Assembly (NCBI GenBank): GCA_015075225.1
Contig: JABTUQ010000001.1
Span: forward strand, 1 to 64,000
Length of the DNA: 64,000 nt
Reading direction: 5' to 3'
From: Burkholderiales bacterium
Lineage (GTDB): Bacteria > Pseudomonadota > Gammaproteobacteria > Burkholderiales > Nitrosomonadaceae
Part shown: in pieces, positions 1 to 64,000 of the stretch
How positions within the stretch are numbered: position 1 is the first letter of the stretch
Layout of the letters: each line of letters starts with the position of its first letter
Translations under genes and position numbers: made by a program
Notes under the pieces: generated by a model
The model's database searches: none
What the model saw: the letters and a program-made list of their open reading frames with translations, nothing else
What the model was told of the DNA's origin: nothing

Positions 1-401
1 ACTTATTTATTATGCGGAAGAGCTTTTATTATTTTACCTTCTTCTTTTCTTCTGTCCGGAGAATGGCTCTTGCTGTGTTTGGGCAGCTGTGCATGATGTT
101 ACATTTAGGTGTTTTTGTCAAGAATAGAGTGGTTTTGAAGGGGGTTCGAGCTCTTGAGGTATCTTCTTTCAAACTGTTTTCAATTTGTGGCATTTGCTTA
201 TTCATTGCAGATTGTTTGGAATGCAATGCAATGCAATGCTCTGTCGCAAGGGCCGTTATGGAGTGCAAGGTTGTCAAATTCCTGTCAGCTCGTAATGATA
301 AAGATTTTTGTTATGGCTGAAGTGTTACTGAAAATAGTTCGCAGACAGATTGAAATACTGGGTGAGCAATTGACGGGTATTTTTATCTTGGATGCAGGAC
401 G
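1..401. other. intergenic region without a supported gene
   Basis: No convincing coding region is visible. Small open frames on both strands lack ribosome-binding sites and have unlikely composition. The only local structure is a short tandem run of the pentamer AATGC (about four copies near 222-240). The region lies downstream of cobO on the opposite strand. Confidence 0.6.
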
Positions 402-1010
402 TTAGTAATCAATTCCTGTTTGAGCCTGAATACCCGCCTGGAAAGCATGTTTGATGTCGCGCATTTCGGTAACAGTATCGGCAACAGCGCATAACGCTTC
501 CGGTGCGGCGCGGCCGGTGATGATGACGTGTTGCATGGCTGGCCGGTTCTGAAGTTCTGCCAATAGCTCGTCGATTTCCAGCCAGCCAAATTTGAGCAGA
601 TAGGTGAGCTCGTCGAGTATCAGTAGGTTGATTGATTCATTGCGCAGCATGGTTTGGACGATTGCCCATCCTTTCCGGGCAGTTTCCTTGTCGCGCGCGA
701 GATCCTGTGTGTCCCAGGTAAATCCTTCCCCAAGCACATGCCAGATAATGTCTTTCTGCTGTCTGAAAAATGCTTCCTCGCCTGTATCGGAGCGCCCCTT
801 GATGAATTGCGCAACACCCACCCGCATGCCGTGTCCCAGCGCGCGGGCGGCCATGCCGAAAGCAGAGCTCGATTTTCCCTTACCGTTGCCGGTCAAGATC
901 ACCAGCAACCCTTTGCTTTTATCAGCGCGGGCAATCGCGGCATCTACAACTGCCTTCTGGCGTTGCATCCGGGAGCGGTGGCGCTGCGCCTGTTCTGCTT
1001 CGGTGTTCAT
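402..1010 (-). CDS. cobO: cob(I)alamin adenosyltransferase, CobO/BtuR type
   Basis: Corrinoid adenosyltransferase that transfers the 5'-deoxyadenosyl group of ATP to cob(I)alamin or cobinamide, making coenzyme B12 in the cytoplasm. The protein is about 202 residues, the usual family length. It has the P-loop GNGKGKSS near residues 41-48, where this family binds ATP, followed by the typical SAFGMAARALGHG stretch, and later the LLILDELTYLL segment. I chose the ATG at 1010, one base after the stop of the upstream gene; a TTG at 1031 would give seven more residues and overlap that gene. It is the last gene of a btuB-membrane protein-cobO operon behind a cobalamin riboswitch, so it probably serves salvage of imported corrinoid. 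Confidence 0.93.
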   Translation of the reverse strand: MNTEAEQAQRHRSRMQRQKAVVDAAIARADKSKGLLVILTGNGKGKSSSAFGMAARALGHGMRVGVAQFIKGRSDTGEEAFFRQQKDIIWHVLGEGFTWDTQDLARDKETARKGWAIVQTMLRNESINLLILDELTYLLKFGWLEIDELLAELQNRPAMQHVIITGRAAPEALCAVADTVTEMRDIKHAFQAGIQAQTGIDY

Positions 1011-1011
1011 G

Positions 1012-1596
1012 TTATTGGCTAATGGTTTCAATCCGGGAAGAACGTGATTGAAGGCTTAGTACAAATGTTGCATGGATTACTGCTGCAGTGCCGGTATAAA
1101 ACAGCAATGATTGCAGATAAAGCGGGAAATAGTGCAATTCGCGCTGCCAGAATTCGATCAAGTTGGGTTCCTTAAACGCTCCTGAGAAAAAATAGAATCC
1201 GCCGCTGGAGAAGAGCTCGCAAAGGAGCGCTCCGGTCAGGAGGCTGAAATAGAACGGTACCAGCGTTCGCCAGGTTCCTTCATATTGAGCCGCAAACCAG
1301 CGACCAGTGGCCCAGAGTGCGCTATATGCAGGTAGAAGGAAAGCATAGGCTGAAGTCAGGCAGAATTCGCTTTCAGCAGTGGCAAGGTAAGCCGACCAAT
1401 CAAGCGCTAGAGTCAGTGCCAGGAAACCGAACAGAGATTTGCCCGAACGGAGATACACTCCAGCCAGGAAGAAAATCGCCCAGGAAGCTCCAGGCAGGTT
1501 ATGCAGCGAGGCAAAATGATGTTCGCGCGTGGCAATCATCAGAATGGCCAGAATGGCGCCAATCAGGTATTGGTATCGTGCAGGTAATGTCAGCAT
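1012..1596 (-). CDS. integral membrane protein of the B12 operon, function unknown
   Basis: A 194-residue hydrophobic protein with about five predicted membrane segments (roughly residues 10-28, 35-55, 58-70, 80-97, 115-135 and a last one near 160-182). It is not recognised with confidence. It starts 10 bp after btuB and its stop abuts cobO, so it is almost certainly co-transcribed with both under the cobalamin riboswitch. A role in corrinoid or cobalt uptake across the inner membrane is an inference from position only. No btuC, btuD or btuF gene is visible nearby, which makes a membrane partner for BtuB interesting, but no transporter motif can be pointed to. Confidence 0.75.
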   Translation of the reverse strand: MLTLPARYQYLIGAILAILMIATREHHFASLHNLPGASWAIFFLAGVYLRSGKSLFGFLALTLALDWSAYLATAESEFCLTSAYAFLLPAYSALWATGRWFAAQYEGTWRTLVPFYFSLLTGALLCELFSSGGFYFFSGAFKEPNLIEFWQRELHYFPLYLQSLLFYTGTAAVIHATFVLSLQSRSSRIETISQ

Positions 1597-1606
1597 GTTT
1601 TAAATC

Positions 1607-3442
1607 CTATGGTTGATAACGCAGGGTGACAAAAAAATTGCGCCCAGGTTGGTTGAAGAATGCAGCGGTTTCATAGTCCTTGTCAAACAGGTTTTCGATG
1701 CGTCCCTGAATGCGCCACTGAGGGTTGATCAGGTATTCCGCTCGCAAATCAACCTTGGCGTAACTATCAAGCATTCGCTTGTTTGCCAGATCATCATAGC
1801 GTTTACCCTCGACCAGCAGCATCGCACCTATTATGAAGTCGCCAAACCGGCGGCTGGTATCAATCCGGAAAGATTGTCTGCTGCGCCGTGGCAGAACATT
1901 GCCCCTCATGACCCCGTTGGAACGATTTTCCGGATCAAGAAATGTCAGATTGGTTTGAATCATCCAGCCTTTGATTTCCGTATTGAGTAATGCCTCCAGT
2001 CCGCGTATGCGTGCCTTATCGATATTGGCCGATGAGAATGTGGACATATCGAATGCAATCAGGTCGTCGATCCAGGTTTCATAGAGGTTGAGCGACCAGT
2101 TAGCCCAGCCGGATTGTCCCTTGACGCCCAACTCTGCCGAGCGTGCATCTTCAGGCTTCAGATTAGGGTTGCCAAATCCGGGAAAATAAAGTTCATTGAA
2201 AGTAGGGGCCTTGAATGCACTGCCAAAACCGGCGGTCAGCCTGATTTGTTCAGTCAGTGAATAACCCCAGGATGCACCGCCGGTCACCTGGCTGCCGAAT
2301 TGCTGGTTATCGTCGTGGCGCAGCGAGAATTGCAGTTTGTGTGCAGCCAATGCCAGTTGGTGCTGTGCAAATATGCCCCAGTTGTAGCGCGAGGTGGTGG
2401 TGAATCTGGATGTACTGTCTACATGGTCATACAAATAATCTGTGCCGATGGTCAGAAGCTGGTTGGGTGTGATGGCGATGTCGTTTTGCCAGGAAATTGT
2501 ATCGCGCCGCGTGTTGAAGCGCGTCATGAAAATCTTTTCCTTGAAATTATCCGAGTTTTCATGACTGCGCCCGGCCGTCAGCGTCATGCGCCAGGGCTCG
2601 AAAGGGGAGTAACGTACTGTTCCGCCCATTACCTGTTGCGATAATTTTGTTCTGTTTACAAAGCTGCCGTCATATTCGGAATGGCCATCGGTGTGTAGAA
2701 ATCTGGCTTCGATATCCAGTCCGTTGTCAAAACGATAGCCGGCACGGGCCGAACCGGAGATGTTGCGATAGCCGTCTTTGTCCGGCTCAAGGGTAAAACA
2801 CCCGGCGCTGAGGGATCCTTTGCAGGAATTGAAGCCGCTGGTATCCGATCCGCTAATGCCCAGGTTGAACCAGCCTCGTTCATTTCCACCCGAAAGAGTG
2901 CCTGATCCGCTGATCGTGCCATAACTGCCGCCACCAAAACTGAAGCTGGGTTTGATTCCTTTGCCACCCTTGCGGGTGAAGATATGGATGACACCACCGA
3001 CGGCTTCCGGGCCATACAGGCTGGAACGCGGCCCCCGGACAATTTCAATATGATCGATCAATTCCACCGGAAAATTCTGGATTTCAGTGAAACCGGCTGT
3101 GGCCGAACCCATCCTGATGCCATCGACAAGCACCAGAACGTGATCCGATTCAGTGCCACGCATGAAAAGCGTAGTGAGTTTTCCTGGTCCGCCGGTATTG
3201 GCGAAATTGATTCCGGCGATACCGTGTAACAGATCCTGCATGGAACGGGCTTGCTGGCGTTCAATATCGGTACGGGTAATCACTGTTACTGAAGCAAGCG
3301 TATCTTCGGCCGCTTGATCGGTACGGCTGGCGGTGACGATTACCGGTTTTTCCAGATAACCGACTTCTTCTGCCCATAAGGACGAGGATAAACCGGTCCC
3401 CAGCCATAAGGCGAGTAGGGATGAAGCATGATTTCTTGACAT
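1607..3442 (-). CDS. btuB: TonB-dependent vitamin B12 outer-membrane receptor BtuB
   Basis: Outer-membrane beta-barrel that takes up cobalamin using energy from TonB-ExbB-ExbD. The 611-residue product starts with a signal peptide (cleavage probable after SSLWA, residue 24). A TonB-box-like segment EKPVIVTAS follows, then a plug domain with VLVLVDGIRMGS and IEIVRGPRSSLYG, then a long barrel ending in the aromatic FFVTLRYQP expected of outer-membrane proteins. I chose the ATG at 3442 because GGAGGAAACA precedes it and the signal peptide begins there; a longer reading frame to 3643 would run into the riboswitch. It leads the operon with the membrane protein and cobO. Assignment to B12 rests on the riboswitch and cobO, as receptor substrate cannot be read from the barrel alone. 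Confidence 0.92.
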   Translation of the reverse strand: MSRNHASSLLALWLGTGLSSSLWAEEVGYLEKPVIVTASRTDQAAEDTLASVTVITRTDIERQQARSMQDLLHGIAGINFANTGGPGKLTTLFMRGTESDHVLVLVDGIRMGSATAGFTEIQNFPVELIDHIEIVRGPRSSLYGPEAVGGVIHIFTRKGGKGIKPSFSFGGGSYGTISGSGTLSGGNERGWFNLGISGSDTSGFNSCKGSLSAGCFTLEPDKDGYRNISGSARAGYRFDNGLDIEARFLHTDGHSEYDGSFVNRTKLSQQVMGGTVRYSPFEPWRMTLTAGRSHENSDNFKEKIFMTRFNTRRDTISWQNDIAITPNQLLTIGTDYLYDHVDSTSRFTTTSRYNWGIFAQHQLALAAHKLQFSLRHDDNQQFGSQVTGGASWGYSLTEQIRLTAGFGSAFKAPTFNELYFPGFGNPNLKPEDARSAELGVKGQSGWANWSLNLYETWIDDLIAFDMSTFSSANIDKARIRGLEALLNTEIKGWMIQTNLTFLDPENRSNGVMRGNVLPRRSRQSFRIDTSRRFGDFIIGAMLLVEGKRYDDLANKRMLDSYAKVDLRAEYLINPQWRIQGRIENLFDKDYETAAFFNQPGRNFFVTLRYQP

Positions 3443-3577
3443 TGTTTCCTCCGCGCACACCCGCGCGTTTAGCGAGTTATAAATAGCTTGCGGAGAAATA
3501 GCAGGGGAACCGGGCATGATTTCATGCCGGTATGAATCCGGTGCCGTGTATCGCCCTCCGCAATACCGAGATATTGC

Positions 3578-3784
3578 TTCTGGCCGGTCTCCGGACTGAT
3601 GAGCGGAAGCTGTTTTTCCTGGTTCTGCGCCTTCCCGTGCCATACAGCATAGTGGCGTATGCAGAACATTAGCTCATTTACCGTTGCGGGGGCAGTGCCG
3701 GCATTGTGCTGATTGACATCAGTACGCACCGGCTTCCCGTTTCATCCCGTATGCAAATGCATTTGGGACACCTTAAGCAAGGGG
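3578..3784 (-). promoter_or_regulatory. cobalamin riboswitch (btuB leader)
   Basis: On the minus strand the leader contains the conserved cobalamin riboswitch pieces in order: GGGAAGCCGGTG near the 5' side (about 3733-3745), a GCACTGCCCCCGCAACGGTAA core, then CACGGGAAGGCGC, and finally a B12 box AGTCCGGAGACCGGCC at about 3582-3598. It begins about where a sigma-70 promoter would start transcription and ends roughly 135 bases before the btuB ATG. Binding of adenosylcobalamin is expected to shut down expression of btuB and the two genes behind it. Confidence 0.93.
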
Positions 3785-3790
3785 GCAGAA

Positions 3791-3817
3791 ATTATAGCAG
3801 TGTTATGACCTTGTCAA
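3791..3817 (-). promoter_or_regulatory. sigma-70 promoter of the B12 operon
   Basis: Reading the minus strand, a perfect TTGACA (3812-3817) and a perfect TATAAT (3791-3796) are separated by 15 bases, slightly shorter than ideal. Transcription would start near 3784, immediately upstream of the riboswitch aptamer. Confidence 0.7.
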
Positions 3818-3877
3818 GCCTGGCGGCCGGTTGGATTGAAATAACCGGGGATATGTGGCAGGTGGATAAAAGGGGGG

Positions 3878-4654
3878 TTATTCGTTTTCTCCGATGTCGT
3901 CATGTGGGTGCTGTGTGGCGGGTAGCGATGATTCGCGGGTGGATGGTTTCATCGTCAAGGCAGCCAGAATGATGCCCAGTTCGTACAGTAAATATAACGG
4001 TACCGCCAGCAGAATCTGCGAGAGAACATCAGGTGGCGTAAAAACTGCCCCAATGACGAAAGCGCCAACCAGAACAAAGCGGCGGATGGATTTCATTTTT
4101 TCGATGGATACTAACCCGGTGCGGATAAGGATGAGCACGAAAACCGGCACTTCAAAAGTGATGCCAAATGCCAGGAACATCGATAGCACGAAGCCGAGAT
4201 ATTCGCTGATATCGGTCATGACTGCGACACCTTCCGGCGCGAAATGGACGATGAACTCGAATACCAGTGGTAGTACGGCAAAATAGGCAAATCCCATGCC
4301 GGTAAAGAAAAGCAGACTGCTGGTGAATACCAGTGGCAAAAACAGGCGTTTTTCATGGCTATACAGGCCAGGTGCAACGAATGCCCACACCTGGTAAAAC
4401 GTGTGCGGCAAGGTAATGAGGAATGCCACCATGAGTGCCACTTTCATCGGAATGAAGAAAGGAGTGACTACTTCAGTGGCGATCATCTGCCCGCCTTGCG
4501 GCAGTTTCTCCAGCAGGGGAAAAGCGAGAAAACTGTATAGTTCCCGCGCAAAGAAAGCGCAGGGGAGAAAACCCAGAAACAGCACCAGTAGTACGCGTAT
4601 TAACCGGGAGCGTAATTCCACCAGATGTGAAATAAAGGAAATGTCATCATCCAT
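3878..4654 (-). CDS. tatC: twin-arginine translocase subunit TatC
   Basis: Inner-membrane component of the Tat system that binds the twin-arginine signal peptide and, with TatB, forms the substrate receptor for export of folded proteins. The 258-residue protein carries the family hallmark HLVELRSRL at residues 10-18, six membrane segments, and the conserved ending of a TatC (VPLYLLYELGII). Usual length for the family. It is the last gene of the tatA-tatB-tatC set that follows hinT, all on the minus strand. Confidence 0.97.
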   Translation of the reverse strand: MDDDISFISHLVELRSRLIRVLLVLFLGFLPCAFFARELYSFLAFPLLEKLPQGGQMIATEVVTPFFIPMKVALMVAFLITLPHTFYQVWAFVAPGLYSHEKRLFLPLVFTSSLLFFTGMGFAYFAVLPLVFEFIVHFAPEGVAVMTDISEYLGFVLSMFLAFGITFEVPVFVLILIRTGLVSIEKMKSIRRFVLVGAFVIGAVFTPPDVLSQILLAVPLYLLYELGIILAALTMKPSTRESSLPATQHPHDDIGENE

Positions 4655-4729
4655 CTGTCGCTGTGGTTTATCCTGTTATTGGGTTGAACGGCCTGGTTCG
4701 GCAAGAAATATGATGGAATTCCGGGATAA

Positions 4730-5131
4730 TTAGTTACCCGGCTGCCGAGGTGTTTCAGGTGCCGGTGAAGAAGTTGTTGCGCCGATTTTGGCTGTTCCGG
4801 TGTTTTTCACTGGTTTTTCTTCGGTAGGGAGTGCTTCCGGTGTGGTAGCAGGTTGTGTATCCGTGTTTACCGTTTCCTGTATTTTGTTTATTTCGGTACG
4901 TACCGAATTTTCAAATGTATCCACGGTTTCCTGCATGGAATTCCTGAGTTTACGCAGTTCATCCAGTTCCATTTCTTCATGAAGCTCGTGCTTGACCTGA
5001 TTGACATAGCGCCGGGCCCGCCCCAGAAAATAGCCTGCTGTTCGCGCAACTGTAGGTAATCGTTCCGGCCCGATGACAATAAGCGCCACGATGCCAATGA
5101 CGATGAGCTCGGCAAAGCTGATATCAAACAT
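4730..5131 (-). CDS. tatB: Sec-independent translocase subunit TatB
   Basis: TatB pairs with TatC to receive twin-arginine substrates. The 133-residue product has the N-terminal membrane helix (residues 2-20), the GPERLP hinge at about 21-26, an amphipathic helix and a charged, Pro/Thr/Glu-rich C-terminal tail. The start is set at the ATG giving MFDISFAEL; an upstream GTG at 5155 would add MQQQPGST, which no TatB needs. It lies 75 bp upstream of tatC and 85 bp downstream of tatA. Confidence 0.95.
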
Positions 5132-5216
5132 TGTTGAACCAGGCTGCTGTTGCACTGTGCTGTGGAATCATCCGGAAAAATTTATTCCGGTGACGGTATT
5201 GAGCCATATCGCCAGA

Positions 5217-5450
5217 TTACACTTTGGTTTGTTCTTTTTCTTCTGTCTTGCTGCTGATCGAGTGATCCGTTACCTGTGGTTGGGTGGGTGGCGGGGAGAT
5301 GTTTTCTTCTTCAGCACCTTTCATCCCTTCTTTGAATCCGCGAACGGCTCCTCCCAGATCACTTCCCAGGTTGCGCAATTTTTTGGTTCCAAACACCAGC
5401 ACAACGATTGCCAGTACAACCAGCCAGTGCCAAATACTAAAACTTCCCAT
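5217..5450 (-). CDS. tatA: Sec-independent translocase subunit TatA
   Basis: Pore-forming small subunit of the Tat export system. The 77-residue protein has the short N-terminal membrane helix after MGSFSIWHW, the conserved [14 protein letters not shown] amphipathic region and a hydrophilic acidic tail. A good ribosome-binding site (AAGGAG seven bases before the ATG) supports the start. First of the three tat genes. Confidence 0.96.
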
Positions 5451-5469
5451 TATTTTCTCCTTGAGGGGA

Positions 5470-5832
5470 TTAACCGTGGTGAATCATGGCAGGAAGGCGA
5501 TCTTTCCCTCCAATAACGTGGATATGCAGATGGAACACTTCCTGCCCCCCCACGCGTCCGGTATTGATTATGGTCCGGAATCCATCCGTACACCCCTGGC
5601 TTGCTGCCAGCCGGGGTGCTAGCCACAGCATTTTTCCGAGTAGCTGCTGATGTTGTACATCAACATCGCCGAGCGTTGCGATATGCAGTTTTGGTATGAG
5701 CAAAAAATGTACCGGGGCGGCCGGGTGAATGTCAAGAAATGCCAGTGTATCCTCATCCTCATGGATTTTGGTGGCTGGAATTTCGCCGCGTATGATTTTA
5801 CAGAATATGCAGTTTTCCATATCATTCGGCAT
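5470..5832 (-). CDS. hinT: HIT-family purine nucleoside phosphoramidase HinT
   Basis: Histidine-triad hydrolase that cleaves AMP-lysine-type phosphoramidates. The 120-residue protein contains [14 protein letters not shown] near the start and the catalytic triad motif HLHIHVIGG near the end, where the middle histidine is the nucleophile. The first ATG overlaps the end of hisE by 11 bases; an alternative ATG at 5820 (MENCIFC) is equally plausible. Its place between hisE and tatA is common in beta- and gammaproteobacteria. Confidence 0.94.
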
Positions 5833-6160
5833 GCGGTGATTGAGAGCGTGATTGTTTTTCTGTTATGCCGGAAACACCTTCCCTGCGTTCCAGCTCCAGC
5901 AGCACATCATCCGGGGAGATGTCATGCCGGGCAAGCATGATCAGGCAATGAAACCACAAATCCGCTGTTTCATAAATAATCTGTTCCTTATCTTCATCCT
6001 TGCAAGCCATGATAGTTTCAGCGGCTTCCTCGGCTATTTTTTTTAGGACCTTGTCCTTGTTGCTGTTTAGCAGTTTTGCAACGTAAGAGTGCGCGGGATC
6101 GGCATCTTTTCGCGCTTCAATCGTCTGCGCCAGTCGTTGCAGTATAGTCGATGCTGTCAT
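5822..6160 (-). CDS. hisE: phosphoribosyl-ATP pyrophosphatase HisE
   Basis: Second step of histidine synthesis: hydrolyses phosphoribosyl-ATP to phosphoribosyl-AMP. The 112-residue product shows the MazG-like helical core with [12 protein letters not shown] and [14 protein letters not shown], carrying the metal-binding acidic residues. The start is the ATG inside the ATGA that ends hisI, so the two genes are translationally coupled; the longer frame beginning MDCHRTRD lies inside hisI and is rejected. HisI and HisE are separate proteins here, as in other betaproteobacteria. Confidence 0.96.
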
Positions 6161-6558
6161 TGGGTATAAATTTGTGAAGGATCCTTGATCACGGGTTCGA
6201 TGGCAATCCATTGTCCATCTTTCAATTGGCGGAAGAAGCAGCTTTGTCTGCCCGTATGGCAGGCAATACCTCCTTCCTGTTGTACGCTGAGAAGAAGAAC
6301 ATCTTCATCGCAATCAAGATGAATTGCGCTGATTTTTTGAGTATGTCCGGATTCTTCTCCCTTGTGCCACAGTTTTTTTCTGGAACGCGACCAGTAAACC
6401 GCTTCGCCAGTCTCGACCGTAAGTTTGAGTGCTTCACGGTTCATCCACGCCACCATCAGGATTTTTCCGCTATTTTCATCCTGCGCAATTGCAGGAACAA
6501 GGCCATCGGCCGACCAGTTAATTGTATCGAGCCATTCGTCTGCCATAGGTTGCTCCAT
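6157..6558 (-). CDS. hisI: phosphoribosyl-AMP cyclohydrolase HisI
   Basis: Third step of histidine synthesis: opens the adenine ring of phosphoribosyl-AMP in a zinc- and magnesium-dependent reaction. The 133-residue protein carries [17 protein letters not shown], the metal-binding DCDED and the [14 protein letters not shown] segment with the zinc-ligand cysteines. It starts with MEQPMADEW. About 140 bp separate it from hisF upstream, and a weak hairpin lies in that gap, while its stop overlaps hisE by four bases. Confidence 0.97.
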
Positions 6559-6668
6559 TTATTTCCCTGTTTTCCACGTGATCTTAACTGCTTGAGGTCT
6601 GTTTTTCCAGGAGCAGCGGAAATGATGCCGGATAAGAAAAGGGATTTGCGGTTAAATCGTGATGATAT

Positions 6669-6697
6669 AAAACAGGGTGTTGATAATTACCCCCTGT
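6669..6697 (-). terminator. possible weak terminator or attenuating hairpin after hisF
   Basis: On the minus strand ACAGGG (6697-6692) can pair with CCCTGT (6677-6672), and the stem is followed at once by TTTTAT. It begins four bases after the hisF stop. The 6-bp stem is short, so partial read-through into hisI is likely. Confidence 0.4.
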
Positions 6698-6700
6698 ATT

Positions 6701-7477
6701 TTACAAACGGACTTCTATGCCATGCGACAACAGGTATTCCTTGGCCTGCCGGATGCTGAATTCACCGTAATGAAAAATACTTGCCGCCAGCACAGCGTCG
6801 GCACGTCCTTGCAGAATTCCATCCACCAGATGATCCAGATTGCCTACTCCGCCACTGGCAATCACGGGCAGATCAACTGCATCGGAAATAGCGCGAGTCA
6901 GCGCAAGATCAAACCCGGCACGTGTGCCATCACGATCCATGCTGGTCAGTAGAATTTCTCCGGCACCAAGAGATTGAATTTTTCTGGCCCAATTAACCGC
7001 ATCAATTCCGGTGGGATTACGACCACCGTGAGTAAAGACTTCCCAGCGTGGAGACTCGGGAGAAGTATCAGGCATTTGTCTGGCATCAATTGCAATGACG
7101 ATGCACTGGGCGCCGTAGTGATCAGCGGATTCCTTGATCAGCATGGGATTCAGGACAGCTGATGTATTGATGCTGACCTTGTCTGCTCCTGCATTGAGAA
7201 GCCGACGTACATCCTCAACCTTGCGAACGCCACCTCCCACAGTCAGCGGGATAAAAACCTGCTCGGCGACTTTTTCCACGATGTGCAAAATTAAATCGCG
7301 ATTCTCGGAGCTGGCGGTGATATCGAGAAACACGAGTTCATCAGCGCCTTGCTCGTTATAACTGCGGGCAATTTCAACCGGATCTCCGGCATCCCGCAGC
7401 GAGACAAAATTTACTCCCTTGACGACTCGCCCATCTTTAATATCAAGACAGGGAATAATACGTTTGGCTAATCCCAT
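6701..7477 (-). CDS. hisF: imidazole glycerol phosphate synthase cyclase subunit HisF
   Basis: TIM-barrel cyclase that, with HisH, turns PRFAR and ammonia into imidazole glycerol phosphate and AICAR. At 258 residues it has normal length. Visible are the N-terminal [21 protein letters not shown] with the first catalytic aspartate, the central CIVIAIDAR with the second, and [13 protein letters not shown] and [11 protein letters not shown] phosphate-binding loops. It follows hisA on the minus strand in the order hisB-hisH-hisA-hisF. Confidence 0.98.
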
Positions 7478-7561
7478 TGATCAGTAATTGTCAGAAAACA
7501 GGCTGTATGAAAAAGGCGAGACTAAAAAGGAAGTCCGGATGATATGCACACCATTAGCAAG

Positions 7562-8308
7562 TCATGCTTCAGAATCGAGCTGATCCGCCAGGGCTTGCGC
7601 TTCCTTGAAATCAAGTGAACCCTGGTAAATTGCCCTGCCTGTGATGACACCCGTGATTCCTTCAGATTGAACCGCACACAATTTCCGGATATCGTCCAGA
7701 TTAGTGACTCCGCCGCTGGCAATGACCGGAATGGTCAGTGCCTGAGCAAGTTCCACGGTAGCCTCGATATTGAGCCCGCTGAGCATGCCATCACGGCCGA
7801 TGTCGGTATGAATAATGGCTTCTACGCCGTAATCCTGGAATTTTTTTGCAAGGTCGATAACATCGTGGCCAGTGACTTTTGACCAGCCGTCAACCGCCAC
7901 CTTTCCACCTTTGGCATCTAGTCCGACCATGATTTTGCCAGGAAAGGCATAACAGGCGTCGTGTAGAAAACCGGGGATCTTGACTGCCGCTGTCCCGATA
8001 ATCACGTAACTGATCCCGTTGTCCAGATAATACTCCACCGTTTCCAGATCGCGGATTCCTCCGCCCAGCTGGATTGGAAGCCTTCCATCGATTGCTTCTA
8101 CGATTGCACGGATAGCTTCACCATTTTTTGGTTTTCCAGCAAAAGCGCCGTTTAGGTCAACCAGATGCAGTTGACGTGCACCATGATCATGCAAGTGCAG
8201 CGCTACTGTTTCAGGGTTTTCTGAAAATACAGTGGCATCCTCCATAATGCCTTGCTTCAAACGGACACAATGCCCATCTTTGAGATCTATAGCAGGGATA
8301 ATCAGCAT
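7562..8308 (-). CDS. hisA: phosphoribosylformimino-5-aminoimidazole carboxamide ribotide isomerase HisA
   Basis: TIM-barrel isomerase converting ProFAR to PRFAR, the substrate of HisF-HisH. The 248-residue protein starts [20 protein letters not shown] with the catalytic aspartate, has [16 protein letters not shown] in the middle with the second, and [12 protein letters not shown] and [11 protein letters not shown] near the C-terminus. It lies 72 bp downstream of hisH and 84 bp upstream of hisF. Confidence 0.98.
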
Positions 8309-8380
8309 ATAGGTTTATCTGAGTGGATAGTCAGGGTTAAAAAATAATAAAACAGGAAAAAGAGTGAAGTGGTAATGCTG

Positions 8381-9022
8381 TCAGGGAACCCATTTCAGGA
8401 AATTACTCAATAATGCCAAGCCCGCAGAATGACTTTTTTCAGGATGAAACTGAACTGCAAAAATATTATCTTTGGCGACTGCGCATGTAAATGGAGTCGG
8501 GTAATCTGTGCTGCCTGCGATGATTTCTGATTCATCTGTCGCTACATAATAACTGTGAACGAAGTAGAAGCGTGTATCAGGTTCGATTCCCTGCCACAGC
8601 GGGTGCTTCAAAGTTTGATGAACCTGGTTCCAGCCCATGTGAGGAATCTTGATTTTCGGGTTGTCATGATGGCTGGTTATATTTCCGGATTCCAGTTTTT
8701 TAACCTTTCCGGGCAATATGCCCAAGGCCTGGATGCCGCCTTCTTCGCTTTCCTCGAACAACATTTGCAATCCCAGACAAATGCCAAGGAAAGGTTTGTT
8801 CCGGGCGGCTTCAATGATGGTTTCGCGCAGCCCTTGTTCGTTTAGCGCCTGCATGCAATGAGGCATGGCTCCCTGACCAGGAACAACAACACGGGAGGCT
8901 GACCGGATCACTTCCGGATCGCTGGATACGGTAATGGCAGCAGAAGAATCGACATGTTCCAGTGCTTTGGATACCGATCTCAGGTTGCCCATCCCGTAGT
9001 CAACAATGGCAATCGAGTTCAT
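8381..9022 (-). CDS. hisH: imidazole glycerol phosphate synthase glutaminase subunit HisH
   Basis: Class I glutamine amidotransferase that feeds ammonia to HisF. The 213-residue product has the oxyanion-strand VVPGQGAMPHCM, the nucleophile in FLGICLGLQMLFE, and the catalytic His-Glu pair in FAVQFHPEKSHSAG. It starts 30 bp downstream of hisB. Confidence 0.98.
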   Translation of the reverse strand: MNSIAIVDYGMGNLRSVSKALEHVDSSAAITVSSDPEVIRSASRVVVPGQGAMPHCMQALNEQGLRETIIEAARNKPFLGICLGLQMLFEESEEGGIQALGILPGKVKKLESGNITSHHDNPKIKIPHMGWNQVHQTLKHPLWQGIEPDTRFYFVHSYYVATDESEIIAGSTDYPTPFTCAVAKDNIFAVQFHPEKSHSAGLALLSNFLKWVP

Positions 9023-9052
9023 ATTTGTATCAGTGTGTTGGGTGTATTTTGC

Positions 9053-9640
9053 TTACAGCACACCTTTGGTGGATGGCACAACGTTATCACTGCGCGGATC
9101 GGGCGTGACGGCCATGCGCAACGCCCGGCCAAATGCCTTGAATATGGTTTCAGCCTGGTGATGTGCATTTTTGCCAGCCAGGTTATCAATATGCAGCGTC
9201 ACCATGGCGTGATTGACGAAGCCCTGAAAAAATTCCTGCACCAGGTCTACATCGAATGTGCCGATCATCGCACGAGTGAAAGTGGTGTTGAATTGCAACC
9301 CGGGTCGTCCTGATAGATCAATGACAACTCTGGATAAAGCTTCATCAAGAGGTACATAAGCATGACCATAGCGGAAAAGCCCTTTTTTATCACCCAGTGC
9401 GCTGTGTAATGCCTGCCCCAGTGCAATGCCGATATCTTCCACGGTATGGTGTGCATCAATATGGAGATCTCCTTTCGCATCAACACGCAAATCCAGTATG
9501 CCATGACGGGCAATTTGATCGAGCATGTGGTCAAGGAAAGGAACTCCACTGTTCAGTTCCGCTTTTCCCTGGCCATCCAGGTTAATTGCAACGGTGATTT
9601 GAGTTTCCTGGGTATTGCGGGTGACTTGAGCTGTACGCAT
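9053..9640 (-). CDS. hisB: imidazoleglycerol-phosphate dehydratase HisB
   Basis: Manganese-dependent dehydratase making imidazole acetol phosphate. The 195-residue protein is the monofunctional form, without the histidinol phosphatase domain found in enterobacteria. It has the duplicated metal-binding His pattern in [25 protein letters not shown] and [12 protein letters not shown], followed by [16 protein letters not shown]. It sits between hisC and hisH. Confidence 0.98.
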
Positions 9641-9682
9641 GAATATTGGATTTAGAACGGGATGGCTTGGCAGATCTTTTGG

Positions 9683-10762
9683 TTAATTTCCAGCGATCAA
9701 ATCTTGCAGAGTGCTGCAGAAATAATCATTTTCTTCTGGTGTGCCTACAGTTACCCGGAGGCAATTTTTTAATAAGGGGTGACTGTTGTCAAGATTCTTT
9801 ATCAAAACACCCCGTTGCTGAAGCTGTCTGAAAATCTGACTGGCATTGTCGATGCGGAATAAAACGAAATTGGCATCGGACGGATATACCTCAATATCAC
9901 CTATTTTTCCCAGAAAATGACATAGCTGGGTGCGCGTTTGTTTAACTGATTCGGCCTGCTGCTGTAATACGTCATAATGCTGCATGATTTTTGTCGCCAC
10001 AAGCTGGGTAATGACGTTGATATTGTAAGGCAGGCGCAGCTTTTCCAGGTGCGATAACCATTCCTGTCGTCCAGCGACGAATCCTAACCGAAGCCCGGCC
10101 AATCCCAATTTGGAAAGCGTACGCATTACCAGCAGGTTAGGGTAATCCGCAAGTTTATTCATGAAACTTTTTCCTGCAAAAGGATGGTAAGCCTCGTCTA
10201 TCACGACTAAGCCAGGGGAGGCGGCAATAATTTTCTCCAGGGTGTCGGTATCGAACAGATTGCCGCTCGGATTATTCGGGTAGGCCAAAAATATGACAGC
10301 AGGCTGGTGAGATGCAATTGCATCCAGCATCATATCAAGATCCAGAGAAAAATTCGGTTTCAATGGAACTCCGACATATTCCATGTGCGCGAAAGTGGCA
10401 ATCATTTTGAACATGGCAAACCCGGGTTCGACTGTCAGCAGTTTTGCGCCCGGTTTTGCTGTTGCCAGCAAAATAATCTGGATAATTTCGTCTGATCCAT
10501 TGCCCAGCATAATTTCCATGTCGGAGGGGATGGATAGGGCGCCTTTGAGTGTTTTCCTGAGCGCTGTGGTGTACGGATCAGGGTAGCGATTGATACTGAC
10601 ATCAGCAGTAATCCGGGAAATTTCTTCGCTCAAAAATGATGGCAGCCGGTAGGGATTTTCCATCGCATCCAGCTTGATCATATTCTCTGCGGGCGGGACA
10701 TGATATGCCGATAGCGCGAGAATTTCCTGGCGAATGATTTTGTCAGGTAGGGATGAAGCCAT
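9683..10762 (-). CDS. hisC: histidinol-phosphate aminotransferase HisC
   Basis: PLP enzyme, class I/II aminotransferase fold, that transaminates imidazole acetol phosphate with glutamate. The 359-residue sequence shows [11 protein letters not shown] at the N-terminus, [25 protein letters not shown] and the PLP-lysine motif [16 protein letters not shown]. It is the first clear his gene of the cluster, with a small membrane protein 32 bp upstream on the same strand. Confidence 0.96.
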
Positions 10763-10794
10763 GTATCAAAGAGGAATAGCGAGTGGAACGATGG

Positions 10795-11091
10795 TTATCT
10801 GGCTGAGTCGTCGTCTTTTTTATCTTTTCCACTGAGATAAAAAAGGACAGCACTGATAACCGTTACTGGAAAAATGACAAAATAGCTCAGTGCATACAGA
10901 GTATCGTCTTCATGCCCCGATGGAGGGGTGCTGTTAACAATTTTATAGCCGTGCACAATAGCTACGATGACAACAATGGCTAACCCAACCCAGCGATGTT
11001 TGAGCAGTTTTTTGTTTGTTATTGTATTCAGTCCGAGTGCGGCAAAATGTCCGACAAAGTAGATGAAAGTATAGAAAATCAGTGCGCCCAT
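10795..11091 (-). CDS. small membrane protein upstream of hisC, unknown function
   Basis: A 98-residue protein with three predicted membrane helices (about residues 3-20, 33-48 and 65-86) and a hydrophilic, charged tail rich in Lys and Asp. No family is recognised. The 32-bp gap to hisC suggests co-transcription, but a link to histidine synthesis would be coincidental unless shown otherwise. Confidence 0.65.
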   Translation of the reverse strand: MGALIFYTFIYFVGHFAALGLNTITNKKLLKHRWVGLAIVVIVAIVHGYKIVNSTPPSGHEDDTLYALSYFVIFPVTVISAVLFYLSGKDKKDDDSAR

Positions 11092-11390
11092 GAGGATGCC
11101 CCGGATATGGCTGTGAGGTTAGAAAAAAGTACGTGTTTTTTGCTGCGCGTTATAAAAATATTGCGAGAGTATACAGCCAGAGAGCAGAAGGGTTTCAAGA
11201 AGTTTATGTGTAGTAGGAAATGAAACAGTGTTTCAGTCGGATCGGATGCCGTTAAACCTCGAATGGGGTTCGCTGCAAATATTACTTTGCAGTGAATGAA
11301 GCGACATTTCGTTGGTGAGATGAAAACATAAAACCTCTTCAGTATTATTTTATAATCGGGCTTGTATATCAATCATGGAGAGACAGGCGG

Positions 11391-12362
11391 ATGATTAAAG
11401 TGTTACTTGCAAACCCGAGAGGGTTTTGCGCTGGAGTTGATCGGGCCATTGAAATTGTCGAGCGGGCGCTGGAGATGTATGGCGCGCCGATCTATGTCAG
11501 GCATGAAGTTGTCCATAATCGCTTCGTGGTTGAAGATCTGGAAAAAAAAGGAGCGGTATTTGTAGAAAATTTGGAAGAGGTGCCTGAAGGAAGCATGCTC
11601 ATTTTTAGTGCGCATGGTGTCTCGCATGAGGTAAGAAAGGAGGCTGCTGCTCGCAAATTGCAAATATTCGACGCTACATGTCCCCTTGTGACCAAGGTGC
11701 ATGTTGAAGTGGCAAAAATGGATAAGGAAGGCAGGGAAGTTATCATGATTGGCCATCAGGGTCATCCCGAGGTAGAGGGAACGATGGGACAAATTGAGAA
11801 AAGCAAAGGTACGATGTACCTTGTGGAAGCAGCAGAAGATGTGAGCAGGCTTCAGGTTAGAAATGAAAATAATCTGGCGTACGTGACGCAGACAACTTTG
11901 TCGGTTGATGATGCGGCACGCGTGATTGAAGCGCTGAAACGCCGGTTTCCCAAAATTATTGGTCCTAAAAAAGATGATATTTGTTACGCCACTCAAAATC
12001 GCCAGGATGCAGTCAAAAAACTGGTCAAGCTATGTGATCTGGTGATCGTCGTCGGTTCTCCAAATAGCTCAAATTCCAATCGGCTGTGTGAGGTGGCTAG
12101 AAACGAAAATGTAGAGGCTTACATGGTCGATCAGGCAGCGCAGTTGCAGGAAAGCTGGTTACTTGGCAAGCAATGTATTGGCATTACTGCTGGCGCCTCT
12201 GCTCCGGAAATACTGGTTCAGCAGGTGCTGGAACGCCTTGAGCAGATAGTAGCAGGGCAAACAGATCAGGATGTAGTGGTAGAAGAATTGGCTGGTGTAC
12301 TTGAATCGGTAACTTTTCCATTGCCCAAGGCTGAACCTGCCAATTTTAATAAATACCTCTAA
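11391..12362 (+). CDS. ispH: 4-hydroxy-3-methylbut-2-enyl diphosphate reductase IspH (LytB)
   Basis: Final enzyme of the methylerythritol phosphate route, an iron-sulfur protein reducing HMBPP to IPP and DMAPP. The 323-residue product has all three cluster cysteines: [12 protein letters not shown] at the N-terminus, [12 protein letters not shown] near residue 97, and [10 protein letters not shown] near 200. [15 protein letters not shown] follows, as expected. GGAGAG lies upstream of the ATG, and a TATAAT at 11351-11356 may be its -10 box. An IS5-family element is inserted directly after its TAA stop. Confidence 0.98.
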
Positions 12363-13200
12363 GAGTCCGTTTACGATCTTCTGAGTAGCAGAGCCAGGAA
12401 AGCCATATGGATAAATTGCAAGCTGGTATTGAGTTTACGCTCGCAGTTTTTCCACAGCCGCCGATTTTTCTGCAGCCAGGCAAAGCTACGCTCAACAATC
12501 CAGCGTTTGGGCATGACCTTGAAGGTATGCAGCTCACTCCGCTTGGCAATCTGCACTGTGACGGGCTCTCTCAGGATTTTTCGTACCTCTTCAGCAAACG
12601 GTTTTCCGGTGTAGCCGCTGTCGCACAGCAGACTTTGCACGTGTTCCAGGTTTGGTTTGCAGCGCTCCAACGCTTGCAATGCGCCTTTGCGATCGGTTAC
12701 CTCCGCCGTCGTCACCGCAATGGCATGCGGCAAGCCTTGCGTATCGACGCGATATGGCGTTTGATGCTCGATACCTTTGCCAGCGTCATAGCCCTTCTGG
12801 CCCGCCGTGTCCGTGTTCTTCACGCTCTGCGTGTCCACGGTCAAGAACGTGCTGCAAGCGTTGCGCCCTGTTTCTCGCAGGCCGCGAACACAGATTCTTT
12901 AATGCCCGCTCCAGCACGCCACACCGTGCTGGTCGGCCTTACTCCATTACGCCAAATAGGCGTACACACTCTGTCATTTGGGAAATTCGCCAGGCAGGAA
13001 CCTCCATTGGCAACCGGTGCGCAGCAGATACAGCACCGCACAGAATACCTCGTATAGATCCATCGTCGTGGGCTTGGTGCTGCGTCGGACACTGCGCAGA
13101 AGTGGCTCTACCCCGGCAAATTGTTCTGCTGATATCGCTGGCATATTTCGTTCTCTTCATCCCGTATTATCAGCAATGGAGAAAGATTGTAAACGGGTTC
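12363..13200 (-). mobile_element. decayed IS5-family (IS427/IS402-like) insertion sequence
   Basis: An 838-bp element with imperfect terminal inverted repeats: GAGTCCGTTTACGATCTT on the left and, as reverse complement of the right end, GAACCCGTTTACAATCTT (16 of 18 identical). TAA flanks both sides (12360-12362 and 13201-13203), consistent with a 3-bp target duplication that keeps the ispH stop codon. The two-frame transposase inside is broken. A MITE copy follows immediately on the right. Confidence 0.88.
12371..13160 (-). pseudogene. IS5-family DDE transposase, inactivated
   Basis: The N-terminal half can be read only by changing frame: MKRTKYASDIS, then AEQFAGVEPLLRSV up to LPGEFPK, where a TGA replaces the expected tryptophan codon, then a further TAA after VYAYLA. 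The C-terminal catalytic half (12371-12844) is open and shows VDTQSVKNTDTAGQKGYDAGK, CDSGYTGKPFAEEV and KRWIVERSFAWL. About ten residues after DAGK are scrambled by a pair of compensating frameshifts. Stops and indels beyond the family's normal single frameshift show it is dead. Confidence 0.85.
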
Positions 13201-13203
13201 TAA

Positions 13204-13341
13204 GGAGCCTCTGAAAAACTATCTGCGTTGTTTTTATGCATTAAAAATCAGCTCAAAATGCTCATTTATTACATATAAACTCCGTTTTTTGCCGATTTTT
13301 GCCTTGAACTGACTACCTTGCTGACGCTTTTCAGAGGTTCC
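13204..13341 (+). repeat. MITE-like repeat, copy A
   Basis: A 138-bp element bounded by GGAGCCTCTGAAAAAC and GCTTTTCAGAGGTTCC, inverted repeats of one another. The inner part contains the family core CTCATTTATTACATATAAAC and TTGCCTTGAACTGACT. Flanks are CTAA (13200-13203) and TTAA (13342-13345), a YTAR-type target. The right flank contains the stop codon of thiO. Confidence 0.88.
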
Positions 13342-14454
13342 TTAATTGCATTGGCTGTGGAGCCAGCCTTGTTGGTATGGAGTAACGTCGAAGGGTTGCG
13401 GGCGTTTCAGTATTTCATTGATCAAGATTTCTGCGCTACCAGGTGCCATTGTTACACCGTAGCGAAAATGCCCGCTGTTAATGTAAAGATTTTCGAGATA
13501 AGGGTGTCTTCCAATGACTGGAAGGTTGGCGGGCGAAGCTGGACGTAAACCTGACCAGTGTTTCCGTGGTGATATGATTTTTAGTTGCGGCAAGATGCTT
13601 TCTGCCCAGCTGGACAGCTTGTCTTTTGCATCAGGGGTGATCTGTTTGTCAAATCCCGTATCCTCGATTGTGCTGCCAACGAGCAGATGTCCATCTTGCC
13701 GGGGAATGAGATAAAGATCTTGCTGCAATACAATCGAATCCAGTGGTTTTTCCGGAAGTTTGTATAAAAGCATTTGCCCGCATATCGGTTTTATATCCAG
13801 TTGGAGTGCGTGCTCTCCAAGAATCTGCTTGCTCCAGGCTCCTGATGAAAGTATGTATTGTCCAGCCGAAAATTTCTTATACGCTGTCTGGAGAGCATCA
13901 ATTTTTTGGTTGGATATATCTATTTTTCGGACTTCACAGCCTTCAATGATGTTTCCTCCTAGCTGTCCGATGTGTTGATATAACGCTTGCAACAATCGTG
14001 GATTGCGAACCTGAGCGACTTCGGGGAGAAATAATGTTTGTGATTCCTTTGATTCGCTGGTGGTATGAATCGGGGTTAGTCCTCTGTGATGAGAGTAAAG
14101 TTCGTGTGTCAATGCTGTTGAGTGGGTGTGGCACCAGTAGATGGCCTTGCTCTGATCGTAAGGCGGAAGGATAACCAGCCCGCATACCTGATATTCAGGA
14201 TCAATGCCTGTGGCAGCATGTAGTTCGGTTATCCAGGCCGGGTAATATGCCGTACTGAATGCGGTCAAACGCGTTACAGATTCGGGATAATTCCAAGGGT
14301 ACAAGGGAGATAAAATTCCTCCTCCCGCCCATGAAGCCTCACATCCAGCGTTATGTCGATCAAGCAAAGTGACTGTTGCCCCTTCTTCAAGCAACCGGAG
14401 TGCTGTGGCAAGGCCGATAATACCTGCTCCGATCACTAAAAAATCACTGGCCAT
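13342..14454 (-). CDS. thiO: glycine oxidase ThiO
   Basis: FAD-dependent oxidase of the D-amino-acid oxidase fold, producing the dehydroglycine used to build the thiazole ring of thiamine. The 370-residue protein has the N-terminal dinucleotide motif VIGAGIIGLATALRLLEEG, ASWAGGGILSPLYPW, and the C-terminal HWSGLRPASPANLPVIG and NSGHFRYGVTMAPGSA that contact FAD and substrate. Thiamine genes thiS and thiG are not in the window. Its stop codon lies in the target duplication of MITE copy A. Confidence 0.9.
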   Translation of the reverse strand: MASDFLVIGAGIIGLATALRLLEEGATVTLLDRHNAGCEASWAGGGILSPLYPWNYPESVTRLTAFSTAYYPAWITELHAATGIDPEYQVCGLVILPPYDQSKAIYWCHTHSTALTHELYSHHRGLTPIHTTSESKESQTLFLPEVAQVRNPRLLQALYQHIGQLGGNIIEGCEVRKIDISNQKIDALQTAYKKFSAGQYILSSGAWSKQILGEHALQLDIKPICGQMLLYKLPEKPLDSIVLQQDLYLIPRQDGHLLVGSTIEDTGFDKQITPDAKDKLSSWAESILPQLKIISPRKHWSGLRPASPANLPVIGRHPYLENLYINSGHFRYGVTMAPGSAEILINEILKRPQPFDVTPYQQGWLHSQCN

Positions 14455-14611
14455 CCTCGTCCGGAAAGAATGGTTTAATCAAGTAGAAGCTGATCTTGAG
14501 TTTCATTGATTGCCAAGATGGTTTTTTCAGTAACTTCGGGGAAAATAGACAAAAAACTGTACAATAGTGCGAGAAAAAGCCATAATTGGCTGTCATGAGT
14601 AAATAGTCGAT

Positions 14612-15048
14612 ATGGCTACAAATATCCTGGTAATCCACGGTCCAAATTTGAATCTTCTTGGTAGAAGGGAGCCGACTATCTATGGGCGGACAACGCTGGA
14701 AGATATTAACAGGAATTTGGTTGCCAAGCACAAGCGGCATCTGTGGTACTGAACACTTTTCAAAGCAATGCCGAGCATGAGCTGATTGCCCGTGTGCAAG
14801 AGGCGATGAATGATGGCACCGATTTTATTCTTATTAATCCTGCTGCCTTGACTCATACCAGTATCGCGCTGCGTGATGCTATTGCAGCAACCAGCCTGCC
14901 ATTTGTGGAAATCCATCTTTCCAATATCTACACCCGCGAGGAATTTCGCCGTACATCCTATTTTTCGGATATCGCTGTTGGTGTTATTAGTGGCTTGGGA
15001 GCAGCGGGGTATGAACTTGCGCTCGGTTTTGCTTTGTCGCATAAATAA
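14612..15048 (+). pseudogene. aroQ: 3-dehydroquinate dehydratase, type II, with a one-base frameshift
   Basis: Type II dehydroquinase of the shikimate pathway, normally about 145-150 residues. Translation from the ATG at 14612 gives [20 protein letters not shown], an unmistakable AroQ N-terminus. The frame then breaks after codon 39: one G seems missing between 14728 and 14729, and the frame meets a TGA soon after. Restoring one base joins it to the downstream frame, with [50 protein letters not shown] and the end at 15048, giving about 145 residues. Everything else is intact, so this is either a very recent mutation or a sequence error; the step is normally essential unless another copy exists. 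It directly precedes accB, the usual betaproteobacterial order. Confidence 0.9.
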
Positions 15049-15239
15049 TGTGGGTGGAAAGGTGTTTGGATTTATTCACAATCTGGCAAGCTGTTTTCTC
15101 GATGACCCTTGCAAAAAATTATCAATAAAATGATTCGCTACTGAATTGCTTAACAGTCATTATTTGAATTGGGAAAAGTTTTGAGCTACCTGAAGACAGA
15201 TCAAAATGTTTATGAACGGGGTTGGGCCCGGAGGGAAAT

Positions 15240-15698
15240 ATGGATTTGAGAAAACTTAAGAAATTGATTGAACTTGTTGAAGAATATAGCATTACCGAGC
15301 TGGAGGTGACCGAGGGAGAAGAAAAGGTACGTATCAGCAAATCCATAACGCTGACACAATCGACGGCTACAGTCATGCCGCAAATTCAGGTTCCTGTCGC
15401 GGTAGAGTCGGCTAGTGTTTCAACAACAAATAATGAAGTGGCAGAAAAACCTGGTTTGCCAACAGGGCATATCGTTAAATCACCCATGGTCGGTACGTTC
15501 TATCGTGCCTCGGCTCCCGGAGCAAAAACATTTGTCGAAGTAGGCCAATATGTAAAATCCGGGGAAACGCTATGTATCATTGAAGCCATGAAACTGCTCA
15601 ACGAGATTGAGGCCGATCGTGACGGTAAAATAAAGGCGATTCTGCCCGAAAATGGGCAGCCGGTTGAATACGGGGAACCATTGTTTGTCATTGAATAG
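15240..15698 (+). CDS. accB: biotin carboxyl carrier protein of acetyl-CoA carboxylase
   Basis: Carrier that bears biotin and moves the carboxyl group between AccC and the carboxyltransferase in fatty-acid synthesis. The 152-residue protein starts [13 protein letters not shown], has a Thr/Val-rich linker around residues 45-70, and ends in a biotinyl domain with the biotinylation motif [13 protein letters not shown]. The start is fixed by GGAGGG nine bases upstream; an earlier in-frame ATG would add six residues containing that site. accC follows 71 bp downstream. Confidence 0.97.
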
Positions 15699-15769
15699 TG
15701 GTTGTCCAGGGAACGATTTCTTGAATTTTAAAGCTTCCATCCAGATCAGGTTTCCAGCGTCCAATTCCT

Positions 15770-17128
15770 ATGTTTGAAAAAATATTGATTGCAAATCGGG
15801 GCGAGATCGCATTACGCATCCAGCGGGCATGTCGTACCATGGGTATTAAAACGGTGGCTGTTCATTCCGAAGCGGATGCTGAAGCCAAATATGTCAAGCT
15901 GGCTGATGAATCTGTATGTATTGGTCCTGCGGCGTCTGCTCAAAGTTATCTGAACATTCCAGCTATCATCAGTGCTGCTGAAGTGACTGACGCCGAAGCG
16001 ATTCACCCTGGCTATGGTTTTTTATCCGAGAATGCCGATTTTGCCGAAAGGGTGGAGAAAAGCGGATTTTTCTTTATCGGGCCCCGTCCGGATACCATCC
16101 GATTAATGGGAGATAAAGTCAGTGCTAAAAATGCCATGATACAGGCGGGTGTGCCGTGCGTGCCTGGCTCTGGTGGTGCATTGCCGGAATCCATGGATGA
16201 AGTAAGAAAGATCGTCAAGGAAATCGGCTATCCGGTGATCATCAAGGCTGCTGGGGGTGGCGGTGGGCGTGGTATGCGTGTTGTACATACCGAAGCAGCT
16301 CTGCCAACAGCCATAGTTACGACACGTAATGAAGCGCAGGCGGCTTTTGGCAATCCGGTGGTTTACGCAGAAAAATATCTGGAAAATCCCCGCCATATTG
16401 AGTTCCAGGTGTTGGCTGACGAGTACGGTAATGTAGTTCATCTGGGTGAACGGGATTGTTCCGTGCAACGCCGTCATCAGAAAATCATTGAGGAAGCTCC
16501 TGCTCGTGGCATCCCTGTCAAATTACGTAATGAAATTGGTGAGCGTTGTGTTGAGGCTTGCAAGCGTATCAATTACCGGGGTGTGGGGACATTCGAATTT
16601 CTTTACGAAAATAACGAATTCTATTTTATTGAGATGAACACCCGGTTGCAGGTTGAACATCCGGTGACTGAGGCGATTACTGGAATCGACCTGGTTCAAG
16701 CGCAAATTCGAGTGGCTGCGGGTGAAAAATTATCCTTGCAGCAAAAGGATATTGTGTTCAGGGGGCACGCCATAGAATGCCGCATTAACGCTGAAGATCC
16801 CTACAAACTCACGCCCTCTGCCGGCCGTATTACGCAATATCATGCGCCAGGCGGCCTGGGTGTCAGGGTGGATTCACATATTTACCATAATTATCGTGTA
16901 CCTCCCTATTACGACTCCATGATTGCTAAGGTAATTACCTATGGCGATAACCGTGATCTTGCGGTTGCACGTATGCGTATCGCTTTGACAGAAATGGTGA
17001 TTGAAGGCATTAAGACCAATATACCGTTGCACCTGGACCTGTTGGCGGATTGCAATTTTCTGTCAGATTCGGTTTCCATTCATTATCTCGAAAACAAGCT
17101 TTCCCTGTATAACAAAAAATTGAGCTGA
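15770..17128 (+). CDS. accC: biotin carboxylase subunit of acetyl-CoA carboxylase
   Basis: ATP-grasp enzyme that carboxylates biotin on AccB with bicarbonate. At 452 residues it has the usual length. It begins [17 protein letters not shown], has the glycine-rich ATP lid [32 protein letters not shown], and [18 protein letters not shown] with metal and catalytic residues. It is co-oriented with accB and followed 37 bp later by prmA. Confidence 0.98.
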
Positions 17129-17165
17129 TGCATTAACAATACGTTCGTTCGGTATGTACTGACAA

Positions 17166-18104
17166 ATGCCTTGGCTCTCTTTAACTTTCGGAATTGGATC
17201 TGATCACATAGATTGGGTAAGTGATCGGCTGCTGGAGCAAGGTGCGCTTTCGGTTGATGTGCATGATGCCGGAGAGGGTACCAGCCAGGAGCAGCCGTTG
17301 TTCGGTGAGCCCGGCATGCCTCTGGAACAATTCTGGCAGCAGGCAGAAGTAACCGTGCTTCTGGAAGAAAATGCCAATGTTGATGAAATCTTGCGAGCTA
17401 TTGCAGAAATAACCGGTTCATCCGTGTTGCCAGAATATCGATTGGCACGGGTTATGGAGCAGGATTGGGTCAGACTGACACAAGCGCAATTTGATCCGAT
17501 CAGAATTTCCTCACGACTGTGGATTGTTCCATCCTGGCATGAGCTGCCTGATTCTTCGGCAATCAATCTCAGACTGGATCCGGGACTGGCCTTTGGCACG
17601 GGCAGTCATCCCACCACCCGATTGTGCCTCACATGGCTGGATCAATTTCTTCATCCGGGTGACAGTGTGCTTGATTATGGTTGTGGTTCGGGAATTTTGG
17701 CGATAGCTGCATTAAAACTCGGTGCCGCCCGTGTTATGGGGGTTGATATTGATCCGAATGCCATCACGGCTAGTCTGGATAATGCCCGGAACAATTTTTG
17801 CGGTACGGACAGATTATCGTTTGCCACCGCACTCTCTTCCCTGGACAGTGAAGGCAGCGGCGCCGAGTGGCTTCCCGCTACCGTGGTGGTGGCCAATATC
17901 CTGGCTAACCCTCTGATCATGCTGGCGCCTGTTTTGATGAAAGCATTGCAACCCGGTGGACATATCGTGCTTTCAGGCATACTGGATACGCAGGCGGATG
18001 AAGTATTGCAGGTTTACAGCGAATGGGCGGATATGCATATTGCTGCAAGAGAGCAGGGATGGGTGCTGCTTTCCGGTCAAAAATCAGTAGACAATAAACC
18101 ATGA
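17166..18104 (+). CDS. prmA: ribosomal protein L11 methyltransferase PrmA
   Basis: SAM-dependent enzyme that trimethylates ribosomal protein L11. The 312-residue protein has the N-terminal L11-recognition domain (about 1-100) and a Rossmann methyltransferase domain with [36 protein letters not shown] as SAM-binding motif I, and [10 protein letters not shown] as motif IV. accC-prmA linkage is common in proteobacteria. Its final ATGA overlaps the start of the DUF3426 gene. Confidence 0.96.
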
Positions 18105-18859
18105 TTCTGGTCACGCAATGCCCTGACTGTCACGCAACTTTTCGTCTGACAGCGGTACAGTTGCATGCGCATAATGGTGATGTGTGTTGTGGGCAATGCA
18201 GGCAGGTATTCAACGGATTTTTGGCGCTGATTACAGTTCCGGAAGCGTATATTCAATCTGTTGCAATTTCTGCCCAACCTGCACCTGATCAGTTTCCTTC
18301 CGTTACCGAGGCGGTTTTATCATCTGCAGAGCAATCCCCTCCCGCAGATCATTTCGGTATACCGCTACCTTCCGAAAAAAAAGATTCCAGGCCATGGCTG
18401 GCAATCAACATGCTGTTGCTGGCATTGTTGCTTGGCCAGGTTGTGCACGCCTATCGGACTGAGATTTTTGTTGCATTTCCTGCTTTACAGCCATTGTTGC
18501 GCGATTATTGTCATCTGGTGCAATGCGAGATTGATTTACCTCGACATCTTCATTTGTTGAGCCTGGAATCCTCGGATTTGCGGATCAGTTCTCCTGCAGA
18601 ACCTGATGTAGTAGTACTGACCGCGATCATTCGCAATCATGCGCCTTTTCCGCAAGAGCTGCCGGCATTATTGCTGACAATAACCGGTACTGGTGAACAG
18701 CCACTTGCCAGCCGGGTTTTTACTGCGAGGGATTATCTTGTTGATTCTGCTGCAGAGCAATCAATATTTCCCGGAGAGAGCGAGATTCAGGCTCGGTGCT
18801 TTCTTAATACGGGGGATGTTGCGGCGGTTGGCTATCAACTAGAGTTGATTTACCCGTAA
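18101..18859 (+). CDS. zinc-ribbon and DUF3426 domain membrane protein
   Basis: A 252-residue protein with an MJ0042-type zinc ribbon at the N-terminus ([10 protein letters not shown] about residues 7-16 and CGQCRQVF about 29-36), a variable linker, one membrane segment near residues 97-112, and a C-terminal DUF3426 domain. Function is not known; the family is typically encoded directly after prmA in betaproteobacteria, as here. Its start overlaps prmA by four bases, so expression is coupled. Confidence 0.9.
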
Positions 18860-18901
18860 GCGTGCAGTGGCCCGCTTCAGGCCACCACACCAATTGAAAA
18901 C

Positions 18902-20239
18902 TTATCTGGTATCAGCAACATCCATGCGTGTTTTCCAGGATTTGCCGCCATAGTAACGCTTGAGCCCGGTGGATATCGCATCCACCAGTCTGTTTTGATA
19001 AGCCTCTGAATTTAGTTTTGCTTCTTCGGTGTGATTGCTGATGAAAGCTGTTTCAACCAGGATGGATGGGATATCCGGTGATTTGAGCACAGCAAACCCG
19101 GCTTGTTCGACATTTTTTTTATGCAAGTGATTGATTGATCCAATCTCGTTCAATACGTGGCTACCCAGGCGGACACTGTCGTCAATCGTGGCATTCATGG
19201 ATAAGTCGATGAGCGTTTGTTTCAGATAACGATCCTTGTCGTCCAGCTTGATACCACCCAGCAAGTCAACCTCATTCTCTTTTTTAGCGAGCCAGCTTGC
19301 TGTGGTGGAAGTGGCTCCATGTTCTGATAAGGCATAAACAGAAGCACCATGTGCTTCCCGGCGTGGTGCGGCATCGGCGTGAATAGATACAAACAAATCG
19401 GCATTGGCTTGTCTTGCTTTGGCGCGACGTCCCTGCAGTGAAATGAATTGATCTCCATCGCGAACCAGAACAGCACGCATGCCGGGTTCCCGGTCGATTT
19501 TTGCTTTGAGTTTTCTGGCAATAGCCAGTGTTATATTTTTCTCCATGGTACCTCGTGATCCGATTGCACCAGGATCCTTGCCGCCATGCCCGGCATCAAT
19601 TGCTACAATAAAACCTTGTTTACGACCGGGTTTGGGATTGATCGCAGTCTTGATAAGATTGGAAGATGGCTTCTGATTGGCTTGGGGAGCTGCTGGTTTG
19701 ATATCTTTCCGTAACAGCGCCATTAACGGGTCGGTGTGTTCTCCAGCTTCGTGGATTTTTCCTGCCGGTTTGGATGCGTGAATATCCAGTACCAGCCGGT
19801 GTCCATATTGTTCGGAAGGCACCAGCATAAAAGCTTTGGGTATGGCATCCGCTTTCAGCTCTACCACCATTCTGGTTGTTTGGGGGGTAGAACGGCTGAT
19901 TTTCAGTGATTTGACCAAAGGATCCTGTGATTTCAGCTTGGTTGCCAAATCATTCAATGCGCCCGAAAGAGGGACATCCTCAAGATCTATGACAATTCTC
20001 CTGGGGGCATCCAGTGTACTGACCCTGAATTTGACAGGTTTGCTGACTTCCATCGCAAGACGGGTATGTTCCGGCCCCGCCCAGTAACGTGCAGCTGTAA
20101 CCTGAGAGGCGGCTATCACAACATTGCTGAATAGGGCTAATTGAAGGAAAAGCGTTGCAATAAAAAGCGAAAAGAAGGTGAGTGACCGGGTGTTGTATTG
20201 ATTCAATTGGATTTCTCTTTTTGCCAACGAGATAAGCAT
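18902..20239 (-). CDS. amiC: N-acetylmuramoyl-L-alanine amidase AmiC with AMIN domain
   Basis: Periplasmic zinc amidase that removes stem peptides from peptidoglycan during cell separation. The 445-residue protein has an N-terminal hydrophobic export signal (about 20-43), an AMIN domain around 45-150 that targets the septum, a linker, then an Amidase_3 catalytic domain from about 210 with IAIDAGHGGKDPGAIG, ENITLAIA-like text, FVSIHADAA and a late VETAFISNHTEE that contribute zinc ligands. The start overlaps the end of tsaE by 37 bp; the tsaE-amiC pair is widespread. Confidence 0.95.
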   Translation of the reverse strand: MLISLAKREIQLNQYNTRSLTFFSLFIATLFLQLALFSNVVIAASQVTAARYWAGPEHTRLAMEVSKPVKFRVSTLDAPRRIVIDLEDVPLSGALNDLATKLKSQDPLVKSLKISRSTPQTTRMVVELKADAIPKAFMLVPSEQYGHRLVLDIHASKPAGKIHEAGEHTDPLMALLRKDIKPAAPQANQKPSSNLIKTAINPKPGRKQGFIVAIDAGHGGKDPGAIGSRGTMEKNITLAIARKLKAKIDREPGMRAVLVRDGDQFISLQGRRAKARQANADLFVSIHADAAPRREAHGASVYALSEHGATSTTASWLAKKENEVDLLGGIKLDDKDRYLKQTLIDLSMNATIDDSVRLGSHVLNEIGSINHLHKKNVEQAGFAVLKSPDIPSILVETAFISNHTEEAKLNSEAYQNRLVDAISTGLKRYYGGKSWKTRMDVADTR

Positions 20240-20679
20240 TGCTCTCCTGCCTCCGTTTCAGCTCTAAATTCGGCGATTCTTGCTGTTCCAAAATAGCTGA
20301 TCAGTATCTTCAGATCAGCCGCGTGCAGAAATTCTCCTGCTTTTTCAGGCCACTCAACCAGACAGATCGAATCCTGGTTGAAGTATTCACGGAAGCCTGC
20401 TTCTTCCCATTCCAGCGGGTCATTGAATCTATAAAAATCAAAGTGATACAAGTATAACTTAGAAAGTTTATAGATTTCAACCAGGTTATAGGTGGGGCTT
20501 CTGACCTTGTCATGATGCCCCAATCCTTTCAATATTCCGCGTGCGAACGTTGTTTTTCCTGCTCCCAGGTCTCCATAAAGAAAGATGGTCAATCCGGGAT
20601 GAAGCGCGGCCGCAAATTCCTCTCCGAGTGCCAGCGTTGCTGCTTCGTCTTCCAGTTTTACAACACGGGGGGTATGCAT
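20203..20679 (-). CDS. tsaE: tRNA threonylcarbamoyladenosine synthesis ATPase TsaE
   Basis: ATPase that works with TsaB and TsaD to make the t6A modification at position 37 of ANN-decoding tRNAs. The 158-residue product has the Walker A motif LYGDLGAGKTTFARG, VRSPTYNLVEIY, the YHFDFYRFNDPLEWEEAG stretch and CLVEWPEKAGEFL. It overlaps amiC on the same strand. Confidence 0.95.
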   Translation of the reverse strand: MHTPRVVKLEDEAATLALGEEFAAALHPGLTIFLYGDLGAGKTTFARGILKGLGHHDKVRSPTYNLVEIYKLSKLYLYHFDFYRFNDPLEWEEAGFREYFNQDSICLVEWPEKAGEFLHAADLKILISYFGTARIAEFRAETEAGEQCLSRWQKEKSN

Positions 20680-20724
20680 CAGGAGTCGGCTGAGTATTTT
20701 TTGTTTGATCGGCTTGCAGGAAAA

Positions 20725-21416
20725 TTACCAGGGAATGGATTGCCCATCATAGGCAATGAATTTACCTGTATCCGCATGAGTGATGCTATTCAGCACTTTC
20801 CTCATGCCACTGACGCTTTGCTTAGCCGGGATTAAAGCACCACGTCCACCCATATCGGTCTGCACCCATCCTGGATGCAGCAATACAGAAATGATACCGC
20901 GCGGCTTGGAGGTCAATGGCGAGGCTCTTCCCACCATATTAACGGCAGCTTTGCTGGATCGGTAAATATAGCTGCCGCCGCGCCCATTGTCGCCGACAGC
21001 ATTTTGCTGGTAATGGTGGCAATCGTTTTCAGTTGGCTGCGGGCAATTTGTTCAACCAGCGCCTCGGCCATCTTGAACGGTGCCAGTGTATTTACCTTGA
21101 ATGCTTCCACCCAGTCATCGTAGTTGATATGTCCAAATTCTCCGTTTGCGCAGAGGGATAAATACCGGCATTGTTAATCAGAATGTCGATAGAGAGATGA
21201 TGCGGTTTTTGTGATAACTGATCTATTTCTGTCAGATTCCGGACATCAAGCGGGCAAATGGAAAGGTGATTTTTGTATTGATCCGCCAGTTGGCTGAGCG
21301 CGTAGCCTGTTGTGGTTGGCGGCAGCAGGCCACCACCTGCCATCCATCTGCCGCATATTGATTGGCAAATTCAGACCAATTCCACGATTGGCGCCTGTAA
21401 TCAAAACCGTGTTCAT
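20725..21416 (-). pseudogene. short-chain dehydrogenase/reductase, frameshifted
   Basis: An SDR-family oxidoreductase of about 230 codons read in pieces. From the ATG at 21416 the sequence gives MNTVLITGANRGIG, then shifts near 21360 where a base seems missing. The middle piece shows IDILINNAGIYP, the SDR NNAG motif. Later pieces change frame near 21100 and 20925 and end VLNSITHADTGKFIAYDGQ. At least three frame changes make it non-functional as read. The intact relative would be an NAD(P)-binding reductase of the csgA/YciK-like type. Confidence 0.82.
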
Positions 21417-21579
21417 TGCATACTCCTGTTAATAATTGAAATCATCCTCTTTTAAAAAATCAAATTGAAAATAGCGGATTATTGCATCTGCATTTCCGGA
21501 AAACGGGTATTGGGCAAAAGGAGCAATGATTTTAAACAAATTTCTGGAATAATCCGGGTTCCAAATAATAGAGCATTAA

Positions 21580-21717
21580 GGAGCCTCTGAAAACGTCAGC
21601 GAGGCAGTCAGTTCAAGGTGAAATCGGCGAAATATAGAATTTATACGTAATAAATGAGCATTTTGAGCCGATGTTTAATGCAGAAACAACAACGCAGGTC
21701 GTTTTTTCAGAGATTTC
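21580..21717 (-). repeat. MITE-like repeat, copy B
   Basis: A 138-bp member in opposite orientation to the other copies. On the plus strand it starts GGAGCCTCTGAAAACGTCAGCG, continues AGTCAGTTCAAGG and TTTATACGTAATAAATGAGC, and ends TTTTTTCAGAGATTTC. Flanks are TTAA (21576-21579) and TAAG, near a YTAR target. It lies about 130 bp upstream of metK, where it could affect metK expression. Confidence 0.87.
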
Positions 21718-21845
21718 TAAGTCAACTTCCGCAGAATGCCGTTATAAGCCCACTGTTGTTATCCTTGTTTGCCTGCCTGGAGTAAATCGTGCTCAGGTGT
21801 GGGTATTATCTCATTCATCACTTAAACCTAACTAATTAACCAACC

Positions 21846-23009
21846 ATGAGCAATTATCTTTTTACTTCCGAATCCGTGTCCGAAGGCCATCCTGACAAGG
21901 TCGCCGATCAGATATCGGATGCCATCCTCGATGCAATTCTGCAACAGGATCCTCATGCGCGTGTAGCTTGTGAAACCATGTGCAGTACTGGATTGATCGT
22001 TCTATCTGGTGAAATCACGACTCACGCCACGATTGATTACAACGCCATTCCGCGGGATACAGTGCGTGAAATCGGTTACACCAGTTCCGAGATCGGTTTT
22101 GATGCAAGTACCTGTGCTGTTCTGACAGCTTTTAACAAACAATCTCCCGATATTGCCCAGGGTGTCAATCGCAGCAAAGACGAAGAAATGGACCAGGGGG
22201 CGGGAGATCAGGGCTTGATGTTTGGTTACGCCTGTGATGAAACACCGCAACTGATGCCGCTGCCAATTTATTACGCACACCGTCTGGTCGAGCAGCAGGC
22301 CAAACTGAGAAAAAGCGGTAAATTGCCGTGGTTGCGTCCGGATGCAAAATCCCAGGTTTCTGTCCGTTATGTGGATGGAATTCCGCAAAATATCGAAACA
22401 GTGGTGATTTCTACCCAGCATGCGCCTGATGTGCCCCGTGATGAGCTGGTTGAAGGTGTGATTGAAGAGATCATCAAACCAGTGTTGCCAGCAAAAATGC
22501 TGAGCAACCATATCCAGTACCTGATTAACCCTACTGGCCGTTTTGTGGTTGGTGGGCCCATGGGGGATTGCGGATTGACCGGACGCAAGATCATTGTCGA
22601 TACCTATGGAGGCACGGCGCACCATGGCGGCGGTGCTTTTTCCGGCAAGGATCCTTCCAAGGTGGATCGTTCGGCAGCCTACGCTGCCCGTTATGTGGCC
22701 AAAAATATCGTTGCCGCCGGATTGGCGCGCAGATGCGAAGTCCAGGTGGCTTATGCAATTGGTGTGGCGAAGCCGGTTTCACTGATGGTGGAAACTTTTG
22801 GTACTGGCAAGATTTCAGATGAAAAACTGGCCGAGCTGGTTGCCCGGAATTTTGATTTGCGTCCCCGGGCCATTATTCACGAGCTTGATCTGCTGCGTCC
22901 GATTTATGGCAAAACAGCTGCCTATGGTCATTTTGGCCGGGAAGAACCTGGCTTTACCTGGGAAAAAACCGATAAAGTGCAACAACTCAAGGCGGATGCT
23001 GGAGTTTGA
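21846..23009 (+). CDS. metK: S-adenosylmethionine synthetase MetK
   Basis: Makes SAM from methionine and ATP. The 387-residue protein begins [20 protein letters not shown] with the ATP-binding histidine, contains [13 protein letters not shown], the IDTYGG-like [20 protein letters not shown] phosphate loop, and ends normally. With ahcY and metF downstream it forms the activated methyl cycle block. ahcY is separated by a 131-bp leader that holds an SAH riboswitch. Confidence 0.98.
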
Positions 23010-23049
23010 TCGTATGCAGGGCTATCTGGTTTGAATGAAATTCTATTTG

Positions 23050-23121
23050 TGCCGAGGAGCGCTGCAACGGATTTACCCGTGAGGCTCGGACAAATGGCCA
23101 ATCCAACAACGGCGCTCTTTC
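23050..23121 (+). promoter_or_regulatory. S-adenosylhomocysteine (SAH) riboswitch
   Basis: The leader of ahcY matches the SAH riboswitch: GCCGAGGAGCGCTGCAACGG at 23051-23070, a GAGGCTCGG strand at 23081-23089, and CAACGGCGCTCTTTC at 23106-23120, which closes the pseudoknot-containing fold (GAGCGC pairs with GGCGCTC). It ends about 20 bases before the ahcY ATG, next to the GGAGA ribosome-binding site. SAH binding is known to switch this RNA class on, raising AhcY when its toxic substrate builds up. Confidence 0.94.
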
Positions 23122-23140
23122 ACTTCTTTGGAGATGTGTA

Positions 23141-24577
23141 ATGAGTGCAACAATTAATCCCGTAGCGGGCAATCCTGGTTTTACCGACTGCAAGGTGGCC
23201 GATTTATCACTGGCAGACTGGGGAAGAAAAGAAATTGCCATTGCCGAAACGGAAATGCCAGGTCTGATGGCATTGCGCGAGCAATATGCCGATAAAAAAC
23301 CGCTGGCTGGCGCGCGGATTGCAGGTTCTCTGCATATGACCATCCAGACTGCCGTGCTGATCGAAACTCTGGTCGCGCTGGGCGCGGAAGTGCGCTGGGC
23401 TTCCTGCAACATTTTTTCTACCCAGGATCACGCCGCTGCCGCGATTGCAGCCCGCAACATTCCGGTATTCGCTTACAAGGGAGAATCGCTGGAGGAATAC
23501 TGGGACTACGCTCACCGGATATTCGAATGGGCGAGCGATGGCTCTCATGCAGCCAACATGATTCTGGATGATGGTGGCGATGCAACCCTGCTATTGATTC
23601 TTGGCAGCAAGGCCGAACGTGATCCTTCCATAATTGCCAATCCGGGTAATGAGGAAGAGCAGGTGTTGTTTGCTTCCATCCGCAAACGTCTTGCCAGTCA
23701 TCCAGGCTGGTATTCGCGCAATCTTGCTGCTATCCGCGGTGTGACCGAGGAAACCACGACCGGTGTGCATCGTCTATACGAAATGGAAAAGAAAGGCGAG
23801 CTGCCATTTCCGGCGATCAACGTCAATGATTCGGTTACCAAATCCAAATTCGACAATCTTTATGGATGCCGCGAATCGCTGGTGGATGGTATCAAACGTG
23901 CAACTGACGTGATGATCGCTGGGAAAATTGCTGTGGTGTGCGGTTATGGCGATGTTGGCAAGGGCTGTGCCCAATCACTGCGCGGCCTGGGAGCAACTGT
24001 CTGGATTACCGAAATCGATCCAATTTGCGCGTTACAGGCTGCCATGGAAGGGTATCGTGTGGTAACAATGGATGATGTTTGTGACAAGGCGGATATTTTC
24101 GTAACCGCGACCGGCAATCTTCGTGTCATCACACACGACCACATGCTGAGAATGAAGGATCAGTCGATCGTGTGCAATATCGGACATTTCGATTCCGAAA
24201 TTGATATTGCCTCGGTTCAGAAATACCAATGGGAAAACATCAAGCCACAAGTTGATCATGTGATTTTCCCGACTGGCCGCCGCATCATCGTGCTGGCACA
24301 AGGACGTCTGGTCAACCTGGGTTGTGCCACCGGTCATCCGTCTTTCGTCATGTCCAGCTCGTTTACCAATCAGGTACTGGCGCAGATGGAGCTTTGGCAA
24401 AACGGCAGCAATTACCAGAAAAAAGTGTATGTGCTGCCCAAACAGCTGGATGAAATGGTGGCCCGCCTGCATTTGGGCAAGCTGGGTGTGAAACTGACTG
24501 AACTGACCGATGAACAGGCACATTATCTCAGTCTCGACAAGAATGGACCCTATAAACCGGAAATGTACCGGTATTAA
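23141..24577 (+). CDS. ahcY: adenosylhomocysteinase AhcY
   Basis: NAD-dependent hydrolase splitting SAH into adenosine and homocysteine, relieving product inhibition of methyltransferases. The 478-residue protein is the longer proteobacterial form. It has [33 protein letters not shown], the NAD-binding [20 protein letters not shown], and the C-terminal [13 protein letters not shown] and KPEMYRY. GGAGA precedes the ATG, and an SAH riboswitch sits in the leader. Confidence 0.98.
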
Positions 24578-24650
24578 GCACATCCCGGTAAGCCGCATCG
24601 AGGTCTAACCGCCTCTTGCTGCTTTTTTCAGAATCGCCATGCTCAGCTAG

Positions 24651-24692
24651 ACAAAGCCGGGAAATCGCAGTTGAATTTCCCGGCTTTGTTTC
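24651..24692 (+). terminator. intrinsic terminator between ahcY and metF
   Basis: ACAAAGCCGGGAAAT (24651-24665) and ATTTCCCGGCTTTGT (24675-24689) form a perfect 15-bp stem with a nine-base loop, followed by TTCATTG. It lies about 75 bp after the ahcY stop, so metF may have its own promoter or be expressed by read-through. Confidence 0.85.
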
Positions 24693-24748
24693 ATTGATTT
24701 TCAGCGTTGCCCCTGATACGGGGGCGCAACCCATGGAAGAGAATCCCG

Positions 24749-25603
24749 ATGCAATCCCAGAAACAATTTACACCCACATTCAGTTTTGAGTTTTTTCCAC
24801 CACAGACGCCAGAAGGAATGGAAAAACTGCGAGCCACGCGCGTGCAGCTTGCTCAGTTCAATCCGAAATTTTTTTCAGTGACTTTTGGTGCTGGCGGCTC
24901 CACCCGTGAACGCACGCTTGAAACCGTGCTGGAAATCCAGGCAGAAGGGTATCCGGTAGCGCCGCATCTTTCCTGCATCGGCTCCACCCGCGAGAATATT
25001 CGCGCCATTCTGGAGAAATATCATAGTCATGGCATCAGCCGCATTGTGGCGTTGCGCGGTGATTTGCCGTCTGGCATGGCACAGGCTGGTGAATTCCGTT
25101 TTGCCAACGAACTGGTGGCGTTTATCCGTAAGGAGTTCGGCGATACTTTCTGGATTGAAGTGGCAGCCTATCCTGAATACCATCCACAGGCGCGTTCTGC
25201 TCTGGAAGATTTCACCAACTTCAGACGAAAAGTTGAAGCAGGTGCCAACGCGGCCATCACCCAGTTTTTTTATAACGTGGATGCCTATCTGCACTTCGTG
25301 GAAATGTGCGAAGCCGCAAACCTCAATATCCCGGTTGTACCTGGCATTATGCCGATCAGTAAATTCTCCCAGCTGGCACGATTTTCCGATGGCTGTGGAG
25401 CGGAAATTCCGCGCTGGATTCGCAGAAAACTGGAAAGCTTCGGTGACGATATTCCCTCTATCCAGGCATTCGGACTGGACGTCGTCACAGCGCTATGTGC
25501 CCGCCTGCTGGAAGCCGGTGCGCCAGGTCTGCATTTTTATACCCTCAACTCAGCGATACTCCCTACTAAAATCTGGCAACGGCTGGGGCTGGCGGGGCGT
25601 TGA
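24749..25603 (+). CDS. metF: methylenetetrahydrofolate reductase MetF
   Basis: FAD enzyme reducing 5,10-methylene-THF to 5-methyl-THF, the methyl donor for methionine synthesis. From the ATG at 24749 the product is 284 residues, normal for a bacterial MetF. It begins with FTPTFSFEFFPPQTPEGMEK, has FSVTFGAGGSTRERT, ALRGDLPSG, the folate-binding IEVAAYPEYHPQA and ITQFFYNVDAYL, and PVVPGIMPI. I preferred this start to one at 24707, as it has a GGAAGAG upstream and matches the family N-terminus. Confidence 0.96.
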   Translation: MQSQKQFTPTFSFEFFPPQTPEGMEKLRATRVQLAQFNPKFFSVTFGAGGSTRERTLETVLEIQAEGYPVAPHLSCIGSTRENIRAILEKYHSHGISRIVALRGDLPSGMAQAGEFRFANELVAFIRKEFGDTFWIEVAAYPEYHPQARSALEDFTNFRRKVEAGANAAITQFFYNVDAYLHFVEMCEAANLNIPVVPGIMPISKFSQLARFSDGCGAEIPRWIRRKLESFGDDIPSIQAFGLDVVTALCARLLEAGAPGLHFYTLNSAILPTKIWQRLGLAGR

Positions 25604-26117
25604 AAGCAATCAACCGGAGCGCTGTCCGGTGAATGGAACACACCGCTTTTGCGGGTTGATCATGTGCTGCTACGCTACATACCAATAATATTCATTGGTA
25701 TGTAGGAAATTTCAATACTTCCAGTCACGACAAAATAGCCGGTACCGTGCAGTTTCATGCACGTTGCATGTCCCCGGTATTTCTGCCACTGAACTGGTTG
25801 CAAGGCTGTTTTGCTGGATAATCCTGCAAGAAAATTCAATCAAAAAAATCAAATCACGATAAACTGCCAACCTTTCTTATGGGCCGGTTGATACCTGGCC
25901 TGACAAAAATAATCCGCCGGGTTGATGCAACTCCAATTCAGGCTGACCAAAAAATCTCTATGCGACCATCTGAATGCACGATTATGGCAGGGCAGTGCCA
26001 TCTGAAAGCTGCTGTCCGAGGTATTGCACCCTGCAATTCACTTCACTTGTCTTTTCATTCTTTCAATAGCCATCAAGCAGCTTGCATTGTGTTATACCTC
26101 AAAAAGGAGGAGCACAC
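25604..26117. other. 514-bp intergenic region with inverted repeats
   Basis: No supported gene. A possible 80-codon frame (25879-26121) has no ribosome-binding site and runs through the start of the next gene. The region holds a perfect 12-bp inverted repeat at 25675-25705 and some weaker dyads near 25740-25780 (GTGCA/TGCAC pieces). The rest is unremarkable. Confidence 0.6.
25675..25705. repeat. perfect inverted repeat downstream of metF
   Basis: CTACATACCAAT (25675-25686) and ATTGGTATGTAG (25694-25705) form a perfect 12-bp stem with a seven-base loop. No T-run follows on either strand, so it looks less like an intrinsic terminator than like a protein-binding dyad or an mRNA-end stabilising hairpin. 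Confidence 0.6.
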
Positions 26118-26897
26118 ATGATTGACTGGACCTATACCCTGGCGGGTACGTTGACCGGTTTTGTCATCGGTCTGACAGGAGTGGGTGGAGGTGCGCTGAT
26201 GACACCTATTTTACTGCTGGTGTTTGGCATCCATCCCACAACCGCAGTAGCAACCGATTTATGGTTTGCTGCCTTCACCAAGCTGGCTGGTGCACGGATT
26301 CATCACACAAATGGCAATGTGGATTGGCAGGTGGTCAAGCGCTTGTGGTCGGGCAGCCTTCCCATGGCTTTGCTGGTGGTGGTGCTGGTGAGCATGGGTG
26401 CCCATATTGGTAAAGTGGATTGGCTGACCAAGGGCATTGGTGTCATCGTCCTGATTACTGCAATTGGCTTGCTGGCTGCTCCCAAAATGGTTGCATTGGC
26501 CAGAAAAAAACAATCCGGGCAACCAGAGCAATTTGAAAACATACAGTCGGTGCTGACAGTCGTGGGCGGTGCGGTTCTTGGTACATGTGTCGCGCTGACA
26601 TCGGTGGGAGCGGGGGTGCTGGGGAGTGTCATGCTGCTTTATCTTTATCCGCTGCGCATGACGCCGCATCGTCTGGTAGCTACCGATATCGTGCATGCGA
26701 TCCCGCTGGCGGTCGTTGCCGGCCTGGGTTATCTGTTTGCAGGCATGGTTGATTGGTGGATGCTGATGAGCCTGCTGCTGGGTTCGATACCTGCTGTGAT
26801 TGGTGGCAGTAAGCTGGCCAGCCACATTACCGGGCGATGGATACAGATAGCGCTGGCGTGTGTGCTGATAGCTGCCGGGCTGAAGGTGCTGTGGTAA
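26118..26897 (+). CDS. TauE/SafE family permease
   Basis: Inner-membrane protein of the sulfite exporter TauE/SafE family, thought to move small organosulfur or anion compounds. The 259-residue protein has about eight membrane segments and the duplicated family pattern: GLTGVGGGALMTPILLLVFG near residue 15 and ALTSVGAGVLGSVMLL near 155, each followed by a PxxAVATDL-like stretch (HPTTAVATDLWFA, MTPHRLVATDIVHA). I chose the ATG at 26118 because AAGGAGGAG lies eight bases upstream. Substrate unknown. Confidence 0.9.
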   Translation: MIDWTYTLAGTLTGFVIGLTGVGGGALMTPILLLVFGIHPTTAVATDLWFAAFTKLAGARIHHTNGNVDWQVVKRLWSGSLPMALLVVVLVSMGAHIGKVDWLTKGIGVIVLITAIGLLAAPKMVALARKKQSGQPEQFENIQSVLTVVGGAVLGTCVALTSVGAGVLGSVMLLYLYPLRMTPHRLVATDIVHAIPLAVVAGLGYLFAGMVDWWMLMSLLLGSIPAVIGGSKLASHITGRWIQIALACVLIAAGLKVLW

Positions 26898-26996
26898 AAA
26901 AATAGCGGGGTTCACTTTCCTGTTATGACAAATTCATTGTGGTGCCGGTATGGATTCGATAAAATCCAGCCGTCTCCATAGGAGAGGAAAGGAATC

Positions 26997-27494
26997 ATGC
27001 GCTGGTATCTGGTTCACACTAAACCCCGGCAGGAAAGCTGTGCACTGCAGAACCTGCAACAACAGGGGTATGCCTGTTACCTGCCTCTGCTTCCTGTGGA
27101 AAAACTTCGCCAGGGCAGTCTTGCCATCCTTCCCGAGCCGCTGTTTCCCCGTTATCTCTTTATTCAGCTGGGGCAGGGTAATTCAGCCAGGAGCTGGGCA
27201 CCCATCCGCTCTACCAGAGGCGTGAACCGGTTGGTATCTTTTGGAAACGAGCCCGCCAAAATTGATGATGGGTTGATTGATCTTCTGCAGCAGCAGGAAA
27301 CCGCTTTTCAGGCCAGGCCAGAACAACTGTTCAAGCCCGGAGAAAAAGTGCAGATTACCGAAGAGGCGTTTGCCGGTATCGAGGGTATTTACCAGATGGC
27401 GGAAGGTGAACGCCGTGTAATGGTACTCATCGAGTTGTTAAGCAAGCCAGTTGCCATGCGCGTATCTCCGGCCAGTTTGCGCAAGGTAAAATAA
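26997..27494 (+). CDS. rfaH: NusG-paralogue transcription antiterminator, RfaH type
   Basis: RfaH-like factors load on RNA polymerase at specific leader sites and prevent early termination in long operons, often for surface polysaccharides. The 165-residue protein has an N-terminal NGN domain (MRWYLVHTKPRQESCALQNL, LFPRYLFIQL, TRGVNRLVSFG) and a short C-terminal KOW-like region (KPGEKVQITEEAFAGIEGIY). It stands alone, not next to secE or rplK, which favours RfaH over NusG. Strong GGAGAGGAAAGG upstream of the ATG. Confidence 0.87.
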   Translation: MRWYLVHTKPRQESCALQNLQQQGYACYLPLLPVEKLRQGSLAILPEPLFPRYLFIQLGQGNSARSWAPIRSTRGVNRLVSFGNEPAKIDDGLIDLLQQQETAFQARPEQLFKPGEKVQITEEAFAGIEGIYQMAEGERRVMVLIELLSKPVAMRVSPASLRKVK

Positions 27495-27604
27495 ACCAGC
27501 AGCGCAGCATCTCCCTGTGGCTGGACAAACCAGACGGTAGTTACGCCGTGTTCCGCAGACCCGTTGCATTGGCAGTTTGCAGCAAGCCCGTCAATCAATT
27601 CCCA

Positions 27605-28507
27605 CTACCATTTTCCCGAGGCGCCGCCACCACCAAAACCACCACCGCCGCCTCGAAATCCACCACCCAGGCCACCTCCAATCGAATCACTTCCCGGCCA
27701 GTTGCGATAATCACTCCGGTATCCACCCCGATGAACAATTCTGCTGGTTCGTTCGAACAGGCTGATGACGAATATCGCCACGGCAACGAGCAAGGCCACT
27801 GCAAGCGAAGCTGAAATCAACCAGGCGAGGATGGCGGCAATTACGCCCATGATCGTTGCACCTGCCATTCTGCCAAACAGATTCTGAAGCATTCTGCCCA
27901 GTACCAGCGCGATAAACAAAAAGGGGAGGAAATTCTCCAGTATCAGGCCAGTTCCGGCTGCATTGCTTGCAGCGGGTTCAGGTAACGGTTCGCCTTCGAT
28001 AATGCTGATGATACGTTCGATACCCGCCTGCAATCCGACATAAAAACGGCCTTGCCTGAATTGCGGCACGATGATTTCATCAATGATGCGCCGGGCCAGT
28101 GCATCCGGTAACACACCTTCCAGCCCGTAACCAGTTTCGATGCGTAGCGCCTTGTCGTTTTTGGCAATCAGCAGCAATACTCCGTCATCTATTCCCTTGC
28201 GCCCGGGTTGCCACGCCCCGGCTACCCGTATCGAATACTGTTCGATGGTTTCAGGCTGGGTTGTCGGAATAATTAACACTACAATCTGGCTACCTTTTTC
28301 CGCTTCAAACCCGGCAAGCTGCTGTTCCAATTGAACCATTTCTATTTGCGAGAGCGTGCCGGTCAGATCGGTCACGCGCGCTTTCAGTGGTGGAATGGCG
28401 ATTTCAGCGTAGGCGCCGCTAAAAACAACGCACAGCAACGCGGTACAGAACAGGTGGATGCCATGCCGCATCAAGTGCGCAAGATGGCGTGTAAACAAAA
28501 TCGACAT
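27605..28507 (-). CDS. TPM domain membrane protein, YgcG family
   Basis: A 300-residue protein with a signal peptide (about 14-34), a TPM domain (TLP18.3/Psb32/MOLO-1; about residues 40-165, with LTGTLSQIEMVQLEQQLAGF and GYGLEGVLPDALARRII), two or three membrane segments around 190-255, and a low-complexity Gly tail with GGGGGFGGGG. Function is unknown; phosphatase activity has been claimed for plant relatives. It follows lemA by six bases, and LemA-TPM gene pairs are common. Confidence 0.9.
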   Translation of the reverse strand: MSILFTRHLAHLMRHGIHLFCTALLCVVFSGAYAEIAIPPLKARVTDLTGTLSQIEMVQLEQQLAGFEAEKGSQIVVLIIPTTQPETIEQYSIRVAGAWQPGRKGIDDGVLLLIAKNDKALRIETGYGLEGVLPDALARRIIDEIIVPQFRQGRFYVGLQAGIERIISIIEGEPLPEPAASNAAGTGLILENFLPFLFIALVLGRMLQNLFGRMAGATIMGVIAAILAWLISASLAVALLVAVAIFVISLFERTSRIVHRGGYRSDYRNWPGSDSIGGGLGGGFRGGGGGFGGGGASGKW

Positions 28508-28513
28508 TCCGGT

Positions 28514-29131
28514 TTATTGCACTGTAGCTGGTGTATCAAAATCCACGACAGGCGGTACGGCAATTGCCTGTTCATTCTCCACCGCAAAATTGGGCTTGAC
28601 CTGAAAACCAAACAGTTTTGCTGTCAAATTGCCGGGGAAGGCGCGCACCGCGATGTTGTATTCCTGCACCGCCTTGATATAGCGATGTCGCGCGACCGCG
28701 ATACGGTTTTCAGTGCCTTCCAGCTGAGCCTGCAGATCACGGAAATTCGTATTGGATTTGAGCGCAGGGTAATTCTCCGCTACTGCCAGCAGGCGCGTCA
28801 GTGCGCCGGTCAGCTCTCCCTGCACATTCTGGAACCGGGTAAATGCTTCTGTATCGTTGATCAGTTCCGGTGTGGCCTGAATACTGCCCGCTTTGGCGCG
28901 CGCCTTCGTTACTCCCAGCAGCACTTCCCTTTCCTGCGCTGCAAAACCCTTGACAGTGCTGACCAGATTCGGAATCAGATCCGCCCGTCTCTGGTACTGG
29001 TTGAGCACTTCCGACCAGCTTGACTGAACTTGCTCATCAGTAAGCTGTAACGTGTTGTAACCACACCCACCCAACAACAAGGTGCCCGCTAACAACAGGA
29101 AATGTGTCGGAAAATTGAACAGTTTGCGCAT
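28514..29131 (-). CDS. lemA: LemA family lipoprotein
   Basis: A 205-residue protein of the LemA family, all-helical and membrane-anchored. The N-terminal signal ends in a lipobox LLLGGC, so the cysteine at about residue 23 is probably lipidated. Conserved features include QYQRRADLIPNLVSTVKGFA, YPALKSN and RYIKAVQEYN. Encoded just before the TPM protein, with which it probably works; the exact role is unknown. Confidence 0.92.
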   Translation of the reverse strand: MRKLFNFPTHFLLLAGTLLLGGCGYNTLQLTDEQVQSSWSEVLNQYQRRADLIPNLVSTVKGFAAQEREVLLGVTKARAKAGSIQATPELINDTEAFTRFQNVQGELTGALTRLLAVAENYPALKSNTNFRDLQAQLEGTENRIAVARHRYIKAVQEYNIAVRAFPGNLTAKLFGFQVKPNFAVENEQAIAVPPVVDFDTPATVQ

Positions 29132-29182
29132 GATTGTTTCCTTGAGTTTTTTCCGGAAAACCGGGTGATGGAACGCTGGAGG

Positions 29183-29524
29183 TTATCCCTTTTTTGCCCC
29201 GGCCCGCTCTTCATGCATGGCCCCCCCCAGGCAGGGCGGGGAGGTATGCGCAGTCTGGTTGCGTACCTGCCATTCTGCAGGCGTTAGTGTGTGCAATGCC
29301 AGGGCATGGATCGAACGGATAATGTCGGCCGTCAGCGTGGCATTAACCAGCCGGTGGCGCGCAATCAGAGGCTTGCCATCAAAGGTTTGCGAGACCAGTG
29401 TTACCTTGAAATGAGATTCCGATCCTGCCGGCACATTGTGACGATCACTTTCGTTAATCACTTCCAAAAACTGCGGCTGCAATGCCTGCAGACTGGCTTC
29501 AATCCGGTTCTTCATCGTAGTCAT
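29183..29524 (-). CDS. bolA: BolA family protein
   Basis: Small BolA-fold protein, a partner of monothiol glutaredoxins in iron-sulfur handling and stress response. The 113-residue product has the core DRHNVPAGSESHFKVTLVS, RHRLVNATL and IHALALHTLTPAEW, which include the conserved histidines. The last 20 residues after HTLTPAEW are less conserved. AGGAT lies upstream of the ATG. LemA-TPM follow on the same strand. Confidence 0.93.
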   Translation of the reverse strand: MTTMKNRIEASLQALQPQFLEVINESDRHNVPAGSESHFKVTLVSQTFDGKPLIARHRLVNATLTADIIRSIHALALHTLTPAEWQVRNQTAHTSPPCLGGAMHEERAGAKKG

Positions 29525-29804
29525 TTTTTTATCCTGTGAATTATTTTCGGTTGTGTTTCAGGCAAATAGCGTACTCCATCATTGCGAATATCGCAGGTAA
29601 GAAGAAAGGCGCTGATTTAATCGTAGATTGTCATTGCAAACGAAGTGAAGCAATCCAGCCTTGTAATAGATCTATGGACAGGATGATGATTTTTCCAGAA
29701 AAAACAGACATCACCTGCTGAAAAATGTCGATTTTATTTACAGATGATTGTCGCCGATTCATTGTTGTTTTTATATATTATTGTTTATTAACGACAATAA
29801 TCTT
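29525..29804. other. AT-rich intergenic region upstream of the PEP-CTERM gene
   Basis: No gene is supported. At 29630-29658 lies GTCATTGCAAACGAAGTGAA followed by GCAATCCAG, a half copy of a hairpin repeat type found dispersed in many bacterial genomes. Further on GATTGTCG (29746-29753) and CGACAAT (29792-29798) form an inverted repeat, with another ATGTCGAT at 29725-29732, possible activator sites for the sigma-54 promoter next to them. Confidence 0.5.
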
Positions 29805-29821
29805 TTGGCACAGTTAATGCT
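29805..29821 (+). promoter_or_regulatory. sigma-54 (RpoN) promoter of the PEP-CTERM gene
   Basis: TTGGCACAGTTAATGCT matches the -24/-12 consensus YTGGCACGNNNNTTGCW with the GG and GC dinucleotides exactly 12 bases apart; the deviations are A for G after GGCAC and A for the first T of TTGC. Start of transcription would be near 29831, about 59 bases before the ATG. RpoN control by the PrsK/PrsR pair is known for PEP-CTERM genes in other Proteobacteria. Confidence 0.75.
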
Positions 29822-29889
29822 CTATATAAGCCAAGGATAGCCGGATTGGCTGGGTATCACGCAAAAATAAATTTTTTGGAGGAAATACA

Positions 29890-30669
29890 ATGCAACTATT
29901 TTTGAATAAAAAAATGGGTTCGAATATCAGAAAGGCTGCTGTGTTGACAGCTGCAATTATTTCAATGACAGCAGCTTCGGCGAGCTGGGCTGACAATATT
30001 ACTGTTAAGTATAATGGGCTTACTGGTTCTGGCGGTGAAGTTAAACCATATCCTAGTGGAACTAACTTTGGCGGAGTGAGTGCTGGATTAATGACATTTG
30101 CTGTTCAATCAGGACCATCTATGTGGGGTTCAAATCTGCAGGCTTTCTGTGTTGATATAAATACTTGGTTAGTAACTGGGCAAAATGTTACTTATGACAT
30201 TGTTTCAGCAAATAGCACAGGGGGACTATCTGCTCTGGCATTGACGCAAGTCAGCTGGTTGTTTGATAACCACGCCAGTGCCTTAAGTGGTTCAAATAGT
30301 GATAAAGCTGCATTCCAGTTAACACTATGGGAAATGCTTTTTGAAGGACAAGGAAATTCATTTAATTTAGGGACAGGGAACTTTCAGGCGCAAAACTTTG
30401 GCACAGGGACTACGACACCGATTACGACAGCGAACACTTGGCTGGCCAACGCACCAACCATTGCTGGTGGTGTGAGCAATCAATGGGAGTTTTATGTTCT
30501 AAATCCAGTAAATCCGGAAAAAAATCAACGTTTAATTACTTGGCGCGAGAAACCCGAAGACCCTAATGAAATCAGCGAGCCCGGAACATTGCTGTTGTTA
30601 TCTGCCGGATTGGGCATGATCTTCTTCAGCACACGTCGTAGCGGTGCGCAGTTTGCTTCACTTGCCTGA
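29890..30669 (+). CDS. PEP-CTERM sorting domain surface protein
   Basis: A 259-residue secreted protein. It has a signal peptide ending near ASASWA (residue 35), a mature region rich in Gly, Ser, Thr and Asn with FCVDINTWL, and a C-terminal PEP-CTERM anchor: SEPGTLLLLSAGLGMIFF followed by STRR. Such proteins are cut and transferred by an exosortase and are tied to extracellular polysaccharide and floc formation; the exosortase gene is not in the window. GGAGGAAA precedes the ATG. Its composition is more AT-rich and Asn/Thr-rich than its neighbours. The role of the mature domain is unknown. Confidence 0.88.
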   Translation: MQLFLNKKMGSNIRKAAVLTAAIISMTAASASWADNITVKYNGLTGSGGEVKPYPSGTNFGGVSAGLMTFAVQSGPSMWGSNLQAFCVDINTWLVTGQNVTYDIVSANSTGGLSALALTQVSWLFDNHASALSGSNSDKAAFQLTLWEMLFEGQGNSFNLGTGNFQAQNFGTGTTTPITTANTWLANAPTIAGGVSNQWEFYVLNPVNPEKNQRLITWREKPEDPNEISEPGTLLLLSAGLGMIFFSTRRSGAQFASLA

Positions 30670-30702
30670 GTTCGTGCAGTTTTTCTTGATGTAAATGGAT
30701 TT

Positions 30703-30733
30703 CATGTGCGGGAAGGCAATACCACCGCACATG
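30703..30733 (+). terminator. terminator hairpin after the PEP-CTERM gene
   Basis: CATGTGCGG (30703-30711) pairs with CCGCACATG (30725-30733) around a 13-base loop, followed by ATTTTCG. It lies 33 bp after the PEP-CTERM stop and probably ends that transcript. Confidence 0.65.
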
Positions 30734-30781
30734 ATTTTCGCCAGAAATACCTGATTTATTCTGACGGTTGTAAATAACAGG

Positions 30782-30818
30782 AAAAATCTGAAGCCGGTTC
30801 CGGTTTCAGATTTTTTTT
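30782..30818. terminator. bidirectional terminator between the PEP-CTERM gene and rimO
   Basis: AAAAATCTGAAGCCGG and CCGGTTTCAGATTTTTTTT form a long stem with one G-T pair, an A-run on the left and a T-run on the right. It can end transcription from both convergent genes; the last codons of rimO lie within it. Confidence 0.85.
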
Positions 30819-32149
30819 GCCCACATGTCGTGAATGTCCGTATCGGTTACGCATACGTCCACCCAGTCACCCGACTTGATTGAGGCATTCGGTTCAATAT
30901 ACACCACACCATCAATTTCCGGTGCATCGGCATAGCTTCTGGCGATGGCGCCTTCTTCATCTACGCTGTCCACCAGTACCCGCAGCGTTTTGCCTTTCTT
31001 GCTGGCCAGGCGTTGTTCGCTGATTTTTTCCTGGTGCTGCATGAATCTGGCCAGCCGTTCCTGCTGTATTTCGGGTGGAATGTGATCAGGCAGGGCATTG
31101 GCGGCGGCGCCTTTGACCGGGGAATAGGTAAATGCACCTACACGGTCAAGCTGTGCTTCGTCCAGAAAAGCCAGCAGTTCTTCAAATTCCGCTTCGGTTT
31201 CTCCCGGAAAACCCACGATGAAGGTGCTGCGCAAGGCAATTTCCGGGCAGATGCTGCGCCATTGCTGAATTCGTGCGAGCACATTCTCACTGTTGGCCGG
31301 GCGTTTCATCAGCTTGAGGATGCGTTTGCTGCCATGCTGAAAAGGAATATCGAGATAGGGCAGGATTTTGCCTTCGGCCATCAGCGGAATCAGTTCATCC
31401 ACATGCGGGTAGGGATAAACATAGTGCAGGCGTATCCAGATATCGAGCTCACTCAGCGCTTTTGCCAGTTCGGTGATCCGGGTACGAACCGGCCTGCCTT
31501 GCCAGAATCCGGTGCGGTATTTGATATCCACACCATAGGCGCTGGTGTCCTGGGAAATGACCAGCAATTCCCTGACTCCGGCATCCGCCAGATTTTGCGC
31601 TTCCTGCAGTACGCCTCCCACCGGACGGCTGACCAGATCACCACGCATGCTGGGGATGATGCAGAAGGTACAGCGGTGATTGCAGCCTTCGGAAATCTTG
31701 AGGTAGGCGTAGTGTTTTGGTGTCAGCTTGATCCCTTGCGGCGGCACCAGATCAAGATAGGGATCATGTGGTTTGGGTAGGTGATGGTGAATGGCGGCCA
31801 TGACTTCCTCGGTAGCTTGTGGGCCAGTCACTGCCAGCACGCTGGGATGCGCCTGCCGGATGACATCTTCTTTTGCACCGAGACAGCCGGTTACGACAAC
31901 CTTGCCATTTTCCGCCAGTGCCTCGCCAATGGTTTCCAGCGATTCCTCCACGGCGCTATCAATGAAACCGCAGGTGTTGACGACCACCAGATCAGCTTCG
32001 GCATAGCTGGGCGAAATCAGATAACCTTCTGCACGCAGGCAGGTCAGGATGCGCTCGGAATCCACAGTTGCCTTGGGACAGCCCAGTGATACGAAGCCAA
32101 CGCGCGGGATTTTGGGTGGTTGTGTTGTTGAAGAGGGAGCAGATGTCAT
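30806..32149 (-). CDS. rimO: ribosomal protein S12 methylthiotransferase RimO
   Basis: Radical SAM enzyme that adds a methylthio group to an aspartate of ribosomal protein S12. The 447-residue protein has the N-terminal UPF0004 domain with cluster cysteines in [20 protein letters not shown] and GCLGAKE, the radical SAM motif [18 protein letters not shown] with CxxxCxxC, and a C-terminal TRAM domain. [10 protein letters not shown] marks it as RimO rather than MiaB. Confidence 0.96.
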
Positions 32150-32466
32150 GCAAATTCCTGTGTGGAGTGGTTACGGCCCATCATCCGGTGAACGGGTGAT
32201 GGAAAAATAGGCAATATGGTGCCAGCCGGAAGTCTATTGCACAAGATTGAAGGGGCGAGAATAGTGTTCTGTTTTTTTACCATCGTTGCTGGATTGTTTC
32301 ATCCTTGCTGGATTCGCAGTGATGGGGTGATGTGTTTGTGGCTATCGGCTGGCAACTTTCATGGAGTTGCCTTTTAATCGTTACTGGATTGCCTCGGTGA
32401 GATGTCTCGCAGGGCTGGTTTTTACCATGGAGAGAATCAGCGTGTTGAAGCAATCCAGGGGTGGGG
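32150..32466. other. intergenic region between pepSY gene and rimO
   Basis: No gene is visible. The stretch contains several copies of CTGGATT and a hairpin repeat at 32384-32458. Otherwise nothing is recognised. Confidence 0.5.
32384..32458. repeat. dispersed hairpin repeat with CTGGATTGC / GCAATCCAG ends
   Basis: CTGGATTGC (32384-32392) and GCAATCCAG (32450-32458) are perfect inverted repeats separated by about 57 bases. The right part (GAAGCAATCCAG) is the same motif as in the repeat half at 29630-29658, so both belong to one dispersed intergenic repeat type. Confidence 0.55.
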
Positions 32467-32739
32467 TTATTTGGCTGGTATGACAGCGTTTGTTTCAGGA
32501 TCCACTTTTACTTTTACTTTTTGACCTTTGGCATCAATGATTTTCACCTCAACGGCCAATTTTCCCTGTTTTGTTTCTACTTCAACTTCGTGGATCAATC
32601 CAGGGTTTGCAGCAACTGCGGTTTGAATGGCAGCAATGACACGATCAGCGGGTAATCCTTCATTACCGGCGAACGCGCTATTGAACGAGAAAAGCAGCAT
32701 GGTTGCAGTGAAGAGGGTGGCAACAGTCATTTTCTTCAT
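32467..32739 (-). CDS. small secreted PepSY-domain protein
   Basis: A 90-residue periplasmic protein: MKKMTVATLFTATMLLFSFN is a signal peptide with cleavage near NSAFA. The rest is a single PepSY-like domain with the typical AIQTAVAANPGLIHEVEVE and LAVEVKIIDAKGQKV beta-hairpin pattern. The ATG at 32739 has AAAGGAG upstream; a start eight codons earlier would place that site inside the gene. PepSY proteins are thought to inhibit proteases or bind metal or heme partners; no specific partner is visible here. Confidence 0.88.
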   Translation of the reverse strand: MKKMTVATLFTATMLLFSFNSAFAGNEGLPADRVIAAIQTAVAANPGLIHEVEVETKQGKLAVEVKIIDAKGQKVKVKVDPETNAVIPAK

Positions 32740-32800
32740 CTTTATCTCCTTTGATTTGTTCAAATGGGCCGATTCTGATGAATCGGCTATCAGGGATACC

Positions 32801-34293
32801 AGCAGCCTGTCGGACTTTACAGATTAAGGGATAATATGTTTTTCTGTTTCAGGATATTGATATGAGTCGCTTTCGTCCATTGGATCGGTACGGCTGTTAT
32901 CCTCCTCAGATGAATGACTGCGGAGAATCATCGCGCGTTTTATTGTTGAAGTGGTGGAAAATCTTCCACAACGCAGCTTCGAACGAGACTATGCCGGGCG
33001 TGGCAGTGCAGCCTATCATCCCAATATGCTGCTGGCACTGCTGGTTTACGGCTATGCAACGGAGTGTTTTCCAGCCGTAAGATTGAGCGAGCTACTTACA
33101 TTCGCTGGCTTTCGCTTTATTGCGGCCAACCAGCATCCAGACCATGACACGCTTGGCAACCTTCCGTCGGCGTTTTTGAATGAATTTTTCCGAACTGTTT
33201 GTGCAGGTATTGCAGGTTGCATGCGAGATGCAGCCGCTTAAGCTGGGAACAATCAGTCTGGATGGCAGCAAAATACACGCCAATGCGCCGCGCCATGCGC
33301 GCCGTCTTCACAGGCACATTGACAAGCTGGAACCGCAACTGCCAGAAGTGCAGCAATTGCTGATGCAGGCAGAACAGGCTGGATCAGAGTGCTGGCCGGA
33401 TAGCATGGAGCTGCCGGAAGAATCGCGCGACCGGAACACGGTCTTGCCGCCCTGGCACAAGCCCGCAAAGATTGAAGTGCGCGCAAAAGAACGTTATGCA
33501 CGGGAACTGGCTGACTATCAGGACAAACTGGTACGGCGGGAAGAAAAAGCCAGGATCAGTGGCAAAACCGGGTGGCAAACCACCCGCACCGCCTGCAGTC
33601 GGGCCGACAAACAAAGACCAGATCAACCTGACAGACGAGGAATCGCGCATCATGCCCTCCGGTGGAGGATTGAACAGGCTTGCAATGCCCAGGCGGCCGT
33701 TGATACAACAGCACGCTAATCGTTGCACTGGCAGTCACACCAGCCTGCAACGATCAGGAACAGGTCAAACCGATGCTCAATCAGCTGACACAATTACCCG
33801 CCGCACTGGGAAGATCGAACATTTACTGACCGATAACGGCTTTTACAGCGCAGCCAATGCGGCTGCCTGAAACACACGACATTGAACCACTGATGGCAGT
33901 CGGACGCGAATCACACCAATTCGGCCCGTTTGAACGTTTTATGCCACCTGCCTTGCCGGACAATGCCAGTCCGGCACAACGCATGGCACACAAGACTGAA
34001 AGCCAGGCAGGGCGCAAACATACGCACTACGCAAACAAACCGTCGAACCCGTGTTTGGCATCATCAAATCCGTGATGGGATTCCGGCAATTCTCACTGCG
34101 GCCTGAATAAGGTCAAGGGAGAGTGGACCCTGGTTTGCTCTGGCGTGGAATTTGAAACGCATGGCCCTATTGCGTCTTCAAATGGGAAATTGAGCAAACA
34201 AGGGAAAAACCGTCAAAAATGACCTTTTGACACTTTTTTCAGCAAAATATCACTTTGTGTCGTTCAAACAAAAATCAAGTCCGACAGGCTGCT
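32801..34293 (+). mobile_element. decayed IS1182-family insertion sequence
   Basis: A 1493-bp element with identical 17-bp terminal inverted repeats: AGCAGCCTGTCGGACTT at 32801-32817 and its reverse complement at 34277-34293. The perfect ends contrast with the heavily damaged transposase inside. It is inserted just upstream of the PepSY gene, between it and the ornithine decarboxylase region. Confidence 0.92.
32862..34290 (+). pseudogene. IS1182-family transposase, multiply frameshifted
   Basis: The reading starts MSRFRPLDRYG and must change frame repeatedly: VVENLPQRSFERDYAGRGSA (32951 on), LFVQVLQVACEMQPLKLGTI then SLDGSKIHANA (33180 on, the DDE aspartate region), GKPPAPPAVGPTNKDQINL (33472 on), LTDNGFYSAAN with the second catalytic Asp, and later EPVFGIIKSVMGFRQF. 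Several indels and a stop after FRQF show that it is inactive. Confidence 0.9.
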
Positions 34294-34545
34294 AGACTTG
34301 TATCCGATTGAGCGCAAACGTTTTGTTGGTTTATCCGGGGTGAAAACAGGGATTCGGATTTCTTTTTTTATGGTTATGAAAAGTAAAAATGACGGCTGGA
34401 ATCCGCTCATATTCTGTCTTTATTCCGCTAGAGACAGTTGCTTGCCGGGGTATTGTGTATCCAGGTGAAAATTTCTGGAACAAAACCTTGATTTCTTTCC
34501 TCTAACAGTTTGATTGTTATATTATTTTTTTGATAAAAATAATAC
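34294..34545. other. AT-rich region upstream of the ornithine decarboxylase promoter
   Basis: Nothing coding is supported. The last 60 bases are strongly AT-rich and flank the promoter at 34546-34573; they may act as an upstream element. Confidence 0.45.
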
Positions 34546-34573
34546 TTGATTCCGAAAAAATCAGGCATATAAT
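34546..34573 (+). promoter_or_regulatory. sigma-70 promoter of the leader ORF and ornithine decarboxylase
   Basis: TTGATT (34546-34551) and a perfect TATAAT (34568-34573) are separated by 16 bases. Transcription would start near 34580, giving a leader of about 120 bases that contains a 21-codon ORF. Confidence 0.75.
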
Positions 34574-34614
34574 GCGTCCCTTTATAAATTCCAGTAGCCC
34601 ATAAGGAGGTCATC

Positions 34615-34680
34615 ATGAGAAGCGACGCAAACCTGTTGATTCAGACTGACTGGGTTCAAATTCACATCCCCGAAACGTAG
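34615..34680 (+). CDS. 21-residue leader peptide upstream of ornithine decarboxylase
   Basis: A short ORF, ATG at 34615 to TAG at 34678-34680, encoding 21 residues (MRSDANLL-IQTDWVQIHIPET). It has a very strong ribosome-binding site, TAAGGAGGTCATC, better than that of most genes here, and lies 35 bases after the likely transcription start. Its stop is 21 bp before the decarboxylase ATG, and that gene's own site (AGGAGA) lies in the gap. This arrangement resembles regulatory leader peptides; SpeFL of enterobacteria is one for ornithine decarboxylase, but no sequence likeness to it is apparent. Confidence 0.6.
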   Translation: MRSDANLLIQTDWVQIHIPET

Positions 34681-34701
34681 CGATTTCCAGGAGACGCTCT
34701 C

Positions 34702-35877
34702 ATGACAAAACTATCCGCCGCAGTACAACAGCCAACCGAAACCAATATCGTTTTCGATACACACCCTGAAGTGAGTATCGATATGTCCCTGGTGGAAGCC
34801 AGATTAAAACAGGGGTATACAAAACCCTTCCTGCTGGTTGATACCAGCATCATTCGCAACAAGGCCCGACGATTCAAGGCAGCCATGCCGCGTGTGCACC
34901 CGCATTACGCTGCCAAGGCTAACCCCGATCCGCGTGTGCTGAAAACCTTGATCGAGGAAGGCGTGGGATTCGAGATTGCTTCGATCGCCGAGCTTGATCT
35001 ATTGATGAGCCTTGGCGTACCAGCTGCCGAAATTTTTTACAGCAACCCGATGAAATCGCGTGCGTATATCGAATACGCTGCTGCCAAGGGAGTGGAATGG
35101 TATGTGCTGGACAGCGCAGAGGAGCTGCGCAAGATTGTCAGCATCAAACCAGACGCCAAGCTGTATTTGCGCATCGATACCCCCAATATCGGAAGTGACT
35201 GGCCACTCGCTGGTAAATTTGGCACGCATCTGGTCGATGTGAGCGAGATTATCGATGAGGCTGTCAGACTGAAAGCCGATCTCGCCGGTGTGACATTTCA
35301 TGTGGGTTCGCAGTGTCGCAACCCGCAGAATTGGCGGGTAGGAATCGAACGAGCCAAGACTGTGTTTGCCAGTATGCGCGAAGCCGGCCTCAAACCGCGT
35401 TTGCTGAATCTGGGAGGAGGTTATCCGGTGCGTCACGTCAAGCCGATTCCTTCTATCGAGGTTATCGCAGGAATCATCAACGAGGCTATCGCCGATTTGC
35501 CGGAAGAGATTCGCGTTATGGCTGAACCTGGGCGTTATCTGGTATCTGATTCGGCCTGTTTTGTATGTCGTGTGGTGGGTACGGCAACGCGGAATGGCAA
35601 ACGCTGGATGTATTGGGATGCTGGGATCTTTGGTGGCATTATCGAAGTCAGTGAAGGTCTCCGCTATGAAATTCTGACACAACGCAATGGCCCCCGGATT
35701 CCCTGGTCAGTTGCCGGCCCGACGTGCGATTCCGTGGATGTGCTGATGCACGATGAAATGCTGCCCGAGGATGTTCAGGAAGATGATTTCATCTTTATTC
35801 CCAATGCCGGTGCCTACACTACTTCTTACGCAAGTAATTTCAATGGCTTTCCATTGCCGGAAGTCGTTGTAATCTGA
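34702..35877 (+). CDS. ornithine decarboxylase, fold III (eukaryotic-like) type
   Basis: PLP-dependent enzyme that makes putrescine from ornithine, the entry to polyamine synthesis; lysine may also be used. The 391-residue protein has the alanine-racemase-like N-domain with the PLP lysine in HYAAKANPDPRVL (about residue 74), FHVGSQCRNPQNW, LNLGGGYPVRH, the AEPGRYLVS phosphate-binding stretch, and the C-terminal GPTCDSVDVL with the catalytic cysteine and aspartate. It is related to the Pseudomonas and Vibrio short decarboxylases, not to the large fold I SpeC/SpeF of E. coli. A leader ORF precedes it. Confidence 0.92.
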   Translation: MTKLSAAVQQPTETNIVFDTHPEVSIDMSLVEARLKQGYTKPFLLVDTSIIRNKARRFKAAMPRVHPHYAAKANPDPRVLKTLIEEGVGFEIASIAELDLLMSLGVPAAEIFYSNPMKSRAYIEYAAAKGVEWYVLDSAEELRKIVSIKPDAKLYLRIDTPNIGSDWPLAGKFGTHLVDVSEIIDEAVRLKADLAGVTFHVGSQCRNPQNWRVGIERAKTVFASMREAGLKPRLLNLGGGYPVRHVKPIPSIEVIAGIINEAIADLPEEIRVMAEPGRYLVSDSACFVCRVVGTATRNGKRWMYWDAGIFGGIIEVSEGLRYEILTQRNGPRIPWSVAGPTCDSVDVLMHDEMLPEDVQEDDFIFIPNAGAYTTSYASNFNGFPLPEVVVI

Positions 35878-35903
35878 TCTCGCCTGAAAATGCCTTCACT
35901 GAA

Positions 35904-35944
35904 GAAATGGCGGCTATAGCTACATATTAGCCAGCCGCCATTTC
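35904..35944. terminator. strong hairpin between convergent genes
   Basis: GAAATGGCGGCT (35904-35915) and AGCCGCCATTTC (35933-35944) form a perfect 12-bp stem around a 17-base loop, 27 bp after the decarboxylase stop and upstream of the fghA 3' end. It lacks a clean T-run on the plus strand, so its strength as a terminator is uncertain. Confidence 0.65.
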
Positions 35945-36009
35945 ATGTCAGTCTGAAATTGCTCTCCAGTTTTATATTCCGTTTTATTGCGGTTGTTTTA
36001 CAGATTGTG

Positions 36010-36876
36010 TCACAGGCTGCCGGATGTCAGTCGGGCGTGGTGGTGCCGCAAATGATCTTCAATGAAAGTGCTGATAAAGAAATAGCCGTGATCATATCCG
36101 GCATGGCGGCGCAGAATGAGTGCTTGTCCGGCTTCCTGACAGGCTGTTTCCAGAGACGCGGGATGTAGCTGATCATTCAGGAAAGGATCGCTTAACCCCT
36201 GATCAATCAGCGGCACAGGCAGGCGATGACCTGCTTCGATCAGGGCGGTTGCGTCATGTTTGCGCCAGTTGGCTGGAAATTCGCCCAGATAGCGGCTGAA
36301 TGCTTTTTGTCCCCAGAGGCACTGGGTAGGAGCTGCAATGGGGGCGAATGCTGAAACTGACTGATAAAGCCCTGGGTGGCGTAGTGCCAGTGTCAGCGCG
36401 CCGTGTCCTCCCATGGAGTGACCGAAAATGCCAACACGTTCAGGATCAGCCGGGAAATTGGCCAGTATGATGTCGCGCAATTCCCGGGTTACATAGCTCT
36501 CCATGCGAAAGTACCGGGACCAGGGAGACTCGGTAGCATCGAGATAAAACCCCGCGCCCGCACCGAATTCCCAATCGTTCGCCTCTCCCGGAATGCCAGT
36601 GTTGCGTGGGCTGGTGTCCATACTGACCAGTATCAGCCCCAGTTCAGCGGCGAAGCGTTGTGCGCCGGCTTTGATCATGAAAGTCTCTTCAGTGCAGGTC
36701 AGTCCGGCAAGAAAGAACAGTACCGGGAACCGCTGTACCCCGTTTGCAGCAGCCTGGGGCGGCTGATATACCGAAAAGCGCATCGGCAGATCGATGATTT
36801 CCGAATGATGCTGATAATAGCCTTGCATGCCGTCAAAACAGCGGTGCTGGCTTCGGGTTTCCAGTTTGATTGTCAT
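36010..36876 (-). CDS. fghA: S-formylglutathione hydrolase
   Basis: Alpha/beta hydrolase (esterase D family) that splits S-formylglutathione to formate and glutathione, the second step of glutathione-dependent formaldehyde removal. The 288-residue protein shows PVLFFLAGLTCTEETFMIKA, the nucleophile elbow GHSMGGHGALTLAL, and the C-terminal HAGYDHGYFFIST with the catalytic histidine. It starts six bases after adhC, so the two are one operon. Confidence 0.96.
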   Translation of the reverse strand: MTIKLETRSQHRCFDGMQGYYQHHSEIIDLPMRFSVYQPPQAAANGVQRFPVLFFLAGLTCTEETFMIKAGAQRFAAELGLILVSMDTSPRNTGIPGEANDWEFGAGAGFYLDATESPWSRYFRMESYVTRELRDIILANFPADPERVGIFGHSMGGHGALTLALRHPGLYQSVSAFAPIAAPTQCLWGQKAFSRYLGEFPANWRKHDATALIEAGHRLPVPLIDQGLSDPFLNDQLHPASLETACQEAGQALILRRHAGYDHGYFFISTFIEDHLRHHHARLTSGSL

Positions 36877-36881
36877 GTCGT

Positions 36882-37988
36882 TTAGAACACCACGACTGAC
36901 CGGATGGATTCGCCCGCTTCCATCAGCTTGAAGCCTTCGTTGATGTCTTCCAGCTTCAGGACATGGGTAATGAGGGGATCAATGCTGATCTTGCCGTCCA
37001 TGTACCAATCCACAATTTTTGGCACATCGGTACGGCCGCGTGCGCCACCAAAAGCGGAACCTTCCCATTTCCTGCCAGTAACCAGCTGGAACGGACGAGT
37101 GCTGATTTCTGCACCTGCCTTGGCCACACCGATGATGATGCTGCGTCCCCAGCCTTTGTGCGTACATTCCAGCGCCTGGCGCATGACTGTGGTATTGCCG
37201 ATGCATTCAAAACTGTAATCGGCGCCGCCATCGGTGAGTTGTATGATGGCATCGACCACATTTTCGACCTGATCCGGGTTGATGAAATGGGTCATGCCAA
37301 ATTGCCGTCCCAATGCTTCCCGCTCAGGGTTGATATCAATGCCGATGATCTTGTCAGCGCCAATCATGCGGGCACCCTGGATAACGTTCAAACCGATGCC
37401 ACCCAGACCGAATACCGCGACATTGGCTCCGGCTTCCACCTTTGCCGTAAACAAAACTGCACCAATACCGGTGGTGACACCACACCCAATGTAGCAAGCC
37501 TTGTCGAAAGGCGCATCTTCGCGGATTTTCGCCAGTGCAATTTCAGGAACGACGATGTAGTTGGAAAAAGTGGATGTACCCATATAGTGCATAATCGGTT
37601 TGCCATTCAGCGAAAAACGCGAAGTGCCGTCCGGCATGAGGCCGCGCCCCTGGGTTGAACGGATGGCCTGGCATAAATTGGTTTTACGCGAGAGACAGAA
37701 CTTGCATTCCCGGCATTCCGGTGTGTACAGGGGGATTACGTGGTCGCCCGGGTGCAGTGATTTGACGTTTGCACCTACCTCCACCACGACACCAGCGCCT
37801 TCATGACCGAGAATGGCGGGAAACAGACCTTCCGGATCAGCGCCAGAAAGGGTGTAATAGTCGGTGTGGCAGATGCCGGTAGCCTTGATCTCGACTAGCA
37901 CTTCACCCGCACGGGGAGGGGCGAGATCGACTTCTTCGATGGTTAAAGGCTGGCCAGCCTGCCAGGCAACAGCGGCGCGTGTTTTCAT
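36882..37988 (-). CDS. adhC: S-(hydroxymethyl)glutathione dehydrogenase, class III alcohol dehydrogenase
   Basis: Zinc-dependent dehydrogenase oxidising S-hydroxymethylglutathione (formaldehyde plus glutathione) with NAD; the class also reduces S-nitrosoglutathione. The 368-residue protein has the catalytic zinc ligand in [24 protein letters not shown], the structural zinc cysteines in [17 protein letters not shown], and [18 protein letters not shown] for NAD binding. In a nitrifier it could help with formaldehyde from co-oxidised C1 compounds or with nitrosative stress; that link is inferred. Confidence 0.96.
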
Positions 37989-38182
37989 TGTGGTTGTCCT
38001 TTATCTGGGCATGTTGATGAAGGCGGTCATTGTATGTGACTGACGTGATCATGCAACCTTAAGCCGAAGAGACGGGAAGCTTTGCCAACTTTCGAGTTAT
38101 CCTGTACGAAGATTCATTTTTCTGGCCCCGTATGGTTTGCAAGCATGCGGAGAATTAAAATCTGATCAAAAAGCGAGGAATC

Positions 38183-40042
38183 ATGAATAACCAGTCGCCC
38201 ATGGACAAAAAAATGCAAATCAATTTCTGGTATGTGCTGATTGCGGTGCTCAGCATTCTCTTTATCCAGAATCTCTACAACCAGTACACAAAGATCGAGC
38301 CCATTCCCTATAGCCGCTTCCAGACATTGCTGGAACAGGACAAGGTGGCGGAAGTAGCAATTACCGACAAGCAAATCTTCGGCAAGCTCAAGGAGTCGTC
38401 AAGCGAAAAATTCTCGGAATTCGTCACCACCCGGGTTGAATCGGATCTGGCGGAAATGCTGGACAAGCACGCGGTTGTTTATACCGGGGTGGTACAAAGC
38501 ACCTGGCTGCGTGATCTGCTTTCCTGGATCGTGCCGATGGCTGTTTTCATCGGTATCTGGCTGTTTATCATCCGGCGGATGAACAAAGGCATGATGGGAA
38601 GTGGTTTGATGTCGATTGGAAAGAGCCGTGCCAAAGTTTATGTGGAAAAAGAGACTAAAGTGACTTTTGCCAACGTGGCCGGCGTGGATGAAGCCAAGGA
38701 AGAATTTATCGAGGTGGTCAATATTCTCAAGAATCCAAAGGAATATAGCCGACTGGGTGGACGTGCGCCCAAAGGTATTTTGCTGGTCGGCCCGCCGGGT
38801 ACCGGCAAGACCTTGCTGGCTCGCGCTGTGGCAGGGGAGGCAGGTGTACCTTTTTTCTCGATTTCCGGATCGGAATTTGTCGAAATGTTTGTGGGCGTGG
38901 GTGCAGCCAGGGTACGCGATCTGTTTGAACAGGCGCGCCAGATGGCGCCGGCCATTATTTTTATCGATGAGCTGGATGCACTTGGTCGTGCACGCGGGAT
39001 GGGTGGATTTGGCGGGCATGATGAAAAGGAGCAGACGCTGAATCAGCTGCTGGCTGAGCTGGATGGGTTTGATTCTTCCAGCGGCATTGTCTTGCTGGCA
39101 GCCACCAACCGCCCTGAAATCCTGGATGCTGCCTTGTTGCGCGCCGGTCGTTTTGATCGCCAGGTGCTGGTTGATCGGCCTGACAAAAAAGGCCGTCAGC
39201 AGATTCTGGGTGTGCATATTGGCAAAATTACATTGGGTGCCGACGTGGATACTGAACAGATTGCCGCGCTGACACCCGGTTTTACCGGCGCAGATCTGGC
39301 TAACCTGATCAACGAAGCAGCGCTGCTGGCTACGCGCCGTGGCGCATCTGCCGTGGCCATGGATGATTTCAACAATGCCATCGAGCGGATCGTGGCGGGG
39401 CTTGAAAAACGTAACCGTTTGCTGAATCCGCAGGAGAGGCGCACGGTTGCTTACCATGAACTCGGTCATGCCATGGTATCGCTTGCCTTGCCGGGTTCAG
39501 ATGAAGTGCACAAGGTTTCCATTATTCCACGCGGTATTGGTGCGCTGGGTTATACCATTCAGCGCCCGACCGAGGATCGTTTTCTCATGACGCGCAAGGA
39601 ACTGGAAAACAAGATGGCTGTATTGCTGGGCGGTCGGGCGGCAGAAAAACTGGTGTTTGACGAGATTTCCACCGGGGCTTCCGATGATCTGGCGCGTGCT
39701 ACCGATATTGCCCGAGCAATGGTATTACGTTATGGCATGAGCGATGCACTCGGAAACGTGGTGTATGACCGTGAGCAAATGACTTATTTGCAACCGGCCT
39801 TTCCCATGCCGCAAAGTCGCGAATACAGCGAGGAAACAGCCAGCAAGATTGATCAGGCGGTGCGTTTGTTGCTTGATCTGGCGCTGGAGCGTGCCAGCTG
39901 GATTCTGAACCGTAACCGTGATTTGCTTGATCGCGCCGCGCAGCAATTGCTGGAAACGGAAACGCTAAATCAGCCGGAATTGCTGGAGCTCAAGCAGAAT
40001 ATCCTTTCCGAGGAAATCATTTCTTCAACGCAGCAACACTAA
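38183..40042 (+). CDS. ftsH: FtsH-family ATP-dependent zinc metalloprotease
   Basis: Membrane-anchored AAA+ protease that degrades membrane and soluble proteins. The 619-residue protein has two membrane segments (about 13-30 and 112-130) flanking a small periplasmic domain, Walker [19 protein letters not shown], Walker [13 protein letters not shown], the second region of homology [20 protein letters not shown], and the zinc motif YHELGHAM. It has no rlmE (ftsJ), folP or glmM neighbour as the main ftsH normally has, and [22 protein letters not shown] is intact, so it may be a second FtsH copy. The last 18 bp overlap the convergent DUF3293 gene. Confidence 0.93.
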
Positions 40043-40396
40043 ACGGGGAATCGCGGCAGAATCCATCCAGACGATGGCGTTCTGCCCGAATTTGCTGCCG
40101 ATGCTTTTTGCAACAAGTAAATCAATACCCAGTGCCAAAAAACTTTCTTCGGCAGGCCACTTCCCGGAAGGGTCAATACTTTCACCCCGGTAGATGAAGG
40201 GCGATTGGCGGGCAAGTTGTTCATATAACCCCGCCATCGCAGCCTGATTTGCTGCCAGAGATGTGATCCGGCTTTCCGGATTGCACGCGGTAATATATAC
40301 GGCACAAGCGTTGCCGGTTGTCTGCAGCAGGGTGGCCAGCCGAGCAGATCGGTGCCCCATACGCAGGGAGATTCGGTCATCCTTGTCTATCTGCAC
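40025..40396 (-). CDS. DUF3293 domain protein, 5' end uncertain
   Basis: A DUF3293-type protein of unknown function, recognised from the pattern ACAVYITACNPESRI followed by a second conserved region. From the GTG at 40396 it is 123 residues, but the coding pattern clearly continues upstream with PKSLIDSYLAASYQV, typical of the family N-terminus. That extension has no in-frame ATG, GTG or TTG. The ATG at 40469 would supply it if a run of seven A residues (minus strand, 40464-40458) were one shorter, giving MGKNIKPTVLPKS. So the gene is either frameshifted at a homopolymer or begins at the GTG. Confidence 0.6.
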   Translation of the reverse strand: MQIDKDDRISLRMGHRSARLATLLQTTGNACAVYITACNPESRITSLAANQAAMAGLYEQLARQSPFIYRGESIDPSGKWPAEESFLALGIDLLVAKSIGSKFGQNAIVWMDSAAIPRLVLLR

Positions 40397-40555
40397 CTGG
40401 TAGCTGGCAGCCAGATAACTATCGATCAGGCTCTTTGGCAGGACGGTCGGTTTTATGTTTTTTTCCCATAAGGTAGCCTGACTCTGATCCGGATTTTTGG
40501 ATGAAAACCCGGTAAAATCAGGCCTGTCTTGATTTTTTTCATAGGTTGAGTGGAA

Positions 40556-41275
40556 ATGAAACTTATCGTATTTATTCTCCTGGCGTTGCTTTCCGGCCTG
40601 GCCAGTGCGCAGGAGTCAGCCTCTCCTGCCGTGCCTGATACGCTGGAACAGCGCATTAAATCGTGCACGATCTGTCATGGTGATGAAGACAGGGCAGGGC
40701 GGGATGCCTATTACCCGCGCATTGCCGGCAAACCGGCTGGTTATCTGTTCAATCAGTTACGCAACTTCCGTGATGGCCGACGTTATTATCAGGCCATGGC
40801 CATTCTGCTGGAAAACCTGTCTGATGAGTATCTGCTTGAAATGGCGCAGTATTTTTCATCCCTGAAATACCCTTACCCGGAACCTGCGGCTAATACATTG
40901 TCTGCAGCCGAGACACAGGCAGTGGAAACGCTGATTCATACCGGAGATACCGGGCGGGATATTCCTGCCTGTAGCGCCTGCCATGGTAAGGCTCTAATGG
41001 GTGTAAAGCCATTCATCCCCAGTTTGCTTGGCTTGCCGCATGCTTATGTTGCTGCTCAGTTTGGCGGTTGGCGTAACGGTGGAACCATGCGCGGACAGAC
41101 GCCGGATTGCATGTCCGAAATAGCTAAGAAACTTTCCCAGGAGGAGGTCAACGCGCTGACCGTGTGGTTGCCATCCCAGCCAATAGCAGGTGAGCCTGCA
41201 GAATCCGGAATCCTGGCGCCAGAACTTGTCCAGCGTTGCGAGACCATTTTATCCGGGGAGGGATTTGTCCAATGA
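40556..41275 (+). CDS. di-heme cytochrome c, c4-like
   Basis: A periplasmic c-type cytochrome of 239 residues with a signal peptide ending near GLASA, and two heme c sites: CTICH (about residue 40) and CSACH (about 144), each in its own class I domain with PRIAGKPAGYLFNQLRNF and PSLLGLPHAYVAAQFGGW. Methionine ligands are expected in AMAILL and the MRGQTPDCM region. It is an electron carrier between quinol or dehydrogenase donors and a terminal oxidase. Its stop overlaps the next cytochrome start by four bases (ATGA), so the two are made together. Confidence 0.93.
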   Translation: MKLIVFILLALLSGLASAQESASPAVPDTLEQRIKSCTICHGDEDRAGRDAYYPRIAGKPAGYLFNQLRNFRDGRRYYQAMAILLENLSDEYLLEMAQYFSSLKYPYPEPAANTLSAAETQAVETLIHTGDTGRDIPACSACHGKALMGVKPFIPSLLGLPHAYVAAQFGGWRNGGTMRGQTPDCMSEIAKKLSQEEVNALTVWLPSQPIAGEPAESGILAPELVQRCETILSGEGFVQ

Positions 41276-42552
41276 AACATGCCAATCGATCCGGATTTAC
41301 CGGAAAACAATCTTTTTTTGTTTTTATAGCAAGCATGCTGTTGCCACTGTTTTCACTTGCCGCAACGTCATCTTCAGGTGATTCAAATACCGAACAGGTT
41401 CAGCGCGGAGAGTATCTTGCCCGTGCCGGCAATTGCATGGGTTGCCATACTACCCGTGGGGGCAAACCTTATGCCGGGGGGCGTGGCTTCAAGACCCCGT
41501 TTGGCGAATTTTTCTCGCCCAATATCACGCCAGATAACGAAACAGGGATTGGCCACTGGAGCGAGGAAGATTTCTGGCAGGCGCTTCATTTTGGCAAAGC
41601 CCGGGATGGCAGCTATTTGTATCCAGTTTTTCCGTACACCGAATATACAAAAGTGACGCGCGAGGACGCCAACGCCATGTTTGCCTACCTCAAATCGTTG
41701 ACTCCCGTGGCGCAAACCAATCCGCCACATAAAATTGCCTCTCCTTACGATAACCAGTTTCTGCTGTTTCTCTGGCGTACCTGGTATTTCAAAGAGGGGG
41801 TATTTGAACCGGATCATTCCAAGGGCGAAGACTGGAATCGCGGCAATTACCTGGTACAGGGGCTGGGTCACTGTAACGCCTGTCATACTCCCCGGAACGT
41901 CTGGGGTGCCAGCCAGGATGATAAATTGGCGGGTGGCGAGATCATGGGTACTTACTGGTATGCACCATCACTGATTTCTTCGCGGGAAGCAGGGGTGGGG
42001 AAATGGTCAACCGAAGAGATCGTTCAATTGCTTTCCACCGGGATAAACAACCATGCCGTGACTTCCGGCCCGATGGCAACCATTGTCCGGCAAAGCCTGC
42101 AATACCTGTCTGCGGATGATTTGCGTGCCATGGCGGTTTATCTTCAATCACTGGGAGAAAAACACAGTGATGAAGGAGCGCCAGGAAAAACCCAGCCTAT
42201 GCCGGAGCGGGTACGCAGATATCTGGCGCTGGGAGAACCCGTATATGAAAAACATTGCCAGGGTTGTCACGGTAAATCAGGGGAAGGTGTGCCGGGAGTG
42301 TATCCTCCGCTGGCCGGAAACCGCGCCGTTACCATGACTTCACCGTTAAATACCATCCGCAGCGTACTGTACGGCGGGTTTCCACCCGTTACCGCAGGCA
42401 ATCCCCGACCTTACGGCATGCCTCCTTTTCAGCACATTATTCGCGACAACGAAGTGGCCTGGGTGGTTTCCTACATCAGGAATGCCTGGGGAAATTTGGG
42501 CAGCCTGGTCAGCCCGGAAGAGGTAGATAGCAGCCGGGGCAATGAGTTTTAA
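41272..42552 (+). CDS. tri-heme cytochrome c, alcohol/gluconate dehydrogenase subunit-like
   Basis: A 426-residue periplasmic cytochrome with an N-terminal signal (ending near FSLAA) and three heme c sites: CMGCH (about residue 57), CNACH (about 203) and CQGCH (about 340). The layout TTRGGKPYAGGRGFKTPFG, SPNITPDNETGIGHWSEEDF and GNYLVQGLGHCNACHTPRN matches the membrane-associated cytochrome subunits of bacterial alcohol, aldehyde and gluconate dehydrogenases. No dehydrogenase subunit gene lies next to it, so its electron donor is unknown. The start at 41272 lies in the ATGA overlap with the c4-like gene. Confidence 0.92.
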   Translation: MKHANRSGFTGKQSFFVFIASMLLPLFSLAATSSSGDSNTEQVQRGEYLARAGNCMGCHTTRGGKPYAGGRGFKTPFGEFFSPNITPDNETGIGHWSEEDFWQALHFGKARDGSYLYPVFPYTEYTKVTREDANAMFAYLKSLTPVAQTNPPHKIASPYDNQFLLFLWRTWYFKEGVFEPDHSKGEDWNRGNYLVQGLGHCNACHTPRNVWGASQDDKLAGGEIMGTYWYAPSLISSREAGVGKWSTEEIVQLLSTGINNHAVTSGPMATIVRQSLQYLSADDLRAMAVYLQSLGEKHSDEGAPGKTQPMPERVRRYLALGEPVYEKHCQGCHGKSGEGVPGVYPPLAGNRAVTMTSPLNTIRSVLYGGFPPVTAGNPRPYGMPPFQHIIRDNEVAWVVSYIRNAWGNLGSLVSPEEVDSSRGNEF

Positions 42553-42880
42553 AAAAGTGGGATAAGCAGATCTGCCTGCATTATTTGCGCACATGTGGGC
42601 GGGTCTGTTTTTTTCATTCTCTGGAGTATGCCCCAGGCTTTTTCATTACTTCGAAGCGTGAAACAGACGATTGATGACATGCCTGTGAACCTGAATCAGG
42701 CGATTTGCGCGTCATCACGCCCTGTGGCGCTACGAGCAGATAAATAAGTCGTATCAACCTGCAACTTCCAATTAGCCATACTGTTTTTGCAGCAATCAAT
42801 AGATGGAAATTCCGAAAAAATAACGGTATTCGCGACAACTATCGAAAAAATCATCGGAGGGCAGGATTCTAATTGTGGGT
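42553..42880. other. intergenic region between cytochrome operon and IS5 remnant
   Basis: No gene is supported. A 74-codon minus-strand frame at 42614-42838 has no ribosome-binding site and no recognisable motif. It may hold further degraded insertion-sequence debris, but nothing can be named. Confidence 0.5.
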
Positions 42881-43327
42881 TGCCAGAGCTACCCTCGTTC
42901 CTGCCTGAATAAGCAGATCATTCTTGTTTTACTTGCCGTGCAGCAGTGCGTTAGCCTGGGTAATGTCGCAACGTTCGCTGCTGTACCAACCACGCTGTGC
43001 ACCAAACCCGATTCGTCATCGGCGCCAATGTGGGCTTTCATACCGAAGTAATACTGGTTGTCCTTCCTGGTCTGGTGCATTTCCGGATCGCGCTTGCCAT
43101 CCTTGTTCTTGATCGAACTCGGCACATTGATCAGCGTGGCATCGACAATGGTGAATGGTGCTCTGGCGCAACCTGATCCATCATCTCAATCAGGAATAAT
43201 TCCTTGCGGGTTTGCTTGCATTTGCCGGTGTACTCGGCATCAGCGAAGGTTATCTGCTTTACTGGAAAGCTCAGCGGGTGAAATCTAGATATTCTGCAAA
43301 AACCAGGAAGTCTTATTCAGAGGTTCC
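42881..43327 (-). mobile_element. internally deleted IS5-group insertion sequence remnant
   Basis: Minus-strand pieces of an IS5-group transposase: ITFADAEYTGKCKQTRKEL and [12 protein letters not shown] near the N-terminus (about 43260-43170), then after a deletion of over 100 codons [38 protein letters not shown] and [20 protein letters not shown]. It decays through several stops after that. The right end TTCAGAGGTTCC (43316-43327) matches the terminal repeat of the MITE family. The base after it starts CTAA, within which lies the folA stop codon. The left end could not be fixed. Confidence 0.85.
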
Positions 43328-43831
43328 CTAAACATTTTTCTTTCGTTCTAGTATCACGAAGTGGTATTCCATGCCACTTTCCGCATCGTGTTGAGTTTCA
43401 CGCGATTTTTCAAGCCATTCATTCCGGTCATATTCCGGAAAGAAAGTGTCTCCATCGAAATCACCCTGAATCTCGGTCAGGTATAAACGCTGGCAAAGTG
43501 GCAATGTTTCCTGGAACAAGGCTTCTCCACCAATAATAAAAATCTGTCTGTCATCACTGGAAAAACGATCCAGTATAGCTCGAATTGAATCGGCCATAAG
43601 GACACCGGGTAAATCCAGGTTATGTTGCCGGGTAAGTACGACATTGGTACGGCCGGGTAATGGCTTCCCTATCGAATCGAATGTGCGACGCCCCATTACG
43701 ACGATCTGGCCAAGAGTCAGTTGCTTGAAGCGCCTGAGATCGGCTGGAAGGTGCCAGGGTAGAGCGTTATCACGTCCGATAACGCGATTGGCTGCAACAG
43801 CAGCCAGAATGGCGAGCTGCGGCGTGCTCAT
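43328..43831 (-). CDS. folA: dihydrofolate reductase
   Basis: Reduces dihydrofolate to tetrahydrofolate with NADPH. The 167-residue protein has [21 protein letters not shown] with the active-site region, [22 protein letters not shown] and [16 protein letters not shown]. Its ATG overlaps the thyA stop by four bases, so it is translationally coupled to thyA, whose product dihydrofolate is its substrate. The stop codon TAG is part of the CTAA flank of the IS5 remnant. Confidence 0.97.
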
Positions 43832-44622
43832 ATGGCAACTGGCGCCTTGATCGGCGGATAGGGGTCGTAATGGTGCAAGGTGAAATCCTCGTACTGAAAA
43901 TTGAAAATATCTTTGATTTCTGAATTTAGTTGCATAACCGGTAATGTTCTAGGTTTGCGTTCCAGTTGTAACCGGGTTTGTTCAAGATGATTTAGGTATA
44001 AATGCGCATCACCGAAGGTGTGAATAAATTCACCAGGCTTCAGGCCGCAGCACTGGGCAATCATTAGCGTCAGCAGGGAATAGGAGGCAATGTTGAATGG
44101 AACGCCCAGAAAAATATCCGCACTGCGCTGATAAAGCTGGCAGGAAAGTCTGCCATCGGCCACGTAAAACTGGAACAGCACATGGCAGGGAGCCAGTTTC
44201 ATCCGATCAAGATCACCCACATTCCACGCAGAAACAATCATCCGGCGTGAATCCGGCGTTTGTCTGATCTGCTGAATGACCTGGTCGATCTGATCAATGG
44301 ACTGACCATCCGGAACAGTCCAGGAGCGCCATTGATGGCCGTAAACCGGCCCCAGATCACCATTTTCATCAGCCCATTCATCCCAGATAGAAACGCCATT
44401 TTTTCTCAGATAGTCGATGTTGGTATCGCCGCGCAGGAACCAGAGCAGTTCATGAATGATCGATTTGAGATGACATTTCTTGGTGGTGACCAATGGGAAG
44501 CCAGCCTGCAAGTCAAAACGCATCTGGTAACCGAAAACGGAAAGTGTTCCGGTGCCGGTGCGATCGTTCTTTTGATGACCGTGTTGCAGTACGTGCCGCA
44601 TCAGATCAAGGTACTGATACAT
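43828..44622 (-). CDS. thyA: thymidylate synthase ThyA
   Basis: Methylates dUMP with methylene-THF to form dTMP and dihydrofolate. The 264-residue protein is the standard bacterial length. It shows [32 protein letters not shown], the active-site cysteine in [32 protein letters not shown] and [12 protein letters not shown]. Followed by folA with a four-base overlap. Confidence 0.98.
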
Positions 44623-44725
44623 GAATAATCCTGAAAGAATGGAGCAAGCAGATATAATACAACGTTATTTTGACAAGAATATGCTGGAAGCTTGCTTGTA
44701 AGACCAGCCCACTCCAATAAAAACA

Positions 44726-46228
<1,503 letters not shown>

Positions 46229-46277
46229 TATCCTGGGTGGGATGAATTAATCAATCTGTTTTCAAGGTGTTTTTTCA

Positions 46278-46622
46278 ATGGATGATGAAGTAAAACAACG
46301 ATTGCAAAGTACTGAAACCTGGAAACAGGCATTCCTGATGTTCCTGTTTATATTTGTCCAGGGCTGGGTCAAATTTCTGATTGTGCTGCTGGCCATGTTT
46401 CAGTTCGGATCCACCATCTTGGCGGGACAAGTCAATTCCCGCGTGCTGAAATTGGGCCGTCAGCTAGCCATGTATGATTATCAGATCAATCTGTTTCTGA
46501 CATTCAACAGTGAAGACCGGCCATTTCCATTTTCTTCCTGGCCTGCCGAAACAAGGAATCCCGGCCCGGCAGAAAAACAGGAGCCGGTTGATAAACAGGA
46601 TTCACAAGGCTGGTTCCAGTAA
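46278..46622 (+). CDS. DUF4389 domain membrane protein
   Basis: A 114-residue protein with one or two membrane segments (about 18-50: FLMFLFIFVQGWVKFLIVLL) and the DUF4389 ending LGRQLAMYDYQINLFLTFNS then EDRPFPFSSWP. Function unknown. The tail is hydrophilic and Pro/Gln-rich. It follows the aminopeptidase by 49 bp and has no clear partner. A MITE copy lies just downstream. Confidence 0.82.
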   Translation: MDDEVKQRLQSTETWKQAFLMFLFIFVQGWVKFLIVLLAMFQFGSTILAGQVNSRVLKLGRQLAMYDYQINLFLTFNSEDRPFPFSSWPAETRNPGPAEKQEPVDKQDSQGWFQ

Positions 46623-46654
46623 CCGAACTGGGCGATCACCTGTCCATCCTGTTT

Positions 46655-46794
46655 GGAACCTCTGAGAAACTACCTGCGTTGTCATTTTTGCGTTAAAAAT
46701 CGGCTCAAAATACTCATTTATTACGTATAAACTCCGCTTTTTCTCCGATTTTTGCCTTGAACTGATTGCCTCGCTGACGTTTTTCAGAGATTTC
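46655..46794 (+). repeat. MITE-like repeat, copy C
   Basis: A 140-bp element from GGAACCTCTGAGAAAC to GTTTTTCAGAGATTTC, with the family core ATTTATTACGTATAAACTCC and TTGCCTTGAACTGA inside. It lies between the DUF4389 gene and the 3' end of cysA. Flanks are GTTT and TTTT, so no clear YTAR duplication is seen here. Confidence 0.88.
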
Positions 46795-46811
46795 TTTTAC
46801 ACACACAGTTT

Positions 46812-47900
46812 TTAGTGCATCAATCCGTCAGGAGCTTGATCTGGAAACAGATCCAGCCTACGGGGTCTGATGAAAACCTGATCTCCCCTGGCCAGTTGTA
46901 ATTCGCGAAAGCGCTCCTTGCTGATCTCGGCATGAATGCTGTCCGGACTTTCCTTGTCTTTTCCTGCCAGTTCCAGTCGCACTACCGGCCCGATGGCAAG
47001 AATATGCACGACGCGGGCAGCCAGGGCAGGCTCACCGTTTGAAATCCGGTTCACTTCAATGTCATGCGGCCGGACATAGGCAATGGCGTTGAGATCCTCG
47101 GCACCAGCATGTTCGGGGACATCAATTTTCAGACCGTTGATCCATGCATGGCCCTGATGCACGCGGCCGTGGAACAGATTGACATGACCCAGAAATTCAT
47201 ACACAAACGGGTTGGCCGGTTTTTCATAAACCTCGCCAGGTGTGCCAACCTGCTCGATGCATCCCCGGTTCATGATGACCACGCGATCGGCCACTTCCAG
47301 AGCTTCATCCTGATCGTGCGTTACGAAAATGCTGGTCATGTGCATATCCTCGTGCAGTTTGCGCAACCAGGCACGCAGTTCCTTGCGGACCTTGGCATCC
47401 AGTGCGCCAAAAGGTTCATCCAGTAACAAAATGCCGGGCTCAACTGCCAGTGCTCGTGCCAGTGCAATGCGCTGGCGCTGTCCTCCGGAGAGCTGGTGCG
47501 GATAGCGGTCTGCTAGCCAGTCGAGCTGCACCAGCTGCAGCAATCCGGTGACGCGGCGGTTGATTTCCCGCGAATCTGGGCGTTGTTTCTTCGGACGAAC
47601 GCGCAAACCAAAGGCTACGTTCTCGAAAATAGTCATATTGCGGAACAGGGCATAATGCTGGAACACAAACCCGACCTGCCGGTCACGAATAGGTTTATCG
47701 GTCGAATCTTTCCGGTTGAACAGCACTTGCCCGGAATCCGCCTTCTCAAGCCCGGCAATGACTCGCAGTAATGTGGTTTTTCCGGAACCGGAGGGGCCAA
47801 GCAAAGCGAGTAGTTCTCCGGGATTGATTTTCAGATTGATGTTATTCAGTGCAGAGAAGGAGCCAAATTGCTTGGAGAGATGGCATATTTCGATACTCAT
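46812..47900 (-). CDS. cysA: sulfate/thiosulfate ABC transporter ATP-binding protein CysA
   Basis: ATPase of the sulfate importer. The 362-residue protein has Walker [20 protein letters not shown]-loop [13 protein letters not shown], signature [19 protein letters not shown], Walker [16 protein letters not shown], and a C-terminal regulatory TOBE-like domain from about residue 240. Its start overlaps cysW by four bases. Last gene of the porin-sbp-cysT-cysW-cysA run. Confidence 0.96.
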
Positions 47901-48775
47901 GAGTGATTTCCTCTGATCTGTTGTGCCACTTTTGCTTCAACCAGCGTTTTCAGTGCCAGCGTAAGCAGTGCAAGTAACGCCAGCAGAGAGGCCACCGCGA
48001 AAGCAGCAACAAAATTGTATTCGTTATAAAGAATTTCGACGTGCAGGGAGAGTGTGTTGGTCAGACCGCGAATATGGCCGGAAACAACAGAGACCGCACC
48101 AAATTCCCCCATTGCCCTTGCGTTGCAGAGAATGGTGCCGTACAGCAATCCCCATTTGATATTGGGAAGTGTGACATACCACAGTGTTTGCCAGCCGTTT
48201 GCTCCCAGAGCGATGGCAGCTTCTTCTTCCTCGGAGCCCTGTGCCTGCATCAGCGGGATCAGCTCGCGCGCAATAAATGGTACGGTGACGAAAATGGTTG
48301 CCAGAACGATGCCAGGCACTGCAAAAATCACGGCGAGATCATGCTCCTTCAACCATGGGCCTGCCCAACCCTGTAACCCGAATATCAGCACGTAGATCAA
48401 TCCGGTGACAACTGGAGAAACTGAAAATGGCAGATCAATCAGGGAAATAAGGATGCTTTTGCCGTAAAACTCGAATTTGGCAATAGCCCAGGCTGCAGCG
48501 ATGCCGAAAACCAGATTGAGCGGTATGGCAATGGCAGCAGCTGTCAGTGTGAGCCGGATGGCAGCCAGCGCATCCGGTTCGGTGATGGCATCGATATAAA
48601 CATCCCATCCTTTTTTCAGTGCCTCGAAGAACACGCCCATCAGCGGCAGTAACAGGAAAAGAGACAGGAAGGAGAGTGCCAGCAGCGTGAGTGTCCAGCG
48701 TATCCATGGCTGCTCCTGCGTTACTGGAGCGGCAAGTTGTACCGGGAAAGTTTGGGATGATGAAGAGGTGGCCAT
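47897..48775 (-). CDS. cysW: sulfate ABC transporter permease CysW
   Basis: Inner-membrane permease subunit, 292 residues with six membrane segments and the EAA loop [23 protein letters not shown] that docks Cys[17 protein letters not shown] is typical of CysW. It forms a heterodimer with CysT, encoded six bases upstream. Confidence 0.96.
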
Positions 48776-48781
48776 GGTTGT

Positions 48782-49615
48782 TTATACCTTTGTGTTATGG
48801 CGGCGGGCTTGCCACTGCAGCAGATTGATGAACAGCAGGAGCGTGAATGAGATCACCAGCATCACGGTGGCAATGGCTGTGGCGCCGGCGTAGTCGTATT
48901 GTTCAAGTTTGGTAATGATGAGTAACGGGGTGATTTCCGAGATCATCGGGATGTTGCCGGCAATAAAAATCACAGAGCCATATTCTCCGATGGCACGGGC
49001 AAAGGCCAGTGCAAAACCGGTGGCCAGTGCGGGTAGCACAGCTGGAAAAATAATGTGCCGGAAGGTTTGCCAGCGGGTGGCGCCCAGCATGGCCGCAGCT
49101 TCTTCCAGTTCTTGTTCAATCTCTTCCAGCACTGGCTGAACGGTGCGAACGACAAACGGCAGGCCGATGAAGGTCAGCGCAACAAAAACACCGGCTGGGG
49201 TGAATGCAATCCTGATTCCCATCGGCTCCAGATACTGGCCGATCCAGCCATTCCCCGTATAAATCGCAGTGAGCGTGATACCGGCAACGGAAGTAGGGAG
49301 TGCAAACGGCAGATCAATCAAGGCATCGACCAGACGCTTGCCCGGAAACGGGTAACGTACCAGTACCCAGGCAACCAGTAATCCAAAAAAGGCATTAACT
49401 GTTGCCGCCGCCAATGAGGCACCAAATGTCAGCCGGTAGGATGCAATCACTCTAGGCGCAGTGACGGTGTTCCAGAATTCCGGCCAGCTCAGTTTTGCGG
49501 TGTGGATGAATGCTGCCGATAGCGGAATCAGCACAATCAGGCTCAGATAGAGCAGCGTGAAGCCAAGTGCCAGATTAAATCCTGGTAATACGCTGTGTTG
49601 TTTGAACGTGCTCAA
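48782..49615 (-). CDS. cysT: sulfate ABC transporter permease CysT
   Basis: Second inner-membrane permease (also named CysU), 277 residues with six membrane segments, [19 protein letters not shown] and the EAA loop [20 protein letters not shown]. Its ATG overlaps the end of the sulfate-binding protein gene by four bases. Confidence 0.96.
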
Positions 49616-50631
49616 AATTCAGATTCCTGTTGCAAATAGATTGTGTCAAACAGACCACCATCGCTGAAATGGGTGTTTTGTACTTCCTGCCAGCTACCAA
49701 ATATTTTATTTACCGTGAACAGGTGAATTTCCGGAAATTGATGTGCATATTTTTTGGCTATATCCGGGTCGATCGGCCGGTAAAAATTGTGTGCTGCAAT
49801 TTCCTGTCCTTCCCTGCTGTACAGATATTCGAGATAAGCCTGTGCAATATCACGTGTGCCGTGTCTGTCTGCATTTTTATCAATGACGGTCACTGGCGGC
49901 TCGGCCAGAATGCTGATAGAAGGGATGATGATTTCAAATTTGTCCGGGCCATATTCCTTGAGCGCCAGAAAAGCTTCGTTTTCCCAGGAAACCAGTACAT
50001 CCCCAATTCCGCGCTGGATGAAGTTAATGGCTGACCCGCGTGCGCCAGAATCAAGTATCGGAACATTCCTGTACAGTCGGGTGAGAAATTCCAGTGCTTT
50101 CGTTTCATCGCCATCATACTTTTTGAGCGCGAATCCCCACGCTGCCAGATAATTCCAGCGTGCTCCCCCTGATGTTTTCGGATTGGGGGTCATGACGGCC
50201 ACTCCCGGCTTGACCAGATCATCCCAGTCGCTGATTTCTTTCGGATTGCCTTTGCGCACCAGCAGGACGATCGTCGAGGTATAGGGTGCGCTGTTGCCGG
50301 GCAGGCGTTTCTGCCATTCTGCCGCGATCAGTCCGGATTGCTGGCTGATCGCATCGATGTCATAGGCCAGCGACAGAGTGGCCACATCGGCCGGCACACC
50401 ATCGATAACGGCCCGCGCCTGTTTGCCGGAGCCGCCATGAGATTGCCTGATAGAAATTTTTTCTCCAGTTTTTTCCTGCCAATGATGAATGAATGCGCGG
50501 TTATATTCATGATACAGTTCGCGGGTTGGATCATAGGAAACGTTGAGAATGATCCGGTCTGCAAATGCCTGGCCGGAACTTGCCAGAACAAATGCCAGTG
50601 ATCCAACTGACAACCATGCATTGAATTTCAT
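49612..50631 (-). CDS. sbp: periplasmic sulfate-binding protein
   Basis: Solute receptor of the sulfate importer, 339 residues. It has a signal peptide (ending near GQAFA, residue 24) and the signature regions [55 protein letters not shown] and [13 protein letters not shown], which line the sulfate pocket. It lies 28 bp downstream of the porin gene, so the transporter and porin are probably one transcript. Confidence 0.95.
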
Positions 50632-50659
50632 TGGATTTCCTTTTACAGATAAATTGATG

Positions 50660-52177
50660 TTATTTGAATGCGCTGACAGCGACTTCTATATAGAAAAAAT
50701 CTGTACCAGCAGTTGTTTCTCCCAGGGCGGCCAGTTGCCGGTTTTTTACAAATCCGCCGTTGAACCAGTGTGAATAGCCCAGTGTGGTACTGATATGCGG
50801 AGTCAGCTTGTAGCGGGCACGAATGTCGGCCGAATGTCCGAGAAAACTCCCGCTGTTGCCGCTTCGATCACGGTTATTTCCACTACCATTGAGAAGATTG
50901 TTGAAATGATCGGTTTTACTGGCGAGCCAGAAGCCGTTATAGCCTCCATCAATTTGTAAATCCGGGTGTGGCTGGAGCTCTATTCTGATTTTGGGTGTGC
51001 GGATGTTTTCCATGACGATGTAATCATCGGCCGACCACGGACGCGCAAAACCAAAGAATCTTTCAAAGCGGTTATTGGTGTGATCATCAGGGTTGCGGTC
51101 GCCGCTGATCTCGCTGTAAAAGGCACTTACACGAGGTTCCCAGGCAATCTGACGGAAGGTATAGCCGAATTCGAGCAGGTAGGCATAGGCCGATTTTTTT
51201 TGCTCGCTGTCACGGCCAAACTGATAAATGGCGCCAAGATCAAAATCTACTTCAGTATCGGGCACAATCCCGTAGGCTCGTATGGCGGGAGAGTGGATTT
51301 CGCGTTTGATTCGTGTTCCACCATCGCCGTCCTGCATTAACCCCATATAGTAAGGCTGGATAGTGATGATTTTCGACCATTGACGAAAATGTCCGATTGC
51401 GCCATAGAACCACTGGCCTTTATCACGCCGGTCAAATTTATCTATCAGTCTTGTGACCGGTTGCACGCCCCATGCGTCAAATTCCCAGTCATTGGATTGC
51501 TGGCCAAATGTAATGCGGAAACCTTCGAAGTTGTTGGTGGTATTGCGCCACTGGTTGGTGCCCAGCATACGGCGATCCAGCGCTTCCCAGGCCATACGGC
51601 CCCCCCGGATTCTAATGGGGCGATGATTGCCCAGGCCATCCTGCCCCAGTGCATCTTTGAAATAGAGTTCACCATAGGTTTGAATCAGTTCGAATTCATT
51701 CCAATCCCGCGTATCCCTGGGAAATTTGCCGTTGTAGCGGCGCGCATCTTCAAATTCGACGACAAAGCGCAGCGGATCCAGAATTTCCCTGATGCCTAGG
51801 TAAGCTCGTGTCCGGAGTAGCACAGGATCATCTGTAGTAATGCGTGAGCGCCGGATATCATTGTGGCGGTGTTCATAACGTACACGGTAATCCAGTCCGG
51901 CATCCAGCCAGTAAAGATCCTTGAAAGCATCAATACCGGTCTGGGACAGATTGCGAACATAACGCGGCGGATCTGATTCGGGTTGGGTGCTATAACTGCG
52001 GGAAGGCTGCTGAAAGCTGGAGAGAGCTGTGCCAGGAGTGAGTGTTTGACTATCTGCCCTGGCTTGCCGGCTTGTCAAATTGTCCCTGATCTTTGAGAAA
52101 TCTTCTTGCGCGTAAACCATGTTTGTCAGCGACAGAAAAGCAATCAGATAAAGCCACAGCCACCCTCGTGAATTCAT
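50660..52177 (-). CDS. alginate-export-family outer-membrane porin
   Basis: A 505-residue outer-membrane beta-barrel of the Alginate_exp (AlgE-like) family. It has a signal peptide (ending near NMVYA), an N-terminal linker, then [53 protein letters not shown] barrel strands, and the final VAVSAFK. As first gene of the run with sbp-cysTWA it may serve passage of sulfate or another sulfur anion; that is inferred from position only, as the family name reflects alginate in Pseudomonas. The AT-rich upstream region could bind a CysB-like regulator. Confidence 0.85.
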
Positions 52178-52410
52178 TTATGCCTCTGTTATAGTTGTGG
52201 ACTATGGCGCTTGGTATCGTTCGAGCGAGAAAGATAGCAGCAATCTTTTATTGTTAAAAATACTAAATAATAATTTATTTATCCTTATTTGATATATGCA
52301 GGATTATTTTGATCGTGCATAGGTAAGGAGAGAGGTATTAGAGATTCCCTAATAGATACAGAAGAACATTAATTGAAGCTATTAACCAATCTGCCTGTGA
52401 GGATCATTCA

Positions 52411-53577
52411 ATGAATAAACCAAAGACGAGCTCAACTGATGATCAAATTCCAAATACCGTGAATCATGCGTGTCCGGCTGGTACCAATCACAACTGTGAA
52501 ATCCCGGAGATCGATCTGCTCAGTCCGCTAACAATCCGGGGAATCACGCTTCGCAACCGGATCGTGATGTCCCCTATGTGTCAGTATTCCGCAGAAGAGG
52601 GGTTGGCCAATGACTGGCATCTAGTCCACTTGGGCAGTCGGGCCGTCGGTGGGGTAGCACTGGTGATGGTGGAAGCTACGGCTGTCAGTCGTGATGGCCG
52701 AATTACTCCTGGTGATCTGGGTATCTGGGGCGAACAGCATATTGAGCCGCTGGCGCGCATCACCCGGTTTATTCATTCCCAAGGGGCCGTTGCCGGTATT
52801 CAGTTAGCGCACGCTGGCCGGAAGGCAAGTTGTGAACCACCCTGGATTGGGGGAGCCAGCCTCAAGACACCAGAGAAGGGCGGCTGGCCAGTTATATGTC
52901 CCAGCCCGATCCCATTCAACGAAGACGACCCAATGCCGATCCCGCTTAATGAAGTAGGTATCGATGAAATTGTATTTAATTTTGAGACTGCCGCCCGCCG
53001 GGCTCTGGCAGCTGGATTCCAGGTAATAGAAATCCATGCAGCCCACGGTTACCTGCTGCACGAATTCCTTTCACCCTTAAGTAACCATCGGACGGATTGC
53101 TACGGTGGGGGTCTGGAGAATCGAATGCGTCTTCTGCTGCGGGTTGCTGAGCATCTGCGCCAGTTACTGCCCAGGGAATTTCCGCTATTCGTGCGCATTT
53201 CAGCGACTGACTGGGTAGAAGGAGGTTGGGATATCGAACAATCGGTAGTTCTTTGCCGACATTTAAAAGATATTGGTGTGGATCTAATTGACGTTTCCTC
53301 CGGTGCGCTGGTGCCGAAGGCGCACATCCCAGTGAGCAAAGGTTACCAGGTTCCATTTGCGCGCAGAATCCGTGATGAAGCTGACATTATGACAGGCGCA
53401 GTGGGGCTGATCACCGAATCCAGCCATGCCAACGAGATCATAACCAGCGGAGATGCCAATCTGGTATTCATCGGGCGCGAGCTGCTTCGGGAGCCGTACT
53501 GGGCACTCAAGGCAGAGCACGAACTCGGCGCGGAATCTTCCTGGCCAACACCGTATGGCTATGCTGTCAGTCGGTGA
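52411..53577 (+). CDS. NADH:flavin oxidoreductase, Old Yellow Enzyme family (YqjM-like)
   Basis: FMN enzyme reducing activated C=C bonds and xenobiotics. The 388-residue protein has about 30 extra N-terminal residues, then LLSPLTIRGITLRNRIVMSP followed by MCQYSAEEG. The cysteine in SPMCQYS is typical of the thermophilic-like YqjM class. Further on are GIQLAHAGRKAS, EIHAAHGYLLHEFLSPLSNH with the substrate-binding His pair, and FIGRELLREPYW. It lies alone between the porin and rpoH; physiological substrate unknown. Confidence 0.92.
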   Translation: MNKPKTSSTDDQIPNTVNHACPAGTNHNCEIPEIDLLSPLTIRGITLRNRIVMSPMCQYSAEEGLANDWHLVHLGSRAVGGVALVMVEATAVSRDGRITPGDLGIWGEQHIEPLARITRFIHSQGAVAGIQLAHAGRKASCEPPWIGGASLKTPEKGGWPVICPSPIPFNEDDPMPIPLNEVGIDEIVFNFETAARRALAAGFQVIEIHAAHGYLLHEFLSPLSNHRTDCYGGGLENRMRLLLRVAEHLRQLLPREFPLFVRISATDWVEGGWDIEQSVVLCRHLKDIGVDLIDVSSGALVPKAHIPVSKGYQVPFARRIRDEADIMTGAVGLITESSHANEIITSGDANLVFIGRELLREPYWALKAEHELGAESSWPTPYGYAVSR

Positions 53578-53760
53578 GTGAAATATGTTGTGGTCTAATT
53601 TATCCGGACACTTCGATAGGTAGAAAATCCACCAGTTGAGGGGCATTACATGGCAAGACAGCATAGGGCGTTCGATATCAGACTGCAATTCATTCATCTG
53701 GCATTCCTGACCCTGCTGCTCAAAAGATTTTGAATAGATTTTTCTTGGATATTCTTAAAA

Positions 53761-53787
53761 TTAGCACTCGTGAACTATGAGTGCTAG
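53761..53787 (+). promoter_or_regulatory. CIRCE operator (HrcA site) upstream of rpoH
   Basis: TTAGCACTC (53761-53769), nine bases, then GAGTGCTAG (53779-53787): this is the CIRCE inverted repeat TTAGCACTC-N9-GAGTGCTAA with one mismatch at the last base. It is 60 bp before the rpoH ATG. HrcA bound here would repress rpoH until heat or misfolded protein titrates GroEL. Confidence 0.93.
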
Positions 53788-53847
53788 GATATGTCTACTT
53801 GCTTCGAATCATGCGAGGTTCATTTTTAGGATCAAAGGGAGAAAATC

Positions 53848-54690
53848 ATGAATGAAATGATGACTTTACCAGTAATCTCTGGCGGTGATCTGGACAGCTA
53901 TATTCGCGCAACCAGCAGCTTTCCTATGTTGTCCCGGGAGGATGAAGTTTCTTTGGCCAAACGCATGCGTGAAGAAGGAGATGTCAATGCGGCGCACCAA
54001 TTGGTGCTTTCCCATTTGCGCGTGGTGGTGACCATTGCCCGTGGCTATCTGGGATACGGACTGCCGCATGCCGATCTGATACAGGAGGGTAATATCGGCC
54101 TGATGAAGGCTGTCAGACGCTTTGATCCGGAGCGGGGTGTCCGGCTGATTTCCTTTGCAGTTCACTGGATCAAGGCGGAAATTCATGAATTCATCATGCG
54201 CAACTGGCGGCTGGTCAAAATTGCCACCACAAAACAGCAAAGAAAACTTTTCTTCAATCTGCGCAGTATGAAGACAGGGCTGGACACGATGAGCCAGGCG
54301 GAAGTGGCTTCGATGGCGGAGCAGCTGGGTGTCAAGCCTGAAGAAGTTGTCGAGATGGAAACGCGCTTCAGTGGCCGGGATATTTCACTGGAGCCGCTGA
54401 CAGATAGTGACGAAGAAGATTTCAGCCCGATTGCCTGGCTGACAGATGGATCCGATCCTTCCAGGGAACTGGAAAAGGAACAGCTGGAACAGCTGACACA
54501 TACCAGGCTGAAAGATTCATTGGATGGACTGGATGAGCGTAGCCGCCGTATCATCGAGGCCCGCTGGTTGGGGGAAGACAAGGCCGCAACCCTGCATGAG
54601 CTGGCGGATGAGCTGGGCGTTTCTGCTGAACGGGTTCGTCAGATTGAGGCCAAGGCAATGAAGAAAATGCGGGCAGAAATTGCTTTTTAA
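53848..54690 (+). CDS. rpoH: heat-shock sigma factor RpoH (sigma-32)
   Basis: Alternative sigma factor for chaperone and protease genes. The 280-residue protein has region 2 with LSHLRVVVTIARGYLGYGLP, DLIQEGNIGLMKAVRRFDPE and ISFAVHWIKAEIHEFIMRNW, the RpoH box TTKQQRKLFFNLRSMK that marks sigma-32, and region 4 with LHELADELGVSAERVRQIE. It is preceded by GGGAGAAAATC and by a CIRCE operator, which ties the sigma-32 regulon to HrcA. Confidence 0.97.
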   Translation: MNEMMTLPVISGGDLDSYIRATSSFPMLSREDEVSLAKRMREEGDVNAAHQLVLSHLRVVVTIARGYLGYGLPHADLIQEGNIGLMKAVRRFDPERGVRLISFAVHWIKAEIHEFIMRNWRLVKIATTKQQRKLFFNLRSMKTGLDTMSQAEVASMAEQLGVKPEEVVEMETRFSGRDISLEPLTDSDEEDFSPIAWLTDGSDPSRELEKEQLEQLTHTRLKDSLDGLDERSRRIIEARWLGEDKAATLHELADELGVSAERVRQIEAKAMKKMRAEIAF

Positions 54691-54756
54691 CAATCTGGCC
54701 GTGATTTTGTTTTTTTTCTATGGGTGGCCGTGCAATTTGCGGCCATTCCTGTTTTA

Positions 54757-55467
54757 TCACGCAACCAGCGCTGTGATCCATCGGGTATATAGACGGTCTG
54801 CAACCAGTTGCAATGCAGCAATACGAGCATCAAGGTTTGTCTGAATTTCTGCGCTACTGGTAACAGCGGGGCTTTCCCGGTTTTGTTCCAGCTCGGCAGC
54901 ATTGGTTTCACACCAGATTTTTACCATTTCAGCAGTCAATTCGATGTGGCATTGCAAGCCAAGGTGAATGCCCATGGCAAAAGCCTGGTTGGGACAATAG
55001 CTGCTGGATAGCAAGCGTGTGGTGTTTGCCGGGATGCTGAAGGTTTCTCCATGCCAGTGAAAAGCATCAAATTCAGTGAGATTTCCACCAAACCATTCGC
55101 GTGCGACAGAGTTGTCCGCTACCTCTACCTTTCCCCAACCCAGCTCCTTCACAGGATTGTTTGTAACCACGCCCCCCAGGGCCGTTGCCAGCAATTGCCC
55201 TCCCAGGCAATGGCCCAGAACCGGAATATTCATGGCTATTGCCTGCTTGATGAGTGAGAGCACTTGCTCAATCCAGGGTAAATCATCACGCACACTCATT
55301 GGCCCGCCCATCAGTACCAGACCACTGAAGGCTTTTGGATTTTCCGGAAGAGGATCTCCTTGATCCAGGCTGATGAGTTGCCAGGGAATATGATGATGAT
55401 CAAGAAATGTGGCAAAATAGCCGGGCCCTTCAATCGGAAAAAACCTGAGAATTGCGACGGGTTTCAT
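54757..55467 (-). CDS. class I glutamine amidotransferase-like protein
   Basis: A 236-residue stand-alone GATase domain of the GuaA-like group. It has LVLMGGPMSVRDDLPWI, the nucleophile in PVLGHCLGGQLLATALGG, FHWHGETFSIP and a C-terminal GLQCHIELTAEMV with the catalytic His-Glu pair. Close relatives are annotated as GMP synthase-like or gamma-glutamyl hydrolase-type enzymes acting on glutamyl compounds; the substrate is not known. Confidence 0.88.
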   Translation of the reverse strand: MKPVAILRFFPIEGPGYFATFLDHHHIPWQLISLDQGDPLPENPKAFSGLVLMGGPMSVRDDLPWIEQVLSLIKQAIAMNIPVLGHCLGGQLLATALGGVVTNNPVKELGWGKVEVADNSVAREWFGGNLTEFDAFHWHGETFSIPANTTRLLSSSYCPNQAFAMGIHLGLQCHIELTAEMVKIWCETNAAELEQNRESPAVTSSAEIQTNLDARIAALQLVADRLYTRWITALVA

Positions 55468-55719
55468 TGATTACATCCTTCCAGGAATAAATGCGTGGAC
55501 TTTACTATTCCCAATCCGGGTATCCGTTTTGTTCAATAGAGCGTGGATTGTACGGTTTTCCGTGTTTCTGCGGGAATAAGGTTGTATTACGATATTCCGG
55601 AGTGAAATAACCGTTCTTCGCTATCGTTTGTTCGTTTGTGCTGTCTGACCTACCGGTGGGCATCGTGCTTTCCGGGGCGTCATCCGGTTTTTATTTCTCC
55701 TGCTTTAATATCGAATGTG

Positions 55720-57114
55720 ATGGCTTTAAAAAACCACGATTTCAATGATCTGGTTCGTTTGGAACAGTTGCGCCATATTGAAACTGGCCAGCCCCAGATA
55801 CTTTCCTATGCCGGTATCGCAAGCATGGAAGCGTATCCTGCATCTGGTTTCAGTTATACCGCCTTGCTTGAAAGATTGCTTGATCGTGCCCATCACTTGA
55901 TTCACGACAATCACCTGGATGAAGTTCTGCAGCATCCGAAGAGGCTGTTTATCCGTACAAGCCAGATTATCTTGCTGTTGGCAGCCATTCTCGGAGGAGT
56001 AGCTGCAATCAATGCCACGGGCGAATCCTCGACACTGAATATTTACTGGCTGCTGGTTGTACTGCTGGGCTTCAATTTTCTATCGATGCTGCTGTGGGGA
56101 GCCGGTATTTTGTTCAATGTGCATGGCCTGAATTCGGGGATTGCTGCACAACTGGCCTGCTGGCTGCCAGCCCAGCTCAGGAAAAGGGAAGGAGAATCCA
56201 TAAGTACACTGGCTGCGCATGCCTGGTGGGACACTTGCCTATCGGGAAAAGTGGGCAAATGGCGCGTCAGCATGCTAACCCACCAGTTCTGGCTGGTTTA
56301 TCTGTTTGCTGGTATGGGAGTGCTGATTTTACTGATGCTGGCAAAACAGTATGATTTTGTCTGGGGGACGACATTGTTGCCCGACAACAGCCTGCCCGAG
56401 CTGACTCGCCTGCTGGGTGCGCCCATGCAGCATATCGGTCTGGTGGTGCCTGATCATCAACAGATTGCAGCCAGCCGGATTGGAGCGGGAGAGCAGGATG
56501 CAGCCATTCGAAGTGCCTGGGCCGGATTTCTGGTTGGAGCGCTGCTGGTATATGGCTTGCTGCCCCGACTGTTACTGTTGCTGCTGTCCTGCATTCTTCT
56601 GAAGCTGGCCGAATATCGTTACAAACTGGATTTATACCTGCCTTACTACGTTACGCTGCGGCAAAGCCTGATTGCCAAGGAATTTGTCACCCATGTGATC
56701 GACCGGGATCCGGGACTGGCAAAAGAGCAACAATCCGTTCAACTTCCACGAAGTGGGCATGTTGGCCAATACCCATCAGATGCTTTGGTGATCGGTATTG
56801 AGCTGGATAATCATGCTATTTGGCCGCAAGGCGTGGTTTGTCAGGAAAATGTGGCGGATCAGAAAACCTTTATGCGTGTTCTGGAGATGTTGAAAAAATC
56901 CAGAAACACATTACTTATTGGCGTGGCGGCTCACCGTGTGCCTGATCGCGGTGTACAACGGATGATCAACAATCTGGCAGCATTGGCACCAGATCAGGTC
57001 TGGTTGATGTTGTTGCAAAGTAGTCCGGCAATTCAGGTGACAGAATCACGTAAACAGGCCTGGTACCGGCTGGCACAGGCCAGTGGCATCCCGGCTGAAC
57101 AAATCTTGTCCTGA
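55720..57114 (+). CDS. DUF2868 membrane protein
   Basis: A 464-residue membrane protein of the DUF2868 family, unknown function. Membrane segments lie at about 88-110, 118-142, 200-220 and 290-318, with a large loop in between and a cytoplasmic C-terminal domain (LVIGIELDNHAIWP, NTLLIGVAAHRVPDRGVQRM). The ATG at 55720 gives MALKNHDFNDLV, typical of the family; the frame extends 28 codons further up without good signals. Five bases separate it from the DUF3482 GTPase, its usual partner. Confidence 0.85.
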   Translation: MALKNHDFNDLVRLEQLRHIETGQPQILSYAGIASMEAYPASGFSYTALLERLLDRAHHLIHDNHLDEVLQHPKRLFIRTSQIILLLAAILGGVAAINATGESSTLNIYWLLVVLLGFNFLSMLLWGAGILFNVHGLNSGIAAQLACWLPAQLRKREGESISTLAAHAWWDTCLSGKVGKWRVSMLTHQFWLVYLFAGMGVLILLMLAKQYDFVWGTTLLPDNSLPELTRLLGAPMQHIGLVVPDHQQIAASRIGAGEQDAAIRSAWAGFLVGALLVYGLLPRLLLLLLSCILLKLAEYRYKLDLYLPYYVTLRQSLIAKEFVTHVIDRDPGLAKEQQSVQLPRSGHVGQYPSDALVIGIELDNHAIWPQGVVCQENVADQKTFMRVLEMLKKSRNTLLIGVAAHRVPDRGVQRMINNLAALAPDQVWLMLLQSSPAIQVTESRKQAWYRLAQASGIPAEQILS

Positions 57115-57119
57115 TCACG

Positions 57120-58547
57120 ATGCATGCTGATATGAAATCAACCAGTGCCACTTCGGCACAAGAAACACCACTGCTGGAAATTGCTGTCGTCGGCCACACT
57201 AATACCGGAAAGACCTCGCTGATCCGCACACTGCTACGCAGTACCCGGTTTGGCCAAGTCGAAGATGCAGCGGGCACAACCCGCCACGTTGAGCGGGCTA
57301 CCCTTTTTGCCGGCGATGAATCCGTGCTCAATTTGCATGACACGCCCGGCATTGAAGATGTTTACGCATTGCAAGACAGATTGCATCTGATTGCAACCAG
57401 AAACAAACGCAGTACACCCAGCGAGCTGCTGGAAAAATTCGTGGCGTCAACACCGCTCAATGATCCTCTGGAGCAGGAGGCCAAGGTGATCCGGCAGGTG
57501 TTACGCAGCGATGTCCTGCTGTATGTCATTGATGTACGCGAGCCGGTACTGGAAAAATATCTCATTGAAATCGAAATACTGGGCAAGGCAATGAAACCCA
57601 TGATCCCGATTTTCAATTTCACGGCAGCGCATCGGGCCGAACTTGATCTGTGGAGAAAGAAGCTGGCGGCGTTCAACATCTATGCCTCACTGGAACTGGA
57701 TACCGTAGCATTTGCATTCGAAGCGGAAAAACGTCTCTACCAAAAAATACAAAGTCTGCTGGAAGTGCACTATAACCGGCTGCAACGCCTGATTGATCAC
57801 CGTGCAGGTGTGTGGAACCAGCTCTGCAAATCGGCAGCCAGACGTATTGCCGGATTGATAGTGACAGCAGCCTGTTACCGGGTAGATGCCGGTGAAATGC
57901 AAAGCGAAACAGATACTTCACCCGCTGCAACCAAACTGCAGAATTTCATCCGGCAGGCAGAGCAATGTTGTCTGACTGATTTGCTGAAGATGTTCAATTT
58001 CACGGACAAGGATATCGAACTGCAAAACATACCGGTGCAAAACGGCTATTGGCAGCTTGATCTGTTCGCTCCGGGAGTGCTGAAAGCCTATGGGCTGGAT
58101 ATCGGCAGTGCCGCACTCAAGGGAGCAGCCGCCGGAGCGGGAATCGATCTGATGGTAGGGGGCCTTAGCCTGGGAGCAGCCAGCATACTGGGGGCCATTG
58201 CCGGTACCGGCTGGTCTACTTACAAACGCTATGGCAGAGAAATTCAGGCCAAACTGCGGGGTACGCGGTGGCTATGCGCAGACGACAGCACCTTGCAATT
58301 GTTATACCTGCGCCAGCATGAGCTGCTGGACAAGTTGATGAACCGGGGACATGCCGCCTGCCATACCGAGCAGGTGGGCGGACAACCAGAACGTGGCAGG
58401 CTTCCGGAGGATTGGCAGCAAATCATTGACGTACTCAGACAGAACCCGGCCTGGGGCAGCTTGTCTGGAGAGTATCTCAATGATGCCCAGTATGGAGGCA
58501 TCGAAAAAAGATTGGTTGATGCTCTGTTGAAGATCCAATCCCACTAG
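57120..58547 (+). CDS. GTPase with C-terminal DUF3482 domain
   Basis: A 475-residue GTPase of the Era-like group. G1 VVGHTNTGKTSLIRTLLRS, a G2-like AAGTTRHVERA, G3 LHDTPGIEDV, and an IFNFTAAHR region near the expected G4 that lacks the canonical NKxD. DUF3482 fills residues about 180-470 with a glycine-rich helical pair LKGAAAGAGIDLMVGGLSLG that may insert into or bind the membrane. The pair DUF2868-DUF3482 is conserved in proteobacteria with unknown function. The TAG stop lies inside the CTAG target duplication of MITE copy D. Confidence 0.88.
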   Translation: MHADMKSTSATSAQETPLLEIAVVGHTNTGKTSLIRTLLRSTRFGQVEDAAGTTRHVERATLFAGDESVLNLHDTPGIEDVYALQDRLHLIATRNKRSTPSELLEKFVASTPLNDPLEQEAKVIRQVLRSDVLLYVIDVREPVLEKYLIEIEILGKAMKPMIPIFNFTAAHRAELDLWRKKLAAFNIYASLELDTVAFAFEAEKRLYQKIQSLLEVHYNRLQRLIDHRAGVWNQLCKSAARRIAGLIVTAACYRVDAGEMQSETDTSPAATKLQNFIRQAEQCCLTDLLKMFNFTDKDIELQNIPVQNGYWQLDLFAPGVLKAYGLDIGSAALKGAAAGAGIDLMVGGLSLGAASILGAIAGTGWSTYKRYGREIQAKLRGTRWLCADDSTLQLLYLRQHELLDKLMNRGHAACHTEQVGGQPERGRLPEDWQQIIDVLRQNPAWGSLSGEYLNDAQYGGIEKRLVDALLKIQSH

Positions 58548-58687
58548 GGAGCCTCTGAAAAACGACCTGCGTTGTCATTTCTGCACTAAACATCGGCTCA
58601 AAATGCTCATTTATTACGTATAAACTCCGCTTTTTCTCCGATATTTGCCTTGAACTGACTGCCCCGCTGACGTTTTTCAGAGGTTCC
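58548..58687 (+). repeat. MITE-like repeat, copy D
   Basis: A 140-bp element from GGAGCCTCTGAAAAACG to CGTTTTTCAGAGGTTCC with a perfect 4-bp target duplication CTAG (58544-58547 and 58688-58691). It is the best-preserved copy and defines the family: terminal inverted repeats of about 17 bases, core ATTTATTACGTATAAACTCC and TTGCCTTGAACTGACTG. The left CTAG contains the stop codon of the GTPase gene. Confidence 0.92.
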
Positions 58688-58795
58688 CTAGTAGCCTGTC
58701 GAAATTCGCAAACCTACCCAGTGTTCCGCATGTGTTCGCAGAGTCTGGCGGGAGTACATAAATGAGTACTAACACGGATTGTTGCGGCAATGCGC

Positions 58796-59023
58796 TCACG
58801 AACTCTCGATTACCCGTGCCACGTCGCCGTGACACTTTGCACATTTGCCTTCCAGCAGCAAGCTGCCACCCTTGATGGTTCCGGTGAAACTGGTAATCGT
58901 TACTTCGTGCCGACACTGCCCGCACCAGACGTTGGCCAGCAAGCGCTGGCGGATATCGGCCGGAATGGTTTTCCATCGCTGGCGGGCAGGTCGGGTGAAG
59001 TTGGGAAGTGCCTCAACGGTCAT
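58796..59023 (-). CDS. small zinc-ribbon-like protein
   Basis: A 75-residue protein starting MTVEALPNFTRPARQRW, with two cysteine knuckles, CGQC (about residue 34) and CAKC (about 62), that probably bind one zinc. GAGGG six bases before the ATG supports the start. It overlaps the upstream secreted-protein gene by 11 bases on the same strand. No family is recognised. It lies in an accessory island. Confidence 0.65.
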   Translation of the reverse strand: MTVEALPNFTRPARQRWKTIPADIRQRLLANVWCGQCRHEVTITSFTGTIKGGSLLLEGKCAKCHGDVARVIESS

Positions 59024-59282
59024 TTTTCCCTCTGGTCGCCACTTTGCATTGCTCGCGCTCCCACCCGCTCGAAATTGAATTACACAGAGAGACATTGCCA
59101 GTTATCACCGCATGGCATCGCTGACGTAAGTCGAAATTTTCGATGGCCACACACTGGCCGCGATTATTAGTTTGCAACGCCCGACAATAGGCACGTTGAC
59201 CTGCATCCTCTATCGTTTGGCACGTTGTCGCCTCGGCGATAGTAAAACACAGTAATCCAATCAACATAAAAACAATTTTCAT
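59013..59282 (-). CDS. small secreted cysteine-rich protein
   Basis: An 89-residue protein with signal peptide MKIVFMLIGLLCFTIAEA and a mature part with six cysteines (CQTI, YCRAL, QCVAI, RCHAV, LCNSI, QCKVA), all roughly 10-12 residues apart, a pattern that suggests disulfides or a repeated helical hairpin. GAGAGGG lies upstream of the ATG. Its end overlaps the zinc-ribbon gene, so the pair is coupled. No homologue recognised. Confidence 0.65.
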   Translation of the reverse strand: MKIVFMLIGLLCFTIAEATTCQTIEDAGQRAYCRALQTNNRGQCVAIENFDLRQRCHAVITGNVSLCNSISSGWEREQCKVATRGKNDR

Positions 59283-59301
59283 TGAACCCTCTCGTGCTGA
59301 T

Positions 59302-61054
59302 CTAGTAATCCGCAGCATCAAACGCAAAGGCATGCCTTTCACTTCCTTCGCATACTGATTCGGTTGGCGACATCTCAAGGGCCCAATGCTTCTTGAGCAC
59401 ACCGACGAGGCGCTCCTGCCGATCAATCAGTATCTCCGGTGTCCATTCGTTCTCTGATCTGGCTTCCTGCGTCAGGATGAAGGGTGACGCTGTGCCCTTG
59501 CCCTTGAAGTACACGCTCTTTTTCTTGGCGAAGTCGTAGTTGCTGGCGGAAGAGTTCTTGTTCCGGTCGAGCGGAACCAAGTTGGCCAAGCGGTGTGTCC
59601 ACGCTTCCCGTTCGTTCTCATCGGGGAACCACTGGAGCCAGTCCGAGCCATCTGGCGGTGTTTGCGGCAGGACGTGCTCCAACGACACGGCATTCTGCAG
59701 TTGCACTCCGGGCGCGCGCACCAAGGACTCAAGGCGCAAGACCAGCGCCATCCTTGCCTTGGGCAAATCTTCGTAAACGTCTCCATTGAGTGCCGCGACG
59801 AACTTGCGCTTTTGCGCGTCTGTCAGGGCGAGCGTGGTGAGCGCGGCCAGATCCCCCTTGAAGGTCTCCGGCTCGATTTCCTTGGTGAGCGCAGCGTAGG
59901 TTTCGATGCGCTCGTTGATGCCTGCGGTGACCAGCAGGGAAATAGGTAAGGCGTTCAGTGACTGGAAAAACTCCGCGAGCAGTTTGGGTTGTTGCCGAGC
60001 GCGGAAGTAGACCAGTGCCGGGGGCACAGTCTGCCAAGTCCACGCGATTGAGCCAAGATCGGTGCTCGTTGATAGTCTCGGCGTGTCGGTAGCTTTGAAG
60101 TCGGCATCGCGCACGAAATCCCATGCTTCCGGCATGGGATTTGATGACGCTTGTCGACGGGGTCGATAGGGGTCTTGTACTCGTGACGCTCCTGGAATTC
60201 CTTGACCGGGATGTACTTCTGCTTCTTCGTGGCGTGATGCTGCGGATGTGGCCAAACAGGTCACCGAAGGCATCACGGCCAGCAGCTTTCGATCCGACTC
60301 CACTCTTTGGCGTAGGCACGGCTCTTGACCTCGCCTGCCGTGGTGCGGATCAGGCCCAGCACCTGCGCCTTGAAGTGATGTCGATAGGCGCGAGGTCGAG
60401 CCCCCGGTTGTTGAGCACGGAGAAGATGCGGTATGCGGCTTCAAGATCGGGCGTGGAGATGACAACCAGCGAGCAGTCGTTGGCGAGGAACTTCCACAGG
60501 GCGTTCAAATCGGCAGGCGACAGGGCTTTGGCCTTTTTAAGCAACAGTGTGGCGTTTTCGCGGTAACGCAGGCGGCTGTCTTTCAGCTTGTCCGTGCTGG
60601 AAACCAGACGCTCCAACCCGCCTTGTTCCTGGACATAGGTACGGAAAAAATCGGCATCCTCTTCGCGAGCCTTCAGCCGATACTCGTTGCTCTCGCCCCA
60701 CTCAGGATTTCCCTCCTTGTATAGGTATTTAGTGAGAAAAGAGGCCGAGTTCGGCATTAGCACGCGCAAAACTGCAAGTAGTATCGTGAGCGTGGACAGG
60801 CGTTGCTGGCCATCAACCACAAACGACTTTGGATCTCGATCTGCCTTGATCAGAACGATGCTGCCGAGGAAATATTGACTGCTGGCTCCGGAGACTCGCG
60901 CGTCCTGCATCGCCGAGATCAGATCGTCGAACAACTCACCCGCCTGCTCAGTCGTCCAGGCGTAGGGACGTTGATAGTCCGGAATCTCGAACTGGTAGCT
61001 GCCCTCGAAAATCTCGCGGATCAGCTTGTCGTGGGCTTCAAGTGTCTTGGCCAT
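59302..61054 (-). pseudogene. DUF262/DUF1524 protein (GmrSD-like, putative defence), frameshifted
   Basis: From the ATG at 61054 the first 225 codons are a good DUF262 domain: FEIPDYQRPYAWTTEQ near residue 25 and SFVVDGQQRLSTLTILLAVL near 80, the nucleotide-related motif. The frame then breaks after LDLAPIDI near 60385 and shifts again near 60300 and 60240. It continues as the C-terminal part to 59302, which has the DUF1524 nuclease-like pattern VSLEHVLPQTPPDGSDW and HRLANLVPLDRNKNSSASNY. Intact relatives (GmrSD, BrxU) cut modified phage DNA. Local base composition appears more GC-rich than that of the flanking genes. An IS1595-type remnant lies 17 bp upstream of the start. Confidence 0.82.
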
Positions 61055-61071
61055 TGCGTTTGTTCTTCTGT

Positions 61072-62082
61072 GGCTATGTTATAATTGTTGAACTGCCTTG
61101 TTTCCCAAGAGATGCGAAACAAAGCGTTGGCGTATTTTGGCCGAGACGGTCAATCATTCTGTGCCAACCGAGATAATTCCCAAGATAGCGTGTTGCCACT
61201 CATGGCAAAATTTCTTCATCCACTGTTTGGATCGACTGTCATAGCATTGACATTCGATGTAGATGTTGTCTATCACGCTGACCTGCAGCGATGTTAGGCC
61301 AGGCGATGAACGTGTTTGCCTGCCGGGTAATTTGTTTTGCGTGGGTAACCCATCAATGCACAGGATGACATCCTTATTTAACAGAGGGATAAGCGCTGGT
61401 TCAATTTGCTGGTGCTGGTTGCCCTGCGGTATCAGCTGGCGGTTCACCGCGCTGACGATCCCGTACCACTAATGCAGGCACCTGTTCTTTGGATGTCCCT
61501 TTCTTGACGGCTTTGCCACCTCGCTTGCGTGCAGACCTGGGTAACCGACGCGCTAAGGATTCAGAAAATAGGTTTCATCGGCTTCGACAATACCATTCAT
61601 TTTGCCAGGTTGAGAGCTGCAGGGGTTTAGAAAACGATAACCGCCAAAGCTTGTATTATTGGCTATCCACAGCTTATCTGCTGATGGCGGCGGATAGTAA
61701 TCCTGAATCAGGGTTTGCTCATACTCAAACCATTTATCTTGTGGCGTAACCGTGCCAGTGGCGTGCCTGTGAGCGCATTGAACGTGCGCATTGGCATTGG
61801 CGGCAACGATAACGTTGCGGTGACGACATTTCCCCAGCGTATAGCTCGGTAGTTGCAATCGGGACAAACAAGTTTGTCAGGCCTGATGGCCTCGATCAGG
61901 CGATGGCTTCATCAGTATCCTCTTTTCCTGCAGCCTTTTCGCAGTTGCTCACCGTTGATGACGGCTCATGCGTTCTAGTGAACTCATCCAATCTTTGAAT
62001 TCGTTGATCTCATTGTGGACTCCTCATTCTATAGCTCAATGCACGTTCGACAACTCATTCAATAATTAATTGTTACATAGCC
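61072..62082 (-). mobile_element. decayed IS1595-family (ISXO2-like) insertion sequence
   Basis: About 1011 bp with imperfect terminal repeats: GGCTATGTTATAATT at 61072-61086 and, as reverse complement of the right end, GGCTATGTAACAATT (13 of 15 identical). The minus-strand transposase is broken by several stops but recognisable: a CPDCNYRAIRWG zinc-ribbon piece, the IS1595 signature GIVEADETYFL at about 61560-61600, ARKRGGK-like text, and a late YDSRSKQWMKKF. No target duplication is seen. It stands just upstream of the DUF262 gene. Confidence 0.75.
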
Positions 62083-62378
62083 TTTCCTATCGTTTCTTGG
62101 GGCTGCTCGGGGCTTGATAGCCCGGAGCCAGCTTGGCGTTCTCAACGCCACACAGCATCAGCGGGTCGCTGAGCCACGGGCGGTACTGTTCTTCCTTGAG
62201 GCGGTGGTTGCTTGAGCAGTCTACGCTCCGGCGGAGTAACGTTTGACCAGTTACAGCCGCACGAGCATGCATTTATGTCAATCACCCTCAACTTTTTCCA
62301 AACAAACTTTTATTCAATCAAAGTTAACCTTGATGGCCTTTCCGGTAAGCAGCAAATAAAGCCATATTTCTGCAACAG
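62083..62378. other. accessory-island debris, unassigned
   Basis: No intact gene. A 61-codon minus-strand frame (62087-62272) ending GVENAKLAPGYQAPSSPKKR looks protein-like, with biased composition, but no ribosome-binding site or family is recognised; it may be the tail of a truncated gene. Confidence 0.35.
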
Positions 62379-62379
62379 C

Positions 62380-62515
62380 TCTGCGGGTTGCCGCCTCTAT
62401 GGCAGTAACCTGTATTACAAATAACTTTGCATCGTAACGATCTGTCAGTTCTGCTGCCCATTAAACAGTCCGATCGGCGATCTCGGAACGATCGGTGTCT
62501 GCCATCACACGCCGT
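62380..62515 (-). pseudogene. fragment resembling a universal stress protein (UspA) N-terminus
   Basis: The minus strand reads VMADTDRSEIADRTV, a TAA stop, then WAAELTDRYDAKLFVIQV in the same frame. Read through, this matches the start of UspA-type domains (an ATDxSE motif followed by an AAELA-like helix and an LxVxxV strand). Nothing of the C-terminal ATP-binding half is seen, so it is a decayed fragment. Confidence 0.4.
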
Positions 62516-62675
62516 ATGGCATTACTTTCCAGAGAATTTTTCACAGATGTAATAACCACAAATAAGAGCGATACCGTTATTGCAGAACGAGCTATTGTGG
62601 TTGTGTAAAGGCCATTAGATCAAAGGCTTCTGCAAAACCATCTTCGTTACCATTCTGCGCTGGCAGCCGGCACGT

Positions 62676-62756
62676 AAATGCTCATTTATTACGTATAAAC
62701 TCCACTTTTGCCGGTTTTGCCTTGAACTGACTACTCGCTGATATTTTCAGAGCTCC
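62676..62756 (+). repeat. MITE-like repeat, copy E, truncated
   Basis: The right 81 bp of the family: AAATGCTCATTTATTACGTA, TTGCCTTGAACTGACT, ending GATATTTTCAGAGCTCC. The left terminal repeat is missing and several bases are deleted. It supplies the stop codon and last 24 codons of the chain-length protein on the minus strand. Confidence 0.82.
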
Positions 62757-64000
62757 TGAACAATAAAGTTTCGGCCTTATATTCCGGTCGTTTTCGGTCT
62801 TATGAAATATCCGGGTAACCGGGTAGAACAGGTTAACCATTTCGAGCGGTTGTTTGGCTCCCGGTGGGGCGTAAATACCGTAATCCGACAATATAGACGG
62901 TGAAATATACCCAACGACGGGTTCAAGATCAGACAGCCGTATGCCTTGTCTCACCAAATAGAGGATATAGGTCTGGCGCAATAATTCGGCTGTAATCCGA
63001 TCCGGTGCGGGCAAGCCGGCATCTATTTGCAGGCAGGTCAGCAAGGCTGCCAGATCGCCCTCATTCATGCGATTTCCGGCAGGGTCAGTCAGACAATAGC
63101 CGTGCGTGCCATAAATCACGGTCAGGGCAGGGTGGAGCGGAATGGTTCTGGCAGATACATTCCTGATAGTGAACGCATGATTTTTGAGATCAACATCAGC
63201 ATCCTGCAAATTGGCAATTTCACTCAATGTCAAACCACTGAGTAACAGAATCAACAGTTGTTTTTCCTTGATGTTGGCTGCCTGAAACAGGCTGGCAACT
63301 TGTTGCGGACTGAGTTCATCAATGCTGGCGTGCTCAATGGCCCGCGCAGTTTCCTGTGGAAGATTGACCGGCGTGGCAGGCAAAATGTTAATGGTGCTGT
63401 GGGGCTGGTTATCCTGATTATGCAAATGAATGCCGGACAAATGGATCGCCAGTTTTTCCTGTTCCTTATTCATCAAAAATTCATAGATCCAGATTGCTGC
63501 CAGACCAAGCAACAAGGAGGCCAGAGCAGCAATCATGGCGTTCCACGGATAATCAGGTTTGATTGGGTGAGCGGGCAGGAAGGCGCGTTCAATGACATCA
63601 ACGTAGGGATACTTTCCGGTATGTTGCGCCTCAACTTGAGCCAATCTTGCCTGTGTTTCGCGGTAGAGCAGTTCCAGCTCTTCCAGATCGGATTTCAGTG
63701 CTTCATGTTCAGTAAAACGGGTAGTGAATTCTGTTGCCTTTTTTCTATGCTGGTCGAGCTGTTCCTGTATCGAGCGGGTGGCTTGCCGGGCGGCGGCATA
63801 TTCCTGTTCTGCTTCACTGACAACAATCGCCTGGCCTTTCTGACGGAAATGCTGGATTTCATCATCCAGAGCATGTAATTTTTCCGGGATTACCTTGAGA
63901 TCGGGAGATAGAGCCATGTATTCACGTGTATATTGCCGATCCAGTTCTTCCAGCTGCTCGCGTAGTTCCTGAGCCCGTTTTTCAAGAACACTCAGGGTGC
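62682..64000 (-). CDS. Wzz/GumC-type polysaccharide chain-length protein with a recombinase-like C-terminal domain (5' end beyond window)
   Basis: The frame is open to the window edge, so the N-terminus and first membrane helix are missing. Counting from the first visible Met (63917): a coiled-coil region to about residue 95; the proline-rich PIKPDYP segment (119-123) and a second membrane helix (about 127-147), as in PCP/GumC proteins that set exopolysaccharide length; a linker; then residues 202-350 look like a tyrosine recombinase: LSPQQVASLFQA, LLILLLSGLTLSEIANLQ, RTIPLHPAL, ITAELLRQTYILYLVRQGI and VVGYISPSILSDYGIY. The first catalytic Arg is Thr230, the HxxR His is Glu311 and the GH His is Tyr337, so it should be inactive. 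Residues 388-411 come from MITE copy E. Confidence 0.8.
   Translation of the reverse strand, partial: TLSVLEKRAQELREQLEELDRQYTREYMALSPDLKVIPEKLHALDDEIQHFRQKGQAIVVSEAEQEYAAARQATRSIQEQLDQHRKKATEFTTRFTEHEALKSDLEELELLYRETQARLAQVEAQHTGKYPYVDVIERAFLPAHPIKPDYPWNAMIAALASLLLGLAAIWIYEFLMNKEQEKLAIHLSGIHLHNQDNQPHSTINILPATPVNLPQETARAIEHASIDELSPQQVASLFQAANIKEKQLLILLLSGLTLSEIANLQDADVDLKNHAFTIRNVSARTIPLHPALTVIYGTHGYCLTDPAGNRMNEGDLAALLTCLQIDAGLPAPDRITAELLRQTYILYLVRQGIRLSDLEPVVGYISPSILSDYGIYAPPGAKQPLEMVNLFYPVTRIFHKTENDRNIRPKLYCSGALKISASSQFKAKPAKVEFIRNK

Follow-up and report, generated by a model that had tools for sequence, protein, structure and literature searches.

A PCP-2-type co-polymerase with a dead tyrosine-recombinase domain in the kinase position, conserved in ammonia- and methane-oxidising bacteria

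The stretch of 64,000 nucleotides analysed here (the window) ends within a gene for a PCP-2-type co-polymerase in which the kinase position after the second transmembrane helix (TM2) is taken by a dead tyrosine-recombinase domain. This recombinase-bearing PCP-2 is real and conserved, and no description of it was recognised among the papers that searches of the open-access PMC library listed; the main text of PMC1569441, one of these, does not contain the word "integrase". The protein probably helps build bacterial surface polysaccharides. On the minus strand, positions 62682..64000 encode residues 258-695 of 695 in a single unbroken open frame, as the initial annotation had claimed. The full gene occupies contig positions 64769-62682 (L002:7682-9769, minus strand) and gives 695 amino acids when counted from the first ATG. 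It is truncated by the window end, so that the window holds the C-terminal 438 residues, and what precedes them is encoded beyond it, up to contig position 64769: the short N-terminus, the first transmembrane helix (TM1, residues 32-53) and the start of the periplasmic domain. The numbering below is that of the full protein, in which the Thr230, Glu311, Arg314 and Tyr337 of the initial annotation are T514, E595, R598 and Y621. The features within the window are as follows.

63552..63998, minus strand: second half of the PCP periplasmic helical region (residues 258-406), with helices 253-279 and 289-381 and a strand 390-394 in the model; NCBIfam TIGR03007, TIGR01005 and TIGR03017 match below their cut-offs
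63447..63551, minus strand: TM2 helix and its cytoplasmic continuation (residues 407-441), a helix in the model and a hydrophobic stretch in the sequence
63318..63446, minus strand: flexible cytoplasmic linker (residues 442-484), the least conserved part, with pLDDT <50 for residues 436-480
62814..63317, minus strand: pseudo-recombinase domain (residues 485-652), with the PF00589 catalytic fold by profile and structure comparison
63228..63230, minus strand: Thr514 at the Arg-I place (Arg in 29/29 Xer rows and 0/54 fusion rows)
63147..63149, minus strand: Arg541, invariant (54/54) and common to Xer (29/29); the preceding catalytic-Lys segment is deleted in 54/54
62976..62987, minus strand: Glu595-Leu-Leu-Arg598, the HxxR motif (His in 0/54, Arg-II kept in 48/54)
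62907..62909, minus strand: Tyr621 where the GH His would be (His in 6/54)
62880..62882, minus strand: Tyr630 at the nucleophile place (Tyr in 48/54)
62685..62813, minus strand: C-terminal 43 codons, absent from relatives, probably a shifted frame or a decayed 3' end

The nearest homologue, P0001, is identical at 394 of 395 residues over the in-window part and ends differently after residue 652, and residues 653-695 of the window copy are absent from relatives. Because P0001 diverges at this point, the last 43 codons look, from sequence comparison, like a frameshift or 3' decay. In seven relatives' loci, a gene for a DUF3482-kind GTPase lies directly after the fusion gene or within 150 bases of it; in the window the two are about 4 kb apart, with a split restriction gene of the GmrSD type in between. 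The latter gene (59302-61054, minus strand), for a GmrSD-type type IV restriction endonuclease, appears to be split, as its PF03235 N-domain and PF07510 C-domain lie in two overlapping frames. The XrtA exosortase gene of this genome (L105:18985-20000, contig C16) is also split over two frames, and so is the ppc gene (L002:10183-12983). With several genes split in this way, the assembly may contain small indels.

The overall architecture was taken from a full-length AlphaFold2 model of the near-identical P0001 (41 rows; pLDDT 79.5, pTM 0.38), which runs from TM1 through long helices to TM2 (407-441), followed by a linker that is disordered (436-480) and a C-terminal domain modelled with confidence; the helices at 32-53 and 407-441 enclose a mostly helical region. 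The low pTM makes the placement of the two halves unreliable. Structural matches of the PCP half are Wzc, WzzE and KpsE, and E. coli Wzc is the top full-length match by E-value. Since the TM-scores are low (about 0.2), the rmsd is large and the pTM is 0.38, the PCP call draws its support from E-values, sequence and topology. In sequence, the PCP part resembles the GumC/EpsF and XrtA chain-length determinants (TIGR03007, TIGR03017), but the fusion lies far below the curated cut-offs (TIGR03007 at 1e-17 and 63.6 bits for P0001, and at 75.1 bits for P0117, against 278.85), carries an extra C-terminal domain and is unlinked to the XrtA locus. The GNVR Pfam match is weak (E 0.003, 17.9 bits against a cut-off of 27.7, for the window fragment rather than the full length), and PF13807 is precomputed for some homologues. 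TIGR01005, whose profile includes the kinase part, aligns to the fusion solely in the PCP part (profile positions 131-457 of 754), and the BY-kinase position after TM2 has the recombinase fold by both profile and structure comparison. The fusion shares with E. coli Wzc, a PCP-2a protein, two transmembrane helices, a long helical periplasmic domain and a cytoplasmic C-terminal domain after TM2, but this last domain is a BY-kinase in Wzc and a dead tyrosine-recombinase fold here. Mean column identity is 0.68 in the PCP part, 0.42 in the linker and 0.59 in the domain.

The initial annotation had seen the sequence pattern of XerC and phage integrases in about 150 residues of the C-terminal part, and profile and structure agree with it. 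PF00589 matches the window fragment at E 4.6e-6 with 27 bits, slightly below the cut-off of 27.1, and the domain alone with 29.6 bits, above it. The likeness goes beyond chance: when 54 homologous domains were scanned one by one (E <= 0.01), 42 matched and 12 did not. The family profile retrieves XerA from the PDB at 2.2e-10, and in structure comparison the domain matches the tyrosine recombinase fold, the very comparison on which the earlier proposal had been staked. The likeness to XerA, XerC and XerD is confined to the fold and sequence profile of the catalytic domain; the fusion is acidic and membrane-anchored and lacks Arg-I, Lys and His-II, and the N-terminal core-binding domain is absent from the P0001 model, in which the disordered linker and TM2 precede the domain. 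No other architecture containing the domain was recognised among the matches listed (120 of 134 at E <= 1e-3), which are 445-677 amino acids long, most near 655, in a search whose candidates were restricted to 0.55-1.75 times the query length.

To compare the catalytic residues, 54 fusion domains were aligned together with 29 Xer-type catalytic domains; of 31 Xer sequences, two did not fit the motif pattern and were left out. The controls were the best-scoring PF00589 loci, mostly XerC/XerD-like by length and not a sample of all integrases, and all six R-K-H-R-H-Y residues are present in 29/29 of them, although the pattern used to extract these rows already requires H..R, the G-[H/W/N] step and Y. 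In the fusion domains, the Arg-I position is Thr, Ser, Asp or Asn throughout and the HxxR His (His-II) is gone from every row, so both replacements named in the initial annotation hold across the family; the deletion of the catalytic-Lys segment had been overlooked. Its other readings apply to most rows rather than all. The GH His, which is Tyr621 here, is lost in 48 domains but present in six, and Arg598 (Arg-II) and the Tyr, noted as remaining, are each kept in 48 and absent from six. An earlier residue count agreed; its 60 rows include P0001 and the window copy. An active integrase is ruled out by the loss of catalytic residues.

A local rearrangement, which the initial annotation had named as the event that would undo the fusion, or an assembly artefact can be ruled out, since the gene is present in 48 of the 125 genomes of the window's family (Nitrosomonadaceae) and relatives occur at 66 loci of named genomes. 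In that family 61 genomes match at E <= 1e-3, and the fusion was counted in those with E < 1e-20, the other 13 matching just one half, weakly. The 48 include one genome with just 54 PCP residues at a contig end, where the domain is not visible (G017), and one with a single stop within the match (G021). The named-genome loci, some of which are split or cut by a contig end, come from Nitrosomonas (e.g. Nitrosomonas eutropha Nm24), Nitrosospira and Nitrosovibrio, and from Methylobacter, Methylotuvimicrobium/Methylomicrobium (e.g. Methylotuvimicrobium buryatense 5G) and methanotrophic symbionts of Bathymodiolus. Two of them have no usable ORF (L096, L098), and two encode PCP relatives without the domain, one in Litorirhabdus (L086) and one in a mussel symbiont (L085). 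There are also binned genomes labelled Methylomonas (cut), Sedimenticola, Gammaproteobacteria and, once, Polarisedimenticolaceae, among others, although bin labels may be wrong. In a sample of the class, 6 of 369 genomes carry the fusion, and a seventh match covers the coiled coil alone.

In the methanotroph family sampled (that of G373), which we take to be Methylomonadaceae, 45 of 121 genomes match: 32 with the full fusion (one with an internal stop), four with the domain in split or contig-edge genes, six of one genus with a PCP and a short tail but no domain, two cut or ending early, and one with the coiled coil only. Three genomes of one methanotroph genus (G496, G523, G546) have two copies of the fusion gene each. 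XrtA is present in all six genomes with domain-less orthologues (L142-L147 in G502, G529, G552, G570, G597 and G607), and their congener G585 (L148) has kept the domain. In a tree built from the PCP part (76 rows) the domain-less members adjoin this congener, which points to a probable loss of the domain within the genus. In the same tree, which has a midpoint root and very long branches, the Nitrosospira and Nitrosomonas copies do not group, and methanotroph copies stand between them; this position may reflect either transfer or deep duplication.

No conserved EPS operon was found around the gene when the ORFs of 67 loci were clustered: the gene itself recurs at 65 of them, and every other cluster at 12 or fewer; in this respect also the loci examined differ from those of Wzc. 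For the 117 clusters found no more than two ORFs from the gene, a Pfam scan of one representative each matched 117 families. Of these 25 were listed, including all multi-member families, none of which is an EPS family. Among the named neighbours are ppc, ThiG, a GGDEF protein, saccharopine dehydrogenase, a putative aminopeptidase, GTPases and multihaem cytochromes. At two loci (L074, L076) the fusion gene lies downstream of a run of genes on the same strand, the last one before it in L076 being for a multihaem cytochrome (PF09699). A glycosyltransferase gene immediately follows the fusion gene in eight methanotroph loci (L054, L059, L070, L071, L072, L073, L088 and L095; that of L095, the one scanned, is TIGR04283), in seven of which a fatty-acid-hydroxylase-family gene comes next. 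At L150, one of a further set of five loci otherwise inspected by eye, the fusion gene has a glycosyltransferase and a polysaccharide deacetylase some 3-4 kb away. These neighbours could hint at glycans and favour a link to EPS; as no conserved EPS neighbourhood was found, it is the PCP part that points to the proposed role in polysaccharide assembly.

The initial annotation had also hinted at an adjacent kinase or exosortase locus. None adjoins the gene, but the same genome has an XrtA/PEP-CTERM locus with an export protein, a chain-length determinant, a BY-kinase at L105:11877-12953 and an ATPase on contig C16, the fusion being on C1. This locus has its own TIGR03007 member (709 bits), and its short outer-membrane export protein (TIGR03027; G000:C16:9828-10052) seemed, among the matches listed, to track the fusion in genomes of the family, which led us to compare XrtA. 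The fusion might be an added component specifically of the XrtA/PEP-CTERM exopolysaccharide system, a reading that we regard as improbable even though the window's family favours it: XrtA is found in 48/48 fusion genomes (47 above cut-off, and our own as two pieces of a split gene), and the fusion in 48/50 genomes with XrtA and 0/75 others, a pattern that may reflect few evolutionary events. The two XrtA genomes that lack the fusion are 75% and 80% complete. The class sample agrees, with XrtA in five of the six fusion genomes (four above cut-off and our own split gene) against 72/369 above cut-off overall. As a general rule, however, dependence on XrtA fails in the methanotroph family, where it is above cut-off in 8/36 fusion genomes and 12/85 others (p 0.29). 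Any exosortase-like match is more frequent there in fusion genomes (31/36 against 39/85), but five of the 36 lack one at E <= 1e-15. All these frequencies, in every sample, are raw counts without phylogenetic correction.

The layout of the protein, the fold, the missing catalytic residues and the conservation are computational results. We consider it an even chance that the dead domain is a module for protein interaction that governs the assembly state of the PCP ring, through either a cytoplasmic partner or tail exchange. Such a domain would be unable to cut DNA and, as it is acidic, would bind DNA poorly. In active tyrosine recombinases each protomer hands a C-terminal segment on to the next in cyclic fashion, and it is from this that we infer a module for protein interaction or oligomerisation. 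The domain may bind a cytoplasmic partner, for example a stand-alone BY-kinase such as that of the XrtA locus, or its conserved C-terminal tail (YxP...I.L.YP; residues 630-652) may be passed to the next protomer. Arg-II and the Tyr, kept in most rows, would not obviously be needed by a pure scaffold. A tyrosine kinase is thought to control the cycling of PCP-2 proteins between oligomeric states, with phosphorylation setting the state, and a pseudokinase has been proposed to scaffold a PCP without phosphorylation (PMC12004946). That case, EcpK with the PCP EpsV of Myxococcus xanthus, resembles ours in having a kinase-independent cytoplasmic partner of a PCP-2; EcpK, however, is a separate pseudokinase with the BY-kinase fold, while the module described here is covalently joined and has another fold. 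It is a tentative and rather doubtful extension that the fusion defines a kinase-independent class of co-polymerases, in which the repurposed recombinase domain would assemble and release the ring, and cyclic tail exchange of the recombinase type would close it in the membrane around the growing polysaccharide, a use of this fold that does not involve DNA.

The initial annotation had left the choice between a DNA- and a protein-binding module, and charge and lost basic positions would favour the latter. It seems quite unlikely to us that the domain serves as a membrane-tethered regulator, an anchored counterpart of MrpR/YopR that would link the state of the polysaccharide machine to transcription by binding a site on the chromosome. 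MrpR, a repressor of phage SPbeta, does demonstrate that a dead recombinase fold can bind DNA, but it keeps the core-binding domain and has no PCP part (PMC10516654). In the fusion, the core-binding domain of MrpR and Xer is replaced by a disordered linker, the net charge is negative in all 54 rows (mean -7.3, against +5.6 in the Xer set), and most or all rows have lost Lys, the two catalytic His residues and several of the conserved basic positions; charge and the missing core-binding domain make DNA binding less likely. We also think it unlikely that a small cytoplasmic ligand (a nucleotide, sugar nucleotide or second messenger) gates polymerisation from the former active-site groove. The old pocket may have been rebuilt, as the fusion has its own invariant Y601, Y604, Q608 and R/K611 on or just after the Arg-II helix, which like D583 and P635 are invariant or nearly so in the fusion and differ in Xer, but we know of no ligand-binding use of the tyrosine-recombinase fold. 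Finally, an integrase gene might have been fused by chance to a PCP gene and retained as nothing but a passive tail. The absence of the domain from the six genomes of one methanotroph genus and its evolution about twice as fast as that of the PCP part would suit such a relic, which is nevertheless very unlikely: the domain is under purifying selection (dN/dS 0.09-0.27 over 19 close pairs, of which some have saturated dS and not every one is independent; the PCP part gave 0.05-0.13 over the 16 pairs that allowed its computation), ten columns are invariant across the 54 domains, and 60 domain-bearing rows stand against eight domain-less ones in the PCP tree, in a set gathered with the fusion as query and hence biased towards it.

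The relatives bear source names that range from "integrase" through "GumC family protein" and "involved in exopolysaccharide biosynthesis" to "ExoP", and because of this variation they can mislead both counts of mobile elements and EPS annotation. If the dead recombinase domain does act as a protein-interaction module, it would be a rare case of a tyrosine-recombinase fold used away from DNA. The fusion is conserved in many ammonia- and methane-oxidising bacteria, which makes it testable in Nitrosomonas europaea and Methylotuvimicrobium, and it offers a natural kinase-free system for asking what the cytoplasmic domain of a PCP does.
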